Shown here: positions 1 through 64,000 of the stretch, piece by piece
Position numbering within the stretch: the stretch's first letter is position 1
Layout of the letters: the number at the start of each line of letters is the position of its first letter
Assembly: GCF_900110085.1 (NCBI RefSeq)
Contig: NZ_FOCK01000004.1
Span: 248,001 to 312,000 of the forward strand
Length of the DNA stretch: 64,000 bases
Reading direction: 5' to 3'
Source: Prevotella sp. ne3005
GTDB taxonomy: Bacteria; Bacteroidota; Bacteroidia; Bacteroidales; Bacteroidaceae
Made by a program: the position numbers and the translations under genes
Notes under the pieces: generated by a model
Told to the model about the DNA's origin: nothing
What the model saw: the letters and a program-made list of their open reading frames with translations, nothing else
Databases searched by the model: none

Positions 1-382
1 CAGTGGTTTCCTCTGTCAGCTTACCCTCATCATAGAGCTTCTTAAACCAGTCGGCAGCAAACTTATGGTGCGTCTCACTGGTAGTACGGCTATAGATATC
101 GAATGAGATGCCAAACTCCTCGAACGAGTCTTTAATCATCTTATGATAGCGGTCAACCACATCCTGAGGCGTGATACCCTCCTTACGGGCACGAACGGTG
201 ATGGGCACTCCATGCTCATCCGAACCTCCGATAAACAATACATCGCGCTTCTTCAGACGGAGATAGCGCACATAGATATCAGCGGGAACATACACACCAG
301 CCAGGTGACCAATATGCACACCACCATTAGCATAGGGCAGCGCCGACGTCACCGTCGTGCGCTTGTAATTCTTGTTTTCCAT
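1..382 (-). CDS. metG: Methionyl-tRNA synthetase, N-terminal part (cut by window edge)
   Basis: Charges tRNA(Met) with methionine in the cytoplasm. Reading the minus strand from the ATG at 382 gives about 127 residues beginning [20 protein letters not shown], followed by the class I synthetase signature HIGHLAG and the FIGGSDEHG segment typical of MetRS. The rest of the gene lies beyond position 1. A TATCTTTG promoter element sits 33 bp upstream of the start, so the gene is probably the first of its transcript. The assignment rests on the strongly conserved catalytic N-terminus; the C-terminal domains cannot be seen. Confidence 0.95.
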
Positions 383-414
383 TCTTATAAATACGTATTT
401 TTTGAATTTGGGTG

Positions 415-422
415 CAAAGATA
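415..422 (-). promoter_or_regulatory. -7 element for metG
   Basis: TATCTTTG on the minus strand, matching the Bacteroidota TAnnTTTG consensus, 33 bp upstream of the metG ATG. Confidence 0.7.
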
Positions 423-638
423 CGAATAAACAAGCGAAATGCAAAAGGAAAACTCGTTTTTCTTTTCATTTCCGAGTGATAGAAACTTCGACAAAGGTCA
501 AAGTTATGAATAAGTGAGCGAAATACCAAATAGATTGGAGATTTTCCGAAAATGTTAATCTTCCCTAACAATGGCATGAGGCTTTTTTACTTTTTTGATA
601 TTGAAACGTCAGAATGAAAAAGTAAAGTGTAAAAGTAA

Positions 639-1922
<1,284 letters not shown>

Positions 1923-1929
1923 AAACATA

Positions 1930-1961
1930 AATAATCCCCAGCCAGTTGGTTGGGGATTATT
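1930..1961. terminator. Bidirectional terminator between convergent hydrolase genes
   Basis: Perfect 14-bp inverted repeat (AATAATCCCCAGCC / GGTTGGGGATTATT, 4-nt loop) between the two convergent genes. A/T-rich flanks on both sides let it act in either direction. Confidence 0.85.
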
Positions 1962-1966
1962 CTGTC

Positions 1967-3019
1967 TTAGAAATTCTTACGAACACCCTGCCACTCAGGG
2001 AACTTCATCTTCAGATACTCATCATCGAGGAAGAGGGCTGATTGTCCCACCCGACCTTTCAACTGCCAATCGAGCCACTTGATAACGGCCTTGGCATAAT
2101 TACCACCATACTTCTCATAATAGGTGCCGCTATGACCGTCCTTGGAATTCAGCATCACCACGGGGATATTGTCGGCAATGCGCTCATAGTCTTTCTGGGC
2201 ATTGGCATAGGCGATATCAGCAGGGCCACCAATCATATAAAACATCGGTTGGTGAAGGTTCTTCAAGTTCTCTTTCGTTGCACCCATCATTTCCATATCA
2301 CCGATACCTGTGTTCAGCATCACGCATGTCTTGATACGGGGATCATAAGCCACACCTAACACCTGGGCACCACCACACGACTGCCCCATCGCAGCCACAT
2401 GGTCAAGATCCAGACAATGGTAGTATTCAGATCCAGAGGTTGCATTCTGTTCTGTAAGCCAATCAAGTACCTCCAGCAACATCTTAGGATAGGTACTGAA
2501 GACAGGGGCTGCAGGTTGCTTCTTGCCCTTCTTTGCATTTTTGAGAGCCTGTTCACGCTGTTTGGCTTGCTGCTCCTCACGGGCTTTCTTTTCTTCGACA
2601 GTCAGTGGTAGTATCTTCTCACCATTGGCCATGATGACCTCACCCTTGGTTTCAGGATAGGCAGACTTCAGCACGCCACGCCATTGTGCCATTACGTCGG
2701 CCTCATCATAGGGACCGATGGCGGCTGCTACATAACCATAGGAAGCCACCTCACTCAGCAATAGTCGCATCTCCACGTTGTTGTTGAAACAAGCACCGTT
2801 AGCATAGACAATTACGGGCAGCGATCCCTTTTGCGCAACCACCTCTTTCAGGTTCTGAGGACGATACACCGTGAAGCCAGGACAGGAGGCATCACCCACC
2901 ACTTCCGATTTAAAAGGACCTGTACCGCCTTCTTCTACTACTTGTCTTTGAACTGTCTGGGCTTTCATCAGCCCCACACTTGCAGCGAACAACATCGCTG
3001 TCATCAATAATTTCTTCAT
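1967..3019 (-). CDS. Secreted alpha/beta hydrolase (dienelactone-hydrolase/cutinase-like)
   Basis: A 350-residue exported hydrolase of unknown substrate. The signal peptide is residues 1-20 (ending MKAQ). The core shows VIVYANGACFNN, where the oxyanion-hole segment normally lies, and the nucleophile elbow GQSCG (Ser214) after HVAAM. A late DGHSG segment may supply the His. A Lys/Glu/Gln-rich insert (about 133-168) interrupts the fold between strand and elbow and is probably a surface helix. Its own promoter element lies 28 bp upstream. Convergence with the esterase at 657-1922 and shared hydrolase type suggest related roles in ester cleavage, but this is inference. Confidence 0.75.
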   Translation of the reverse strand: MKKLLMTAMLFAASVGLMKAQTVQRQVVEEGGTGPFKSEVVGDASCPGFTVYRPQNLKEVVAQKGSLPVIVYANGACFNNNVEMRLLLSEVASYGYVAAAIGPYDEADVMAQWRGVLKSAYPETKGEVIMANGEKILPLTVEEKKAREEQQAKQREQALKNAKKGKKQPAAPVFSTYPKMLLEVLDWLTEQNATSGSEYYHCLDLDHVAAMGQSCGGAQVLGVAYDPRIKTCVMLNTGIGDMEMMGATKENLKNLHQPMFYMIGGPADIAYANAQKDYERIADNIPVVMLNSKDGHSGTYYEKYGGNYAKAVIKWLDWQLKGRVGQSALFLDDEYLKMKFPEWQGVRKNF

Positions 3020-3046
3020 AATGGTTTTGATTTATTAATACGATTG

Positions 3047-3054
3047 CAAAGATA
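3047..3054 (-). promoter_or_regulatory. -7 element for the hydrolase at 1967-3019
   Basis: TATCTTTG on the minus strand 28 bp before the ATG. Confidence 0.7.
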
Positions 3055-3111
3055 CAACATTTATCATTATCCTCCAAACTTTAAGCTCTTCTTTTTTATC
3101 ATGATCTCAGA

Positions 3112-3453
3112 TTATTCTGATAAGGGTGGTTCCCAAAGATGTCGCTGCATATCTACATGGCCGTTTGGCTTGAAAGCGACACCCTCTGATTCTAATAAGG
3201 TGCGCTGACGGCTCCATCCTGGGGCTGTGCGCCCTTCATTATTTACTACACGGTGGCAAGGCAATAATTCTGCCCCAGGTGTATATCGCAGCGTTCGACC
3301 AACCATCCTCGCATGACTAGGCCATCCCGCTAAAGCAGCGATACGACCATAAGTTGTTACATAACCGCAAGGAATCTGACTGACGATGTTCAGCACATCA
3401 TCACGAAACGTACGCACCTGCTTTGGTGTCATCTTGTCTGGATAATCTTTCAT
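3112..3453 (-). CDS. MGMT-family (alkyltransferase-like) DNA repair protein
   Basis: A 113-residue protein equal to the C-terminal DNA-binding domain of O6-alkylguanine-DNA alkyltransferases. It shows the helix-turn-helix segment VTTYGRIAALAG and the active-site motif PCHRVV. Non-enzymatic alkyltransferase-like (ATL) proteins replace this Cys with Trp; here the Cys is kept, so alkyl transfer is possible. The protein lacks the N-terminal domain of full-length Ogt, as do other small family members. Own promoter, single gene. It probably flags or repairs alkylated guanine. Confidence 0.85.
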   Translation of the reverse strand: MKDYPDKMTPKQVRTFRDDVLNIVSQIPCGYVTTYGRIAALAGWPSHARMVGRTLRYTPGAELLPCHRVVNNEGRTAPGWSRQRTLLESEGVAFKPNGHVDMQRHLWEPPLSE

Positions 3454-3485
3454 TACCTTGATACATATTGCTTATTTTACGGCCA

Positions 3486-3493
3486 CAAAGTTA
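3486..3493 (-). promoter_or_regulatory. -7 element for the MGMT-family gene
   Basis: TAACTTTG on the minus strand 33 bp upstream of the ATG. Confidence 0.65.
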
Positions 3494-3566
3494 GCATAAA
3501 TTGAACGAAATAATACAAATTAACCCATTTTATTTGATAATTATCAATGGATTCAAATTTTTTTTG

Positions 3567-3574
3567 TAATTTTG
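3567..3574 (+). promoter_or_regulatory. -7 element for the GH127/GH146 gene
   Basis: TAATTTTG 35 bp upstream of the ATG, in an A/T-rich stretch. Confidence 0.65.
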
Positions 3575-3608
3575 CCAAAAAATTATTCGATAGCAACATT
3601 TTAGGTAT

Positions 3609-6005
3609 ATGAATAGCACTAAGACTTTTGGATTGAATTGCTTATTTGTCGTGTTGGGGCTCCTCTTCGCAGGTACAGCCCAAGCACAGGATCGGCTGTA
3701 TGCCGATGAGTTCCCCTTAGGGGATGTCACCTTACTCGACGGACCGCTGAAGAAGGCCCGCGACCTGAACATCAGTGTGCTGATGAAATATGACAACGAC
3801 CGTCTGCTGGCACCTTATCTCAAGGAGGCAGGACTAACACCTAAGGGAAAGTCATATCCCAACTGGGACGGACTGGATGGTCACGTGGGTGGCCACTACC
3901 TGACGGCCTTGGCTATCAATGCCGCTACAGGCAGTAAGGAGTGTCAACAGCGTCTCGACTATTGGATCAGTGAACTGCAAGCCTGTGCCGATGCTAACGC
4001 CAAGAACCACCCGGAGTGGGGTAAGGGCTATGTGGGCGGTGTGCCTGGCAGCGATCGTATCTGGTCAGCCTTCAAGAAGGGCGACTTCGGACCCTATTCA
4101 GGGGCGTGGGTGCCTTTCTATAATCTTCATAAGATGTACGCAGGCCTGCGCGATGCGTGGGTGTATTGCGGCAACGAACAGGCAAAGGCGCTTTTCCTTG
4201 GTTTCTGCGACTGGGCCATCGACCTGACGGCGGGTCTTTCGGATGCCCAGATGGAACGTGCGCTCGATACAGAGCACGGCGGCATGAACGAGGTGCTGGC
4301 TGATGCCTATGCTATCACTGGCGAACAAAAATATCTTGATGTGGCTCGCCGTTTCTCCCATCGTCGTCTGCTCAACCCGTTGATGCAGCGTCGCGACTGT
4401 CTGGACAATATGCATGCCAACACACAGGTGCCTAAGGTGGTTGGTTTTGAGCGTATCGCCGAACTGGCTGGCGATGAGGCTTATCATACCGCTGGTGCTT
4501 ACTTCTGGGATATCGTCACAGGTGAGCGCTCACTGGCCTTCGGAGGTAACAGCCGTCGCGAGCACTTCCCCAGCAAGGAGGCTTGCCAGGACTTCGTGAC
4601 AGACATCGATGGCCCTGAGAGCTGTAACACCAACAACATGCTGAAGCTTACGGAGGATCTGCATCGCCGCAATCCAGAGGCACGTTATGCCGACTTCTTC
4701 GAGTTGGCCACCTTCAATCATATCCTTTCCACCCAGCATCCTGAACATGGTGGCTATGTGTATTTCACGTCGGCTCGTCCCCGCCATTACCGCAACTATT
4801 CTGCTCCCAACGAGGCCATGTGGTGCTGTGTAGGCACAGGTATGGAGAATCACGGTAAGTACGGTCAGTTTATCTATACCCATGTGGGCGAAGCCCTCTA
4901 TGTGAACCTCTTTGTGGCCTCTAAACTGAATTGGAAGGCGAAAGGTGTCACGATCCGTCAAGAGACCGACTTCCCCTATGCAGAGACCAGCAAAATCACC
5001 ATTGCTGAGGGTAAGGGCAAGTTTGCACTCAATGTGCGCTACCCGGGATGGGTGAAGCAGGGGCAGTTCTGCGTTAAGGTGAATGGACAACCCGTGAGCA
5101 TCGTCACAGGTCCCTCATCGTATGTCAGCATCGACCGTCAGTGGAAGAAGGGTGACATCGTCGAGATGACCTTCCCGATGTACAGTTATGTGAAGTATTT
5201 GCCGAACCTGCCGCAGTATATCGCTCTGATGCACGGCCCCGTGATGCTCGCCATGAAGACGGGTACGGAAGACCTGGCACATCTCATTGCCGATGACAGC
5301 CGTTTCGGACAGCTCGCCACAGGTAAGAAGCTGCCTACAGACCAGGCGCCTATCCTTATTAATAATAATATCGAGGATATCGCCAACCAGCTAGTGCCTG
5401 TCGAAGGCAAGCCCCTCCACTTCACCATCACTACCAAGATGGTTAACGAGATACGCAATGAGCTGATGCCGTTCTTCGATCTCCACGACGCCCGTTACAT
5501 GATGTACTGGCTCGCCCTCTCGGAGGACAGCTACAAGGGTTATCTCGACAATCTTGCCAAGCAGGAGCAGGAGCGTCAGGCACTCGAAGACCGCACCGTC
5601 GATAAGGTGCAGCCTGGTGAGCAGCAGCCTGAGAGCGACCACTTCATGGAGACTGATGACTCGTTCGTAGGCAACTCCAACGATGTGTTCTATCGCGATG
5701 CCAGCAACGGTCATTACTTCAGCTACCTGATGCAGACAGGTGGAAAGACTAACCTCAGCCTCCGCCTGAAGTACTGGGGCGTTGGTGAGTGGAAGAGCCA
5801 CGAGTTTGATATCTTCGTCGATGATGTGTTGGTGACATCAGTTAACAACACAGGCAAATACCGCATATCGAAGTTCATCTACGAGACCTATCCTGTACCA
5901 GCTGATGCGCTGAAAGGCAAGAAACAAGTACGCGTGAAGTTCGTGGCCAAACCCAAGAAGCAGGTCGGCGAGATATACGAAGTGAGACTTATACAGGGTG
6001 AGTAA
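3609..6005 (+). CDS. GH127/GH146 beta-L-arabinofuranosidase (DUF1680)
   Basis: Exported enzyme of 798 residues that should release beta-linked L-arabinofuranose. The signal peptide ends at AQAQ (about 27). The (alpha/alpha)6 barrel carries the family's zinc/cysteine site: Glu337 and Cys339 in PESCNTNN and the pair Cys406-Cys407 in MWCCVGTG. In characterised GH127/GH146 enzymes one of these cysteines is the nucleophile. C-terminal beta domains follow, the last one (about 655-798) resembling the extra sandwich domain of GH146-type Bacteroides enzymes. The length fits GH146 better than short GH127. It lies 128 bp before a GH51 gene that has its own promoter. Confidence 0.88.
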   Translation: MNSTKTFGLNCLFVVLGLLFAGTAQAQDRLYADEFPLGDVTLLDGPLKKARDLNISVLMKYDNDRLLAPYLKEAGLTPKGKSYPNWDGLDGHVGGHYLTALAINAATGSKECQQRLDYWISELQACADANAKNHPEWGKGYVGGVPGSDRIWSAFKKGDFGPYSGAWVPFYNLHKMYAGLRDAWVYCGNEQAKALFLGFCDWAIDLTAGLSDAQMERALDTEHGGMNEVLADAYAITGEQKYLDVARRFSHRRLLNPLMQRRDCLDNMHANTQVPKVVGFERIAELAGDEAYHTAGAYFWDIVTGERSLAFGGNSRREHFPSKEACQDFVTDIDGPESCNTNNMLKLTEDLHRRNPEARYADFFELATFNHILSTQHPEHGGYVYFTSARPRHYRNYSAPNEAMWCCVGTGMENHGKYGQFIYTHVGEALYVNLFVASKLNWKAKGVTIRQETDFPYAETSKITIAEGKGKFALNVRYPGWVKQGQFCVKVNGQPVSIVTGPSSYVSIDRQWKKGDIVEMTFPMYSYVKYLPNLPQYIALMHGPVMLAMKTGTEDLAHLIADDSRFGQLATGKKLPTDQAPILINNNIEDIANQLVPVEGKPLHFTITTKMVNEIRNELMPFFDLHDARYMMYWLALSEDSYKGYLDNLAKQEQERQALEDRTVDKVQPGEQQPESDHFMETDDSFVGNSNDVFYRDASNGHYFSYLMQTGGKTNLSLRLKYWGVGEWKSHEFDIFVDDVLVTSVNNTGKYRISKFIYETYPVPADALKGKKQVRVKFVAKPKKQVGEIYEVRLIQGE

Positions 6006-6095
6006 TTTTGTATCAAGAATCAACTGCGTAATTCTTTAAATATGTTATTTATTATTTTTTCGTCGAAATAATGCGGTTGTTTAAGTTATTATTCG

Positions 6096-6103
6096 TAACT
6101 TTG
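6096..6103 (+). promoter_or_regulatory. -7 element for the first GH51 gene
   Basis: TAACTTTG 31 bp upstream of the ATG. Confidence 0.65.
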
Positions 6104-6133
6104 CCCGCAACTTAAATTAATTAAACAAAACTT

Positions 6134-8149
6134 ATGAATAGACTAACAACTCTTGCTGCCCTCTTGATGGCAGCGACAGCAAGTCTCAATGCCCAGAAGC
6201 CGATGACCGCCCCAGCTGGTGGAAAGGCTATCAGCGACGAGCTGATTGGTATTTTCTTTGAGGATATCAACAATTCTGCCGACGGTGGTCTCAACGCCGA
6301 ACTGGTACAAAACGGCTCCTTTGAATTCTCACCCGTTGAACGCGACGGTTGGGGAGCAGGTACCGCTTGGAAGATGATCCGCCCAGGACACTCCACTGGA
6401 TGGATTGAGACCCGCATGGACAATCCTGTACATCCCAATAACGCCAATTATATGCGCCTCCACATCGAGCGTGTCAAGGAGTATTTCGACTATCGCGGCT
6501 GGAAGGGATTCGGCCTGCAGAACGATGGTTTCGACGGCATCTCTGTGAAGGCTGGTGAGAAATATGACTTCTCTGCCTTCTTCCGTAATATTGGTGACGC
6601 CAAGCAGGTACGCGTGGTGCTCGTTGAACAACAGCCAGGATGGCCTCCCAAGGATCCCAAGCTCTTGGCAGAAGCTATCATCGATGTAAAGGATAATGGC
6701 TGGAAGAAATATGAGGCTGTGCTGACACCCGATTCTACTTGTCAGAAGGCTTCTCTCCAGATGCTCGTTCTGAACCCTGGTGATTTAGATGTCGACGTAA
6801 TCTCACTGATGCCAGAGGATACCTATATGGGACACGGAATTCGCAAGGACCTGGCCCAGGCACTGGCCGATCTGCATCCTAAGTTTATGCGCTTCCCCGG
6901 TGGCTGTGTAGTACATGGTGGTGGCGACGGCTTCTGGAACACCTATCGTTGGAAGACCACCATTGGTCCAAAGGAGACACGCCGCCAGCTGAAGAACACA
7001 TGGGGCTATCACCAGAGTGTGGCTCTGGGTTATTTCGAGTACTTCCAGTTCTGCGAAGACCTTGGCATGGAGCCCGTACCCATTCTGCCTGCAGGTGTGA
7101 GCTGTCAGGGTGCTAATGGCGGTTGGAACATGTGGCCTACACAAGCTCAGGACGTGGTGCCCATGAGCGAGATGGACGAGTGGGTTGACGAAGTGATTGA
7201 CCTCATTGAATGGGCTAATGGCGACCCTGCCACCAACAAGTGGGCCAAGATGCGTGCCGAAGCTGGTCATCCCAAGCCCTTCAACCTGAAGTATATTGGT
7301 ATTGGTAACGAGGAGAAGATCTCTCCAGAGTTCATCGAGCGTTTCAAATATATCTATGAACGCGTGACGAAGGCTCATCCTGAGATTGTCATCGTAGGAA
7401 CTGCTGGCCCAGGCTCTCATGCAGGCAATCCTGACTATGAAGCAGGCTGGAAACTGGCCAACGAACTCGCCATGCCCATTCTTGACGAGCACTACTACGA
7501 GCAGAACGAGTTCTTCTTAAACAAGCGCCAGTATGACAACTATCCTCGCGATGCCAAGACCAAGGTCTACTTAGGTGAATATGCCGCTAAGGACAAGAAG
7601 TTAATCGACGCCCTTGCTGAAGGTCTCTATCTGCTTCATGTTGAGCGCAATGCTGATGTGGTAGCCATGACATCCTATGCTCCTCTTTTTGCCCGCAAGA
7701 ACGGTACCCAGTGGAATCCCGACCTCATCTACTATGACAATGAGCGTCCATTCCTTACCTGCAGCTATTATGTGCAACAGCTCTTCGGACAATCGAGTGG
7801 TAACTATTATTATGGTGATTGTGTGAAGTTTGAGGGCGACACCCCCGATGCTGTCCAGCCCATGGAGAATGTACACTACGGTCAGAGCGTCATTCTGAAC
7901 ACTAAGACCCGTCAGCTATTTGTGAAGATTTGTAACGCCAGTGCTGAGGCCAAGAAGGCCAACATCAACCTCTCGCGCTTCGGTGTGAAGAAGGTGGCCA
8001 CTAAGACGGTGCTTGCTGGCAATCCTAACGATGAGAACAACTTTGATGCTCAGCCCATCGCTCCACAGAAGGAGCAAGTCAAGGCCCAGAAGAAATTCAG
8101 CCTCGACATCGCCCCCTACTCGTTCGTGATGCTGCAGTATCAACTCTAA
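6134..8149 (+). CDS. GH51 alpha-L-arabinofuranosidase (secreted)
   Basis: A 671-residue exported retaining glycosidase that removes alpha-L-arabinofuranosyl side chains. The signal peptide ends SLNAQ (about 21). The N-terminal IGIFFEDIN segment and a carbohydrate-binding-like insert precede the TIM barrel. The acid/base is Glu393 in GIGNEE and the nucleophile Glu482 in YLGEYA. The C-terminal beta-sandwich ends the protein. It lies downstream of the GH127/GH146 gene in the same direction and is a paralogue of the second GH51 protein (10661-13201), with the same FFEDI and GHPKPFNLKYIGIGNE segments. The two may act on different linkages of the same polymer. Confidence 0.93.
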   Translation: MNRLTTLAALLMAATASLNAQKPMTAPAGGKAISDELIGIFFEDINNSADGGLNAELVQNGSFEFSPVERDGWGAGTAWKMIRPGHSTGWIETRMDNPVHPNNANYMRLHIERVKEYFDYRGWKGFGLQNDGFDGISVKAGEKYDFSAFFRNIGDAKQVRVVLVEQQPGWPPKDPKLLAEAIIDVKDNGWKKYEAVLTPDSTCQKASLQMLVLNPGDLDVDVISLMPEDTYMGHGIRKDLAQALADLHPKFMRFPGGCVVHGGGDGFWNTYRWKTTIGPKETRRQLKNTWGYHQSVALGYFEYFQFCEDLGMEPVPILPAGVSCQGANGGWNMWPTQAQDVVPMSEMDEWVDEVIDLIEWANGDPATNKWAKMRAEAGHPKPFNLKYIGIGNEEKISPEFIERFKYIYERVTKAHPEIVIVGTAGPGSHAGNPDYEAGWKLANELAMPILDEHYYEQNEFFLNKRQYDNYPRDAKTKVYLGEYAAKDKKLIDALAEGLYLLHVERNADVVAMTSYAPLFARKNGTQWNPDLIYYDNERPFLTCSYYVQQLFGQSSGNYYYGDCVKFEGDTPDAVQPMENVHYGQSVILNTKTRQLFVKICNASAEAKKANINLSRFGVKKVATKTVLAGNPNDENNFDAQPIAPQKEQVKAQKKFSLDIAPYSFVMLQYQL

Positions 8150-8162
8150 TATGAAAGAATGA

Positions 8163-8181
8163 TCCCCCATCGGTGGGGGGG
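8163..8181 (+). other. GC-rich hairpin after GH51
   Basis: CCCCCA-TCGG-TGGGGG stem-loop 15 bp after the GH51 stop. No T-run follows, so it may stabilise the mRNA 3' end rather than terminate transcription. Confidence 0.45.
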
Positions 8182-8219
8182 CATCACCTGTTAACCAATT
8201 TTACATATCAACCCTAATT

Positions 8220-8309
8220 ATGAACCTTCAAATTCCAGGCTCGGTAAGTTGGGCAGCTTTCCTTGAAATGGGAGCCCGACTCGAGAATTCTCCAAATGCA
8301 GGCCTATAA
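8220..8309 (+). CDS. Possible small ORF of 29 residues
   Basis: An ATG-to-TAA frame of 29 residues (begins MNLQIPGSVSWAAFLEMG) between the GH51 3' hairpin and a rho-independent terminator at 8351. The ATG follows an A/T-rich ..CCCTAATT context like that of real genes here. I do not recognise the sequence. It could be a small protein, a remnant of a longer gene, or chance. Confidence 0.2.
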   Translation: MNLQIPGSVSWAAFLEMGARLENSPNAGL

Positions 8310-8350
8310 AGGACTGATAAAATGTAATAGAACTATAGAACTAAACAAGG

Positions 8351-8379
8351 AGCCCCGCCTAACAAGACGGGGCTTTTTG
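8351..8379 (+). terminator. Rho-independent terminator
   Basis: AGCCCCG / CGGGGCT stem followed by TTTTT on the plus strand. It ends plus-strand transcription from GH51 and the small ORF just before the convergent lipoprotein gene. Confidence 0.8.
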
Positions 8380-8384
8380 TTGAT

Positions 8385-10001
8385 TTACATAGCGTAACCC
8401 TTCCACAAGCCGCCGCCAACGGTCTCTTCGCGGGCACCCCAGTTGTCTTTGAGAATCTCGTCCACCAGGCTACCACAGTACACTGCATAGAATGAAGTGC
8501 CGGTAGCTACGTGCAGCGTGGTGTTCGACTGGTATGTAAGGGCCACGATGCTGTTAACACCCCAGGTATTGCGAACACTCTCGAAGTTGCAGTAAGGCAC
8601 TACCTCGTCACCAATAGAGTGGAAGAAGGTGAAGCCCTTGCCCGGTGTGAAGTCGCCAGCTGTCAGCGCATTCTTGGCCATAGCATTCTCAAGAGCCTTC
8701 AACTTGGCCTCAGGAACGTCACCGGAGATGGTACCATTGCGGAAGTATTCGATGACCTCGGGCTTGAGGCACTGATCTACGGTGCAGTAGTTGTAGCCCT
8801 TGCCGTTCTCAAGTTCGAAGCTGCGCTTCTTGCCCTTTGAGTCAGTGGCGTTATTCTTGGTGTAGGGAAGGAAACCGTCGTTTGACTGGGCTCTCATCAT
8901 GAAGCCACCTTCATCACCATTTTCGAATGAATGCTTGAGCAGTGCGGCCTGAATATCGTCGGTTGTCTTATCCTTGGCCTGAATCATCTGAAAGATACCT
9001 GTCTGGTAGAATTTATCGGTCACGAAGTCCTCACATTTGCAGCCAAGGGCTATCATGTCGGGGTCGGTGTCGACAGCGCCCTTCAGCAGCAAGGCGGGAG
9101 CTACGGGCATATAAAGCTTATCCATCGCGATATAGCGCTTCAACGTGGCCAGGGGATCATAAGGACCGTCACCGCATACGGCACCCTTCAGGCGGAGTGA
9201 GGTCTCACCATGCTTCTGACAGTAGCGCAACACGCCTGCTGCTACAGCACCTCCCTGTGAATAGCCGATGGCTACTGAAGACCAGTTGGGGTCCATCTTT
9301 GTCACATTTTTCTCATAATAGCTCAGGGCAGCCTTCGCACCTGTTACCACCTGCTCGGCAGTGAGCTCGCGGTTGCAGTAAGGATGGGGGATGCTGGCGG
9401 TAGAACCATAACCCTCGTAGTCGGGAACGACAACCAGTGCTTTCTGGCTTAATACGTTGGCAAACAGGGCCAGCATATTGATCTCGCCCAAAGTAGGCAG
9501 ATTGCTGAAGTTGGAGGGGCACTGGGCATTGCTGGTGATGGTGCTGTGGCAGCCGATGACCAACTGGTTGGCAGTGGGGTTCGTTTCATAAACTACAAGA
9601 TTGAGATAGGGAAATACCACAAGTTCCGAAAGGTCCTTCTGAGTACCGTCGGCGGTATTGCAACGATAGTTCAGCGTTACCCACTGGTACATTTGGCCGG
9701 TGCTCTTGCCGTCACCGTTCTGGAGCATCATCTTGGCCTCTGACTCTGAGACCTGACTTATTTTGATATCCTCGGGATTAAACTCACCGACGTTGCCACG
9801 GGTGAGGTTTTTCTTATTTGCCTCAACTTTCATGATACCTGATGCCGTTACCTTGACATCCGATACGGGGTACTCCTTATTATTATTTGTAAAGGTAGGG
9901 GTCTGCTCAACGATCTCGTCGTCTGCTGTACATGCTGTGAAACTTACTGCAGCAAAAATGCTGCTGATAATGATAATCACTGATTTCTTAATTGTCTTCA
10001 T
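8385..10001 (-). CDS. Lipoprotein alpha/beta hydrolase (secretory-lipase-like)
   Basis: A 538-residue surface or periplasmic lipoprotein. The N-terminus MKTIKK plus hydrophobic stretch ends in a lipobox-like SFTAC with acylated Cys24, then an acidic TADDE. The central domain is an alpha/beta hydrolase with nucleophile elbow GYSQG in AIGYSQGGAVAAG, resembling the fungal-type secretory lipase/LIP family. VVPDYEGYGSTA lies upstream where this family has a conserved segment. Late DEVVPYC and TTLHVATG segments could provide Asp and His. The natural ester is unknown; feruloyl or acetyl esters of plant glycans are plausible given the neighbours. Confidence 0.75.
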   Translation of the reverse strand: MKTIKKSVIIIISSIFAAVSFTACTADDEIVEQTPTFTNNNKEYPVSDVKVTASGIMKVEANKKNLTRGNVGEFNPEDIKISQVSESEAKMMLQNGDGKSTGQMYQWVTLNYRCNTADGTQKDLSELVVFPYLNLVVYETNPTANQLVIGCHSTITSNAQCPSNFSNLPTLGEINMLALFANVLSQKALVVVPDYEGYGSTASIPHPYCNRELTAEQVVTGAKAALSYYEKNVTKMDPNWSSVAIGYSQGGAVAAGVLRYCQKHGETSLRLKGAVCGDGPYDPLATLKRYIAMDKLYMPVAPALLLKGAVDTDPDMIALGCKCEDFVTDKFYQTGIFQMIQAKDKTTDDIQAALLKHSFENGDEGGFMMRAQSNDGFLPYTKNNATDSKGKKRSFELENGKGYNYCTVDQCLKPEVIEYFRNGTISGDVPEAKLKALENAMAKNALTAGDFTPGKGFTFFHSIGDEVVPYCNFESVRNTWGVNSIVALTYQSNTTLHVATGTSFYAVYCGSLVDEILKDNWGAREETVGGGLWKGYAM

Positions 10002-10050
10002 AACTTCTTCTTTTTTACATCTTATTATTACTTCATTTTCTAACTCGGTG

Positions 10051-10058
10051 CAAAGATA
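10051..10058 (-). promoter_or_regulatory. -7 element for the lipoprotein hydrolase
   Basis: TATCTTTG on the minus strand 49 bp before the ATG. Confidence 0.65.
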
Positions 10059-10131
10059 AGACGTTTTTCAGGCACTTTCCAAACTTTTTCCCGTTTTTCA
10101 TTTGAGGTTATTGCGACTGGCATACGAGAAT

Positions 10132-10168
10132 GCGACAGACCTCAGGAGAGACCCTGAAATCTGTCGCA
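10132..10168. repeat. Small hairpin
   Basis: GCGACAGA ... TCTGTCGC inverted repeat with a partly paired interior (TCAGG / CCTGA). It lies between the lipoprotein promoter and the long inverted repeat. Function unknown. Confidence 0.5.
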
Positions 10169-10194
10169 ATCCGATATTATTGTTCACAAAAAAA

Positions 10195-10525
10195 CTCAAA
10201 CACCCCCACACCCCACCCAAATCTCTCGGAAGCCCTTTATATATTAGGGGTTGAGCAGGGTTGGGTGTTCTCAAACACTCCACCTAACACTCCACCAACA
10301 CTCCACCAACACCCCACCAACTAGGCAACTTTTACAAGGATACTATTTAATGCCTCCTGAGTCAGCACACGTTAGTAGGGTTTTCAACGATCCAGACAAA
10401 TTGATTAGTCTCAGGGTGGGGTGTTGGTGTAGTCTTGGTGGGGTGTTGGTAAACACCCCACCACGCTCAAACCCTAGTAAACAGAGGGCTTCCGAGAGAT
10501 TTGGGTGGGGTGTGGGGTGTTTGAG
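10195..10525. repeat. 331-bp long inverted repeat with tandem-repeat arms
   Basis: Outer arms 10195-10236 and 10485-10525 are reverse complements over about 41 bases with a single-base indel (CCCCC against CCCC). The pairing continues imperfectly inward through C/A-rich 11-bp tandem units (AACACTCCACC, 10274-10318) on the left and G/T-rich units (GGTGGGGTGTT) on the right. The unpaired centre is about 10320-10400. No gene is convincing inside it. It fills much of the 10002-10660 gap between the lipoprotein promoter and the GH51 stop. It could be a MITE-like element or a structured RNA. Confidence 0.8.
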
Positions 10526-10538
10526 GCGTTTTATTCTT

Positions 10539-10648
10539 ATTTATAGGGTAGCAAACTGTCCGTTTACAGGGAGTAAACCCAGAGTTCCCACGTTGGGAAC
10601 TCAGAGAAACTCGTAAGCAAACTCCCAGTAATCCCGTAGCGGACAGTC
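10539..10648. repeat. 22-bp-period dyad array A (about 5 units)
   Basis: Units start at 10539, 10561, 10583, 10605 and 10627. The second unit centres on GTTTACAGGGAGTAAAC and the third on AGTTCCCACGTTGGGAACT, a perfect 8-bp dyad with CGT centre. The first, fourth and fifth are decayed but keep the phase. It lies 12 bp beyond the stop of the GH51 gene at 10661. Confidence 0.7.
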
Positions 10649-10660
10649 TCGTTATTAGTA

Positions 10661-13201
10661 TCATTCTACCTGAATGGCTGTGAAGGAGTATGGGGGCAAG
10701 GTAAGCTGGGAGCCACTGAGGGAGAGGGACTTGAGTTCTACCTGCTGGTCCTTGGGCTTGCCGCAGAAGGTTTCGGCTTTGGCACCTTCGGGGAGGGAAA
10801 GGCCGTTTATTTTCAACACAAGCGGATCGGGCATGGCATTCACGAGCTTCAGATACCGATGGCCTGTCTTCGAGTCGCGCACCAGACTGGCACCAAGGCG
10901 ATAGCTCACATCGGGCAGGTTCTTTTGCGTGGCGCCAGGCATCTCTAGAGGCTCTATCATCAGCTTAGTGGTGACATAGCGGTCGCCGCCATAGACGGAG
11001 AAGAGGCGCTGAACCTCATAGGCAGGCGTGGGACGCACCTCTGTATTGGAGAAGTAGATCATGTCGGGATCCCAATTGTGGTGGCCATCCTTAGCGAGCA
11101 TGGGAGCATAGGAGGTCATCTCGACAACGTCGCCATTACGCTCCACATCCGTCAGATAGAGAGCCTCAGCAAGGGCTGTCTCCACGTTGGGGCGCTTGAC
11201 ATTGGTAGAGGCAGCATACTCACCTAGGTAGACCTTCGGGCCCTTCCTGTCGTAAGAGTCGTAGTAATCGCGATGGTGCATGAACCAGCCCGTAGACTCA
11301 TAATAGTGCTCATCGACCATATACTGCAGATCGGGATGCTTCTTCGCAAAGTCCCAACCCTCCAGATAGTCGGCACTGGGAGAGTGAAAGGGGCCTACAG
11401 TGCCACAGATCTTGATGTCGGGGTATTTCTCGCGGATGGCCTTGCAGATCATCTCGTAACGCTCCTCGAAGACGGTGGAGATGATATCCTCGTTGCCAAT
11501 GCCGATATACTTCAGGTTGAAGGGCTTGGGATGGCCTGCGTCAGCACGCATCTTGGCCCATTTCGAGGTGGCGGGGTCGCCATTGGCCCAATCGATCATA
11601 TCGAGCAGCTCCTGGATATAGGCAGGCATCTGGTCCATCGGGATACCACCCTGCTGACCACCAATGCCATTGCGGTTGTTGTTGGAGTTCTGACAAGGCA
11701 CACCTGCAGCGAGTACGGGCAGAGGCTCTGCTCCGATATCCTCACAGAACTGGAAGTACTCGAAGAAGCCGAGTCCTCGTGTCTGATGATAACCCCAGAT
11801 ATTGAAATCGGGCTTACGATCCTGCAAGGGACCTACGGTATGGTTCCAATGGTAGATATTCTCCAAGCCCTGTCCATGGCTCATGCAACCACCAGGGAAG
11901 CGCATGAACTTGGGTTTCATGGCAGCGATGGTCTCTGCCAGATCCTTACGCAGGCCGTTCTTGCGATGCATGAAGGTTTCTTGTGGGAAGAGGCTTACCA
12001 TATCGATGCCAGCCTTAGCCTCCTTGAGGCCGATGACAGCAAGGCGCGTCTTATCGCAGGTCTTACTGGCCGTTAACACTGCCTCGTACTGTTTCCAGTC
12101 CTTGCCCTCAGTCTTTAGTGTAGTCTTGGCGAGGACCACTCCATTGCTGTCGACGAGCTGGATGAGGAAGTTCTTCTTATCATTATAGTTACGTACGAAC
12201 ATGGAGAAGTCATACTTCTCGCCTGCCTTGATGGCGATACCATCCCAACCATCGTTAAAGATGGTGTCGTTGCCCAATACGGCATAACGTGGATTGTTCT
12301 TGCTCAGCGGATCAACCTGCACCACATTGATGGGTTTGCTACTGCTCCACCCTGTCGTGGCTTTCCAACCACGATGGTCTTTGGGCAGATACTCAAAATC
12401 GCGGTTCTGGATAAGCTCGGCATAGAGTCCACCATCAGCCGCATAGCTGATATCCTCGAAGAAGATGCCAATGAGCTTGTCGCTGATAGGCTTCTCTTCA
12501 TTAGTTACCACTAATGTGGCTTTGACGGGCATACGATAGAAGGGGTTCTTGGCATCCTCATACATCCGCTCCTGACTCTTTTCCCTATCAGCAGCCTGTT
12601 GCTCGAAATGGCTGACGATGGTCTTCAGTTCACTGGCAGAGAGCTCGAATTTGCAACCTTCCTGCAAAGTCCCGGCAACAGTGGCCGTATCGCGAATCCA
12701 TGCTGCTTGATCTATGAGGCTTTTCTCGTCCTTCGAGAACTGACGGAAATCATTGGAAGCCGATACCCAGCGCTTGTCGCCACCCTTCGTCTGATAATAG
12801 ATGTCGAAGGTGCCATTATCGTTGGCAAAGATAACGGGTTTCAAGCACTGGCGGGTGGTCATCATAGGATAATCCTGTGGTCTCCAGGAAACGAGGTCCT
12901 TGCTGTAGGCAGCAGCAAACATCGGACTTCTGTCGTTAATCTGGAACACCAATCGCCATGTACCATCCTGGGCACGAGTCACAGAAGGATGGTACATCCG
13001 CTTCTCTACTCCCCATGTACCATAGTCAGATGAGCAGAGCTGTCCTAAGTCCTGCCAACCATTGCCAGATTGCTGTGCGATATGCAAGCCAGCTCTCTCT
13101 CCAGGGCAATAGAGAAACACCTGCTTGGTGTCTTGTGCGTATACCTCAACCCCTGCTATCAGCAGAAGCAAACCCATTCCAAAACGTATAAGTTTTCCCA
13201 T
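10661..13201 (-). CDS. GH51 alpha-L-arabinofuranosidase with N-terminal propeller-like domain
   Basis: An 846-residue exported enzyme. I place the start at the ATG at 13201 (MGKLIRFGMGLLLLIAG, signal peptide ending VYAQ), because the TATCTTTG promoter at 13229-13236 lies between it and the upstream ATG at 13258. Residues about 25-190 (YCPGERAGLHIAQQSG ... YYQTKGGDKRWVSAS) resemble blades of a GH43-type beta-propeller and may bind sugar. The GH51 part then starts at IGIFFEDIS, with acid/base Glu in GIGNED, nucleophile Glu in YLGEYA and a C-terminal beta domain. It is a paralogue of the GH51 gene at 6134. Confidence 0.9.
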   Translation of the reverse strand: MGKLIRFGMGLLLLIAGVEVYAQDTKQVFLYCPGERAGLHIAQQSGNGWQDLGQLCSSDYGTWGVEKRMYHPSVTRAQDGTWRLVFQINDRSPMFAAAYSKDLVSWRPQDYPMMTTRQCLKPVIFANDNGTFDIYYQTKGGDKRWVSASNDFRQFSKDEKSLIDQAAWIRDTATVAGTLQEGCKFELSASELKTIVSHFEQQAADREKSQERMYEDAKNPFYRMPVKATLVVTNEEKPISDKLIGIFFEDISYAADGGLYAELIQNRDFEYLPKDHRGWKATTGWSSSKPINVVQVDPLSKNNPRYAVLGNDTIFNDGWDGIAIKAGEKYDFSMFVRNYNDKKNFLIQLVDSNGVVLAKTTLKTEGKDWKQYEAVLTASKTCDKTRLAVIGLKEAKAGIDMVSLFPQETFMHRKNGLRKDLAETIAAMKPKFMRFPGGCMSHGQGLENIYHWNHTVGPLQDRKPDFNIWGYHQTRGLGFFEYFQFCEDIGAEPLPVLAAGVPCQNSNNNRNGIGGQQGGIPMDQMPAYIQELLDMIDWANGDPATSKWAKMRADAGHPKPFNLKYIGIGNEDIISTVFEERYEMICKAIREKYPDIKICGTVGPFHSPSADYLEGWDFAKKHPDLQYMVDEHYYESTGWFMHHRDYYDSYDRKGPKVYLGEYAASTNVKRPNVETALAEALYLTDVERNGDVVEMTSYAPMLAKDGHHNWDPDMIYFSNTEVRPTPAYEVQRLFSVYGGDRYVTTKLMIEPLEMPGATQKNLPDVSYRLGASLVRDSKTGHRYLKLVNAMPDPLVLKINGLSLPEGAKAETFCGKPKDQQVELKSLSLSGSQLTLPPYSFTAIQVE

Positions 13202-13228
13202 AATGATTGTTTTTAGTAATTTATGGGG

Positions 13229-13236
13229 CAAAGATA
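13229..13236 (-). promoter_or_regulatory. -7 element for the second GH51 gene
   Basis: TATCTTTG on the minus strand. It lies 28 bp before the ATG at 13201 and downstream of the alternative ATG at 13258, so it decides the start. Confidence 0.75.
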
Positions 13237-13239
13237 CGA

Positions 13240-13270
13240 AAAAAGCCGAAAGCATCAAAACTTTCGGCTT
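13240..13270 (-). terminator. Terminator of the esterase-symporter operon
   Basis: AAGCCGAAAG / CTTTCGGCTT stem followed by a T-run on the minus strand. It sits directly upstream of the next gene's promoter and so insulates the two units. Confidence 0.85.
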
Positions 13271-13291
13271 ATTTTCTTTATCAGAAGAGGA

Positions 13292-14683
13292 TTACTCTTT
13301 GGCGCGAGCCTCAATCTTCTTGTTAATGTCATCTATCACCTCGTCAGTAAGTTCATACTTCGAGATGATGAACATAGCGAGGAGCAACAGGGCTGCAGGG
13401 ATGACACATACGAGCCAGAGGATACCCTCCTGAGCCTCTGGAGTCTGCTCAATCACCTCGGGATTGTAAGATACGTAAGCCAGGATAGCGGGAGCCACCA
13501 CACTGCCCAAAGTCATACCGGCCTTGAAGAAGATACCCGTCAAGGCGTTTACGATACCTGCGATGCGCTTGCCGCTGACATACTCACCGTAAGAGATGAC
13601 CTCAGGCACCAGTGCCCACATGTAACCTGTGGCAACAATCACACCAGTAGACTTCACGAACTGAGCGATGTAGACAATCGTCATGCTGGGCTCTTCCATC
13701 TTAGCCGCTACATACAGGAATCCCATACCGATAATGGCGATGCCGAGGAAGATATAGAACATATTCTTCTTACCCACCATCTTCTTGATCATAGGAACAA
13801 GGGGCATGAAGATGAACGAAGGTGCTGAACCAAGGCCCATGAAGATTGACAACTGGTCGGGTGAGCCGTGCATGTTACTATTGATGAAATAGGCACCTGC
13901 AGCATTACCAATTGACATCATGGCAAAGGCGGTAATGAAGAAGAAGGCGATGATACGCAGCGGACGGTTGTGGAAGAACTCCATCCACAGGTCGCTGATC
14001 TTCACGTTGGCAGCCTCGCTGGCATCCATCACCACGCGCTCTTTACACTGGCTGAAGCAGAAGAACAGCAGGGCCAGACCTACAAGGGCGTAGATGGTCA
14101 TTGTGGTAAACCAGGCAGCAGGATCCTTCGGCAGTCCCTCAGCCTCCTGATCAGTGAAATAGGCGATCAACAGGGGAAGACCAGAACCTACGGCCAGACC
14201 ACCACAGTTAGCCATGAACATACGGACAGAGGTCAGGATGGTAATCTCATCGGTATCACGGGTGAGTGAAGAGTTCAGGGCACCGTAAGGTACATTGATA
14301 AAGGTATAAAGCAGCGTCATGGCGATGTACGTGATGTAAGCGTAGAGCAGTGACGGAGCAAAGCCGTTCCAGAAGCAGAGGATGGCAAAGCCCGTAAGTG
14401 GTATACCTACAAAAACCAAGTATGCACGATACTTTCCTAACTTAGGATTGTTCTTGTCAATCAGGGCACCTACGATGGGGTCCCAAATCACGTTTGCCAC
14501 ATTACCTACTGTAAACATCACGGAAACATCAACGGCATCGAGTCCATAGATGTCGGTGTAGAAAAACAGCAGATACATACATGTAGTCTGGAAAATCAGG
14601 TTCTGCGCCAGGTCACCGGAACCAAAGCCGATACGCTGGAGCCAAGAGAGCTTATAAAAGCCTTTGTTTTCGTTTGTTGACAT
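13292..14683 (-). CDS. GPH-family sugar:cation symporter (MFS)
   Basis: A 463-residue inner-membrane transporter with about 12 hydrophobic segments. It has the GPH (MelB/XylP-like) N-terminus GFGSGDLAQNLIFQTTCMYL and the cytoplasmic loop DPIVGALIDKNNPKLGKYRAYL, the family's D-(x)-G-...-D-R-(x)-G-[RK] type signature with K for R. Members move oligosaccharides, pentosides or hexuronides with Na+ or H+. It lies 10 bp downstream of the esterase gene at 14694 with a terminator after it, so the two form an operon. Probable cargo is a sugar released by the neighbouring glycosidases. Confidence 0.88.
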   Translation of the reverse strand: MSTNENKGFYKLSWLQRIGFGSGDLAQNLIFQTTCMYLLFFYTDIYGLDAVDVSVMFTVGNVANVIWDPIVGALIDKNNPKLGKYRAYLVFVGIPLTGFAILCFWNGFAPSLLYAYITYIAMTLLYTFINVPYGALNSSLTRDTDEITILTSVRMFMANCGGLAVGSGLPLLIAYFTDQEAEGLPKDPAAWFTTMTIYALVGLALLFFCFSQCKERVVMDASEAANVKISDLWMEFFHNRPLRIIAFFFITAFAMMSIGNAAGAYFINSNMHGSPDQLSIFMGLGSAPSFIFMPLVPMIKKMVGKKNMFYIFLGIAIIGMGFLYVAAKMEEPSMTIVYIAQFVKSTGVIVATGYMWALVPEVISYGEYVSGKRIAGIVNALTGIFFKAGMTLGSVVAPAILAYVSYNPEVIEQTPEAQEGILWLVCVIPAALLLLAMFIISKYELTDEVIDDINKKIEARAKE

Positions 14684-14693
14684 AATTGTATTT

Positions 14694-16667
14694 TTATTTA
14701 TTAATGATTAATTCGAAGGATGACATAGGGAGTCCGCTTAACGAGCGCACATTAGCCTTGATAGGATTATCCTTCCAGGCATAACGGACTGCATAAATCT
14801 TGCTCATGGGATGGAAATCCTGAGGAAGAGTCAGTGTAATCTGATTGCCTGCAGCTGATGCCACGATATTTTGGAAGACCTTATCTCCATCCCAAGCAGC
14901 AACCTCAAACTCGTAAACCTCACCAGGCTGTACAGGCTGGTCCAGGGTCAGAACAATACTATTATCGTTTACTTTGGAGGCGACGACCTCTGGAGAGAGT
15001 AACACCTTATTATTATATATAAGACGATCGAAGCATTGGCCAACACGTTCTGCAACCTCTTTCTTACGGAGAGGATGGATGTCGACAGTCTCACCTAAGT
15101 CATTTATAACTGCCAACTCTGCATAGGAATCTGCCTTGGCAACAATACGCTGGGCTTCGCGCAGGCTGGCCCATCCACTATTCATCGGCTCTATCTGTGG
15201 TGTGATGGGGCGTGGGAAACCTGTCTGCTGACGACCATCGTAATTGGCTAGCTGCACGATGACAAACGGCATCTGTTGATTCTGCCAACGGTCGCGCCAA
15301 CAACCCATCAATTTCTTCAGATAGTCGGCATAAGGAGCAGGATTACCAGTGTTGGATTCACCCTGATACCATACTACACCGCTGACAGCATAAGGAGCCA
15401 AAGGATAAAGCACAGCATTATAAAGGGTGGTGGGCAAATTCTGTAATGAGACATCGCCACTGGGACAAGATGGCATCTCCAGACCAACGTGCACTCTCCA
15501 CTGTTCGCTGAGGGGAATAACATCTTTTGGCATGGGGTTTTGAGAGCATCGATCATCACCGAAGCAAAGCATATAAGGCTTCTCTGGTATGAAATGTACC
15601 TGCCCGAACTTATTGATAAAACGCACGGTAATCACATTGTCGCCTTCCTGAAGCAGGCCATCAGGAATATCGTAACGTCGTGGAGGATACTGATAGTAGG
15701 TATGCCCCACCTCCTTACCATTCACATATGTAACATCCTGATCGAAGAGGGTGCCAAGGAGCAGACGGGCAGGCTGTCCTGCATGGGCTTTGTCGATGTT
15801 GATATGTTGACGCAGCCAAATGGTGCCTGTACCACGCCACCCCCAGTTATATTGATTGATCTGCTGCCATGAGGCATCGTCATACGAGGAAGAGTTCCAA
15901 CCCTGAAGCATACCGGGATCATTAGTATCGAGAATGGTTTGCCACTGTTTGGAAGCTTCGCCGTTGGCTCGCATCTGCGCCCTAACATAATCATCGTTCT
16001 GATAGATTTGCGTCTTCCTGATGAGTTGGGGATAATCCTTTTCAAGGGAATCCTTTGAGATCCAAGCTTCGATGGGAGTTCCTCCCCAACTATTAACAAT
16101 GAGTCCCTGTGGCACTTTTGTCTTTTCAAACATACGCTTGCCTAGAAAATAAGCAACAGCGGAGAATGGCCATGCATTCTGCTTATTGACAGATTTCCAG
16201 TTAACAGAGGTTGGACGAATGTCATCACGGACACCATGGACATCTGTCTCATTCTGCACACGGAACATGCGGATCTGCGGATTCTCGTAGGTATCAATCT
16301 CACTGGCATACTGCGGATAGACGCGCTCAATATGCACATCAATATTCGACTGTCCAGAGAGGAGCCACACATCGCCGATGAGGATATTATCAATAGCTTG
16401 GTCATTAACCATCATCTGATAAGGGCCTCCGGCTTTCATCTTGGGCAGGTCAACACGCCAACGCCCGTCAGTACCGGCAGTAACTGTATAAACCTTCTTA
16501 TTAAAAGTAATCGTTACTGTTTCACCAGCTTCGGCCTTGCCCCAGACAGGTATTACCTTGCCCCGCTGGAGCACCATGCCCGACTGAAATAATTGGGGCA
16601 ATGTGACCTTTGCCTCAGCGAAAGAGGCACCAAGAAGTGCCATCAAACATAATGCAAATTTCTTCAT
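14694..16667 (-). CDS. Sialate O-acetylesterase-like SGNH esterase
   Basis: Exported 657-residue deacetylase. The signal peptide ends FAEAK (about 20). An N-terminal beta domain leads to the SGNH block I motif LLSGQSN (Ser107), and the later VVWYQGESNTGN matches the family's conserved WYQGE motif. A jelly-roll-like segment with WLRQHI is inserted in the middle (about 220-340), as in other members of this family (SASA/DUF303). In a plant-glycan context it is more likely an acetylxylan-type esterase than a sialate esterase. First gene of an operon with the GPH symporter. Confidence 0.85.
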   Translation of the reverse strand: MKKFALCLMALLGASFAEAKVTLPQLFQSGMVLQRGKVIPVWGKAEAGETVTITFNKKVYTVTAGTDGRWRVDLPKMKAGGPYQMMVNDQAIDNILIGDVWLLSGQSNIDVHIERVYPQYASEIDTYENPQIRMFRVQNETDVHGVRDDIRPTSVNWKSVNKQNAWPFSAVAYFLGKRMFEKTKVPQGLIVNSWGGTPIEAWISKDSLEKDYPQLIRKTQIYQNDDYVRAQMRANGEASKQWQTILDTNDPGMLQGWNSSSYDDASWQQINQYNWGWRGTGTIWLRQHINIDKAHAGQPARLLLGTLFDQDVTYVNGKEVGHTYYQYPPRRYDIPDGLLQEGDNVITVRFINKFGQVHFIPEKPYMLCFGDDRCSQNPMPKDVIPLSEQWRVHVGLEMPSCPSGDVSLQNLPTTLYNAVLYPLAPYAVSGVVWYQGESNTGNPAPYADYLKKLMGCWRDRWQNQQMPFVIVQLANYDGRQQTGFPRPITPQIEPMNSGWASLREAQRIVAKADSYAELAVINDLGETVDIHPLRKKEVAERVGQCFDRLIYNNKVLLSPEVVASKVNDNSIVLTLDQPVQPGEVYEFEVAAWDGDKVFQNIVASAAGNQITLTLPQDFHPMSKIYAVRYAWKDNPIKANVRSLSGLPMSSFELIINK

Positions 16668-16687
16668 CTATTGTTGTTTTGATGTTG

Positions 16688-16695
16688 CAAATTTA
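16688..16695 (-). promoter_or_regulatory. -7 element for the SGNH esterase operon
   Basis: TAAATTTG on the minus strand 21 bp upstream of the ATG. Confidence 0.6.
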
Positions 16696-16801
16696 CTAAA
16701 TAATCCCGTTAAAATAGTCAAAATGTTGTTTTTTCTTATGGAATGAAACATTTTGAAAAGCATCTGTAACAAATTAGAATATGGGATGAGACAAAAATCA
16801 C

Positions 16802-16809
16802 TACCTTTG
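16802..16809 (+). promoter_or_regulatory. -7 element for the second GPH symporter
   Basis: TACCTTTG 22 bp before the ATG at 16831 and downstream of the alternative ATG at 16753, which it excludes. Confidence 0.75.
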
Positions 16810-16830
16810 CAGCAGATTTCAATCACAAAC

Positions 16831-18270
16831 ATGAAGCAGTTGTCATCAGAGAAAGTGTCATTAGGCGAAAAGCTCGGCTACTCGTTAGGAGATGCCGCGG
16901 CAAATCTGGTATTCCAGATGATGATGATCTTTCAGCTGAAGTTCTATACCGATGTGTTCGGTTTGGACGGTGCAGTGGCAGGTAGTGTGCTGATGATTGC
17001 CAGCATCTCGGCCATCATCGTCGACCCTACCGTAGGCATACTGACAGACCGCACGAACACCCGCTGGGGAAAATTCCGCCCTTGGGTGTTGTGGACAGCC
17101 ATACCTTTCTGCCTGTTTTATGTCTTAGCTTTCTATAATCCTGGAATTGAAGATAAAGGGATGGTCGCCACATATGCCACGATTTCATACGTGTTGCTGA
17201 TGACCGTCTATTCCTTTAACAATGTCCCCTATACATCATTAGGTGGTGTGATGACCAGTGTCATTCGAGAGCGCACCAGCATCACAACTATCCGATTCGT
17301 TGTAGTAACCATTGCCCAGTTTATTGTCCAGGGGTTGACTTTACCATTGGTAAGCCAATTCTCAAAAGGCAGTACACTTCAGCATGGCTGGACATGCACT
17401 ATCGGGCTTTTTGCCTGTGTGGCCTTTATTTTCTTCATCATTACTTTCCTTGTTACAAGAGAGCGCATCCAACCACCTCCTAGACAGAAGATGAGTATTA
17501 AGGAGGATGTGAAGAATACTGTTTCGAGCATATCATGGAATGCAATGGCACTTCTGACCTTTGCCATCTTCATTACATTGGCCATGTGGGGATCGGCTAT
17601 GAACTTCTATTTCCAATACAATGTTGACCAGAAGTCGCTCTACGATTTCCTCTCACATTTCGTCACTATCAGACAGGAAGACGCCTATTCCATTGGCTTC
17701 TCGGCTTTCAATATGATGGGTGCCGTCGTACAGTTTATAGGCGTCATTTGTTTCTCGCAGTATCTGGCAAACAAATACGGAAAGAAGAAGACCTTTATTG
17801 TCTGTCTCTCACTGACAGCTTTCTTCACAGCTCTTTTCTATATCCCTACGCCAACAGATGTCAGTTTGGTGTTTGTGCTTAACTTCTTGAAGTCGTTGGC
17901 ATATGCTCCGACCATTCCGCTGCTTTGGGCGATGATAGGTGATGTAGCAGACCATATTGAATATGAGAACCATCGCCGTGCCACAGGTTTCTGTTTCTCT
18001 GGCATTGTACTGGCCCTGAAAATTGGACTCGGATTCGGTGGAGCCATTGCAGGCATCATCATCTCGATGTTCGGTTATGTGTCTGGTAACGTATCTGTAC
18101 AGAATGAGAGTGCGATGGAGGGTATCCGTCTTGTATCGAGTATTGTTCCTGCCCTACTCTTCTGCGTAGGTGTAATGGCACTCTACTTCTACCCGATTAC
18201 AAAAGAATATAATGAGAATATGCAGGCAGAGCTGGCTGCACGCCGCAGGATGGCTCAAGCTGAAAAATAA
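16831..18270 (+). CDS. GPH-family sugar:cation symporter (MFS)
   Basis: A 479-residue transporter with about 12 membrane segments. The start at 16831 (MKQLSSEKVSLGEKLGYSLGD) is chosen because the promoter TACCTTTG lies just ahead of it. The GPH signature DPTVGILTDRTNTRWGKFRP is complete, including DR and K. It is related to, but distinct from, the symporter at 13292. The cytoplasmic GH43 follows after 38 bp, so imported oligosaccharides are probably cleaved by that enzyme. The cargo is inferred to be xylo- or arabino-oligosaccharide. Confidence 0.9.
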   Translation: MKQLSSEKVSLGEKLGYSLGDAAANLVFQMMMIFQLKFYTDVFGLDGAVAGSVLMIASISAIIVDPTVGILTDRTNTRWGKFRPWVLWTAIPFCLFYVLAFYNPGIEDKGMVATYATISYVLLMTVYSFNNVPYTSLGGVMTSVIRERTSITTIRFVVVTIAQFIVQGLTLPLVSQFSKGSTLQHGWTCTIGLFACVAFIFFIITFLVTRERIQPPPRQKMSIKEDVKNTVSSISWNAMALLTFAIFITLAMWGSAMNFYFQYNVDQKSLYDFLSHFVTIRQEDAYSIGFSAFNMMGAVVQFIGVICFSQYLANKYGKKKTFIVCLSLTAFFTALFYIPTPTDVSLVFVLNFLKSLAYAPTIPLLWAMIGDVADHIEYENHRRATGFCFSGIVLALKIGLGFGGAIAGIIISMFGYVSGNVSVQNESAMEGIRLVSSIVPALLFCVGVMALYFYPITKEYNENMQAELAARRRMAQAEK

Positions 18271-18308
18271 AATAAACAACAGTCATTAACTCGTAAAAAC
18301 AAAACAGT

Positions 18309-19313
18309 ATGAAACCACGCTATCTTTATCCTCAAGATTATTATGCAGACCCTTCTGCCAATGTGTTTAACGGCAAACTATACGTATATCCCTCGCACGA
18401 CTGGGAGGCTGGTGCCGCTTTCGACGATGATGGTGGACATTTCCAGATGAAAGACTATCACGTTATCTCTATGGAAGATGTTGAGAACGGCGAGATTACC
18501 GATCACGGCATGATCCTGCATGTAGACCAGGTAAAGTGGGCAGAAAAACAGATGTGGGATAACGATGTCGTTGAGAAAGACGGCAAATATTATCTGATTT
18601 TCTCTGCCAAAGACTATAATGGTGTGTTCCACCTTGGTGTAGCTATTGCTGATAAACCCGAGGGACCATTTGTTCCTCAAGAGCACCCTATCCGCGGTTC
18701 GTTCTCTATCGACCCAAGTGTATTCAAGGACGAAGATGGCCAGATTTATTGCTATTTCGGTGGTCTCTGGGGTGGTCAGCTTCAGTGGTATCAGGCTCCT
18801 GAGAAGCTCCTAAAAGAGGGAGGTGTCGATCTCGGTCCTGCTGCCGATAAGAAGACTCAGCTCTTTGCTCCTGCTGATGTTCCTGCCCTTTCCAGTTTCG
18901 TTGTAAAGATGAGCGATGATGTACTTCAGTTTGCCGAGGCTCCTCGTAGCGTTGTAGTGCTCGATAAGGACGGTCAACCCCTAAAGGCTGGTGATCCTCA
19001 CCGCTTCTTCGAAGCATCATGGATGCACAAATATAATGGTAAATATTATTTCAGCTATTCTACTGGTGACAGCCACATGTTGTGCTATGCCATTAGTGAT
19101 AATCCTTATGGACCATTTACCTATCAGGGAGTTATTCTCGATCCCGTTGTGGGTTGGACAACCCATCACAGCATTGTACAGTACAAAGGTGAGTGGTTCC
19201 TGTTCTACCACGATTGTGTACCTTCAAATGATATTACTCATCTGCGTTCATTGAAGGTTCAACGTCTGTTCTATAACGAGGACGGCACCATCCAAAAGGT
19301 GATAAACGAGTAA
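18309..19313 (+). CDS. GH43 glycosidase, cytoplasmic
   Basis: A 334-residue five-bladed propeller enzyme without a signal peptide. Likely catalytic residues are Asp14 in YYADPSANV (base), Asp135 in SIDPSVF (pKa modulator) and Glu235 in RFFEASWMH (acid). The His in WTTHHS near the C-terminus fits the family's metal or structural position. GH43 covers beta-xylosidases and alpha-L-arabinofuranosidases; which applies cannot be decided here. The gene follows a GPH symporter in one operon, so it should act on imported oligosaccharides. Confidence 0.9.
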   Translation: MKPRYLYPQDYYADPSANVFNGKLYVYPSHDWEAGAAFDDDGGHFQMKDYHVISMEDVENGEITDHGMILHVDQVKWAEKQMWDNDVVEKDGKYYLIFSAKDYNGVFHLGVAIADKPEGPFVPQEHPIRGSFSIDPSVFKDEDGQIYCYFGGLWGGQLQWYQAPEKLLKEGGVDLGPAADKKTQLFAPADVPALSSFVVKMSDDVLQFAEAPRSVVVLDKDGQPLKAGDPHRFFEASWMHKYNGKYYFSYSTGDSHMLCYAISDNPYGPFTYQGVILDPVVGWTTHHSIVQYKGEWFLFYHDCVPSNDITHLRSLKVQRLFYNEDGTIQKVINE

Positions 19314-19321
19314 ACGTTTAT

Positions 19322-20332
19322 CTATCTTTTTCTTGCAATGACATAAATAATGACGGGCGCCCCGATGAGGGGCGTCACGGCATTTAATGGGATGACCCCA
19401 CTCTCGCCTGGCAGAAAGCAGATAAGGTTGCAGAGAAGTGCCACAACAGCACCACAGAGGAGAGTGGCTGGTAACAACTGACGATGATTATCAGTTGTCA
19501 ATAGCAATCGTGCGATATGCGGAACAGCCAGACCGATGAAAGCCACAGGGCCACAAAAAGCTGTCACTATGGCTGTCAGGATTCCTGTCACAACCAATAG
19601 CCAGTTTCTGACCCTCAGAATATTGACACCAAGATTCTCGGCATACCTGTCACCCAACATGAGAGCATTTAATGGCTTGATAAGTAACAATGCCCCAAGA
19701 AGTCCGGCCAAAGTGACGATTGCAAAGACTGGCATATTGGTCATCGACACCCCTCCAAAGCTACCCAGCCCCCACACCATATACGACTTAACTCCTTCGT
19801 CTGTAGCAAAGAAATTGAGTAGGGAGATGGCCGAGTTGGAGATATAGCCAATCATAATGCCAATGATAAGCAGCATCACACTATTGCGAACCAAAGTGGA
19901 AAAAAAGAAAATGATAGCCATCACGGTCATGGCACCTACGAAAGCAGCTGCCAAAATAGCGGCAAAGCCACTGAGTTGAAGGGAACCAACAGAGAGTCCG
20001 CCCCCCAAGAAGAGCATGACAAGAGCAACACCCAAGCCTGCACCACTATTAATACCAAAGACACTTGGTCCTGCCAAAGGATTCCGAAAAGCAGTCTGTA
20101 ACAACAAACCACTGACGGCAAGGGCTGAGCCGCTGAGCAAAGCTGTCAGAGCCTGAGGAAGGCGTGACTGCAAAACGATGAACTGCCAAGAGGCCCTCTG
20201 CGTTTCGTCGCCTAAGAGGATGTGTACAACATCACAAGTTGGAATCGGCACAGATCCCATCAATAGGTTCAAGATGAAAAGCACTACAATCAGCAATGCC
20301 AATCCCCAACAATATATGATGCCCTTGTTCAT
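19322..20332 (-). CDS. FecCD-family ABC transporter permease, orphan
   Basis: A 336-residue integral membrane permease of the BtuC/FecCD type for iron-siderophore, heme or vitamin B12 uptake. The start is the ATG at 20332 (MNKGIIYCWGLALLIVV), since a TATTTTTG promoter lies at 20354-20361. Typical segments are SRLPQALTALLSGSALAVSG, then RNPLAGPSVFGINSGAG and FIGLAVPHIARLL. No ATPase or binding-protein gene is adjacent, which is unusual, and its neighbours are glycosidases. Its 3' end is 8 bp from the convergent GH43 stop. Partners must be elsewhere. Confidence 0.9.
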   Translation of the reverse strand: MNKGIIYCWGLALLIVVLFILNLLMGSVPIPTCDVVHILLGDETQRASWQFIVLQSRLPQALTALLSGSALAVSGLLLQTAFRNPLAGPSVFGINSGAGLGVALVMLFLGGGLSVGSLQLSGFAAILAAAFVGAMTVMAIIFFFSTLVRNSVMLLIIGIMIGYISNSAISLLNFFATDEGVKSYMVWGLGSFGGVSMTNMPVFAIVTLAGLLGALLLIKPLNALMLGDRYAENLGVNILRVRNWLLVVTGILTAIVTAFCGPVAFIGLAVPHIARLLLTTDNHRQLLPATLLCGAVVALLCNLICFLPGESGVIPLNAVTPLIGAPVIIYVIARKR

Positions 20333-20353
20333 TACTATTTCCTTTTCTGAGTG

Positions 20354-20361
20354 CAAAAATA
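20354..20361 (-). promoter_or_regulatory. -7 element for the FecCD permease
   Basis: TATTTTTG on the minus strand 22 bp upstream of the ATG at 20332; divergent from the GH9 promoter. Confidence 0.65.
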
Positions 20362-20404
20362 CAACTTTTTTCATGATATTTGTTATAAACAACAAAAATT
20401 GTTG

Positions 20405-20412
20405 TATCTTTG
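20405..20412 (+). promoter_or_regulatory. -7 element for GH9
   Basis: TATCTTTG 29 bp before the ATG at 20441; it rules out the in-frame ATG at 20351. Confidence 0.75.
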
Positions 20413-20440
20413 CACCGAAACCAACAATAACAAAATTAAA

Positions 20441-22819
20441 ATGAGAAAGTTTTACTACTATCTTCTTACAGGAATCCTCTTGTTGACAGCCAGTCCAGGG
20501 GAAGCCACTAAGTTCCTTGGACTTAAAGTGATTGACAAAAATTACCTCATGGTTCATTTCCGTGACGGTGAAGTGCATTACCGTGATGACGGAACAGGGC
20601 CCAGCGCTTATTTAGGCCACTCCTTTGCTGAGGGTGATGATACCCTTGTGGTATTCGGCGAGCGGCTGAAGACAACTGAAGCACAAAAGGCAGACCTTTG
20701 GCAGATCAGTTCTGAAGACGATAAGACTTTCGCAACAGCACAGCCCATAAAAGTCTGGCGCAAGTCTAAACCTATGAATACTGACCATACATTAACAAGC
20801 GAATGCGACCATTGGCTTTTCCTCCAATTATCACAGCCCATGAAACAAGGCTGTAACTATACCGTCAGTATCCCCAATGGCATAGGATCAGACCAGCTAT
20901 CATCCACTATCTGCTTTGATATCTGGAACCAGCAGTCAGAGGCTATACATGTGAACATCATTGGCTATTCTCCGACAGAACAGACCCATGCTGCTGATCT
21001 CTACCAATGGTTGGGTGATGGTGGCCAACGCGACTATAAGGCATGGGAGGGCCGTAAGGTGTATCTTTACAATGTAAAGACTAAGAAGAAGCAGAATGTT
21101 GGTACCGTGAAGTTCTGGAAGAAGGCTGCCGACTCCAAGAAAGAGGCTGGCGAGAAGAATCTCGTCGGCACTGATGTATGGAATGTCGACTTCAAGTCGG
21201 CTACCCCAGGACGCTATCGTCTTGTAGTGGAAGATGTGGGCTGTAGCATGGACTTCGACATCGCCTCCAACATTTATTACCAGCCTTTCCGCTACTCTGT
21301 CCGTGGTTATTACTATATGCGTCTTAGCGAACCCAAGGATCCTGAACATGTGTGGCCCATACCCCGTCAGCCTCAGTTCATTCCAGAGACAGATCCCAAG
21401 GGATTCACGGTTTATAAGACCGACTTCCACCCCTTCTGTCAGGAATGGCGTGACCTGCATACCGATGTGTGGGATGAACCCCATTTCAAGTCCCTTATGG
21501 CATCTCGCTTCTGGCAGCATCGCCTGCCTGGCAATCCTGTGAATACAGAGGTGAAAGGCGGACATTCCGATGCCTTCGACTGGGACCGTCATCTGGCCCA
21601 TGTCAGCAATATCTACGACATGCTACTGCCCTATATCCTCTCTGGCGGACGCCTCTCCGATGACAACCTGGGCATCCGTGAGAGTGGCAACGGCATACCC
21701 GACATTATCGACGAAGCTCGTAATGAGGTCGACTTCTTCCTTAGCATCCGTGATGGTGAAGCCTATTCTCAGGGTGTCACCAACCCTTGTGCCGATTGGA
21801 GCGTGATGTTCCAGGCAGGCTGTACCACGATGGCAGCCTGGGCCAATGCCGCCAACTGTGCCATCACTGGTGAGGCCTTCCGTCTACAGGGTAACGACTC
21901 ACTGCGACAGTATTATACCAACGAGGCCATTAAGGCCTTCCGCTATGCAGAGAAACAGGAGTGGACTCAGCTTGACGACCTGCAGGATATCGGAAGCATG
22001 CAGATGCGTGGCCGTGATTTCCGTCAGCTCGCCGCTGCTTTCCTCTATAACCTGACTGGTGACGAACAGTGGGAGAAGATTTTCGCTGAGGAGAGCATGG
22101 TCAAGAGCCCTCAGTCACTCATCTTCAGCAAGGGGCGCCACGGATTCTTCGGTGTCGGTGTGATGCATGAGGAGAACAAGAACCTTGTACCTTATAATCA
22201 GACATGGGCAGCAGCAGCTTATCTGACCTGTCCCCACCAGCGCCACTTTGCTGACCTCTATAAGAACCTGAAGACCAGCATCAATGCCCAAGCCCTGGAG
22301 TACAACATCTCTCATATGACCGAACGCCCATCACGCCGTAGTGCCAACGACAGCCGCTGGCAGGTGTCACAGAACCTTCAGCTCGTCATGCTGGCCCATT
22401 ACATAGCCGGCAAGGATGATAAAAAGGCTTTGGAACACGCAATGTACACAGAAGCCAGCTGGTCCTTGGGACGTAACCCTGGTAACATTGTAGAGATGAC
22501 TGGATTGGGCGAACACCATATCACCGATTGCTATACCACTGGCCGTAATGACGGTGCGCCTGAGTCGCATCCAGGACAGACGCCTTTCAACGGCACGGAG
22601 ACTTGGTCGCCTGGCCATAATGGAGGTGATGCCCGCGTTATCCTGAAATACTGCTATCCCGAATGGAACATAGAAAAGGGGCAGCAGCTTACAAGCTGGC
22701 CCCTTCAGGAATCTTATTTCAATCAACGCTATTTCTGGGTGAATGGTGAGTTTACGCCCCGTGAGACCATGCGTGGTAAGATGGCCTTATTAGGATATCT
22801 CTATGCTATCAATAAGTAG
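20441..22819 (+). CDS. GH9 endoglucanase-type glycoside hydrolase
   Basis: A 792-residue exported inverting glycosidase of the cellulase E family. The start at 20441 (MRKFYYYLLTGILLLTASPG) follows its promoter. Residues to about 270 include an immunoglobulin-like cellulase N-terminal domain (DIASNIYYQPFRYSVRGYYYMR). The (alpha/alpha)6 barrel shows GGHSDAFDWDRH, in the place of the usual DAGD base region, then ESGNGIPDIIDEARNEVDFF, WSLGRNPGN and a late FWVNGEFTP whose Glu is the likely acid. Substrate could be cellulose-like, xyloglucan or mixed-linkage glucan. The last 11 bp overlap the convergent GH97 gene. Confidence 0.88.
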   Translation: MRKFYYYLLTGILLLTASPGEATKFLGLKVIDKNYLMVHFRDGEVHYRDDGTGPSAYLGHSFAEGDDTLVVFGERLKTTEAQKADLWQISSEDDKTFATAQPIKVWRKSKPMNTDHTLTSECDHWLFLQLSQPMKQGCNYTVSIPNGIGSDQLSSTICFDIWNQQSEAIHVNIIGYSPTEQTHAADLYQWLGDGGQRDYKAWEGRKVYLYNVKTKKKQNVGTVKFWKKAADSKKEAGEKNLVGTDVWNVDFKSATPGRYRLVVEDVGCSMDFDIASNIYYQPFRYSVRGYYYMRLSEPKDPEHVWPIPRQPQFIPETDPKGFTVYKTDFHPFCQEWRDLHTDVWDEPHFKSLMASRFWQHRLPGNPVNTEVKGGHSDAFDWDRHLAHVSNIYDMLLPYILSGGRLSDDNLGIRESGNGIPDIIDEARNEVDFFLSIRDGEAYSQGVTNPCADWSVMFQAGCTTMAAWANAANCAITGEAFRLQGNDSLRQYYTNEAIKAFRYAEKQEWTQLDDLQDIGSMQMRGRDFRQLAAAFLYNLTGDEQWEKIFAEESMVKSPQSLIFSKGRHGFFGVGVMHEENKNLVPYNQTWAAAAYLTCPHQRHFADLYKNLKTSINAQALEYNISHMTERPSRRSANDSRWQVSQNLQLVMLAHYIAGKDDKKALEHAMYTEASWSLGRNPGNIVEMTGLGEHHITDCYTTGRNDGAPESHPGQTPFNGTETWSPGHNGGDARVILKYCYPEWNIEKGQQLTSWPLQESYFNQRYFWVNGEFTPRETMRGKMALLGYLYAINK

Positions 22820-24743
22820 CCGTGATGACGATACCGCCATTGCACGGTATCGTCATCATAATTTGCTGTTTCTTATTCTGCTTGAGGCTCTTCACACTTC
22901 CATTGAGTTGAGCGTCATCACTATAGATGGTCAATTCGGTTCCCTTCTCGAACATCGGGAGGGTTACCATCTTTTTCAGTGGCTGTTCATCAGCATTGAT
23001 GCCCACAACATACCATTTCAAACCACAGCGACGAGCCATGATGACATACTTACCAGGATAACCATCAATCAGCTTCACTTCGTCCCATGTCGTTGGTACT
23101 CGCTTCATGAAGTCAATGGCCCAGGCAGGTGCATCGGTGAGGTTATTAGGGGCTAGGGCAAAGTGTTGAACGGCACTTTGGAAGAGCACAGCCGTAGCCA
23201 GAGCATAGACATCTGAAGTCTTGCGCACAGTACCGTGCTGGTTGTCAGCACTATAGCGTTTATTAAGGGCGGAACCACCAAAGTCCATAGAACCAACGGT
23301 ATTACGCACAAAGGCATGAATGGTGGCGTTACGGGCTTCCGCATCACAGGCACCTTGTCCAAAGTGCAGGTTCTCCGAAGCAAGCACAGCCTCAGAGGCA
23401 GCGTAGTTGGGGTACATACGCTCCCAACCACGAGGCAACGTACATCCGTGGAAGATGACGAGCAGTCCGAAGTCATTGGCATCAGCAAGGATATCCTCGT
23501 AAAGCTGCATCATCGGCTGTTTGTCACCTCCGAAGAAGTCAACCTTGATACCACGAATACCATTCTCCTGCATCCATCTCATTTCCTCACGACGGATACG
23601 ACTGTTGTTCATCTTACCGATAGGTGTCTGGAACGCATCGTTCCAACTACCATTGGAGTTATACCAAAGGAAGATGCCTACCCCCTTTTCTTTACCATAG
23701 CGGGCAAGCTCTGCCATCTTCTCATAGCCAATCTGCTGATCCCAAAAGGCATCTATAAGCACACTCTGATAACCCATGGCTGCAGAGAAGTCGATATAAC
23801 GTTTCTGCTCGTCGAAGTTACAGCTGGGATCCATTCCGATGATCCAGCTCCAGGAGCCCTTACCATAGATATAATCCTGTGAGGCCTCATACTTCGGCTG
23901 TACAAGGTCAAAGGGTACGGTAGTCTCCATGATGTTCGCCAGAGGACCAACGGTAATGGTACGCCAAGGAGTCTCACCTGGCAGTGACATGGCTGGGGTC
24001 ACAGAACCCACACCATTCAACTCGCCCTGCTGTGGAAAGCCTATGCGATAAGTGCCACCCGTTTCGTTCAGCAGACGACAGCCTACATAGTCCCCATCAG
24101 TACCCGTCTCACTGATAAGCACCCAACCTGCAGGAGCCTTGAAGAGACAAGGAAAGGTATAACCCTCACCCCAGCCATTCTTTCCCATGGCGTCATCAGT
24201 AGTATATGGGGTCTCATAACTTGGAGAGGTTCGTGCGAAACCACCCATCGGCTTTGACTGTGGACAAAGGAAGGTTGTCGTACCATCAGGCAATACAAAG
24301 CCACTTGTCTCACGCTCTACGACACAGACACGAGCCTCCTTTTTCGGATAGACCTTATAACGGAATGCCACATCACGATTGCTCACACGGAAGATGATAT
24401 CCATCACGTTTTGCCCGTCTTGCTCATAAGAGGCCACAGCTTCTGTTGCCTCGTAGTCAACGTGGCTCTGCTTAATGTTACGCAGGGCATAGCTCTCTTT
24501 CACCGTTTTGGTCACTACGGATTTCTGCGCGAGACCCTGACTATAGTCGCCAATATTGGTCACAAGTCCAAGGGCAGAAGGGGCAATAACGGTCTGCCCG
24601 TCATAGGCCACCTGATAGGCAGGCTGTCCATTGTCCAGACACAGCGTCAGGATGACTCTTCCATCAGGACTGGCAATCTTCTCATCAGCCTGTACTGTAG
24701 TCAGGTACAACAATGACAGGCATAACAAACATATTTTTTTCAT
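22809..24743 (-). CDS. GH97 family glycosidase (alpha-galactosidase-like)
   Basis: Exported 644-residue enzyme of the SusB/GH97 family. The signal peptide ends VQADE (about 20). The N-terminal beta-super-sandwich (SPDGRVILTLCLDNGQPAY) is followed by a TIM barrel with WSWIIGMD, GYQSVLIDAFW and GIKVDFFGGDK. Asp402 in KVDFF lies where retaining GH97 alpha-galactosidases carry their nucleophile, so I favour alpha-galactosidase over inverting alpha-glucosidase; this is inference. A C-terminal beta domain ends the protein. Own promoter, divergent from GH3; its 3' end overlaps GH9. Confidence 0.87.
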   Translation of the reverse strand: MKKICLLCLSLLYLTTVQADEKIASPDGRVILTLCLDNGQPAYQVAYDGQTVIAPSALGLVTNIGDYSQGLAQKSVVTKTVKESYALRNIKQSHVDYEATEAVASYEQDGQNVMDIIFRVSNRDVAFRYKVYPKKEARVCVVERETSGFVLPDGTTTFLCPQSKPMGGFARTSPSYETPYTTDDAMGKNGWGEGYTFPCLFKAPAGWVLISETGTDGDYVGCRLLNETGGTYRIGFPQQGELNGVGSVTPAMSLPGETPWRTITVGPLANIMETTVPFDLVQPKYEASQDYIYGKGSWSWIIGMDPSCNFDEQKRYIDFSAAMGYQSVLIDAFWDQQIGYEKMAELARYGKEKGVGIFLWYNSNGSWNDAFQTPIGKMNNSRIRREEMRWMQENGIRGIKVDFFGGDKQPMMQLYEDILADANDFGLLVIFHGCTLPRGWERMYPNYAASEAVLASENLHFGQGACDAEARNATIHAFVRNTVGSMDFGGSALNKRYSADNQHGTVRKTSDVYALATAVLFQSAVQHFALAPNNLTDAPAWAIDFMKRVPTTWDEVKLIDGYPGKYVIMARRCGLKWYVVGINADEQPLKKMVTLPMFEKGTELTIYSDDAQLNGSVKSLKQNKKQQIMMTIPCNGGIVITATY

Positions 24744-24776
24744 ATACTTTTGGTTTTAGAATTACATAACTGGTGG

Positions 24777-24784
24777 CAAAGATA
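24777..24784 (-). promoter_or_regulatory. -7 element for GH97
   Basis: TATCTTTG on the minus strand 34 bp before the ATG; forms a divergent pair with the GH3 promoter. Confidence 0.7.
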
Positions 24785-24816
24785 CAAAAAAATTTGCAAA
24801 TATGAAAGAATATGAT

Positions 24817-24824
24817 TATCTTTG
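24817..24824 (+). promoter_or_regulatory. -7 element for GH3
   Basis: TATCTTTG 46 bp before the ATG at 24870. The in-frame TTG at 24822 lies inside this element and cannot be the start. Confidence 0.75.
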
Positions 24825-24869
24825 CACGGATTTTATGATATAACTAACAATGACCAAACAAAACTTGAT

Positions 24870-27341
24870 ATGAAAAGAAATCTTTTATTGGTAGTCTTCG
24901 GACTGATTATTGCAAACGCTTTTGCACAAAAACCTGCCATCCCCCGCGATGCGGCCCTGGAGGCAAAGATTGAGAAAACCCTCGCCAAGATGACGCTCGA
25001 CGAGAAGATCGGACAGATGCTCGAGCTGAATCTCGATGTGATGGGTAACATGAAAGTAAAGAACGCGAAAGTTGATCGTGAGAAGGTGCGCTCCGTACTC
25101 CAGCAGTATGGCAGATCAGATTCTGAGATTGACGCGATGGTGAAGATGACTGATCAGGAGATTATCGATAAACTCGGCAACTTCCCTATCGACATCTATA
25201 AGGGTGAGACACAACGCGAATGGCAACTCAACGAGGCAATGCTCGACACACTGATTTCGAAATGGAAGGTAGGCTCTATCCTGAATGCTCCTGGCACTCG
25301 TGCCCCAAGTGTAGAGCAATGGCAGAAATGGATCCGCCTGATTCAGGAGAAGTCGATGAAGTATTTAGGCATTCCTGATATCTACGGACTCGATCATAAT
25401 CATGGCGTGACTTATACACAAGGTGGAACACTCTTCCCCCAGCCCATCAACCTGGGTGCTACATTCAATACCGATCTGGCTTTCAGAGGCGCAGAGATTA
25501 CAGCCTACGAGAGCCGTGCCGCTAACTGTCCTTGGGTATATAATCCTGTGGTAGACCTGAGTCGCGATCCCCGTTGGCCTCGTGTCTATGAGAGCTTTGG
25601 CGAGGATGCCATCGTAAACGCCAAGATGGTAGCTGCTGAGATTAAGGGCTATCAGGGTGAGGACAATAACCACATCGATCGTTTCCACGTAGGTACCAGC
25701 ACGAAGCATTATTTTGCCTATGGCGCACCTTGGACTGGTAAGGATCGTACCCCTGCCTACCTCAATCCGGCCATCATCCGCGAGAAGTATTTCGAGCCCT
25801 TCAAGGCAGCTGCCCTTGCTGGCACGCTGACCATGATGGTCAACTCAGCATCTGTCAATGGTGTACCCTTGCATGCAAGCTATGAGTATCTTACCAAGTG
25901 GCTCAAGGAGGATCTGCAATGGGATGGATTCTTAGTAACCGACTGGGCTGACATCAACAACCTCTTCTCTCGCGAGAAGGTGGCCAAGGACAAGAAAGAC
26001 GCTATCCGCATTGCCATCAATGCTGGTATCGATATGTCGATGGATCCCTATAGCGTGGAGTTCTGCATCCTGCTGAAGGAACTGGTCAACGAAGGTAAGG
26101 TGAAGATGGAACGTATCGATGATGCCGTTCGTCGTATCCTCCGTGCAAAGTATCGCCTGGGCCTCTTCGACGAGCCTAACACTGGGGGCAAGGGCTTCGA
26201 GAAGTTTGGCTGCGATGAGTTTGCCAAGGCTTCACTCCTGGCTGCTGAAGAGTCAATGGTTCTTCTGAAGAACGAGGGAAATATCCTGCCCCTCGCCAAG
26301 GGCAAAAAGATCCTGTTGACAGGTCCTAACGCCAACCAGATGCGTTGTCTGCATGGTGGTTGGAGCTACACCTGGCAGGGTTCGAAGGCCGAAGACCTCT
26401 CAGAGAAGTACAACACCATCTACGAGGCGCTCTGCAATAAATATGGTAAGGAGAATATCATCCTAGAGCAGGGTGTGACCTACAATGAGAACGGTGCCTA
26501 TTACGACGAGAATGCCCCAGAAACCGACAAGGCTGTGGCTGCTGCCGCCAAAGCAGATATGATTATCGCTGTCATTGGTGAGAATTCTTACACAGAGACT
26601 CCTGGTAACCTCACAGACCTCTGGCTTTCTGAGAACCAGCGCAATCTGGTGAAGGAACTCGCCAAGACGGGCAAACCCATCATCCTCGTGCTGAATGAAG
26701 GTCGTCCACGTCTGATTGCTGACATCGAGCCGCTGGCTAAGGCGGTGGTAGATATCCTCATCCCAGGCAACTATGGCGGCGATGCTCTGGCTAACCTGCT
26801 GGCTGGCGATACTAACTTCTCTGGCAAGATGCCCTACACCTATCCGCGTGAGATCAACTCGCTGAATACTTATGATTATAAGGTGTCTGAGGAGGTTGGC
26901 ACTATGGCTGGCGCCTATAACTACGATGCCAAGGTGAGTCTGCAATGGCCCTTCGGCTATGGCCTCAGCTACACCACCTTCGAATACTCGAACCTGAAGG
27001 TTGACAAGGCGCAGTTTACCGCTGACGACATTCTTACCATCAGCGTGGATGTGAAGAATACAGGCAGCAAAGCCGGTAAGGAGGCTGTATTACTTTATTC
27101 GAGTGATCTCATTGCCAGCATCGTACCAGACAACAAGCGTCTGCGCGACTTTACGAAGATCTCTTTGGAGCCAGGAGAGACCAAGACTGTTACCTTCCAG
27201 CTCCCAGCCAAGAAACTCGCCTTCGTTGGTGCTTGTGGCAAGTGGACCCTCGAAGAGGGTGACTTCATCCTGAAGGTAGGCAATCAGACTGTTCCCACCG
27301 CCTGCACCCAAACCAAGATCTGGGACGAGCCGAATATCTGA
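24870..27341 (+). CDS. GH3 beta-glucosidase/beta-xylosidase
   Basis: Exported 823-residue enzyme. The start at 24870 gives a signal peptide [20 protein letters not shown]. The domain order is TIM barrel (to about 390), alpha/beta sandwich (about 420-650) and fibronectin-III-like C-terminal domain (about 700-815). The nucleophile is Asp358 in [15 protein letters not shown] and the DRTPA segment belong to the sugar-binding pocket. It should cleave terminal beta-glucose or xylose from oligosaccharides made by GH9. A terminator follows the stop after 25 bp. Confidence 0.93.
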
Positions 27342-27366
27342 ATCCTAAGAGATATATAACCAGAAT

Positions 27367-27394
27367 TGCCACCTTTAGCTTGGGTGGCATTTTT
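27367..27394 (+). terminator. Terminator after GH3
   Basis: TGCCACC / GGTGGCA stem followed by TTTTT on the plus strand. Confidence 0.85.
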
Positions 27395-27480
27395 GGTTTA
27401 CCCGGAGTAAAGTCCAGGTTTACTCGGAGTAAAGTCCAGGTTTACTCGGAGTAAAGTCCAGGTTTACTCGGAGTAAAGTC
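27395..27480. repeat. 22-bp-period dyad array B (4 units)
   Basis: Four head-to-tail copies (starts 27395, 27417, 27439, 27461), nearly identical. The only internal change is CCC for CTC in the first; the last is cut by 2 bp. Each has the dyad TTTACT-CGG-AGTAAA and a GTCCAG tail. The array begins at the T-run of the GH3 terminator. Confidence 0.95.
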
Positions 27481-27600
27481 TGTCTAAGTATAAGCATACA
27501 CAGCATCCAATACGTTAATAAATCAAAAATCTTTCGGAATCCGTGCAAAGTTTCTGAGGTTCGTGGGTTCTATCTATAGAAATGTTTAATGGGTTTTGCG

Positions 27601-28194
27601 ATGAAACAGATAATAGAAAATATTCTGATGACGCTGGTAATCATCATGATAGCAGCGCTGATGGGTACGATGATGACAAGTTGTACGAGTGATGACGATG
27701 CTGTGGAATCTCTCTCGGGCTCTGACGATGAGCTCTATGCTATCATCGTTGACCCCAATGAGCAATTGATAGATATCACGCATCAGGATTATGTGCTGAC
27801 ACTCAACGACATCGTGGCCTATAACCCTGAAAATGGCGAGATGAAAATAAAGGGAGGCGAGCGAATCAGCGAAAAGGCATTCCCTGTACCAAAACAATGG
27901 AGTATCCAGTTCTATTCCAAAGATAAGTTGCTCTTTAGCGCCAATCTGAACTCAATCATTTCCAACATAATAGGCGGACCAGGATTGACATTCGAACACT
28001 GGTGGGGGCCTGATAAGGATGGCTACAGCCGTTTTAAACTTGACATCATCCGTATCGTAGATGAAAAGGGCCGTGTGCTGGAGGGCGATCTAAGCAATAG
28101 CGAGAAGGCTGGCTTGGCACAATTTGAACAGATATTGAAAACCTACGGGAAAATCAACAAGGATATTACTTGGAATTCGGAAAACTTACTTTAA
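27601..28194 (+). CDS. Hypothetical lipoprotein
   Basis: A lipoprotein of 197 residues from the ATG at 27601; an ATG four codons earlier is possible. Residues 1-27 are a hydrophobic signal, Cys28 in MMTSC is the likely lipidation site, and SDDDAVE follows. The mature part is acidic and has no family I can name. It contains ITHQDYVLTLNDIVAYNP and an FEHWWGPDKDGYSRFKLDI segment, with a beta-rich look. The bidirectional terminator at 28201 ends it. No recognised promoter. Function unknown. Confidence 0.7.
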   Translation: MKQIIENILMTLVIIMIAALMGTMMTSCTSDDDAVESLSGSDDELYAIIVDPNEQLIDITHQDYVLTLNDIVAYNPENGEMKIKGGERISEKAFPVPKQWSIQFYSKDKLLFSANLNSIISNIIGGPGLTFEHWWGPDKDGYSRFKLDIIRIVDEKGRVLEGDLSNSEKAGLAQFEQILKTYGKINKDITWNSENLL

Positions 28195-28200
28195 GAAACA

Positions 28201-28232
28201 AGAATGCCACCCAGAAGATTGGGTGGCATTCT
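28201..28232. terminator. Bidirectional terminator
   Basis: Perfect 12-bp stem AGAATGCCACCC / GGGTGGCATTCT with an 8-nt loop between the convergent lipoprotein gene and rnc. Confidence 0.85.
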
Positions 28233-28242
28233 TGTTATTCTT

Positions 28243-29316
28243 TTAGTCATCTGCGAAGGCGGCAGCCTCAGCTTCGGCTATGATTTCCTCACGCGATTTC
28301 TCTTTGTGAGTGACGTCGGAGAGGTCGTAGTCTACCAAATCGCTCCGTTTGGCCAGGAATTCATCGTTTAAGGCGTCTTCCCCGTTGGAAGACACAGATG
28401 TCTGCTTGGACTTGCGATTCCGCTTAGGAGCAGGGTTTGCGGGCTCCTCAGCGGGCGATTCCTTTGGCTCCTGCTCGATGATGAAGTTCTGTTCCTGTTC
28501 TGTGTCAGGAACGGCCATGGCGGGCTCTTCCTCCATCTTCGTACGATCAGTCTTGGCCTGGAAGATAGCATCCACAAACTGAGGCTCGCGTTTCAAGCGC
28601 TGAAGCGTATCCTTGGAAGCCAACTGCTGGGCTTCCTTCTTGGAGTAGCCCGTGCCTCGCTCGCCCTCGATGCCCTCAAGCATCACCTGAAAACTGAAGA
28701 TAGGACTTCCATTCTCATCCTTCTTCTGCTTCAGCATACGGAAATCCATTCGTACACGATTCTTCTGACTCCACTCGAGGAGCTTCGACTTAAAATTGAC
28801 TTCCTTGAAGGCCACCTTGTCGATGTCGACATAACGGCCCAAAACGCGCTTCTCAAAGAACTCGAGACAAGCCTCGTAGCCACGATCGAGATAGATGGCA
28901 CCTACAAGGGCTTCGAAGGCATTGCCCTCGACATAGCTGTTGTGAGAGGTGCTGTGACCTGCAGAAAGTAAGAGATTGCCCAGACCCATCTCGTTGGCTA
29001 TCTTGCCCAACGTATCGCGTGATACGAGCTTAGAACGCGTATTGGTAAGGAATCCTTCGCGCTTACCCTCATAGTGGCGGTATACAATGTATCCTACCGC
29101 AGCATCGAGTATGGCATCACCCAAGAACTCCAGTCGCTCATTGTTGAGCGGCTTGCCCTTGTCATTGCGCTTGCGGATGCTCTTATGCATCAGCGCCATC
29201 TTGTAATACTCGATGTTGTGGGGATAGAACCCCAGTATGGTGTAAAGAGCAGAAAAAAGCTCCTTCTCCTTGCGGAAAGGGAGCTTGATTCTATCAATAA
29301 TGTCGTTAAGCTTCAT
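28243..29316 (-). CDS. rnc: Ribonuclease III with long C-terminal tail
   Basis: Double-strand-specific endoribonuclease for rRNA and mRNA processing, 357 residues. The start at 29316 (MKLNDIIDRIKLPFRK) overlaps the end of fabF by 11 bp. The catalytic signature NNERLEFLGDAILD (about 60-73) carries the metal-binding acidic residues, and the dsRNA-binding domain covers about 190-255. After it comes a charged, low-complexity tail of about 95 residues rich in Glu, Pro, Ala and Lys (KRNRKSKQTS, HKEKSREEIIAEAEAAAF). Most RNase III proteins are about 220-250 residues, so the tail is an extension. Last gene of the acpP-fabF-rnc unit. Confidence 0.95.
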   Translation of the reverse strand: MKLNDIIDRIKLPFRKEKELFSALYTILGFYPHNIEYYKMALMHKSIRKRNDKGKPLNNERLEFLGDAILDAAVGYIVYRHYEGKREGFLTNTRSKLVSRDTLGKIANEMGLGNLLLSAGHSTSHNSYVEGNAFEALVGAIYLDRGYEACLEFFEKRVLGRYVDIDKVAFKEVNFKSKLLEWSQKNRVRMDFRMLKQKKDENGSPIFSFQVMLEGIEGERGTGYSKKEAQQLASKDTLQRLKREPQFVDAIFQAKTDRTKMEEEPAMAVPDTEQEQNFIIEQEPKESPAEEPANPAPKRNRKSKQTSVSSNGEDALNDEFLAKRSDLVDYDLSDVTHKEKSREEIIAEAEAAAFADD

Positions 29317-30568
29317 ACTTCTTGAATACCACACAAGCATTATGACCACCAAAGCCGAAGGTATTGCTGAGACCAGCACGAACCACGCGCTTCTGAGCCT
29401 TGTTGAAGGTGAAATTCAGATTGTAGTCGATCTCAGGATCGTCATCGCCTTCCTCGTGGTTGATAGTGGGAGGAATGATGTCGTTCTGGACAGCCAGAAC
29501 AGTAACCATAGCCTCAACGGCTCCAGCGGCACCCAGCAGATGGCCCGTCATCGACTTCGTAGAAGAGATGTTCAGCTTGAAGGCTGCATCACCAAATACC
29601 TCCTTGATGGCCTTAGCCTCAGAGATATCACCCACATGGGTAGAAGTTCCGTGAACATTAATATAATCGATGTCCTCGGGCTTCAACTGTGCATCCTCCA
29701 GGGCATTCTTCATCACAAGCTTAGCTCCAAGTCCCTCAGGGTGAGAAGCGGTGATATGGTGAGCATCAGCGCTCATGCCAGCACCTACCATCTCAGCATA
29801 AATCTTGGCACCACGGGCCTTAGCATGCTCCAGTTCCTCAAGAATCAGACAGCCAGAACCCTCAGCCATGATAAATCCATCGCGGCTTGCACTGAATGGA
29901 CGGCTAGCCTTCTCAGGCTCATCGTTACGGGTAGAGAGGGCATGCATAGCATTGAAGCCACCAACACCTGTAGCGCAGATAGCAGCCTCAGCACCACCAG
30001 CAACGATAGCATTAGCCTTACCCAGACGAATCAGGTTAAAGGCATCAGCCAAAGCGTTAGAAGAAGAGGCACAAGCAGAAGCTGTGATGTAGTTGGGACC
30101 ATGGAAGCCATACATAATGGAAATCTGACCAGCAGCGATGTCAGCAATCATCTTCGGAATGAAGAAAGGATTGAACTTAGGACCATCGGCTTCATGGACA
30201 CCATAATACTTTACTTCGTCCTCGAAGGTCTTAATTCCACCGATACCAACGCCATAGACCACACCGATGCGGTCTTTGTCTTCAGTCTCCAAATCCATCT
30301 TACTGTCCTCAACAGCCTGCTTGGCAGCAATCAGGGCCAGCTGTGTGTAGCGGTCCATCTTACGTGCCTCTTTACGGTCCAAAAAGTCGTTTACGTTGAG
30401 GTTCTTAACCTCACAGGCAAACTTTGTCTTGAATAAAGTTGTATCGAAATGTGTAATAGGTGCGGCACCGCTAACTCCGTTGAGCAGGTTTTTCCACATC
30501 TCTTCAGGAGTGTTGCCAACGGGAGTAACGGCTCCCAGACCTGTTACAACTACTCTTTTTAATTCCAT
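29306..30568 (-). CDS. fabF: Beta-ketoacyl-ACP synthase II
   Basis: Elongating condensing enzyme of fatty-acid synthesis, 420 residues. The start is the ATG at 30568 (MELKRVVVTGLGAVTPVG). The active-site triad is Cys166 in SACASSS, His in VHGTSTHVGD and His in SMTGHLLGAAG. It lies downstream of acpP and overlaps rnc, an order common in Bacteroidota. A hairpin between acpP and fabF probably reduces its expression relative to ACP. Confidence 0.97.
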   Translation of the reverse strand: MELKRVVVTGLGAVTPVGNTPEEMWKNLLNGVSGAAPITHFDTTLFKTKFACEVKNLNVNDFLDRKEARKMDRYTQLALIAAKQAVEDSKMDLETEDKDRIGVVYGVGIGGIKTFEDEVKYYGVHEADGPKFNPFFIPKMIADIAAGQISIMYGFHGPNYITASACASSSNALADAFNLIRLGKANAIVAGGAEAAICATGVGGFNAMHALSTRNDEPEKASRPFSASRDGFIMAEGSGCLILEELEHAKARGAKIYAEMVGAGMSADAHHITASHPEGLGAKLVMKNALEDAQLKPEDIDYINVHGTSTHVGDISEAKAIKEVFGDAAFKLNISSTKSMTGHLLGAAGAVEAMVTVLAVQNDIIPPTINHEEGDDDPEIDYNLNFTFNKAQKRVVRAGLSNTFGFGGHNACVVFKKYEA

Positions 30569-30581
30569 AAGCAAATATTAA

Positions 30582-30622
30582 AACATAAGGGTTGCTTCTG
30601 TCTTGAAGCAACCCCTTATGTT
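30582..30622 (-). terminator. Intercistronic terminator/attenuator between acpP and fabF
   Basis: Strong stem of about 17 bp (AACATAAGGGTTGCTTC paired with its complement, one bulge, 6-nt loop). On the minus strand it is followed by TTTTAATATTTG. It sits between acpP and fabF, so it can lower read-through or stabilise the acpP message. Confidence 0.75.
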
Positions 30623-30633
30623 ATTCTTCATAT

Positions 30634-30870
30634 TTATTTTGCGTTCTCCTCGATGTAAGCGATAGCGTCACCAACGGTACCGATCTTCTCAGCCTTGTCA
30701 TCAGGAATAGAGATACCGAACTCCTTCTCGAATTCCATGATCAACTCAACGGTATCCAGTGAATCTGCGCCCAGATCATTTGTGAAGCTGGCCTCAGCCT
30801 TTACTTCTGCTTCATCAACACCGAGTTTGTCTACGATAATTGCCTTTACTTTGCTTTCAATTTCTGACAT
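30634..30870 (-). CDS. acpP: Acyl carrier protein
   Basis: Small acidic carrier of 78 residues. The 4'-phosphopantetheine attachment site is Ser37 in GADSLDTVE, preceded by the usual helix I ([20 protein letters not shown]). It carries growing acyl chains for FabF and the other fatty-acid enzymes. First gene of the acpP-fabF-rnc unit, with a strong hairpin after the stop. Confidence 0.98.
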
Positions 30871-30943
30871 AATTGTAATACTTTAAAATGTTAATAATGA
30901 TTTTGCTATCTTGAAAAATACGGCCTTTTGCCGAAATCGGGTG

Positions 30944-30951
30944 CAAAGTAA
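30944..30951 (-). promoter_or_regulatory. Probable -7 element for acpP
   Basis: TTACTTTG on the minus strand, one mismatch from TAnnTTTG, 73 bp upstream of acpP. Confidence 0.45.
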
Positions 30952-31119
30952 CACATTTTCTTTCACTTACGCAAATTTTTTTAAGAAAAACTGACTTTCT
31001 TTTGCACAAAAGGGGGTTATGTGTGCATAAATTTGGCTCTTTTTATATGTTTCTCGACATAAAATTGAAAAATTTGATGAAAAACTTCACTTTTAGTTGG
31101 TCAATTGAAAAACTTTCTG

Positions 31120-31127
31120 TAGTTTTG
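31120..31127 (+). promoter_or_regulatory. -7 element for the DUF4254-GT9-rubredoxin unit
   Basis: TAGTTTTG with a TTGG about 19 bp upstream (-33-like), 19 bp before the ATG. Confidence 0.65.
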
Positions 31128-31146
31128 CGGAATAAAACGAATAGAA

Positions 31147-31749
31147 ATGTCATTTACAGAGCAAGCTAACCAAATTTTCAATCGGGTAATAGCGGATTAT
31201 CATCTCACGGATGATGTCAATACCCCGATTAAGAATCCGTATCAGAAAGATACGATTGAATACAGTCTTTATTTGAAGTGTTGGATTGATACTGTCCAGT
31301 GGCACTATGAAGATATCATTCGTGATCCTCATATTGATCCCATAGAGGCCCTCGCCCTGAAGCGCCGTATTGACCGCAGCAATCAGGACCGTACTGATCT
31401 GGTAGAAGAGATTGATTCTTATTTCCGTCAGTTTTACAGTGATGTTGTGCCTGGTCCGGGTGCCCGTCTGAATACGGAGAGTCCTGCCTGGGCTGTAGAT
31501 CGCCTAAGTATTCTCGCCCTGAAAATCTATCATATGCAGGAACAGGTGGATCGTAAAGATGCCGATGCAGAACATATTGCCCGTTGTAAGGCTAAGCTCA
31601 ACGTATTGTTGGAGCAGCAGAAAGATCTTTCATTGGCCATCGACCAGTTGTTGGAAGATATTAGTGCTGGACGTAAGTACATGAAGGTATATCGACAGAT
31701 GAAGATGTACAACGATCCCACCACTAATCCAATACTCTATAAGAAGTAA
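31147..31749 (+). CDS. DUF4254 family protein
   Basis: A 200-residue soluble, largely helical protein of the Bacteroidota family DUF4254. It has ALKRRIDRSNQDRTDLVEEID, then TESPAWAVDRLSILALKIYHM, and coiled-coil-like C-terminal helices. Biochemical function is unknown. It lies 6 bp before a GT9 heptosyltransferase-like gene, the usual context of the family, which suggests a role in lipopolysaccharide or other surface glycan assembly (inference). Confidence 0.85.
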   Translation: MSFTEQANQIFNRVIADYHLTDDVNTPIKNPYQKDTIEYSLYLKCWIDTVQWHYEDIIRDPHIDPIEALALKRRIDRSNQDRTDLVEEIDSYFRQFYSDVVPGPGARLNTESPAWAVDRLSILALKIYHMQEQVDRKDADAEHIARCKAKLNVLLEQQKDLSLAIDQLLEDISAGRKYMKVYRQMKMYNDPTTNPILYKK

Positions 31750-31755
31750 GAAAGG

Positions 31756-32808
31756 ATGAAGAAAGAGCATATACTTGTGATACGATTCTCAGCTTTAGGC
31801 GATGTGGCCATGACTGTACCTGTGGTATGGGCTTTGGCTACCCAATACCCTGATATTCGCATTACAGTGCTCAGCAGGAAATTTGCGCGTCCGCTTTTCG
31901 ATGATCTGGCTCCTAATGTCAACTTCATGGAAGCCGATTTAAAGCAGGAGTATCATGGTGTAAGGGGACTTAACGCATTATATCGCCGTTTGGTTGCCAA
32001 ACAGTTTACTAAGATTGCTGATTTGCATAGTGTGCTTCGTTCCGATTATCTCCGTATGCGTTTCAACTTGGGCAGATATCGTGTAGAGCATATCAACAAA
32101 CACAAGAATCAGCGCAGAAAACTTATCTCCTATAAGAATAAGGTACGTAAGCAACTACCCTCTTCTTTTGAGAATTATGCAGAAGTATTTGCCCGCTTAG
32201 GTTATCCTGTTGACATCCGACAATTCCATAGTATCTTCCCTGAAGAAGGTGGTAACCTCAATCTGTTGCCAAAGGAAGTGGGACCTAAGAAGAGTTTTGA
32301 GACTTGGATAGGTATTGCACCTTTTGCTGCCCATCAAGGAAAAATATATCCTCCAAAACTGATGGAACAAGTTATCTTCAAACTGATTCAGCAACAGCCC
32401 AACGTGCGTATCTTCCTTTTCGGAAAGGGTGAAGATGAAGACAAATACTTCCCTTTGTGGAATGCTCAATACCACCAATGTCTTATTGTCAATAAATGCT
32501 GCGAAAGCATGTATCAAGAGCTTATTTTGATGAGTCATCTGAATGTCATGCTTTCTATGGATTCTGCCAATATGCATTTGGCTTCATTGACGGGTGTACC
32601 TGTTGTCAGTGTTTGGGGAGCCACCCATCCCTTGGCGGGTTTCCTTGGCTTCAACCAAAATACCGATAATGCCATACAACTTGACCTTGAGTGTCGCCCC
32701 TGTAGTATTTTTGGCAATAAACCTTGTCAGCGTGGTGACTATGCTTGTCTACAGAACATTCCGCCTGAGCGGATTGTTGAGAGAATAACAACCCTCATTA
32801 ATAACTAA
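31756..32808 (+). CDS. Glycosyltransferase family 9 (heptosyltransferase-like)
   Basis: A 350-residue GT-B enzyme of the ADP-heptose:LPS heptosyltransferase family (RfaF/WaaF-like). The N-terminus [21 protein letters not shown] carries the conserved acceptor-side Asp. The C-terminal domain has [27 protein letters not shown], the family's donor-binding region, followed by a Cys-rich segment ([20 protein letters not shown]). It probably adds a core sugar to LPS or another lipid-linked glycan. Middle gene of a DUF4254-GT9-rubredoxin unit. Confidence 0.9.
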
Positions 32809-32821
32809 AACTTTCTTAATT

Positions 32822-32977
32822 ATGAAGTATGTATGTGAAGTATGCGGCTACGTCTATGACCCCGCAGTAGGTGATCCTGACAGTGGCATCGAGCCAGGAA
32901 CAGCATTTGAGGATATCCCCGATGATTGGGTATGTCCCATCTGTGGTGTAGGCAAAGATCAATTCAAGCCTGAGTAA
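32822..32977 (+). CDS. Rubredoxin
   Basis: A 51-residue iron-sulfur electron carrier. It has the two CxxCG knuckles (CEVCGY at 5-10 and CPICGV at 38-43) that bind one Fe(Cys)4 centre, plus the conserved YDP and DDWVCP segments. Electron donor to peroxide- or superoxide-reducing enzymes in anaerobes. It begins 13 bp after the GT9 stop and is followed by a terminator. Confidence 0.97.
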
Positions 32978-32982
32978 GAAAT

Positions 32983-33013
32983 AATAAGGTGGCAATCGTT
33001 TTGCCACCTTATT
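32983..33013. terminator. Bidirectional terminator after rubredoxin
   Basis: AATAAGGTGGCAA paired with TTTGCCACCTTATT across a short loop. It overlaps the last codons of the convergent methyltransferase gene. Confidence 0.85.
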
Positions 33014-33542
33014 TATATATAAGAGCCTTAGCGAAGTGCCAGATGATTATACCAGCTGTTACAGATACATTCATGGAATGTTTGGTACCAAATTGAGGTA
33101 TTTCCAAACAACCATCTGATGCATCTATCACTTCCTGATGGACACCTTTTACCTCATTTCCTAAAATCACAGCATACTTAGTATTATTAATAGGTGTAAA
33201 AGTCTGGAGCTTAGTTGAGCCATGAGCCTGTTCTACGGCATAGATCTCATACCCATTTTTTCTTAATGCCTCAACGGCTTCCATAGCCGTCGGATAATAA
33301 TGCCAAGTCACACTGTCTTCTGCACCAAGAGCCGTCTTATGAATCTCTGTACTGGGAGGTGTTGAGGTTATACCGCACAAATAGACAGCCTCGATACGGA
33401 AAGCATCACCTGTCCGAAATACGCTACCTACATTATGCATTGAACGTACATCATCAAGTACTACTACTAAAGGTAGTTTTTCTGCCTCCTTAAACTCCTC
33501 TACAGAGAGGCGCTGCATTTCTATTGTCCTCAGTTTCTTCAT
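33009..33542 (-). CDS. SpoU/TrmH-family RNA 2'-O-methyltransferase
   Basis: A 177-residue SPOUT methyltransferase that should methylate a ribose in tRNA or rRNA using S-adenosylmethionine. The start at 33542 (MKKLRTIEMQRLSVEEF) is set by the promoter box at 33551-33558. It has motif 1 DDVRSMHNVGSVFRT, motif 2 VILGNEVKGV and motif 3 IPQFGTKHSMNVSVTAG (the trefoil knot). It lacks the extra N-terminal domain of RlmB. The target base is unknown. The very short distance from promoter to start suggests an almost leaderless mRNA. Confidence 0.92.
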   Translation of the reverse strand: MKKLRTIEMQRLSVEEFKEAEKLPLVVVLDDVRSMHNVGSVFRTGDAFRIEAVYLCGITSTPPSTEIHKTALGAEDSVTWHYYPTAMEAVEALRKNGYEIYAVEQAHGSTKLQTFTPINNTKYAVILGNEVKGVHQEVIDASDGCLEIPQFGTKHSMNVSVTAGIIIWHFAKALIYK

Positions 33543-33550
33543 ATCAGCTG

Positions 33551-33558
33551 CAAAGGTA
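33551..33558 (-). promoter_or_regulatory. -7 element for the SpoU-family gene
   Basis: TACCTTTG on the minus strand only 9 bp before the ATG, implying a transcript with almost no leader. Confidence 0.65.
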
Positions 33559-33598
33559 CGAAAAAGATATGAAAAGCGAAAAGTAATAAATAAAAAGT

Positions 33599-33960
33599 TG
33601 TGGATAAACCTGTTGATAACTATGTGGAAAACATGGTGGATTATAAACAAAATACCATCTTAAGCCAGGAATTAGTGGATATCAACACACTTATTATTGT
33701 CATTTAAACAACTTTTCCACCATTTTTTGCTGAAAAAAGATATAAACTTATTAATTTTGCACCGAAAATAGAAATTGTGGATAAATAACGTTAGGTATTC
33801 ATTATCAAGCAATAACAATTCACAGCAGTAGTTAATAGTGTATGTTTTACAGTTTATAAGTTATCTCACAAGAAAAAGAGAGAAAAGTTATCAAGATATT
33901 AACGGCATATCATACTACTTATTCTTTTTTAGAAAGAAAAAATAAAAGAAAATAAATATA
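33599..33960. other. Candidate DnaA-box cluster in an A/T-rich gap
   Basis: The 423-bp gap 33543-33965 holds two perfect DnaA boxes TGTGGATAA (33599-33607, 33776-33784). Near matches are TGTTGATAA (33611), TGTGGAAAA (33623), AGTGGATAT (33674) and TTTTCCACC (33714). An A/T-rich tract follows to 33960. This pattern resembles a replication origin or a DnaA-controlled promoter region. Housekeeping genes on both sides run mostly on the minus strand, so no clear change of gene orientation supports an origin at this exact point. Confidence 0.4.
33752..33759 (+). promoter_or_regulatory. Possible -7 element for nadA
   Basis: TAATTTTG with TTTG at 33726-33729 as -33 partner (22 bp spacing). It would give nadA a leader of about 200 nt that contains one of the DnaA boxes. 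Confidence 0.5.
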
Positions 33961-33965
33961 TTGTA

Positions 33966-34910
33966 ATGTTGAAAACTGAAGCATTGAAAGCGGAAATCCG
34001 TCGTTTATGTAAAGAGAAGGATGCCATTATCCTGGCTCACTATTATACAATTGGCGATATTCAGGATATTGCTGATTTTGTAGGTGATTCATTAGCTTTG
34101 GCAAGAAAGGCTGCAGAGACAGATGCCAAGATCATGGTGATGTGTGGTGTTCATTTCATGGCAGAGACGTGTAAACTGCTATCTCCTGATAAGATGGTAC
34201 TTTGTCCTGACCTTGAAGCAGGATGCAGTCTGGCAGACAGTTGTAAAGCTGAGGATCTGAAAAAGTTTAAGGAAGAACATCCTGGTTATCAAGTCATCAG
34301 TTATGTGAATACTACAGCAGCGGTGAAGGCTTTAACTGATGTAGTTGTAACCAGTGGTAATGCCAAGAAAGTAGTAGATCAGTTGCCAAAGGATGCTAAG
34401 TTAATATTTGGTCCTGATTATAATCTTGGCAATTATATCAATGAGGTAACAGGTCGTGAAATGTTACTTTGGAATGGTGGTTGTCATGTACACGAACGTT
34501 TCTCTGTAGAAAAAATCATTGAATTGAAGAAACAATATCCTGAGGCTGTAGTGATGGCTCATTTAGAGTGTAAGGCTCCGGTATTGGCTGCAGCTGACGT
34601 AAAAGGAAGTACGGCAACGATGCTGAACTATGCTCAGCAGAGTGACAAGAAGCAGTTTATTGTGGCTACAGAGGCTGGTATTCTTCACGAGATGCAGCGA
34701 ACTTGTCCAGATAAGGAATTTATTCCTGTGCCTCCTGAAATCAGCGAGAGCGGCCTGGAATGCAGTTGTAATGAATGTCAGTATATGAAGATGAATACAC
34801 TTGAGAAAGTATACAACTGCTTAATGAATGAAAATCCTCAGATAGAGATAGATCCTGAGATAGCCAAGGAGGCCGTAAAACCCATAGAGAGAATGTTGGA
34901 GTTGAGTTAA
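33966..34910 (+). CDS. nadA: Quinolinate synthase
   Basis: A 314-residue [4Fe-4S] enzyme that condenses iminoaspartate with dihydroxyacetone phosphate to quinolinate in NAD synthesis. Diagnostic segments are ILAHYYTIGDIQDIADFVGDS, CGVHFMAETCKLLSP, WNGGCHVHERF and the C-terminal ECSCNECQYMKMNTLEK. The cluster-ligand cysteines are expected in CGVHFM, GGCHVH and the C-terminal Cys group. nadB and nadC are not adjacent. A long leader separates it from its likely promoter. Confidence 0.97.
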   Translation: MLKTEALKAEIRRLCKEKDAIILAHYYTIGDIQDIADFVGDSLALARKAAETDAKIMVMCGVHFMAETCKLLSPDKMVLCPDLEAGCSLADSCKAEDLKKFKEEHPGYQVISYVNTTAAVKALTDVVVTSGNAKKVVDQLPKDAKLIFGPDYNLGNYINEVTGREMLLWNGGCHVHERFSVEKIIELKKQYPEAVVMAHLECKAPVLAAADVKGSTATMLNYAQQSDKKQFIVATEAGILHEMQRTCPDKEFIPVPPEISESGLECSCNECQYMKMNTLEKVYNCLMNENPQIEIDPEIAKEAVKPIERMLELS

Positions 34911-34926
34911 TCACTCCAACATTTTT
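34894..34926 (+). terminator. Terminator at the nadA 3' end
   Basis: TGTTGGAGT / ACTCCAACA stem overlapping the nadA stop, followed by TTTTT on the plus strand, between convergent nadA and porZ-like genes. Confidence 0.8.
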
Positions 34927-36880
34927 AGTTGATGACAGCTATCTTACAAACCGTTCCTTTCTTTCCATTACTGGTGGCTGTAACAACCATATAAATACCA
35001 CTGGCCACTCTCCTACCCTTTTTATCACATCCATCCCAGGTAAACATACCACCATTACTTCGTCCTTCAGCTATCAAGGCACCATTAGAAGACGTAATCT
35101 TCACATCAGCATCATAGGTCAAGCCAGTAACTGTAATCAATCCTGAGTACTCTGGAGTCACAGGATTAGGATAGGCCCAGACATTATCTTTATTCATTTC
35201 TTCATTTGGTTCTGTAGCATCTGATTGGTAAGAGCAGAGTCCTTCGTCTGAGAGAAAGAATACTTCTCCCGAATGATGATTGATAGAAATGGAGGTGATA
35301 TTATCACTAATCAATTTGGAATTTGCTTTCGTAAAGTTATGGATCTGCTCCATATTATCCGCACTAATCAGAAAAGCACCAGCTCCATTCGTAGCAAACC
35401 ACTTACGATTACCTCCATCAATAGCTATACTGTTGATACTGACACCACTAAGCAGATAATCCGCATAACTCGTACCATCGTTGCGAGGCACTTTGATTTG
35501 TTGGAAGGTAACACTCTCCTTCCCTACTTCTGACTTCTGAATCATGAAGGGTCCAACATCTGTGCCTACCCAGATATTATTCTCTTTATCCTCAGTGACA
35601 CAATAAACTACTGTCACCTCGTTTTTCACCCCATCTTGATTGATAAAGGTATCATATCTCAGCATGATGTCGTCCTGCATATCGTAACAGAAAAGTGACG
35701 GCTTCTGCCAGTTGCTATTGACAAACCAAAGGAGCCCACGACTGTCAATCATCATATTACGAAGTCCTGGAAGTGCGTTTCCAGCGTCGTCTGTCAATTG
35801 TGTTTGATGATGATCAATCCATTGGTGATCTGATGTTAGTTCAAGCAAACTGACATCTTTTGCCATACTGTTGAGTACCCAAAGATGACCTTGACTGTCG
35901 AATTTAATACCAAGAATCAGTAGATAGTCATTACCTAGTTCTGTACCTCTGTCGTTAGCGCCCTTTAGCGGACTGTTATCCTTATTATAATAAGCTACGA
36001 GTTCTCCATCATTAAACTCATAGAGTCCGCATCTGCCTCCTGCAAAGACATGCTTTTCGTTGGTCGGATCAACATCGATACAGCAAATGTCTAAATAAGG
36101 ATATCCAGTAATCTGACTAATTTGCTCCTCATAGAGTTTCCAGTCATTACCATCAAATACCTGAATAATACCAGGAAGTTGGTTATCTGGCATATTCGGC
36201 AGAAAATATCCTCCTGTGGTATACAACTTATCATCCAGCATTTTTGCCTCATAAAAGCAATTATAAGCCGGACCTCCAGGGTTGAGTGTCGATACGGTAG
36301 CAATATATTCTTCGTAGTTGTCCTGATACTTTGGTAGATCTGTGGGAAAGTCGGGCATCTGAGGTGTATAGGTATCTGAAATCTCAGTTTTCTGCATATT
36401 CACTTTCACGATACCAAAGTCGCAATGCAGATAAGCATAGATACCGTCAATGCTGATATCGGTGACAGTCTTGTCGCCTGTTATCGTTTTATTGTAAAGT
36501 GCAGAGATATTGATGATATCACCATCAGTCTCTATCAGATCGATATTGGCATTCTTATAGACGGCTATAAGTCGTTTAGCCTGCTGGCACCAAGCAATAT
36601 GGGTGATATGGGTGTCACTAAGGCCATTTACCTTATCGTAAGTTAGAATGCTCTGGTCGTTGAGATTATACTGATATAATCCGTTAGAAGCCAGTACGAA
36701 GAGTTCATCGCCAGCCTTGCAGATACTCTGCACCTGGTGATATGCAAGATGGTTTTTCCAAGTGGCCACTTGGGCATTCAGAGGTAATAAGATATGAGGG
36801 TAAAAAAGTGAAAAAGTAAAAAGGTAAAAAGGTAATAACCATTTTACCGATTTTTTTCTATTGAATAATAGAACTTTCAT
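34925..36880 (-). CDS. porZ: PorZ-like type IX secretion protein (two beta-propellers plus C-terminal sorting-like domain)
   Basis: Exported 651-residue protein. After a signal peptide ending LNAQ it has repeated blades with segments such as ADELFVLASNGLYQYN-like GDELFVLASNGLY and HVFAGGRCGLYEF, as in two seven-bladed propellers. The C-terminal beta-sandwich (VWAYPNPVTPEYSGLITV ... GIYMVVTATSNG) resembles a T9SS type A sorting domain. This matches PorZ, a surface component of the type IX system that supports attachment of secreted proteins to A-LPS. It follows the yitT::rdgB fusion after 19 bp in the leuS operon. The symbol is assigned by architecture, not by alignment. Confidence 0.78.
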   Translation of the reverse strand: MKVLLFNRKKSVKWLLPFYLFTFSLFYPHILLPLNAQVATWKNHLAYHQVQSICKAGDELFVLASNGLYQYNLNDQSILTYDKVNGLSDTHITHIAWCQQAKRLIAVYKNANIDLIETDGDIINISALYNKTITGDKTVTDISIDGIYAYLHCDFGIVKVNMQKTEISDTYTPQMPDFPTDLPKYQDNYEEYIATVSTLNPGGPAYNCFYEAKMLDDKLYTTGGYFLPNMPDNQLPGIIQVFDGNDWKLYEEQISQITGYPYLDICCIDVDPTNEKHVFAGGRCGLYEFNDGELVAYYNKDNSPLKGANDRGTELGNDYLLILGIKFDSQGHLWVLNSMAKDVSLLELTSDHQWIDHHQTQLTDDAGNALPGLRNMMIDSRGLLWFVNSNWQKPSLFCYDMQDDIMLRYDTFINQDGVKNEVTVVYCVTEDKENNIWVGTDVGPFMIQKSEVGKESVTFQQIKVPRNDGTSYADYLLSGVSINSIAIDGGNRKWFATNGAGAFLISADNMEQIHNFTKANSKLISDNITSISINHHSGEVFFLSDEGLCSYQSDATEPNEEMNKDNVWAYPNPVTPEYSGLITVTGLTYDADVKITSSNGALIAEGRSNGGMFTWDGCDKKGRRVASGIYMVVTATSNGKKGTVCKIAVIN

Positions 36881-36899
36881 TTTTTACCCTTTTACTTAT

Positions 36900-38417
36900 T
36901 TACGTTTTCAACAGAAAGTCTGCAAGTTTCTGCACGGCTCTGGCCCTGTGGCTAATCTGATTCTTTACATCGAAACCTATCTCTGCAAAGGTCTTGTTAT
37001 AGCCTTCTGGTTGGAATATAGGATCGTAGCCGAATCCCTCACCACCACGCTTCTCACGAATAATCTCACCATTGACGATACCATCAAAGGTATTGACCTT
37101 ACCATCGATAATCAAAGCAATGACAGTACGGAAACGGGCTTTACGATTATCTACATTATCGAGTTCGTGAAGCAATTTCTTCATGTTAGCTTGTGAGTCA
37201 TGCCCCACTCCACCAGCATATCTGGCACTATAGACACCAGGCGCTCCACCAAGGGCATCGACCTCAAGACCTGTATCGTCAGCAAAGCAATTCACATGGT
37301 ACTTATCATACACATATTGTGCTTTGATGAGTGCATTTTCTCTCAGTGTCTGTCCTTTCTCAGGAATATCTTCTTTACAACCTATATCTGATAGTGACAT
37401 CACTTCGAACTGATTGCCCAAAATCTTCTTCACTTCACTGAGTTTATTCTGGTTATTTGTTGCAAAAACGAGTTTCATTTTCTTCTTTTTATTACTTTTG
37501 ATCTTCACTTTCATCTCATCAAAGCCTTCGCCATAGACGCCGATAACAGCACTCTGAGATACGAAAGCCTGAGGATCAATCATCTTGATCAGACGGAACA
37601 TATTGATGCTCTCGTTCTTCTTGGCCAGAATACAGAGCACCTTCATATCTTTTCCTGTATACCACCCATGACCATCGAGAATGGTTACACCATGATTCAT
37701 CTTCGTACCAATGGCATTGGCTATCTCCTGCCATTTCTTTGTGAAGATAAAGAACTGTACAGACTGTCGACGGGCATTCATCACATAGTCGAGTGTATAG
37801 TTCTCCATTGCCATCACGCAGAAGCCGAACATCACCTTATGAGCTCGTTCTGTATAGGAACCAAACTGTGGGAAGAACATACAGGAGCCAATGATACAGA
37901 AGTCGGCAGCAATAAGAACATTACCCAAAGAGACGTTGGGATGAAACTTATTCACTGAGGCAGCAATGATATCTGTGCCACCAGTAGAACCGTTATGTGT
38001 AAATACAGTAGCCAAAGCAATACCCGTAATCACACAACCAATAATCATCGACATGAAATCCTGTCCCTCACCCATCAGTTTGAAAGGCAGTCCGTTCGCT
38101 TGCTTAGGCAGTATATCCTGTGCGAACATCAGCATGAAGTAGAGGGTGAAGATAGCGAAGATGGTCTTCATCATGAACTTGAAGCCAAGAATCTTCAGGG
38201 CCACCATCAGCAGGATGCCATTGATGATGATATAGGTATTCTCCAAATGGAATCCCGTAGCATAGTAGATAATAGCCGAAAGACCTGTCACACCTCCTGC
38301 CACAATCTGGTAAGGCATCAGGAATACGGTAAAGGCTATGGTGTAAAGAAAGAGACCAAGGGTTATAAATAAATAATCCTTGACCTCATTCCAGATGATT
38401 TTGTGATTGACTGTCAT
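36900..38417 (-). CDS. Fusion: YitT-family membrane protein + RdgB/HAM1 non-canonical purine NTP pyrophosphatase
   Basis: One uninterrupted frame of 505 codons. Residues 1 to about 300 are a YitT/DUF161 protein: five or six membrane helices ([32 protein letters not shown]) and a cytosolic DUF2179 domain. A Lys-rich linker KIKSNKKKK follows, then from Met314 (position 37478) a full 192-residue Rdg[60 protein letters not shown] and SHRARA. RdgB hydrolyses ITP, dITP and XTP. The internal ATG could also serve as a separate start. The frame begins directly after the leuS stop (TAA-ATG) and porZ follows. Confidence 0.88.
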
Positions 38418-41237
38418 TTATTTCTTCAGAACAATGTTCACCATACGCTTAGGGACGATGATAACCTTTGCTACCTGGAAACCTTCGAGGTACTTCTGAG
38501 CACGCTCGTCTGCCAGCACAGCATCCTGAATGGTCTGGTTGTCTGCATCAGCAGGGAACGACATCTCAAAACGTGCCTTACCATTGAAGGCGACACCCAG
38601 CTTCACCTGACTCTCCACCAGATACTCTTCATTCCATGTAGGCCACTTGGAATCGCAGACACTACCCTGCTCGCCCAGCATCTCCCAAAGTTCCTCAGCA
38701 ATATGGGGAGCAAAAGGAGCAATCAGGATCACGAGCGTCTTCAGCATCTCCTTGTTCTTGCACTTCTGCTGAGAGAGTTCGTTTACACAGATCATGAAGG
38801 CAGAGATAGAGGTGTTATAACTGAAGGTCTCGATATCGCCGGATACCTTCTTGATGAGCTTATGCACACTCTTCAGATTGTCTGCCGTAGCCTCACCCTC
38901 ATCGAAACCATTCTGGAAGAGGTTCCAGAACTTACGCAGGAATCTGTGGCAACCATCGATACCATTGGTATCCCAAGGCTTCGACTGCTCAACAGGACCC
39001 AGGAACATCTCATAGAGACGCAGGGTGTCAGCACCATACTTCTCGACGATCATATCCGGATTAACCACATTGAACATCGACTTCGACATCTTCTCAATAG
39101 CCCAGCCACACTTGTACTGTCCATTCTCGAGGATAAACTCAGCGTTCTCATACTCAGGACGCCAAGCCTTGAAGGCATCGATATCGAGGATATCAGCCGA
39201 AACGATATTCACATCTACGTGGATGGGAGTTGTGGTGTATTGATCCTTCAGACCAAAGCTGACGAACTTACCCTTGTCGGCACCCTCGTCTTCAATACGA
39301 TAAACGAAGTTAGAGCGACCCTGAATCATTCCCTGATTGACGAGTTTCTTGAAGGGCTCATCCTCGCAAGAGTAGCCAGAGTCATAGAGGAACTTATTCC
39401 AGAAACGAGAGTAGATCAGGTGACCAGTAGCGTGCTCCGTACCTCCTACATAGAGGTCAACATTACGCCAATACTCATCGGCATCACGACTCACAAGAGC
39501 CTTCTCGTTCTTTGGGTCCATATAGCGCAGATAGTAAGCTGAACTTCCTGCAAAACCAGGCATCGTGTTCAGCTCCAAGGGGAAGACAGTCTTGTTGTCA
39601 ATCTCATCCTTCGATACCACCTTGTCGAACTTGGTATCCCAAGCCCACATCTTAGCACGACCCAATGGGGGCTCACCTGTCTCCGTAGGCTTGTACTCAT
39701 CAATCTCAGGCAACAGCAGCGGCAGACACTCCTTGGGGATCATATAGGGCATATCGTCCTTATAGTAAACAGGGAACGGCTCACCCCAGTAGCGCTGACG
39801 AGAGAAGATGGCATCGCGCAGACGATAGTTCACCTTCACACGACCCAAGCCCTGTTCTGTTACGAACTTCTTCGTGGCAGCGATAGCCTCCTTAACAGTC
39901 AAGCCATTGAGGCTGAACTTGCTGCTAGCAGAGTTACACATGATACCTTCCTTGGCATCATAGCTCTCCTCGCTGACATCGGCACCCTCAATCAGAGGAA
40001 TGATAGGCAGACCAAAGTGCTTGGCAAAGGCATAGTCACGAGAGTCGTGAGCAGGTACAGCCATGATGGCACCAGTACCATAACCAGCCAACACGTATTC
40101 TGCAATCCAGATGGGGATTTTTTCATCTGTAAACGGATTGATGGCATAGCTGCCAGAGAACACACCAGTCACCTTGTGGTCCATCTGGCGATCACGCTCT
40201 GTGCGCTTCTTCACGTAGTCCAGATACTTTTCTACCTCAGCCTTCTGCTCAGGAGTGGTGAGTTCAGCTACGAGGTCACTCTCAGGAGCCAGTACCATGA
40301 AGGTGACACCAAACATCGTATCAGCACGAGTGGTGAAGATGGTGAAGTGCTTGTCTGAGTCAGCCACGTTGAACTCTACCTCAGTACCCTCACTACGACC
40401 AATCCAGTTCCGCTGGGTCTCCTTCAGTGAGTCTGTCCAATCAATCTCCTCCAGACCATCGAGCAGACGCTGGGCGTAAGCAGAAACACGCAGACACCAC
40501 TGTCGCATCTTCTTCTGCACCACAGGATAGCCACCACGAACGCTGACGCCATCCACTACCTCATCGTTAGCCAATACGGTGCCAAGTTTAGGACACCAGT
40601 TCACCATCGTATCAGCCAGGTAGGCAATACGGTAGTTCATCAGCACCTCCTGCTTCTTCTTCTCAGAGAAACCAGCCCAGTCGGAAGCTGTGAAGTGCAG
40701 CTCCTCAGTACCCAGGGCGTTACAGTTCTCAGTACCCATCAGTTCGAAGTGCTCAATCAGCTTAATGGTAGGCTGAGCCTTATGGGATGAAGTAGAGAAA
40801 TAGCTCTTGAACATACGCTGGAAAGCCCACTGCGTCCACTTATAGTAGATAGGATCGCAAGTGCGAACCTCGCGCTCCCAATCGAAGCAGAAGCCGATCT
40901 TATCCAACTGACTGCGATAGCGGTTGATGTTCTCAACGGTGGTCTTCTCAGGGTGTTGACCCGTTTGGATAGCATACTGCTCAGCAGGAAGTCCGTAAGC
41001 ATCATAACCCATGGGGTTCAGCACGTTGAAGCCCTGCTGGCGCTTATAGCGGGCATAGATATCACTGGCGATATAGCCAAGGGGATGACCCACGTGCAAG
41101 CCTGCCCCAGAGGGGTAAGGGAACATGTTCAGCACGTAGAACTTCTTCTTGTTCTTGTCCTCCACCACGCGATAGGTACCATTCTCCACCCATCGCTTCT
41201 GCCATTTCTGTTCGATGTCTCTGAAATTGTAATCCAT
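38418..41237 (-). CDS. leuS: Leucyl-tRNA synthetase
   Basis: A 939-residue class I synthetase. The start at 41237 ([16 protein letters not shown]) lies 46 bp after a TATCTTTG box; the longer frame would begin upstream of good context. HIGH-type motif is in [14 protein letters not shown], the editing domain (CP1) has [18 protein letters not shown], and the second signature is KMSKSMFN. The C-terminal anticodon-binding and LeuRS-specific domains are complete. First gene of a leuS-yitT::rdgB-porZ operon. Confidence 0.97.
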
Positions 41238-41283
41238 TGTATCTTTCTTTTTTAATTGTTTCCGTACATTAATACTGAGGGTG

Positions 41284-41291
41284 CAAAGATA
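41284..41291 (-). promoter_or_regulatory. -7 element for the leuS operon
   Basis: TATCTTTG on the minus strand 46 bp upstream of the leuS ATG. Confidence 0.7.
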
Positions 41292-41356
41292 GTGTAAATC
41301 GTGCAAATAACCAAATTTATTTTGATTTATTTCTTTGGCAATTGATAATAAATGGT

Positions 41357-41364
41357 TACCTTTG
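41357..41364 (+). promoter_or_regulatory. -7 element for the FNT gene
   Basis: TACCTTTG 23 bp before the ATG at 41388, and within the longer upstream frame, which it excludes. Confidence 0.7.
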
Positions 41365-41387
41365 CAGCCATAATAACAAGAACAGGG

Positions 41388-41993
41388 ATGATAAGAAAGA
41401 TTTTGCCTTTGGCTATTCTGGCAGGAATATGTATTTCCATAGGATGTGTGGTTAATCTCAGAGTTGGTGGTGTGGCTGGTGCCGTACTGTTTGCTTTTGG
41501 ACTCACCACGGTGGTGTATTATGGACTGAAGCTCTATACGGGCACAGCAGGATTCATCCGTATGAAGGGCGATTGGACCATGCTTGGCTTGGTACTCCTG
41601 GGAAATATCATTGGCTGTCTGCTCTCTGCGTGGCTGATAGCCTATGCCCAGCCTGATTGCATCGAACCTGCTTCGAAGATTCTGGCTGGACGTCTGGCCA
41701 AAGGACCCTTTGCTTGTTTCCTGTTAGCCATTGGTTGTGGCTTTATCATGACCACAGCTGTGGAGTTTGCCCGTAAGGGAAAGATGTTGACTTTGCTCTT
41801 AGGAGTCCCTGTGTTCATCCTATGTGGCTTTGCCCACTCCATCGCTGATGCCTTCTACTTCCTGGTCTCCCCAGCAGAACAAGTCTTACAGGCTGATGTC
41901 CTCATCGTTTACATCAGTGAAGTCTTAGGCAACTTCGTAGGCTGCAACCTCTATCGCTGGATGCTCGTCTTCGAACAGCAACCTCAAGGCTGA
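41388..41993 (+). CDS. Formate/nitrite transporter (FNT) family protein
   Basis: A 201-residue inner-membrane channel of the FocA/NirC family with about six helices. The start at 41388 ([20 protein letters not shown]) follows its promoter. Characteristic half-helix segments are [11 protein letters not shown] and [12 protein letters not shown] in the first half, and [12 protein letters not shown] and [14 protein letters not shown] in the second. It is shorter than E. coli FocA (285). Formate or another small anion is the expected substrate. The DNA encoding its last residues (41953-41976) recurs exactly at 43312. Confidence 0.82.
41953..41976 (+). repeat. 24-bp direct repeat, left copy (inside FNT 3' end)
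   Basis: Begins ATCGCTGGATGCTC and ends TTCGAAC; identical to 43312-43335. The two copies bracket the ATPase gene. Confidence 0.9.
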
Positions 41994-42126
41994 CGAGAAC
42001 GTATATCGTTCCCCACGATCCGTAAGCTCGAGAGCTTCTTCGTACTTGCCTACTTTTATTTCAAACAAATTATTCTCAGAAAATTATTTTTTTTAAATAA
42101 TTCTTTGTGGATATAGATAGTTTTTG

Positions 42127-42134
42127 TATCTTTG
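42127..42134 (+). promoter_or_regulatory. -7 element for the AAA ATPase gene
   Basis: TATCTTTG 27 bp before the ATG. Confidence 0.75.
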
Positions 42135-42161
42135 CAGCGTATAACATAATATATCAGAGAT

Positions 42162-43301
42162 ATGATAAAGAACACCAACCCATTTATTGTGTCAGGCAAG
42201 ATTCCCGTTGCATTATTTTGTGATCGTAAGGAAGAAACAGATAGTCTGCTGAAGTTTCTTCAGAGTGAGGAGAACGTGGTTTTGATGTCGCAGCGTCGTA
42301 TGGGAAAGACAAAGCTTGTGGAACACTGCAGTGAGGTGAATATGCTCGAAAAGCAATATATCCTGATAAACGTTGATATTCTGCACACTACCTCACTGCG
42401 AGAATTCATCCAATTATTTGGAGGTGTTGTTTTTGACAGTGTTGCTCGTCGTAGTGCAAAGATGATGAAGTTATTCACAGCAACATTAAAGTCGTTAAAG
42501 GGAAGTTTTGGTTATGACCCTATACAAAATATACCCACTTTTGATATTCGTTTGGGTGATTTAACAACACCGGAATATACATTAAATGAAATATTCCAAT
42601 ATATAGAAAAGGCTGATCGACGTTGTATCATTGTTATTGATGAGTTTCAGCAGGTGACTAAATATTCCGAAAAGAATGTGGAGGCCATGTTACGCTCACA
42701 CATACAAAAGCTTTCAAACGCAAATTTTGTATTTTCTGGTAGTCAGCGTAGGTTGATGGAAGAGATGTTTTTCTCTGAAAAGCGGCCTTTCTATATGAGT
42801 GCCCGTAGCATACAATTGTCGCCCATTCCGTTTTCTGACTATTTTCAGTTTGCAAGTTATCACTTCAATCAGGCAGGAAAATCCATTGAGGAAGCAGCAG
42901 TACAACAAGTTTATGACACATTCTTTGGTGTAACACTTTATCTTCAGAGAATGATGAAGGATGCTTTCAATCTTACCTCAAAAGGTGAAAAATGCGACGA
43001 AGCGTCTATCAAACAGATCATAAATGACTATGTGTTGGAATGCGAACCAAGACTCAGGGAACAACTGGCCTTTGTCACTGAAACACAGAAAGAACTACTC
43101 TATGCTGTCAGTGAGGAACAGGAACCTGTTAAAAACCTAACAGCTTCAGCTTTCATAAAACGTCATCGCTTAAAGTCATCAAGTGCTGTTCAAGCTGCTG
43201 CAAAGAAACTATTGGAATATGACTTATTAACTCGCAATGAGGGTTCCTACTCAATTGCTGACCCTCTGATGGCTTTGTGGTTGAAATCAAAGAGATTTTA
43301 A
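42162..43301 (+). CDS. AAA/STAND-type ATPase (archaeal ATPase family)
   Basis: A 379-residue ATPase of the type common as isolated genes in Bacteroidota and archaea. The N-terminus NPFIVSGKIPVALFCDRKEE is typical. Walker A is MSQRRMGKTKLVEH, Walker B CIIVIDEFQQ, and sensor-1-like FVFSGSQRRLMEEMF follows. The C-terminus is a winged-helix-like region ending SYSIADPLMALWLK. The role is unknown. The coding DNA looks more A/T-rich than its neighbours, and an exact 24-bp direct repeat flanks the gene, so it may be a recent arrival. Confidence 0.82.
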   Translation: MIKNTNPFIVSGKIPVALFCDRKEETDSLLKFLQSEENVVLMSQRRMGKTKLVEHCSEVNMLEKQYILINVDILHTTSLREFIQLFGGVVFDSVARRSAKMMKLFTATLKSLKGSFGYDPIQNIPTFDIRLGDLTTPEYTLNEIFQYIEKADRRCIIVIDEFQQVTKYSEKNVEAMLRSHIQKLSNANFVFSGSQRRLMEEMFFSEKRPFYMSARSIQLSPIPFSDYFQFASYHFNQAGKSIEEAAVQQVYDTFFGVTLYLQRMMKDAFNLTSKGEKCDEASIKQIINDYVLECEPRLREQLAFVTETQKELLYAVSEEQEPVKNLTASAFIKRHRLKSSSAVQAAAKKLLEYDLLTRNEGSYSIADPLMALWLKSKRF

Positions 43302-43311
43302 AGTCCACTCC

Positions 43312-43335
43312 ATCGCTGGATGCTCGTCTTCGAAC
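43312..43335 (+). repeat. 24-bp direct repeat, right copy (after ATPase)
   Basis: Exact copy of 41953-41976 (FNT 3' coding end), 1359 bp downstream and just after the ATPase stop. Confidence 0.9.
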
Positions 43336-43488
43336 CCAAATCAGAATGAAGTAAACAATCATCCCCTACTCATTATCAAACTCGAAGATCGCTCAGTTCT
43401 CCCAAAAGCGCAAGAATTCCCTTCCCACAATGTTTTTAAATAATAGTTGTTAAGGTAGCATTTCAAGATCTAATGAGCTGTTGAAAAA

Positions 43489-43524
43489 GTTTAGATGTTT
43501 AGGAAAAATCCTGAACATCTAAAC
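43489..43524. terminator. Strong hairpin, probable terminator
   Basis: 16-bp stem GTTTAGATGTTTAGGA / TCCTGAACATCTAAAC (one G-T type mismatch) with AAAA loop, in the 275-bp gap between the ATPase gene and the convergent small lipoprotein gene. The rest of the gap (43336-43488) shows no gene. Confidence 0.65.
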
Positions 43525-43576
43525 ACATACATTTCTTGAATACTATAACGCTAAATACTGAGATTCTAATATTTAG

Positions 43577-43930
43577 CTATTGCTTTATATAGGTTATCTC
43601 CCCTATGGTAACTCTATTACCACTCATTTTAAAATAATTACTTTCTGTTTCACCTGATGAATTTGTAATATAAATAGTATTTCCGTCAATTTTATATTTA
43701 CCTTCAAAAGATTTCCACACATTTCCGTTTTGTGTTATAGATATTTTTATCTGGTATCCACTTATAACCATAGTAAACAATTCTATTGGGTCACCGTTTT
43801 CCTCAATATAAGTTCCAGAAGGGATACTAGTATAAGTTTCATCATCATCACTGCTGCATGATGTGAACCCTAAACTTAACATTGTTACCATCATAATGGC
43901 CAATAGATGAATTAAATTTTTCTTGTACAT
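43577..43930 (-). CDS. Small hypothetical lipoprotein
   Basis: A 117-residue lipoprotein. The start at 43930 (MYKKNLIHLLAIMMVTMLSL) gives a normal signal with lipobox GFTSC, Cys25, then SSDDDE. The mature part of about 90 residues is beta-strand rich (SGTYIEENGDPIELFTMVI, WKSFEGKYKIDGNTIYIT) and resembles the lipocalin-like or DUF-type small lipoproteins frequent in Bacteroidota; no exact family is recognised. A TATCTTTG box 250 bp upstream may drive it through a long leader. Confidence 0.72.
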   Translation of the reverse strand: MYKKNLIHLLAIMMVTMLSLGFTSCSSDDDETYTSIPSGTYIEENGDPIELFTMVISGYQIKISITQNGNVWKSFEGKYKIDGNTIYITNSSGETESNYFKMSGNRVTIGEITYIKQ

Positions 43931-44159
43931 AATGTTTTGAATTAAGTTGTGCAATATTGCTTTTTATTCTTTCATTGATACTGCACTAACCTTTAAAAAA
44001 GAAAGCGCAGACTTCCGTCATACGCTACTCAGGCCTACCACAGCCATCAATCCACTATGAGGAAATCCACGCTTAGCGTGAACTTCAATGTGAATTGATA
44101 TTGCTCGTTCATTATCTATCGAGGTGGTAGTTCGAGTAGCGATTGAGCAAAAAAGTAAA

Positions 44160-44175
44160 TGCATTATTTAATGCA
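44160..44175. promoter_or_regulatory. Palindromic operator-like site
   Basis: TGCATTA-TT-TAATGCA, a perfect 7-bp dyad placed over the expected transcription start of the minus-strand promoter at 44181-44188. Confidence 0.4.
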
Positions 44176-44180
44176 CGCTG

Positions 44181-44188
44181 CAAAGATA
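44181..44188 (-). promoter_or_regulatory. -7 element pointing toward the small lipoprotein
   Basis: TATCTTTG on the minus strand. The nearest downstream annotated gene starts 250 bp away at 43930. Confidence 0.55.
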
Positions 44189-44355
44189 AGAAATATTTCC
44201 GAAACTCAAAAGAAAAAAACAGGAAATCTTTTGGATTCCTGCCAAGTAGTGTTATAATCGAGATAGATTAGAACAAATCTTCCATTTGTATATGGAAAAA
44301 TTCTTTGAGGGCACAAAAGCTCCAGATCCTTTTGCATCCCGACCCCTTCTTCGCC

Positions 44356-44395
44356 AACGATGACAGCGATGACAATCGGTGTCATCGTCATCGTT
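44356..44395. repeat. Inverted repeat with GATGAC-rich arms
   Basis: AACGATGACAGCGATGACA against TGTCATCGTCATCGTT, pairing with a 3-nt bulge and a 5-nt loop. Each arm is itself a short tandem of CGATGAC. It lies 147 bp before array C. Confidence 0.7.
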
Positions 44396-44542
44396 CAGGC
44401 ATCTATACCATTATTATGGAATAGAATAAACGTGATGTCAAATTGTAAAGAAAAGTATCAAGAATTTAACACTCTTGGATGAGTGCTTCCAGGAAACGGA
44501 AAGCCTGAATATGGCAGAATTATTGACAAAAGAAACCTTCGT

Positions 44543-44630
44543 CGGAGTTTGATGGGACTAAACCTGGACTTTAGTCCGAGCAAAGTCCAGGTTTGTGACG
44601 TACAAAGTTAGTCTTTTATAGGGCCAAAGA
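44543..44630. repeat. 22-bp-period dyad array C (4 units)
   Basis: Read on the minus strand, units start at 44630, 44608, 44586 and 44564. Their cores are TTTGGC-CCT-ATAAAA, TTTGTA-CGT-CACAAA, TTTGCT-CGG-ACTAAA and TTTAGT-CCC-ATCAAA. The third unit shares 24 of 26 bases with array B. It lies 3' of the UDG-family gene. Confidence 0.75.
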
Positions 44631-44817
44631 TAGTCTAAAATGGGCTAAAAAACAGTGTTTGGCAGGATGAATTCTTTACATTTTCAGACCCGAAATCCAT
44701 AACCGTTTTAGTATCAACGAATTACAAAATGGCTCATATTTCACGTCTTTCAAGCCCAAAGATGAGTTGGGCTCTAAAACGCGATTCTCACGCATCGGTT
44801 TGTCAGTATATTTCTCT

Positions 44818-45453
44818 TCATCCCAAGAGTCCTGTATGCTCGAACATCTTCCGATAGGCCTCGGCTTTCTTGGTGAAGGCCAAGGGATAGGCACGAGAGG
44901 ATGAAGGGAGGCGATAGAGGATGATTGACTCTGAATCGTGATTCAAGAGCTGGGGGATGGTGACGAAGGTGTTGACCTTGGGCGTCTCTGGGATTTGGAG
45001 GGTGGCGCAGATGGTGTCTGTGGCCTTCTCGCCTGTGGTGACGATGGCCCTGAGGTGAGGGAGCTTAGAGATAAGTGCGGGGATATCCGTAGGTTCCACC
45101 ACCTCGAGAAACTTATCAGAGGCATTGTCCATCAGGCGACGAATGGCTGTAGAGGTATCGTAGAAGGCGATGCCCTTGTCTTGGCAGAAGCTGACTATCT
45201 CGTTGATCTTAAATCGTTTAGCCTCGACATCTACGAAATGGTTGCGATCTCCGAAAAACACCTCCCCTTCGATGCGCCAATGGTCGTTGATGAAGTTGGG
45301 GTAATAGAAATCGATGCACCAGCGTTTGCGCTGGGGAGGGAAGCTGCCCAAGAACAGCACTTTGGCATTCTCTGGCAGGAAAGGGATGAGCGGATGGTAC
45401 TCTACCCCACCCTCGCTTCGCTGGATATTCTCTGTGTTCAGATACGACTTCAT
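44818..45453 (-). CDS. Uracil-DNA glycosylase superfamily protein
   Basis: A 211-residue DNA glycosylase-like protein. Motif A region is VLFLGSFPPQRKRW and motif B LPSSSRAYP; the alpha/beta UDG core runs about 25-200. This subgroup of the superfamily (DNA glycosylase / G:T-U mismatch type) is expected to excise damaged or mismatched pyrimidines. The start is the ATG at 45453, one base after the stop of the LD-carboxypeptidase gene, so both are co-transcribed. Confidence 0.8.
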   Translation of the reverse strand: MKSYLNTENIQRSEGGVEYHPLIPFLPENAKVLFLGSFPPQRKRWCIDFYYPNFINDHWRIEGEVFFGDRNHFVDVEAKRFKINEIVSFCQDKGIAFYDTSTAIRRLMDNASDKFLEVVEPTDIPALISKLPHLRAIVTTGEKATDTICATLQIPETPKVNTFVTIPQLLNHDSESIILYRLPSSSRAYPLAFTKKAEAYRKMFEHTGLLG

Positions 45454-45454
45454 A

Positions 45455-46408
45455 CTATTGATAGCTAAGCGTTGTGCCCTCAGGCGTCACCTCGAGTGTG
45501 GCTCTGGCACCAGTAAGCAAAGGGAAGTTGCGCAGATGGGCATGACCCACAGGGAAATCGAAGCAGACGGGAATGCCATAGTGCTTCATATACTCGTGGA
45601 GCATCTGATACATATCCTGGAAACCATTCTCGGGGTGCTTGTATTTGTTGAACTGTCCTACGATGATGCCTCGTAGATGGGGCAGCAGGCCTCGTATCTC
45701 CACATTGTGAAGCATGCGATCCACCTTGCTCATCCCCTCGCCTGTATCCTCCATGAAGAGGATGATATCATCGAGCAGCAGAGGGTCGAAGTCGGAACCA
45801 GCCAGATCATTGTAGACAGAGAGGTTACCCCCTACGACGATGCCCTCTGCCCTACCCTTGATGTCGAGCGGATGGGGCGCCACTCGATAGGTGGGCAGTT
45901 CACCTTGCAGCATTCGTCGGAGCGTCTGACTGATGGTGTCATTACCCTCGTAAGTCTTTAGTGCCCAGCACATGGAGCCATGAATACCCTTCACCCCTGC
46001 CCTCGCCTCAGCACAGAGCAAGGCTGTCACATCGCTGAATCCAATGATCGTCTTGGGATATTGGCGAAGCGTATCGAGCGACAAGCGTGCCAGCAGGTGG
46101 GCAGCCCCATCACCACCTCGAGAGCACATAACGGCCTTTACGCTTGGTTCTCTGAGAGCCCAGAGCAAGTCGGAGAGGCGCTCGTCGATGGTGCCGGCAA
46201 AACCATGATAGTCGTTGAGGGCGTTTGGTCCCACCACACAATGGTAGCCCCAGCTCTCCAACGTACGGATGCCCCCATTGATGGTAGTGGTATCCGTACT
46301 GCTCGATGGCGAGATAATCGCGATGGTGTCGCCTTCATGCAGAATCTGTGCTGACAGTGAGGGCATCCAGCAGAGCAAGAGCCCCAAGAGACAGTATTTC
46401 TTCATCAT
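45455..46408 (-). CDS. LD-carboxypeptidase (peptidase family S66)
   Basis: A 317-residue exported peptidase that trims the terminal D-Ala from murein tetrapeptides during wall recycling. The signal peptide ends SLSAQ. The serine is in GIHGSMCWAL, the Glu in FMEDTGEGMSKVDRML and the His in PVGHAHLRNFPLL. The RGGDGAAHLL loop matches the family's RGGYG segment with Asp replacing Tyr. E. coli LdcA is cytoplasmic, whereas this one has a signal peptide. First gene of a two-gene unit with the UDG-family gene. The second of the two adjacent ATGs (46405) is an alternative start. Confidence 0.9.
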   Translation of the reverse strand: MMKKYCLLGLLLCWMPSLSAQILHEGDTIAIISPSSSTDTTTINGGIRTLESWGYHCVVGPNALNDYHGFAGTIDERLSDLLWALREPSVKAVMCSRGGDGAAHLLARLSLDTLRQYPKTIIGFSDVTALLCAEARAGVKGIHGSMCWALKTYEGNDTISQTLRRMLQGELPTYRVAPHPLDIKGRAEGIVVGGNLSVYNDLAGSDFDPLLLDDIILFMEDTGEGMSKVDRMLHNVEIRGLLPHLRGIIVGQFNKYKHPENGFQDMYQMLHEYMKHYGIPVCFDFPVGHAHLRNFPLLTGARATLEVTPEGTTLSYQ

Positions 46409-46412
46409 GATG

Positions 46413-46420
46413 CAAAGTTA
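46413..46420 (-). promoter_or_regulatory. -7 element for the LD-carboxypeptidase unit
   Basis: TAACTTTG on the minus strand 5 bp before the first ATG, implying an almost leaderless transcript or use of the second ATG. Confidence 0.6.
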
Positions 46421-46483
46421 CGAATAAAAAGTGAAAGATGATTTATTTTCAGGGGAAAATTTTGTCAATTGGGAAAAAAGGAG

Positions 46484-46491
46484 TAACTTTG
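46484..46491 (+). promoter_or_regulatory. Promoter of mutS
   Basis: -7 element TAACTTTG with -33 element TTTG at 46461-46464 (19-bp spacing). It lies inside the longer upstream frame and sets the start at 46518. Confidence 0.8.
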
Positions 46492-46517
46492 TCGCTCAAT
46501 ATAAAAAGGTAGCAGAT

Positions 46518-49139
46518 ATGGCCAAGAAAGATGGGGAATTAACCCCGATGATGAAGCAGTTTTTCGATTTGAAGGCGAAACATCCGGATGCAGTGATGCT
46601 CTTCAGATGTGGCGACTTCTATGAGACCTATTGCGAAGATGCCATTACTGCTGCGAAGATCCTGGGCATCACCCTCACCCATCGTAACAATGGTGCTGGC
46701 GTGAAGGGCGACGAGATGGCCGGATTCCCCCATCATGCCCTCGATACCTATCTCCCCAAGCTCATCCGTGCTGGAAAACGTGTGGCTATCTGCGACCAGC
46801 TGGAAGATCCTAAGTTGACCAAAAAGCTTGTCAAACGAGGCATCACTGAATTGGTGACTCCTGGTGTGGCCATGAGCGATAATGTGCTGAACTATAAGGA
46901 GAACAACTTCCTGGCAGCTGTACACTTTGGGAAAGCTTCGTATGGCGTGGCCTTCCTGGATATCTCTACTGGTGAGTTCCTGACAGGTGAAGGTACTCAG
47001 GACTATGTGGAGAAGCTATTGGGTAACTTCTCACCCAAGGAGGTGCTCCACGATAGGAGCAAGAAGCAGGAGTTTGAGCGTAGCTTTGGTACAAAATACT
47101 TTACCTTCCAACTCGACGACTGGGTGTTTACGGAGCAGACTTCCAAGCAGAAGCTGTTGAGGCACTTCAATGTGAAAAACCTGAAGGGCTTTGGTGTAGA
47201 CCATCTGCAATCAGGTGTCATCGCAGCTGGAGCCATTCTGCAGTATCTCGAACAGACCCAGCACACCCAGATAGGGCATATCACTTCGATATCCCGTATC
47301 GAGGAAGATAAGTATGTACGCCTGGATAAGTTCACGATTCGCAGTCTGGAACTTGTTCATCCGATGCAGGATGACGGAAAGTCGCTGCTCGATGTGATCG
47401 ACAAGACGGTAAGTCCGATGGGAGGCCGTCTGTTGCGTCGTTGGCTGGTGTTCCCCTTGAAGGACGAGAAGCCCATCAATGAGCGCCTCGATATCGTGGA
47501 GTACTACTATCGTGAGCCAGAATTCCGTGAGTGTATCGATGACCAGATACATCGCATTGGCGACTTGGAGCGTATCATCTCGAAGGCGGCTGTGGGTAGG
47601 GTATCGCCTCGTGAAGTCGTACAGTTGAAGATCGCCCTGCAAGCCATCCAACCCATCAAGACTGCTTGTCTCTATGCCAAGAACGAAGCGCTGAACAGGG
47701 TAGGGGAACTGCTGAATCTCTGTGAGTCGCTCAGAGACAGGATAGAGAAGGAAATCCAGAACGATCCGCCTCAGTTGGTGGCCAAAGGAGGTGTCATCAA
47801 AGATGGTGTGAATGCTGAGCTCGATGAACTCAGAAGCATCGCCTATAGTGGTAAGGACTACCTCTTGAAGATTCAGGAGCGAGAGGCCCAGGAGACGGGC
47901 ATCCAGAGTTTGAAGATAGGCTATAACAATGTGTTTGGCTACTATCTCGAGGTGCGCAATACCTATAAGGAAATGGTGCCCCCAGAGTGGGTGCGCAAGC
48001 AGACACTGGCACAGGCAGAGCGCTATATCACACAGGAGTTGAAGGAGTACGAAGAGAAGATCTTGGGCGCTGAGGACAAGATTCTGAGTCTGGAGGCCAA
48101 GCTCTTCAATGATCTGATTCTGGGCATGCAGGAGTTTATCCCCCAGATCCAGATCAATGCTAATATCATTGCCCATCTGGATTGCCTCTTGAGTTTTGCA
48201 AAGACAGCTGAGGAAAACAACTATATCCGTCCTGTAATTGACTCTACGGAGGTGATAGACATCAAACAAGGTCGCCATCCTGTCATCGAACAGGAGTTGC
48301 CCCTTGGTGAGCGTTATGTGCCTAATGACATCTTATTGGACAATGAGCGCCAGCAGATCATCATTATTACAGGTCCGAATATGGCTGGTAAATCGGCGCT
48401 GCTGCGTCAAACGGCATTGATAGTACTGATGGCGCAGATAGGTTGTTTTGTGCCCGCAGAATCAGCTAGAATCGGTCTGGTGGACAAGATATTCACTAGG
48501 GTGGGGGCCTCAGATAACATCTCCTTAGGTGAATCAACCTTTATGGTGGAGATGACGGAAGCTTCAAACATCCTTAATAATGTCAGCAGTCGCTCTCTGG
48601 TGCTCTTCGATGAGTTGGGACGAGGTACGAGTACCTACGATGGTATCTCGATAGCCTGGGCCATCGTAGAGTATCTGCACGAGAACGCCAAAGGTCACCC
48701 CAGAACCCTCTTTGCGACGCACTATCACGAGCTGAACGAGATGGAGAAGAACTTCCCGCGCATCAAGAACTATAATGTCTCTGTGAAGGAGTTGGATGGA
48801 AAGGTCATCTTCCTGCGTAAGCTGGAGCGGGGTGGGAGTGAGCACTCCTTTGGTATCCATGTGGCAGAGATAGCTGGTATGCCTCGCTCGATTGTGAAGC
48901 GTGCTAACGTGATTCTGAAGCAGCTGGAGGCTGAGAATGCCTCTGTAGGTAGTGTGGGCAAGCCCACAGCAGAGATCGCAGCCTCTCGCGAAGGTATGCA
49001 GCTGAGTTTCTTCCAACTGGATGATCCTGTGCTTTGTCAGGTTCGCGATGAGATTCTTGGCCTTGACGTCAACAACCTCACCCCTCTCGAAGCCCTCAAC
49101 AAACTCAATGAAATCAAGAAAATCGTCTCAGGTAAGTAG
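46518..49139 (+). CDS. mutS: DNA mismatch repair protein MutS
   Basis: An 873-residue mismatch-recognition ATPase. The start at 46518 ([19 protein letters not shown]) is set by the promoter. Domain I carries the mismatch-wedging FYE in [10 protein letters not shown]. Connector, lever and clamp domains follow, then the ATPase with Walker [16 protein letters not shown] (about 619), [12 protein letters not shown] (Walker B/signature) and the ATHYHEL segment. It is a full-length MutS1. Array D follows 31 bp after its stop. Confidence 0.97.
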
Positions 49140-49170
49140 TTCCCAGATACCTTCCCCCTTGTAAGCTCCC

Positions 49171-49258
49171 TGTTTCCTTCGAGGAAACAATTATTTTCTC
49201 AGTGGGGAAACACCGTTTTCTCGTCTGGAAAACGATATTTTCTCACTGAGGAAATGAT
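49171..49258. repeat. 22-bp-period dyad array D (4 units)
   Basis: Units at 49171, 49193, 49215 and 49237 with cores TTTCCT-TCG-AGGAAA, TTTTCTC-AGT-GGGGAAA, GTTTTCTC-GTC-TGGAAAAC and ATTTTCTC-ACT-GAGGAAAT. It fills the gap between convergent mutS and lgt. A weaker in-phase unit may precede it (49149). Confidence 0.85.
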
Positions 49259-49272
49259 TTCAAAGAAAAATC

Positions 49273-50124
49273 CTATGATTTCTTGGCCCTTACCATGCAA
49301 TACGTTCCAAGCAGGATAAAGGGAATGGAAAGAATCTGTCCCATGTCGAGTGGGAGGGAGGCTTCGAAGGCTTCCTGTATCTCCTTGGTGTACTCGATGA
49401 AGAAACGGAAAGTGAAGATATAGGTCAGACAGAAGCCGAAATACCAGCCAGTACCAATCTTCTGGGGCATACGCTTGTGCAGATACCACATGATACCAAA
49501 CAGAATGGCGTAAGCAATGGCCTCGTAAAGCTGTCCTGGGTGACGAGGTACAGCATCGACACGCTCGAAGATAAAGGCCCATGGCACATCTGTAATCTTA
49601 CCAATAATCTCAGAGTTCATTAGGTTGCCCAAGCGGATGCAGCAAGCCATAGAACCAGTGGCAATAGCGATATTGTCGAGTACTGTCCAGATGCTGAGTT
49701 TGGTCTTCCTGACATAGAGCCAGAGGGCAATCATCAAGCCTAAGGTACCACCATGCGAGGCAAGGCCTGCATAGCCAATGATATAGAAGCCAAATGTTTG
49801 TCCCAACCAACTACCATCGTTGCCTATGAGGATGGGGAAAATCATCTCCACGATGCCTTTCCAAGAGGTGAGAAAATCCTCTGGCTGGTAGAAGATACAA
49901 TGGCCCAAACGAGCACCTATCAGGATGCCAAAGAAACAGTAGATAAAGAGGGGATCGAAAAGCTCGTCCTTGATTTTCTGTTCCTTATAGAGCCTCTTGA
50001 CGATGAAGTAGCCCAGGACAAAGCCAATGAGCCACATCAGTCCGTACCAGCGAATGGCAAACGGACCCAGACGGAAAGCCTCCAGGTCAGGATTCCAGAC
50101 AATATAACTGAGCAGATTCATCAT
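49273..50124 (-). CDS. lgt: Prolipoprotein diacylglyceryl transferase
   Basis: A 283-residue inner-membrane enzyme that adds diacylglycerol to the lipobox Cys of prolipoproteins, needed for the lipoproteins coded here. About seven membrane helices. The Lgt signature is [15 protein letters not shown], and [11 protein letters not shown] and RHPGQLYEA match conserved loops. The start ATG overlaps the ychF stop by 4 bp (ATGA), so the two are translationally coupled. Confidence 0.95.
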
Positions 50125-51221
50125 ACGTTAAAGCGGAAATGCATGATATCACCATCCTGAACCACGTAGTCCTTACCCTCTACGCCCATCTTACCTGCCT
50201 CACGGACAGCTGCCTCAGAGCCATACTGGATATAGTCGTCGTACTTGATGACCTCAGCACGAATAAAGCCTTTTTCGAAGTCGGTATGGATGACTCCAGC
50301 ACACTGAGGTGCCTTCCATCCTTTCTTATAGGTCCAGGCCTTTACCTCCATCTCACCAGCGGTGATAAAGGTCTCGAGGTTCAGAAGGGCATAGGCCTTC
50401 TTAATCAAGCGATTGACGCCACTCTCCTCCAGTCCGAGCTCTTCCAAAAACATCTGCTTGTCTTCGTAAGACTCGAGTTCTGCGATATCCTCCTCTGTCT
50501 TGGCTGCAATAATCATTGCCTCTGCTCCTTCCTCTTTGGCGAGGGCCTCGACTTTCTTGGTGAAGTCGTTGCCTGATTTTGCATCAGCCTCACTGACGTT
50601 GCAGACATAGAGTACGGGCTTTGAAGTGAGGAGGAAGAGGTTGCGGGCGCAATCCTGCTCGTCCTTACTCTCAAACTCCACGATACGGGCATTCTTACCC
50701 TGCTCCAACACCTCTTTATAGGCATGAAGCACATTGACTTCAACCTTTGCGTCCTTATTTCCAGCAGCTGCAGCTTTCTCTGTCTTGGCCAAACGACTCT
50801 CGATGGTCTCAAGGTCTTTCAGCTGAAGCTCTGTATCAATGATTTCCTTATCGCGAATGGGGTCGATGGTGCCATCTACGTGGGTGATATTATCATCCTC
50901 GAAACAGCGCAGGACATGGATGATGGCATCCGTCTCACGAATGTTGCCAAGGAACTTGTTTCCTAAGCCTTCGCCTTTCGAAGCACCTTTTACAAGACCA
51001 GCGATATCTACAATCTCACAGGTGGCAGGTACGATACGACCTGGATGAACGAGTTCTGCGAGTTTGGTGAGTCTTTCATCAGGTACGGTGATGACACCCA
51101 CGTTGGGCTCAATCGTACAGAAAGGGAAGTTTGCTGCCTGCGCCTTGGCGCTTGACAAACAATTAAATAAGGTGGACTTACCCACGTTAGGGAGTCCCAC
51201 AATACCACATTTTAATGCCAT
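50121..51221 (-). CDS. ychF: Ribosome-associated GTPase/ATPase YchF (Obg family)
   Basis: A 366-residue P-loop protein. G1 is [13 protein letters not shown]3 [10 protein letters not shown], and G4 is replaced by the YchF-type NVSE (YVCNVSEAD), which makes family members prefer ATP. A coiled coil (about 130-200) and the C-terminal TGS domain ([18 protein letters not shown] ... [11 protein letters not shown]) are complete. It binds ribosomes and is linked to oxidative-stress control. Co-transcribed with lgt. Confidence 0.97.
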
Positions 51222-51251
51222 TTTCTTCTTTTAAACGTTTAAATTTGGGTG

Positions 51252-51259
51252 CAAAGGTA
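51252..51259 (-). promoter_or_regulatory. -7 element for ychF-lgt
   Basis: TACCTTTG on the minus strand 31 bp upstream of ychF. Confidence 0.7.
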
Positions 51260-51309
51260 CTGCAAATTAATGAATTAGCCAAATTTTTGAGTATTATTGC
51301 AACTTTTTG

Positions 51310-51317
51310 TATCTTTG
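51310..51317 (+). promoter_or_regulatory. -7 element for the DUF2807 lipoprotein
   Basis: TATCTTTG 41 bp before the ATG; divergent from the ychF promoter. Confidence 0.7.
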
Positions 51318-51357
51318 CAGCGTCAAATGGATGAAGTAACAATTAAAACTTAAGGAT

Positions 51358-52098
51358 ATGAAGACAACAATAGTTACAATGATGACTGCCCTAGTACTTT
51401 CAGTATCATCTTGCAGAGTTAGTTTGGGAAACGGTTTTAATGAGAGGATAGAACCCAGTGAGAACATTGTCAAGGCCAAGTATCCTCAGGAGGCATTTGA
51501 CAAGATCGATAATCATGTGGTGGGTAAGATCCAAGTGGTTCAGAGTAAGGATGATAAGTGCCGTGTGACCCTCTCAGCACCTGACAACTATATCGAGCTC
51601 TTTGAGTTTAAGAATAAGGATGGTGAACTCGACATTCAGTTTGCTGATCGTAACGTGAATATCGATGCGGATAACGTCACCATCATTATCTATACGCCTA
51701 ATATCCGCGAGATTGAGAACTCTGGCGCAGCAGATATCTGTATGGATGAGCTGACTACGGATGAGCTGGAAATCAAGAATTCTGGTGTGGGTGCCTTTAA
51801 GATGGCCAAAGTTACAGCCCGTAAGCTCGATGTATCGTGCAGTGGTGTGGGTAGCATCACCATCGATGGTAAGACAGACGAGGCAGAATACAGCTGTAGT
51901 GGTGTAGGCAATATCGATGCCAAGGACATGAAGGCTCGTGAGGTGGACGCCCATATCAGTGGAGTAGGGGGCATCGAGTGCTTCGCTTCAGAATATATCA
52001 AGGGTGATGTCTCTGGTGTAGGAGGACTCAAATACGGAGGCAATCCCAGCAAGAAAGACCTTCACAGCGGTATGACAGGAGGCATCTCAGAATTGTAA
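51358..52098 (+). CDS. DUF2807 (head GIN domain) lipoprotein
   Basis: A 246-residue envelope protein. The lipobox is SVSSC with Cys19. The mature part is a repetitive beta-helix-like domain. The turn motif SG[VA][GA] recurs roughly every 17-20 residues (NSGAADI, NSGVGAF, CSGVGSI, CSGVGNI, ISGVGGI, VSGVGGL), as in the head GIN/DUF2807 family once called putative auto-transporter adhesins. Function is unknown; cell-surface binding is a guess. pgeF follows after 1 bp, so both are in one unit. Confidence 0.88.
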   Translation: MKTTIVTMMTALVLSVSSCRVSLGNGFNERIEPSENIVKAKYPQEAFDKIDNHVVGKIQVVQSKDDKCRVTLSAPDNYIELFEFKNKDGELDIQFADRNVNIDADNVTIIIYTPNIREIENSGAADICMDELTTDELEIKNSGVGAFKMAKVTARKLDVSCSGVGSITIDGKTDEAEYSCSGVGNIDAKDMKAREVDAHISGVGGIECFASEYIKGDVSGVGGLKYGGNPSKKDLHSGMTGGISEL

Positions 52099-52099
52099 T

Positions 52100-52903
52100 A
52101 TGATACAACCCCAACTGCATTTCTACGACTTTGGTGAAGGCGTGAAGGCCTTCAGCAGCACAAGGCATGGTGGCTTCAGCAAAGGCCACTATGCAGCTTT
52201 TAATATCAACCACTATTGTGGCGACAGCGAAGATGACATTGCTAAGAACCGCTCTCTGCTCTGTGATTTGTTAGGTATCGGAGAGGATCGTTTGCTGATG
52301 CCCCATCAGGTACATCTGACAGAGATGGTGACCATCGACGAGGTCTTTATTGGGCTCTCTGCTGCGGAGCAAAAGGCGCGTCTGGAGGGTGTGGATGCCC
52401 TGATGACGAACTTGAAGGGAGTCTGTATAGGGGTGTCTACAGCTGATTGTATCCCTGTGTTATTATATGATAAGGTGCACCATGCCTCTTGCGCTATCCA
52501 CGCTGGTTGGCGGGGGACAGTGAAACGCATCGTTGAGAAAGCTGTAAAGAAGATGACAGGCGTCTATGGTTCTCGTCCTGAGGACATGCTGGCCCAGATA
52601 GGTCCTGGCATCCATCTCGAGAGCTTCGAGGTGGGCGATGAGGTCTTCGAAGCCTTTGAGAAAGAAGGCTTTGCGATGGATACTATCAGTAAGAGATTTC
52701 CTTCCAAGGATGGTTCTGTCCAAGAGAAATGGCACATCGATTTGCCAGCATGCAATCGTCAGCAACTGATGGACTCAGGCATTCCTGAGCATCAGATCAA
52801 GGTGTCGCCCGTTTGCACCTTCCTGCAGCACGAGACCTATTTCTCAGCTCGTCGCCTGGGCATCAACTCTGGCCGTATCTTTACAGGAATCCTGATGGAT
52901 TAA
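52100..52903 (+). CDS. pgeF: Purine nucleoside phosphorylase / laccase-domain protein (YfiH/PgeF family)
   Basis: A 267-residue protein of the multicopper-polyphenol-oxidase-domain family (YlmD/YfiH). Metal and active-site residues lie in CGDSEDD, VSTADCIPVLLYD and AIHAGWRGTV (His, Cys, His). Homologues act on purine nucleosides and, as PgeF, edit mis-incorporated L-Ser in peptidoglycan precursors. It is translated right after the DUF2807 gene. Its stop overlaps the convergent polA stop by 4 bp. Confidence 0.88.
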   Translation: MIQPQLHFYDFGEGVKAFSSTRHGGFSKGHYAAFNINHYCGDSEDDIAKNRSLLCDLLGIGEDRLLMPHQVHLTEMVTIDEVFIGLSAAEQKARLEGVDALMTNLKGVCIGVSTADCIPVLLYDKVHHASCAIHAGWRGTVKRIVEKAVKKMTGVYGSRPEDMLAQIGPGIHLESFEVGDEVFEAFEKEGFAMDTISKRFPSKDGSVQEKWHIDLPACNRQQLMDSGIPEHQIKVSPVCTFLQHETYFSARRLGINSGRIFTGILMD

Positions 52904-55665
52904 TGGGCCTCAAGCCAGTTCTGCCCAAAGCCGGAATCAGCTACCAAAGGTACACTTAGGTGGAAGGCTTTCTGCATCTCCTCAAGGACAATGTGCTCCA
53001 CCTTTTCCTTTTCTTCAGGGTATACGCTGAAGTTGAGTTCGTCGTGTACCTGCAGAATCATTTTACTCTTGATGCCTTCAGCCTGGAAGCGCTGATGGAT
53101 ATGGATCATGGCTACCTTGATGATATCTGCTGCTGTGCCTTGGATGGGGGCATTGATGGCATTACGCTCAGCAAAACCACGAACAGTGGCATTGTGGGAG
53201 TTGATGTCTGGCAGGTAACGCCGACGCCCGAAGAGGGTAGTGACATAACCCTTCTGACGAGCCACTTCCTTGGATTTCTCCATGTAGTCATGAACCTGTG
53301 GGAATGTGGCGAAGTAGCCGTCTATCAACATCTTAGCCTCGTCGCGAGGGATGTCCAGACGCTCTGCCAAACCAAAGACGGTTATACCATAGATGATTCC
53401 AAAGTTGGCACGCTTCGACTTGGTGCGCTCATCGCGTGTCACCTCTTCGATAGGCTTCTTATAGATGTTTGCAGCTGTGGCTGCATGCAGGTCCTTACCC
53501 TCACGGAACACTTCCACCATGTTCTCGTCCTTCGACAGATGGGCCATCACTCGTAATTCAATCTGACTATAGTCTGCAGAAAAGAAAAGACAACCTGGCT
53601 CTGGAATAAAGGCCTTACGAATCTCCTTTCCATCTTCGCCTCGAATGGGGATGTTTTGCAGATTGGGGTCAGATGATGATAAGCGACCTGTGGCAGTGAT
53701 AGTCTGATTAAATGAGGTATGGATATGTCCTGTACGTGGATTGATGAGCTTGGGTAGGGCATCGATGTAGGTTCCGATGAGTTTCTTTAATCCCCTGTGT
53801 TCCAATATGTCTGCCACAATCTCATGCTTATTGCGCAACTGCTGGAGCACTTCTTCTGAGGTAACATACTGACCAGTCTTTGTCTTCTTGGCTTTCTCCA
53901 CAATCTTTAGTTTCTCGAAGAGAATCTCACCCACTTGTTTGGGTGAGGCGATATTAAATTGTTGGCCTGCCAGTTCGTAGATACGTGCCTCGATCTCATT
54001 CATACGAGTGGTGAATTGTTTTGACGTTTCAGCCAACGAATCCGTATCAAGACATACACCATTCATCTCCATCTCTGCCAAGACAGGCATTAAAGGCATC
54101 TCTATATTATAAAAGAGGTCTTCGCACTCATACTTCTTCAATTCTGGCTCCAGCTTGTTCTTCAAGCGCAGGGTGATGTCCGCATCCTCTGCAGCGTATT
54201 CATAGACCTGAGAGGGTGGGAGTGAGCGCATCGATTTCTGATTCTTGCCCTTAGGTCCAATCAACTCGTCAATATGGATCGTCTGATAGTTGAGGTAGAT
54301 CTCAGCCATGTAGTCCATGTTGTGATGAAGTTCTGGTTGGATGAGGTAGTGGGCAATCATGGTGTCCCACATCGGACCAGCAAGATGGATGTCATAGTTG
54401 CGAAGCACTTCGAGATCGTACTTCAGGTTCTGACCCACTTTAAGGATTTTGGGGTCTTCGTAGACGGATTTAAAGATATTAACAATTCGCAACGCTTCTT
54501 CACGATTAGCAGGGATGGGGACATAAAATGCCTCGAATTCCTTCACAGCGAAGCTCAAACCCACCAATTCTGCATCGATGGACGAGGTTGAAGTGGTTTC
54601 CGTGTCTAGACTGAGAATTTCGTTTGTCAAGAAATAGTCACACAATTTCTTCAAATCTTCCTCATTATCAATGAGTTTGTAATTATGAGGGGTCGTTTTA
54701 AGGCTCTCAAAACTCGAATTTTTTGGCCCTTCCGACCCGTCGGCGGGAAAATCGGCAAATAAATCAAGTTGTGCATTAACGGGTTTTGGCGTATTTTGAG
54801 GTTTTTTAAGAATCCTGTCTGCCAAGCTCTTAAACTCAAGTTCTGTGAAGAGTTTGCCCAGTTCTTCCTCATTGGGGTCGACCAGTTTCAGTGAGTCCAT
54901 ATCGAGCTCGATGGGCACATCCGTTTTGATGGTTGCGAGGAAGTAACTCATCTTGATGTCCTCGACATGCTCTTCCACTTTTTCGCGAAGCTTGCCCTTG
55001 ATCTCACTCGAACGCTGAATCAATTGTTCCACGTTTCCAAAATCACCGATGAGTTTTGTGGCCGTCTTCTCTCCCACACCCGGACAACCGGGGAAGTTGT
55101 CTGCAGAGTCGCCCATGAGGGCCAGAAGGTCGATGACTTGGAGTGGGGTAGCAATGCCATACTTCTCACAGACCTCCTTGGGACCCATCGTCTCATAACC
55201 TCCACCATGACGAGGACGGAATATCTTCACGTTGTCACTCACCAATTGTCCATAATCCTTATCAGGGGTTAACATATAGGTAGTGACTCCGATGGAATCA
55301 GCCTTTTTGGCCAGGGTACCTATCACGTCGTCTGCCTCATAACCGTCAACCTGAAGGATGGGTATGCGGTAGGCATTGAGGATATCCTTGATGATTGGCA
55401 CAGCCTTGCGGATATCCTCCGGCGTCTCCTCGCGCTGGGCTTTATATTCTGGGAAGGCTTCACTTCGGAACGTTGGGCCATGAGGATCGAAAGCCACACC
55501 AATATGTGTAGGCTGTTCTTTCTGCAACACTTCGTTGAGGGTGTTGCAGAAGCCTATGATGGCACTCGTGTTCAATCCTTTCGAGTTGATTCTCGGGTTC
55601 TTGATGAAGGCATAATATGACCTGTAAATGAGCGCATAAGCGTCTAAAAGGAACAATTTCTGCAT
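52900..55665 (-). CDS. polA: DNA polymerase I
   Basis: A 921-residue repair and gap-filling polymerase. The start at 55665 (MQKLFLLDAYALIYRSYYAF) follows a promoter box; a longer frame begins upstream at 55698. The N-terminal 5'-3' exonuclease (EADDVIGTLAKKAD, GDSADNFPGCPGVG) is followed by a 3'-5' exonuclease domain that keeps the DxE motif (LSLDTETTS). The polymerase then has motif A FSADYSQIELRVMAHLS, motif B RANFGIIYG and motif C LQVHDELNF. Proofreading residues are present, unlike in some Gram-positive PolA proteins. Confidence 0.97.
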   Translation of the reverse strand: MQKLFLLDAYALIYRSYYAFIKNPRINSKGLNTSAIIGFCNTLNEVLQKEQPTHIGVAFDPHGPTFRSEAFPEYKAQREETPEDIRKAVPIIKDILNAYRIPILQVDGYEADDVIGTLAKKADSIGVTTYMLTPDKDYGQLVSDNVKIFRPRHGGGYETMGPKEVCEKYGIATPLQVIDLLALMGDSADNFPGCPGVGEKTATKLIGDFGNVEQLIQRSSEIKGKLREKVEEHVEDIKMSYFLATIKTDVPIELDMDSLKLVDPNEEELGKLFTELEFKSLADRILKKPQNTPKPVNAQLDLFADFPADGSEGPKNSSFESLKTTPHNYKLIDNEEDLKKLCDYFLTNEILSLDTETTSTSSIDAELVGLSFAVKEFEAFYVPIPANREEALRIVNIFKSVYEDPKILKVGQNLKYDLEVLRNYDIHLAGPMWDTMIAHYLIQPELHHNMDYMAEIYLNYQTIHIDELIGPKGKNQKSMRSLPPSQVYEYAAEDADITLRLKNKLEPELKKYECEDLFYNIEMPLMPVLAEMEMNGVCLDTDSLAETSKQFTTRMNEIEARIYELAGQQFNIASPKQVGEILFEKLKIVEKAKKTKTGQYVTSEEVLQQLRNKHEIVADILEHRGLKKLIGTYIDALPKLINPRTGHIHTSFNQTITATGRLSSSDPNLQNIPIRGEDGKEIRKAFIPEPGCLFFSADYSQIELRVMAHLSKDENMVEVFREGKDLHAATAANIYKKPIEEVTRDERTKSKRANFGIIYGITVFGLAERLDIPRDEAKMLIDGYFATFPQVHDYMEKSKEVARQKGYVTTLFGRRRYLPDINSHNATVRGFAERNAINAPIQGTAADIIKVAMIHIHQRFQAEGIKSKMILQVHDELNFSVYPEEKEKVEHIVLEEMQKAFHLSVPLVADSGFGQNWLEAH

Positions 55666-55685
55666 AACTTTCTTAATTTTCTGCT

Positions 55686-55693
55686 CAAAAGTA
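55686..55693 (-). promoter_or_regulatory. -7 element for polA
   Basis: TACTTTTG on the minus strand 21 bp before the ATG at 55665; it lies inside the longer frame and excludes the start at 55698. Confidence 0.6.
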
Positions 55694-55725
55694 CTCATTT
55701 TTTTTTGAATAACGGAATTATTTCT

Positions 55726-55733
55726 TATTTTTG
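55726..55733 (+). promoter_or_regulatory. -7 element for the polyprenyl synthase
   Basis: TATTTTTG 20 bp before the ATG at 55753; it excludes the upstream ATG at 55705. Confidence 0.65.
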
Positions 55734-55752
55734 TGGCAAAATTCGATGCAAA

Positions 55753-56727
55753 ATGGATTATTTATTAACGATTCGAAGACCTATTGCTGTTGAAATGAAC
55801 GACTTTATCGAGTTGTTCGATAAGAGTCTGTCGTATAAGGAAGGTCTTCTTGGACAAGTACTTTCGCATATTCGTAAAAGAGGTGGAAAGCGCATGCGTC
55901 CGATGCTGGTTCTGCTCTCTGCGAAGAACTATGGCGTGGTGTCGGATGTGACTCAGAATGCTGCCTTAGGATTGGAGCTGCTTCATACTGCCAGCCTGGT
56001 TCACGATGATGTGGTGGATGAGAGTAGCGAGCGTCGAGGTCAGGCCTCTGTGAATGCCTCTTATGATAATAAGGTGGCTGTGCTGGTGGGTGACTATATC
56101 CTCTCTACGGCTCTTCTCCGAGTGGCTCTTTCGAATAACCATAAGATTGTTCAGCATCTTGCAGAACTGGGTCGCACGCTTGCTGCTGGAGAGATCCTGC
56201 AGCTTTCCAATATCTCGAATCAAGATATATCGGAAGAGGCGTATTATCAGATCATTGATAAGAAGACTGCTGTGCTCTTCGAATCGTGTGCTGCCCTTGG
56301 AGCTATCTCTGTGGGATGCTCAGATGAAGAGGTGGAAAAGGCCAGGCAGTTTGGACATAATATTGGTATGATCTTCCAGATTCGCGATGATATCTTCGAT
56401 TATTACGACTCTAAGGAGATTGGCAAGCCTACAGGAAATGATATGACTGAGGGTAAATTGACGCTTCCTGTGATCTATGCATTAAATCATGCGGGTTTTG
56501 ACTCCATGCAGACTTTGGCCAAGAAGGTGAAGACAGGCAAGATTAATGCCGATGAAATCGCTGTTTTGGTAGAGTTCACCAAGCAGAATGGGGGTATAGA
56601 GTATGCAGAACAGAAGATGGAAGAGTTTGCCAAGGAGGCCCAGAAATATATCGATGAATGCGTGAAACCAGAGCTTAAAAAGGCCTATATGGCTTATCTG
56701 GATTATGTGATACAACGTAATATCTAA
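55753..56727 (+). CDS. Polyprenyl (trans-isoprenyl) diphosphate synthase
   Basis: A 324-residue prenyltransferase that extends allylic diphosphates with isopentenyl diphosphate, probably for the menaquinone side chain. The start at 55753 (MDYLLTIRRPIAVEMNDF) follows its promoter. The first Asp-rich motif is LVHDDVVDES, the second RDDIFDYYD, and the GGKRMRPMLVLL segment binds diphosphate. Small residues before the first Asp motif (LLHTAS) fit a long-chain product such as octaprenyl. A terminator follows. Confidence 0.92.
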   Translation: MDYLLTIRRPIAVEMNDFIELFDKSLSYKEGLLGQVLSHIRKRGGKRMRPMLVLLSAKNYGVVSDVTQNAALGLELLHTASLVHDDVVDESSERRGQASVNASYDNKVAVLVGDYILSTALLRVALSNNHKIVQHLAELGRTLAAGEILQLSNISNQDISEEAYYQIIDKKTAVLFESCAALGAISVGCSDEEVEKARQFGHNIGMIFQIRDDIFDYYDSKEIGKPTGNDMTEGKLTLPVIYALNHAGFDSMQTLAKKVKTGKINADEIAVLVEFTKQNGGIEYAEQKMEEFAKEAQKYIDECVKPELKKAYMAYLDYVIQRNI

Positions 56728-56732
56728 GCAAC

Positions 56733-56767
56733 AATAAACCCTCGCCAATCGGCGAGGGTTCTTTATT
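56733..56767. terminator. Bidirectional terminator
   Basis: AACCCTCGCC / GGCGAGGGTT stem with AATC loop and A/T flanks, between convergent polyprenyl synthase and deoC genes. Confidence 0.88.
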
Positions 56768-56798
56768 GCGGAAGAACCGGCTTGCTCACTTTTGCTTG

Positions 56799-57734
56799 TT
56801 AAAAGAACTTCACCTCTTCGCCAATCACTTCGCTTAACAGCAGGTTTGCCAAGCGTGATGTTCCCATGCGGAACCACTGGTTGGTGAGCCATTTCTCGCC
56901 CAGAACCTCCTTGACGATGGTGTAATAGATAAGTGCATCCATCACAGAATTAAGGCCTCCAGCGGGCTTGAAACCAATCTGAATACCTGTCTGCTCGTAA
57001 TATTCCTTGATGGCCTGACACATCACGTATGCTGCCTCTGGCGTTGCTGCTGGCTGCTCCTTACCTGTTGAGGTCTTGATATAGTCGGCACCTGAATACA
57101 TGGCTAGAATAGAGGCTGTCTTGATGTTTGAAGCCGTCTTCAGACAACCTGTTTCCAGAATCACCTTCATCTTCTTGTCGCCACAAGCCTCCTTCATCTG
57201 CTGGATTTCATCGCATACTGTCTCGTAGTCGCCAGAGAGGAATGCACCTACGCTCAGCACCATATCGATCTCTGTGGCGCCATCTTTTACTGCCAGTGAG
57301 GTCTCGATGGTCTTCACCTCTATTAAGGCCTGAGACGAAGGGAATGAGCCTGAAACACATGCAATCTCTACGCCATCTACCTCCAAGGTCTCAGCAACAA
57401 TCTTGGCAAAGCGCGGATAGACGCAGATAGTGGCTACATGGGGTAGGTTAGGATAGGCCTCGTCGAACTGGTTTACACGTTCTGTAAAGGCCAGTACACT
57501 TTCATCGGAATCCGTAGTTTTCAGCGTAGTCAGTTCCACGCTACCCATCAGGAATTGCTTTACTTCTGGGGTATCGTTCTCATGCACTTTCTCTGCAATG
57601 ATCTTCTTCACAGCCTCCTTCACTTCCTCGTCGGAAATTTCGAGGTTGTACTTACTCAGAGCCTCTTCAATACGGCTCTTCTCTGGCATCTCCACGTGGT
57701 GGTGATGCTCGTGGTCATGATGATGTTCTGCCAT
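56799..57734 (-). CDS. deoC: Deoxyribose-phosphate aldolase with His-rich N-terminus
   Basis: A 311-residue class I aldolase splitting 2-deoxyribose 5-phosphate into glyceraldehyde 3-phosphate and acetaldehyde. The Schiff-base Lys lies in DYIKTSTGK and the partner Lys in IGFKPAGGL; DMVLSVGAF matches the conserved Asp region. E. coli DeoC is 259 residues; the extra N-terminus starts MAEHHHDHEHHHHVEMPEKS, with eight His in the first 13 residues, followed by a helical segment. Last gene of a dtd-58064-mazG-deoC unit (6 bp after mazG). Confidence 0.95.
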   Translation of the reverse strand: MAEHHHDHEHHHHVEMPEKSRIEEALSKYNLEISDEEVKEAVKKIIAEKVHENDTPEVKQFLMGSVELTTLKTTDSDESVLAFTERVNQFDEAYPNLPHVATICVYPRFAKIVAETLEVDGVEIACVSGSFPSSQALIEVKTIETSLAVKDGATEIDMVLSVGAFLSGDYETVCDEIQQMKEACGDKKMKVILETGCLKTASNIKTASILAMYSGADYIKTSTGKEQPAATPEAAYVMCQAIKEYYEQTGIQIGFKPAGGLNSVMDALIYYTIVKEVLGEKWLTNQWFRMGTSRLANLLLSEVIGEEVKFF

Positions 57735-57740
57735 AATCGT

Positions 57741-58067
57741 TTATGCTAATAGTTTCTTGTTATGTATATGTCGTAATGCGTCTCTTTGCGTCTTCTTTTC
57801 AATGGATTTCTCTAGTTCGGTGGTGAGGTCTACGCCCGTCTGATTGGCCAGACAGAGCAGCACCCAGAGCACATCTGCCATCTCTTCGCCCAGATTGTCT
57901 TTCTCGCCCTCCTTGAAGCTCTGATCGCCATATTTACGGGCTATCACACGAGCCAATTCGCCTACTTCTTCCGTTAAAACCGCCATATTTGTCAGTTCTG
58001 AGAAGTATCTCACACCGTATTCCTTAATCCAGCGGTCTACTGCTTCCTGTGCTTCTTTGATGGTCAT
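57741..58067 (-). CDS. MazG-like nucleotide pyrophosphohydrolase
   Basis: A 108-residue all-alpha NTP pyrophosphohydrolase that probably clears non-canonical nucleotides. The metal-binding signature is present: LTEEVGELARVIA (EExxE) and GEEMADVLWVLLCLAN (ExxD). Single-domain MazG-like protein, shorter than E. coli MazG. Its start overlaps the preceding membrane-protein gene by 4 bp, and deoC follows after 6 bp. Confidence 0.9.
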   Translation of the reverse strand: MTIKEAQEAVDRWIKEYGVRYFSELTNMAVLTEEVGELARVIARKYGDQSFKEGEKDNLGEEMADVLWVLLCLANQTGVDLTTELEKSIEKKTQRDALRHIHNKKLLA

Positions 58068-58309
58068 CTGAACAGCATTTTAATGATGAGAATGAATATA
58101 GCGACCAGCAGAATGATAATGTTCTGTTTATTTTCGCGAGCATAGGCCTCCCAGTGGAAGGCTTTATAAAGAAAGGTTATGAGCCAGCAGAGTAGTCCGA
58201 TGGCACAAGGCCACATGCCGAAAGCTGTTCCCCAAATCAGGCTGCATCCTATGCCTATAATAACCAGGATCAGACCAGATACTTCTATTTCTCTAAGATA
58301 CTTTTTCAT
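58064..58309 (-). CDS. Small hypothetical membrane protein
   Basis: An 81-residue protein with about three hydrophobic segments (GLILVIIGIGCSLIWG, MWPCAIGLLCWLITFLY, IIILLVAIFILIIKML). It overlaps the next gene (mazG-like) by 4 bp and starts 24 bp after dtd, so it is part of that operon. No family is recognised; the tight coupling in a nucleotide/tRNA quality-control operon is the only hint of function. Confidence 0.72.
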   Translation of the reverse strand: MKKYLREIEVSGLILVIIGIGCSLIWGTAFGMWPCAIGLLCWLITFLYKAFHWEAYARENKQNIIILLVAIFILIIKMLFR

Positions 58310-58333
58310 TCCTTTGTCAATTACTAGTCTTTT

Positions 58334-58786
58334 TTATTCCTTATTCTTGGTATCCATGCAGATGGTGACAGGTCCGTCGTTGAGGAGTTCTACCTTCATA
58401 TCTGCTCCAAATTCGCCCGTTCCAACGGTCTTTCTGATGGCCTCAGAGAGTTGTTTGCAGAAAGCCTCGTAGAGTGGGATAGAGTGCTCGTGGGAGCCAG
58501 CACGAAACCAACTGGGACGATTTCCCTTCTTGTAACTGGCGTAGAGCGTGAATTGACTGACTACCAGACAATTTCCGTCTACATCGAGGATGCTGCGATT
58601 CATGACACCGTTTTCATCGTCAAACACCCGCAGATTGGCAATCTTCTTCACCAACCACTCCACATCCTCCATTGAATCCTCATCGCAGATACCTAATAGA
58701 ATTAGGAATCCGAGACCTATTTCTGCCTTCTTCTGGCCTTCGATGGTAACGCTGGCGTGGGTGACACGCTGAATGACTGCTCTCAT
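58334..58786 (-). CDS. dtd: D-aminoacyl-tRNA deacylase
   Basis: A 150-residue enzyme that hydrolyses D-aminoacyl-tRNAs (and glycyl-tRNA(Ala)), recycling tRNA. The start at 58786 (MRAVIQRVTHASVTIEGQ) is set by the TATCTTTG box upstream. The two signature motifs are present: VSQFTLYA and the C-terminal NDGPVTICMD, a GPVTI variant of the cross-subunit Gly-Pro motif. First gene of the dtd-mazG-deoC unit. Confidence 0.96.
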   Translation of the reverse strand: MRAVIQRVTHASVTIEGQKKAEIGLGFLILLGICDEDSMEDVEWLVKKIANLRVFDDENGVMNRSILDVDGNCLVVSQFTLYASYKKGNRPSWFRAGSHEHSIPLYEAFCKQLSEAIRKTVGTGEFGADMKVELLNDGPVTICMDTKNKE

Positions 58787-58805
58787 AACGTTTCTGATTT
58801 TTCGG

Positions 58806-58813
58806 CAAAGATA
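58806..58813 (-). promoter_or_regulatory. -7 element for the dtd operon
   Basis: TATCTTTG on the minus strand 19 bp before the ATG at 58786. Confidence 0.7.
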
Positions 58814-58888
58814 CAAACTTATTTTTGTATCTCCAAATCTTTTTCGATTCTTCTTGTGGAATTATTAACCCTTCCTTTCATGCATTGT

Positions 58889-59051
58889 TCACAGTTCACA
58901 GTATCACAGTTTTTTTTCGAAGGGGTTGCCCTGCTTCATGGTATTATTTCTTATACATATTTATACATATATTTAATAATATTAACACTTATAAAAGCTT
59001 TTATTCCCCCTTTGCAAGAAATAACAAACTGTGATACTGTGAAACTGTGAT
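58889..59051. repeat. 163-bp inverted repeat with ACTGTGA-type arms
   Basis: Left arm 58889-58912 and right arm 59027-59051 are reverse complements over 24 bases with one extra A. The right arm reads AAACTGTGATACTGTGAAAC then TGTGA, a tandem of CTGTGA units. The loop of about 114 nt is very A/T-rich. Short frames within it look non-coding. It lies in the 505-bp gap between dtd and uvrC, which holds no gene. Confidence 0.8.
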
Positions 59052-59154
59052 TATTGTCGTTTCCTGTGCATGGCGATGTAAACTATTTTCTTTTTACTTC
59101 CTTACATAGGTTCTTTATAATTAACTCTCCCAGAAGAGCATTTAGCGTACCTTG

Positions 59155-59234
59155 ATTTTACTCTAAGTAAAGTGGGAGTTTACTCGGAGGAAAGTGTCAT
59201 TTTACCCGTCATAAACTCTAGGTTTCCTGACGAC
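59155..59234. repeat. 22-bp-period dyad array E (3-4 units)
   Basis: Units at 59155, 59177, 59199 and a partial one at 59221, with cores TTTTACT-CTA-AGTAAAG, TTTACT-CGG-AGGAAA, TTTTACC-CGT-CATAAA and TTTCCT-GAC. It lies 57 bp beyond the uvrC stop. Phase and centre position equal those of arrays A-D. Confidence 0.75.
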
Positions 59235-59291
59235 AATTCTTAGTTCTATTGCGGCTCACTCGTTGCCGTGTTTCAATGTAAATATTCTTTA

Positions 59292-61121
59292 TTATTCTTC
59301 TTGATGGAAGTACTCGAATATGATTTTTGCTTTTGCCTTACCAATGAGTCCGGAAAGGGTCTCTAAATCAGCTTCTCGGATGCGTTTTACCGATTTTAAT
59401 GCCTGCAATAGCGCATCTTTGGTCTTTTTTCCTATGCCTTTGATGTCATCCAGCTCAGAGTGCAGGGCATGCTTAGAACGCTTTTCTCGATGGAATGTGA
59501 TGGCAAATCGATGCACTTCATCCTGTATTTGAGTGAGCACATGGAAGAGCTCAGACTCTACCTTCAGGGCAACCTTCATAGGCGGGAAACCATATAGTAG
59601 CTCATTGGTGCGATGACGATCGTCTTTGGCGAGTCCGGCAATGGGAATATCGAGATTTAGTTCGTCTTGAATCACCTCACGAATCACCTCCATCTGACCT
59701 TTTCCACCATCCGCAATAATGAGGTCGGGTAGGGGTTGTTCTTCGTCAACCAATCGGTTGTATCTTCTCGATACCACTTCCTTCATCGAGGCATAGTCGT
59801 CAGGGCCCTTTACCGTCTTGATATTGAAGCGTTTATAGTCCTTTTTGCTGGGCTTCATTTTCTTGAATACCACGCATGAAGCAACAGCATCCGAACCAGA
59901 GATATTTGAGTTGTCGAAGCACTCGATATGGTAGGGTAGTTTGGGTAGGTGAAGCTTGTCTTGAAGCTCCTTCATAAGGCGTGTTTGCTTCTGCTCCGGA
60001 TTAAGTTTTTCTGCTTGTTTCAGGCGGTCCAGCTTGTATTGTTTGCCATTCATAATCGAGAGATCGAGTAGGGTCTTTTTGTCTCCTCTCTGAGGGATGG
60101 TAAAGGTAACATTTTCGAGCTCTACATCTACCTCTTGGGGCACGATAATCTCCTTAGCATCGCTCTTGAATCGCTGCCGTAATTCAATGATTCCGAGCTG
60201 CAATAGTTCATCGTCTGTCTCTTCTAGTTTCTTCTTGTATTCGATGGTAAAACTCTGGTTGATAGAGCCATTTGAGACGTGGATAAAGTTGATGAATGCC
60301 ATCTTCTCATCACTCGTAATAGAGAATACATCGACGTTGTTGATGGTGTGGCTCACCACCTGACTCCTACTAGCGAATTGGTCCAGTGCGATATACTTCT
60401 TTTTCACTTCTTCTGCCTCTTCAAAACGCAGTTCTTCTGAGAGTCTTAGCATCTCTTCTTTCAGGTCGTTGAGCACCTGGCGCGTGTTTCCTTTTAGGAT
60501 CTCTCGTGCCTGAAGGATGTTTTTCTGATAGTCGTTATACGATTGTTTCCCTACGCATGGACCCATACATTTTTTAATATGGTAGTCCAGACACACTTGG
60601 TATTTCCCCGCCTCAATGCCCTCTTTGGTGATGGGTTGACGACAGGTACGAGGATGGTAGAGTTCCTTGATGATGCCCAGGATGTTGTTCATGCTCGTAA
60701 CATGAGAGTAGGGGCCATAAAAAGTGCCTATTTTCTTGTTGATATTCCTGGTTTTGAAGATGCGTGGGAAGAATTCCTTGGTAATGCAGATGCTAGGGTA
60801 GGTTTTACCGTCTTTGAGCAACACGTTATAGCGGGGATTATGCTTCTTGATTAGTGCGTTTTCCAAGAGTAGGGCATCCTCTTCTGTATTTACTACCGTA
60901 TAGCTAATATCGAAGATTTTACTGACGAGCACTTTGGTCTTGAAACGGTCTATTTCTGCGTAGAAGTAAGATGAAACCCTAGACTTGAGATTTTTGGCCT
61001 TACCCACGTATATGATGGTGTGCTCATGGTCGTAGAACTGGTAGCTGCCTGGTTTATCTGGCAACCTGCTAACGATTCCTTTCAGGTAGGCTAAACGCTT
61101 TTCGTTTTCTTCCTTTGTCAT
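59292..61121 (-). CDS. uvrC: Excinuclease ABC subunit C
   Basis: A 609-residue nuclease that makes both incisions in nucleotide-excision repair. The GIY-YIG domain (PGSYQFYDHEHTIIYVGKAKNLKSR split over its two strands) does the 3' cut. A UVR motif (LRFEEAEEVKKKY) contacts UvrB. The RNase H-like 5' nuclease has CFDNSNISGSDAVAS and LIIADGGKGQ, and the C-terminal (HhH)2 region contains DDIKGIGKKTKDALLQ. Full length. Probably expressed with mnmG and apt, although a hairpin after apt may limit this. Confidence 0.97.
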   Translation of the reverse strand: MTKEENEKRLAYLKGIVSRLPDKPGSYQFYDHEHTIIYVGKAKNLKSRVSSYFYAEIDRFKTKVLVSKIFDISYTVVNTEEDALLLENALIKKHNPRYNVLLKDGKTYPSICITKEFFPRIFKTRNINKKIGTFYGPYSHVTSMNNILGIIKELYHPRTCRQPITKEGIEAGKYQVCLDYHIKKCMGPCVGKQSYNDYQKNILQAREILKGNTRQVLNDLKEEMLRLSEELRFEEAEEVKKKYIALDQFASRSQVVSHTINNVDVFSITSDEKMAFINFIHVSNGSINQSFTIEYKKKLEETDDELLQLGIIELRQRFKSDAKEIIVPQEVDVELENVTFTIPQRGDKKTLLDLSIMNGKQYKLDRLKQAEKLNPEQKQTRLMKELQDKLHLPKLPYHIECFDNSNISGSDAVASCVVFKKMKPSKKDYKRFNIKTVKGPDDYASMKEVVSRRYNRLVDEEQPLPDLIIADGGKGQMEVIREVIQDELNLDIPIAGLAKDDRHRTNELLYGFPPMKVALKVESELFHVLTQIQDEVHRFAITFHREKRSKHALHSELDDIKGIGKKTKDALLQALKSVKRIREADLETLSGLIGKAKAKIIFEYFHQEE

Positions 61122-61140
61122 GCTGCTGTTGATGATGCAA

Positions 61141-61180
61141 ACCTTGCGGACCCCCTGTAATTAAAGGTGTTCCGCAAGGT
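61141..61180 (-). terminator. Hairpin after apt
   Basis: ACCTTGCGGA / TCCGCAAGGT perfect 10-bp stem with a 20-nt loop between the apt stop and the uvrC start. No long T-run, so it may be a processing site or weak terminator. Confidence 0.55.
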
Positions 61181-61182
61181 CG

Positions 61183-61198
61183 TGTTTCACGTGGAACG
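61183..61198. other. parS-like site 1
   Basis: TGTTTCACGTGGAACG matches the bacterial parS consensus TGTTTCACGTGAAACA at 14 of 16 positions. It lies between apt and uvrC. The same 16-mer recurs at 61764. Confidence 0.75.
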
Positions 61199-61202
61199 TT
61201 TC

Positions 61203-61730
61203 TCAGATAGTTAATAACGTAGTAAGATCTATACCCTCAAATTCGTCACGACCATGTAATCCTTCGTCTTTGATTTCCACGATGAAGTTCATATAGACCT
61301 TCTTGGGGTGGAAGTGCTGAACCAGGTTATATGCAGCCTTGGCCGTACCTCCTGTTGCCAACAGGTCGTCATGAATCAGAACAACGTCGTTTTCGTCGAT
61401 GGCATCGATGTGCATCTCAATGGTGTCGACACCATACTCTTTGGAGAAAGATTCTTTGATTACTGTATAGGGCAGCTTTCCGGGCTTACGTGCCATCACG
61501 ATTCCACACCCTAGTCGTCCTGCCAAAGCAGATGCCATAATGAAGCCCCGACTCTCGATTCCAACGATTTTGGTGATGCCCTTGTCTTTGTAGATAGCCT
61601 CCAGTTCATTCAGCATAATCTGTACACACTCGGCATTCTTATAGAGCGTGGTCACGTCTCTGAAGTTAATGCCCTTTTTGGGGAAATCTGGTATGGCACG
61701 CAGATTGTCCAATAATACTTTGTTGTTCAT
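61203..61730 (-). CDS. apt: Adenine phosphoribosyltransferase
   Basis: A 175-residue purine-salvage enzyme converting adenine and PRPP to AMP. Typical segments are IPDFPKKGINFRDVTTLYKN at the N-terminus, GIESRGFIMASALAGRLG, and the PRPP-binding loop VVLIHDDLLATGGTAKAA. It lies 49 bp after mnmG with a parS-like site in the gap and a second one after its stop. Confidence 0.96.
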   Translation of the reverse strand: MNNKVLLDNLRAIPDFPKKGINFRDVTTLYKNAECVQIMLNELEAIYKDKGITKIVGIESRGFIMASALAGRLGCGIVMARKPGKLPYTVIKESFSKEYGVDTIEMHIDAIDENDVVLIHDDLLATGGTAKAAYNLVQHFHPKKVYMNFIVEIKDEGLHGRDEFEGIDLTTLLTI

Positions 61731-61763
61731 AATCAGTGAGTTATAAAGTTATTAATGATCATT

Positions 61764-61779
61764 TGTTTCACGTGGAACG
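61764..61779. other. parS-like site 2
   Basis: Second exact copy of TGTTTCACGTGGAACG, 581 bp from the first and in the same orientation, between the mnmG stop and the apt start. Confidence 0.75.
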
Positions 61780-63666
61780 TTACCGCCCCATCAGTACCAA
61801 GAGCACATTGATGTCGCTGGGAGAGACGCCAGGAATGCGGCTGGCCTGTGCCAGCGTCTCGGGCTGGATCTTCATCAGCTTCTGGCGGCATTCAGTAGAG
61901 AGACCTTGCAGCTCTTCGTAGTTGAAGTGCCCACGAATCTTAATGTTCTCCAAGCGGTGCATTTTCTCTGCCACAATCTTCTCTCGCTCGATGTATCCTT
62001 TATATTTCATCCTGATCTCCGCAGCCTCTGCAATCTCCTCTCTTCGATTAGATGGGCGATTCAGAACCTCTTTTAATGGAGCGATGATTTCTGATAGGTT
62101 CGTCAGATTGAGCTGAGGACGGTTCACTAAGTCTACGAGCTTGCAGCCAAATTGGAGTGGGGTAGTGCCAAGCGATTCGAGTGCATCATTTATTAATCTC
62201 GGTTTTATCGCAAAGTTCTGACAGAATGTTTCGATTTCTTCGATGGCCTCCTTTTTCTCCATCCACCAATCGAAACGGTCCCTTTTCGCTAATCCGAGCT
62301 TGTAGGCTTTCTCCGTTAATCGCGCATCGGCATCATCCTGTCTCAACAAGATGCGATATTCTGCTCTGGAGGTAAACATACGATAAGGTTCATCTACGCC
62401 TTTTGTCACCAAATCATCGATGAGAACGCCGATATAAGCCTCGTCGCGATGAAGAATCAGCGGACTGAACTGACTCTCGCTCTCTGCACCAGCTTTCAGG
62501 GCAGCGTTGATGCCTGCCAATGTCCCCTGGCCTCCTGCTTCCTCGTAACCTGTAGTTCCGTTTACCTGACCAGCCATAAACAGATTGCCGATAATCTTCG
62601 ATTCCAACGAATGATAAAGTTGCGTTGGGTCGAAGAAATCGTACTCAATGGCATAGCCTGGACGATAGACTCTGACATTTCTGAAGGCAGGCATCTTCTT
62701 CAGTGCTTCTATTTGCACATCCATCGGAAGGGATGATGAGAAGCCATTGAGGTACATCTCGTTGGTGTCTTCTCCTTCTGGCTCCAAGAAAAGGGGATGC
62801 TTATCTCGTTCAGGGAAGGTCATGAGTTTCGTTTCAATCGAAGGACAGTAACGAGGACCTATTGATTGGATCTGACCATTATATAAAGGTGAATCGTCCA
62901 ATCCGCTTCTGAGGATCCGATGCACTTCCTCATTCGTGTTTACCGTCCAGCAAGGCAACTGCTTCAGGGCACCTCCCTTGTTCATATAACTGAACTGATA
63001 GGGGCGGTTCTCACCAGGCTGAATCTCCATTTCATCGAAATCCACTGAGCGCTTGTCAATGCGGACAGGAGTGCCCGTCTTCATGCGAGCTGATACGACA
63101 CCATGTTGGGTGATGCTCTCCGTAAAATGGGGAACGGCAGGTTCTGCAATGCGACCACCAGCCACCATCTTTCGTCCTATATGCATCAGCCCGTTGAGGA
63201 AGGTACCTGCTGTCACAACGACACACTTGGCATAAATCTCTGCGCCCCAGATGGTGCGTACACCAATGGCTTTCTTGTCTTCCACAATCAGTTCATCAGC
63301 CTGATCCTGCCACACTTCCAGATTCTTCGTTTCATCGAGTCTTTTTCTCCACTCCCAGATAAACTTGCCTCTGTCGCATTGGGCACGAGGGCTCCAAACG
63401 GCAGGCCCTTTGCCAACGTTCAGCATACGGAACTGGATGGAGGTGGCATCAGTCACCAAACCCATCTGTCCACCAAGGGCATCGATCTCTCGTACAATCT
63501 GCCCCTTGGCGATGCCTCCGATGGCAGGGTTGCACGACATCTGGGCAATCTTATTCATGTCCATCGTCACCAGACATGTCTTGGCACCCATATTGGCACT
63601 GGCACAAGCTGCCTCACAGCCTGCATGACCTCCTCCAATGACGATTACATCATATCTTAAAACCAT
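61780..63666 (-). CDS. mnmG: tRNA uridine-5-carboxymethylaminomethyl modification enzyme MnmG
   Basis: A 628-residue FAD protein that, with MnmE, installs the (carboxymethyl)aminomethyl group on wobble U34. The start is the ATG at 63666 (MVLRYDVIVIGGGHAGCEAA), which carries the dinucleotide-binding GGGHAG motif; the upstream in-frame TTG is not needed. Other conserved segments are CNPAIGGIAKGQIVREIDALGG, GTFLNGLMHIG, AGQVNGTTGYEEAGGQG and the C-terminal ALESL..GYIERE region. mnmE is not in the window. In many bacteria mnmG (gidA) lies near the origin. Confidence 0.97.
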   Translation of the reverse strand: MVLRYDVIVIGGGHAGCEAACASANMGAKTCLVTMDMNKIAQMSCNPAIGGIAKGQIVREIDALGGQMGLVTDATSIQFRMLNVGKGPAVWSPRAQCDRGKFIWEWRKRLDETKNLEVWQDQADELIVEDKKAIGVRTIWGAEIYAKCVVVTAGTFLNGLMHIGRKMVAGGRIAEPAVPHFTESITQHGVVSARMKTGTPVRIDKRSVDFDEMEIQPGENRPYQFSYMNKGGALKQLPCWTVNTNEEVHRILRSGLDDSPLYNGQIQSIGPRYCPSIETKLMTFPERDKHPLFLEPEGEDTNEMYLNGFSSSLPMDVQIEALKKMPAFRNVRVYRPGYAIEYDFFDPTQLYHSLESKIIGNLFMAGQVNGTTGYEEAGGQGTLAGINAALKAGAESESQFSPLILHRDEAYIGVLIDDLVTKGVDEPYRMFTSRAEYRILLRQDDADARLTEKAYKLGLAKRDRFDWWMEKKEAIEEIETFCQNFAIKPRLINDALESLGTTPLQFGCKLVDLVNRPQLNLTNLSEIIAPLKEVLNRPSNRREEIAEAAEIRMKYKGYIEREKIVAEKMHRLENIKIRGHFNYEELQGLSTECRQKLMKIQPETLAQASRIPGVSPSDINVLLVLMGR

Positions 63667-63709
63667 AGTCAAACGCTACACCTTTCAATCAATAATCGAA
63701 TTGTTGGCG

Positions 63710-63717
63710 CAAAGATA
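63710..63717 (-). promoter_or_regulatory. -7 element for mnmG
   Basis: TATCTTTG on the minus strand 43 bp before the mnmG ATG. Confidence 0.7.
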
Positions 63718-63760
63718 CTCAAATTTTGATAATTTCCCGTGGAAAGTCCAACTTTTTTTG

Positions 63761-63768
63761 TAACTTTG
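63761..63768 (+). promoter_or_regulatory. -7 element for the DUF4298 gene
   Basis: TAACTTTG 37 bp before the ATG at 63806; divergent from the mnmG promoter. Confidence 0.7.
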
Positions 63769-63805
63769 CAACCAAATAAGCAAAAAACTCGGAATTATTA
63801 GTATA

Positions 63806-64000
63806 ATGGAACAAGCAGAACGTATCAGGCAGATGGAACAAAGGCTTGAAAAGGCTTCGGCAGCGACTATGGAACTGTCAGCAGCCCTCGACAAGTATCT
63901 GGATGTCCAAGAGGCGATAAAAATGCTCAGTGATTACTATGGTAGTGAGGACTGGAAAAAGGACTTTGCTGACGACGAGGCAGGTCTCTTGCCATCAGAT
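63806..64000 (+). CDS. DUF4298 family protein, N-terminal part (cut by window edge)
   Basis: The first 65 residues are visible: MEQAERIRQMEQRLEKASAA, a helical start, then LDKYLDVQEAIKMLSDYYGS and EDWKKDFADDEAGLLPSD. The DYYGSxxWxxDFxxDExGxLP pattern matches the small Bacteroidota/Firmicutes family DUF4298, usually about 90 residues. Function unknown, cytoplasmic. The gene runs off the right edge. Confidence 0.85.
   Translation, partial: MEQAERIRQMEQRLEKASAATMELSAALDKYLDVQEAIKMLSDYYGSEDWKKDFADDEAGLLPSD

Follow-up and report, generated by a model that had tools for sequence, protein, structure and literature searches.

Array B, a run of four 22-bp units in the genome of a Prevotella, is best read as a member of a class of very short tandem arrays with two to four units each. 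The constant feature of the class is a step of 22 bp (about two helical turns), the units are often dyad-symmetric, and the letters fall into families that vary with species and locus. With a probability of roughly 0.4, we favor the reading that these arrays act on the level of DNA, as a short and dispersed repeat that is non-autonomous, and that their half-sites are read independently by a putative protein needing sites on one face of the DNA every two turns. Such a repeat would land and turn over in tolerant DNA, namely the gaps past terminators and the linkers between protein domains.

The window, that is, the whole stretch of 64,000 nucleotides that was analyzed, corresponds to positions 248001-312000 of contig C12 (389,628 bp) in the 3.57-Mb source genome (G000). 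Array B, an adjoining hairpin and four further arrays were located in it as follows:

10563..10599, no strand assigned: array A, one TTTACAGGGAGTAAA unit and, 22 bp on, TTCCCACGTTGGGAA, so that two motif families stand in one array; neighboring units degenerate
27367..27389, forward strand: terminator-like hairpin of 8 pairs followed by TTTTT, 3' of a GH3 gene; array B starts directly after it
27395..27480, no strand assigned: array B, four 22-bp units with the dyad TTTACTC-S-GAGTAAA and the 7-bp spacer GTCCAGG
44548..44606, no strand assigned: array C, three degenerate units
49173..49253, no strand assigned: array D, four units with the 22-bp step kept and a third motif, TTTC..GAAA
59157..59215, no strand assigned: array E, three units of the TTTACTC family, the third being the recurrent variant TTTACCCGTCATAAA

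The unit of array B, GGTTTACTCGGAGTAAAGTCCA, is repeated four times at 27395-27480 (TRF score 165, 98% matches), the first unit reading TTTACCCGGAGTAAA. The dyad centers lie at 27404, 27426, 27448 and 27470, and the outer arm pairs are complementary in 5, 6, 6 and 6 out of 6 cases. An earlier note on this DNA had described four 22-bp units at these positions with a center of three nucleotides; the units stand, and the center has to be narrowed, as pairing in the three perfect units reaches the central base and gives TTTACTC-S-GAGTAAA (7-1-7). The same note was right to set CRISPR aside: the units of array B abut and the 7-bp spacer is itself repeated, so unique spacers of about repeat length are absent from the array.

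Matches to the 15-base pattern TTTACTCGGAGTAAA with up to 3 mismatches number 17 on both strands of the window, against 1.29 expected, and none of 100 shuffles reached as many. When triple phased dyads with at least 15/18 pairs were sought at steps of 15-30 bp, the window returned 22 bp twice (arrays B and E) and 16 bp once, arrays A, C and D falling below this bar. Array A (centers 10570 and 10592, two good units with 5 and 6 pairs) and array C (centers 44555, 44577 and 44599, with 4, 4 and 5 pairs) are weak; array D is centered at 49180, 49202, 49224 and 49246 on a motif unlike that of array B, and array E at 59164, 59186 and 59208. The 22-bp period that had been reported for these four other gaps is therefore kept in all of them, weakly in A and C.

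A 22-bp step with variable letters

The further in-phase arrays for which the earlier note proposed to scan the genome are present. With up to 2 mismatches, TTTACTCNGAGTAAA has 104 sites in G000 against 9 for a reversed control, and the distances from strong sites to other sites on C12 peak at 22 (14 cases), 44 (7), 11 (3) and 66 (2). The unit variant TTTATGACGGGTAAA recurs, on either strand, at three C12 loci. Four units were counted in 3 of 13 C12 arrays and one to three in the other 10. The family is patchy in the genus: a two-unit pattern (up to 2 mismatches) matched 11 of 398 genus genomes and none of the remaining 387, with 48 matches in G000, 57 in G365, 40 in G220, 32 in G091, 6 in G406 and 1 in each of six others; 3 of the 176 high-quality genus genomes are among those matched. 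A scan of GTDB contigs for exact matches, with any gap of 3-25 allowed, returned 44 stretches, 31 of them of Prevotella/Bacteroides type (one labeled Saccharibacteria). As 30 of these 31 have a gap of exactly 7 (step 22) and one a gap of 8 although other gaps were allowed, the 22-bp distance is strict. In the remaining 13 stretches, 10 of them belonging to an Olavius symbiont, the gap is 9-20 and never gives the 22-bp step.

The Olavius algarvensis Gamma 3 symbiont (L034, L037, L038, L041, L052, L058, L062-L064, L073) carries pairs of the palindrome TTTACTC-N-GAGTAAA with gaps of 9-20 bp, apparently an unrelated dispersed palindrome. A MAG labeled Bacteroides (L069, 3759-3860) has five or six in-phase units of the CTTTAATCGGATTAAAG type, starting a few bases past the apparent stop of an AraC-like gene.

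The step was also recovered by a lag scan that assumes no motif, in which a 33-base window had to show at least 25 matches to itself when shifted and periods of up to 10 bp were filtered out. In samples of four Prevotella genomes (986 kb together), lag 22 was found 12 times on C12 of G000 (four of these being 11-bp arrays), 7 times in G203, 8 in G141 and 2 in G016. Against these 29 cases at lag 22, the same samples gave 13 at its double, lag 44, 2 at lag 33, 3 at lag 21 and 6 at lag 11, and no further lag between 15 and 45 exceeded 2. Lag 22 was absent from the controls G043, G041 and Escherichia coli (362 kb). In a fifth Prevotella, G069, it was found 2 times against 4 for lag 24 and was not dominant; the signal is not universal in Prevotella. 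Without the filter, C12 gave lags 22 (12), 11 (6), and 16 and 24 (5 each), the last two stemming from a class of 8-bp repeats that the filter removes. This 8-bp tandem class is itself common in G000, with C12 lags of 8, 16, 24, 32 and 40.

Single genomes hold many arrays with unrelated letters. A second family, TTCCCA-N3-TGGGAA, has the same 22-bp step. Of 25 Prevotella genomes selected for having a cobB gene, 18 contain it, with 84 counts in G203, 22 in G000 and 0 in the controls; across the bacterial family, 7 of 301 genomes carry it, and these belong to 2 of 30 genera. The earlier picture of a single sequence design had to be given up, as this second family and many locus-specific motifs share the step. 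These observations suggest that the step, and not the sequence, defines the arrays and that it is the spacing which is read by some component of the cell. In the samples of G000, G203 and G141, an array occurs roughly every 25-50 kb.

A purely mutational origin, in which slippage or template switching would make and homogenize 22-bp units locally with no dedicated factor, seems to us unlikely. It would account for locus-private motifs, such as that of cobB in G162 and those of the G141 arrays, which have no significant dyads, as well as for the placement of arrays in unconstrained DNA, including two linkers that hold other repeats, and unfiltered C12 also had lags of 16 and 24 from the 8-bp class. 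Slippage should, however, yield many unit lengths, and the filtered scan gave 29 cases at lag 22 against 3 at lag 21, with most others at 2 or fewer. Motif families common to unrelated loci and to different species, together with the absence of lag 22 from the controls, also argue against it.

A phage origin was rejected as well, since the two-unit TTTACTC pattern was found in 0 viral contigs and the TTCCCA pattern in 5, two of which were examined. One viral contig (L290) has a TTCCCA array at 5633-5669 between integrase and endolysin genes, with a reverse transcriptase gene nearby.

Dyads and half-sites

An arm-based test, which leaves out arrays of period 11 or less, found a unit dyad at p<0.05 in 30 of 56 lag-22 arrays, against 2.8 expected. 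The proportion was 20/29 at chosen gene loci and 10/27 in unselected stretches, the latter being made up of 5/8 in G000, 4/7 in G203, 0/8 in G141, 0/2 in G016 and 1/2 in G069. A circular-dyad statistic was weaker (19/61 at p<0.05). Dyads are common but not general, and the step is the more constant feature. The lack of dyads in G141 and G016, together with the failure of lag 22 to dominate in G069, counts against the dispersed-repeat reading.

Covariation between the arms was examined in the TTTACTC family only, in units with up to 4 mismatches and an in-phase neighbor, taken from the fetched loci, which are a subset of the genome sites. At the variable arm pair 5/11 (C or G), complementary combinations numbered 42/66 against 41.4 in shuffled units, 28/48 against 27.5, and 8/16 against 8.5; compensatory change at this pair was not found beyond shuffles in this family. 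Complementarity was slightly in excess at pair 6/10 in G000, where 50 of 500 shuffles reached the same level, and in RUG14357 at pairs 1/15 and 4/12, where 38 and 24 of 500 did. The two halves of TTTACTC units vary largely independently, like half-sites rather than stems.

These data bear directly on the two options of the earlier note, DNA bound by a protein or small RNA hairpins strung together in 3' UTRs, and it is the DNA-level option that fares better. An RNA function, with hairpin chains ending transcription or protecting mRNA ends, appears to us most improbable. Its attraction is that, for both strands, array B gives a much stronger fold than its shuffles do (z -5.4 and -5.5) and that the 3' end of a gene adjoins each window array in the ORF list. 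The fold obtained for array B as RNA is, however, one long hairpin (-32 kcal/mol, shuffles -16.9), and a single 22-mer folds without the dyad hairpin. The lack of covariation between the arms, the folding of the array into a single long hairpin and the place of array B beyond a terminator-like hairpin disfavor RNA hairpins; arrays inside genes and in divergent gaps, and the lack of any Rfam match in the window at the gathering score, point the same way. The description of the arrays as lying 3' of genes is accordingly true of the window and fails as a general rule, 4 of the 8 arrays in the G141 sample lying in divergent gaps and other copies inside genes.

The provision of stop codons in all frames (22 = 1 mod 3) was also considered as a purpose and rejected, since arrays are read through in the cobB, GH92 and methyltransferase genes and other families have no TAA.

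From the constancy of the step, the presence of dyads and the independence of the two halves we infer a trans-acting protein that would read half-sites on one face of the DNA.

Positions, turnover and spread of the arrays

In four genome samples, 26 of 32 arrays were intergenic in sequence that is 88-93% ORF according to a crude gene caller. Of the 32 positions, the 15 in G000 were listed by hand, with array D and the 11-bp arrays left out. The intergenic gaps comprised 15 co-directional, 5 convergent and 5 divergent ones and 1 at a contig end. The other 6 arrays lay in ORFs, three of them long (425, 870 and 1003 aa) and three short and doubtful.

Arrays within genes are found in frame at three places in G000. 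One separates the CbiA and GATase_3 domains of cobB, and a second directly follows the catalytic domain encoded by a GH92 gene. The third, which has the TTCCCA motif, lies in an ORF of 432 aa whose domains are THUMP-like and PG_1098 ferredoxin-like; by our own reading this ORF encodes a methyltransferase. Gene loci of relatives were taken from the best 30 of 94, 137 and 71 matching genomes. Among the best 30 loci, the cobB linker contains 22-bp arrays in 17 of 29 relatives, often as three units (66 bp), with motifs such as GTTCCCACGCTGGGAAC, ATTCCATTGCAATGGATT, AGTCCG..CGGACT and GTTTGCTCCGTCCAAAC; the linker of the THUMP-like gene contains them in 11 of 29 (counted from coordinates, again among the best 30 loci), with differing motifs, and several other relatives have shorter linkers there. 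The changing motif of the cobB arrays would be explained equally well by arrays that have long been in place and turn over as by repeated landing. The cobB tree (28 rows, 25 inner branches) is mostly unresolved and uninformative, only 3 inner branches being well supported. The cobB motif of G162 was not found elsewhere in that genome with up to 1 mismatch, and a motif confined to cobB speaks against the dispersed-repeat reading.

In many relatives, cobB is represented by a pair of matches that cover about residues 1-219 and 254-443. The two are often out of frame with each other or overlap by a few bases, and the split falls at the linker that carries arrays elsewhere. Array-bearing linkers also hold inserted-looking repeats, namely a long inverted repeat (L187) and elements of the CTCCCC..GGGGAG type (L119, L124).

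Among the best 30 loci, the 600 bp past the GH3 gene, where array B lies in G000, were readable in 26 of 29 relatives, and the TTTACTC family was found in 0 of these 26; a different 22-bp array follows the gene in L218 alone. L210, L215 and L220 stand outside this count, L210 and L220 having no array in the 190-230 bp downstream. The sequence 3' of the GH3 gene differs among the relatives compared. In addition, two C12 loci resemble each other in both of their flanks (about 88% and 98%) and enclose different arrays, and 14 of 31 G000 array loci share nothing of at least 30 bp outside the array with the other loci compared. The loci that share the array alone, the absence of array B at 26/26 GH3 orthologues and the like flanks around different arrays all support the dispersed-repeat reading. 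Patchy families, likeness that ends with the array and the tolerance of linkers are what suggest a short selfish repeat, whose copies would move and of which the host would need no particular copy. Against this reading, the likeness to another locus extends beyond the array in the remaining 17 of 31, indicating that part of the spread took place via larger modules or gene duplication.

One larger shared element was considered and rejected: some of these 17 loci lie next to 11-bp repeat modules, and no single element fits all. Modules built from 11-bp repeats (CACCCCACC / GGTGGGGTGTT) form an inverted pair around a shared core at window positions 10195-10308 and 10415-10525, and similar modules lie at C12:66470-66590, ~39500 and ~207250. 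One of them directly follows the end of a gene, which we take to resemble a VirE/DUF3874-type family. At C12:81236-81610 (L093) and C12:122745-123080 (L095), a 22-bp array stands between two inverted runs of 11-bp repeats (GTTCTACTTAA / TTAAGTAGAAC, and CTCTACTAAAC / its inverse, respectively), like a composite element. Long AT-rich palindromes of the ATATATTATATATATATTATATTATAATATAATATATAT type recur beside some arrays (L003, L004, L007); those at L003 and L004 adjoin a repeated gene, whose C-terminus resembles DUF4248.

The same positions bear on a host-useful role, in which a nucleoid-type protein would polymerize at the two-turn step and the arrays would help to fold or insulate the chromosome while their position and sequence drift. 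We regard this role as rather doubtful. Array B is missing past every GH3 orthologue that could be read (26/26), a different 22-bp array being present at just one of them, and any given motif is patchily distributed. A strict step without sequence conservation, independent half-sites, the density noted above for the samples of G000, G203 and G141 and the intergenic position of 26/32 arrays are, on the other hand, what such a role would lead one to expect, and a similar proposal for constant-size repeats appears in PMC8161180.

Relation to known repeats and wider meaning

Two well-known kinds of element invite comparison. Plasmid iterons are about 22 bp long, thus about two turns like the Prevotella arrays, and are read by an initiator protein; they cluster at an origin, whereas the Prevotella arrays are dispersed. 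Rickettsia palindromic elements are palindromic repeats that lie in frame inside coding genes, as some Prevotella arrays do; unlike these, they are longer single palindromes without 22-bp phasing.

A known class of mobile palindromes, either REPs moved by a RAYT or a MITE such as BrickBuilt, is in our view very unlikely to include the arrays. Like REPs, as portrayed in the available parts of PMC3733652, the arrays are short, palindromic, dispersed, mostly intergenic and sometimes within genes, and REPs too have been suggested to be mobile; BrickBuilt of Porphyromonas gingivalis, a member of a related bacterial group, is likewise a dispersed and spacerless tandem of a short unit, as described in the available parts of PMC4596501. 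Set against REP/BIME sequences (PMC3733652, available parts), the Prevotella arrays have strict 22-bp head-to-tail phasing and independent half-sites, and the unit GGTTTACTCGGAGTAAAGTCCA of array B, the one array inspected by eye, has no GTAG or CGTC tag. Within the sensitivity of Pfam, PF01797 (the Y1, RAYT-type transposase) has 0 matches in G000, which is 99.88% complete, and such a transposase was rejected as the mover on this ground; 5 of 10 genomes searched have PF01797 matches, including the array carriers G365 and G091 (weak partial matches). According to the same parts of PMC4596501, BrickBuilt has a unit of 23 nt, not 22, a leader and a tail with inverted ends, and a location that is always intergenic, which that of the Prevotella arrays is not. 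At a length of at least 30 bp, no leader, tail or terminal repeat is common to the array loci, 14 of 31 in G000 sharing nothing of that size outside the array.

The nearest known kind is that of constant-size, variable-sequence tandem repeats (20-21 or 52 nt), which Subirana and Messeguer described in Bacillus and other bacteria (PMC8161180). In the available parts of that paper, repeats of 20-23 nt are said in the introduction to occur in many groups, 20-21 nt is equated with two turns, protein polymerization on DNA or small RNAs are suggested, and the repeats are reported to have no known function. Both kinds have a constant unit near two turns and several unrelated, species-specific families per genome, mostly outside genes (PMC8161180, available parts). 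A single dominant repeat length, as in those repeats, is present in the G000, G203, G141 and G016 samples and absent in G069; species-specific sequences are present at 22 bp, yet the TTCCCA family is common to 18 of 25 chosen genomes. As far as the available parts of PMC8161180 go, the Prevotella units differ in being 22 bp long, within the 20-23 range and outside the 20-21 class, in being often dyad-symmetric, and in occurring in frame in orthologous linkers with motif turnover; they also form arrays of two to four units (four in B), whereas that search required at least 4 repeats. The words "Prevotella", "Bacteroidetes" and "palindrom" do not occur in the main text of PMC8161180, nor do "Prevotella", "Bacteroid" and "22 bp" in the available parts of the 2019 paper by the same authors (PMC6749651), and no description of 22-bp arrays in Prevotella was found among the titles and abstract openings listed from the open-licence PMC literature. 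The earlier opinion that no named repeat family has this design has to be tempered with regard to constant-size, variable-sequence tandem repeats of 20-21 nt, which have been described in bacteria (PMC8161180, available parts).

Tentatively, and as a possibility that we would not call probable, the arrays may represent an element class defined by its spacing, often with dyads, with a two-turn step and interchangeable half-sites, and made and spread by a putative protein system whose specificity changes between species; such a class would be a dyad-symmetric, partly mobile counterpart of the constant-size repeats of other bacteria, with a shared mechanism. If so, equivalent linkers and gaps would hold different letters in each species. 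Dyads with independent half-sites point to a dimer that reads DNA. In orthologous linkers, such as those of cobB and the THUMP-like methyltransferase gene, the step is retained as the motif turns over, so that the process can be tracked, and the existence of genus genomes with and without a given family makes a search for the responsible gene possible. Constant-length repeats of this type enter proteins in frame.
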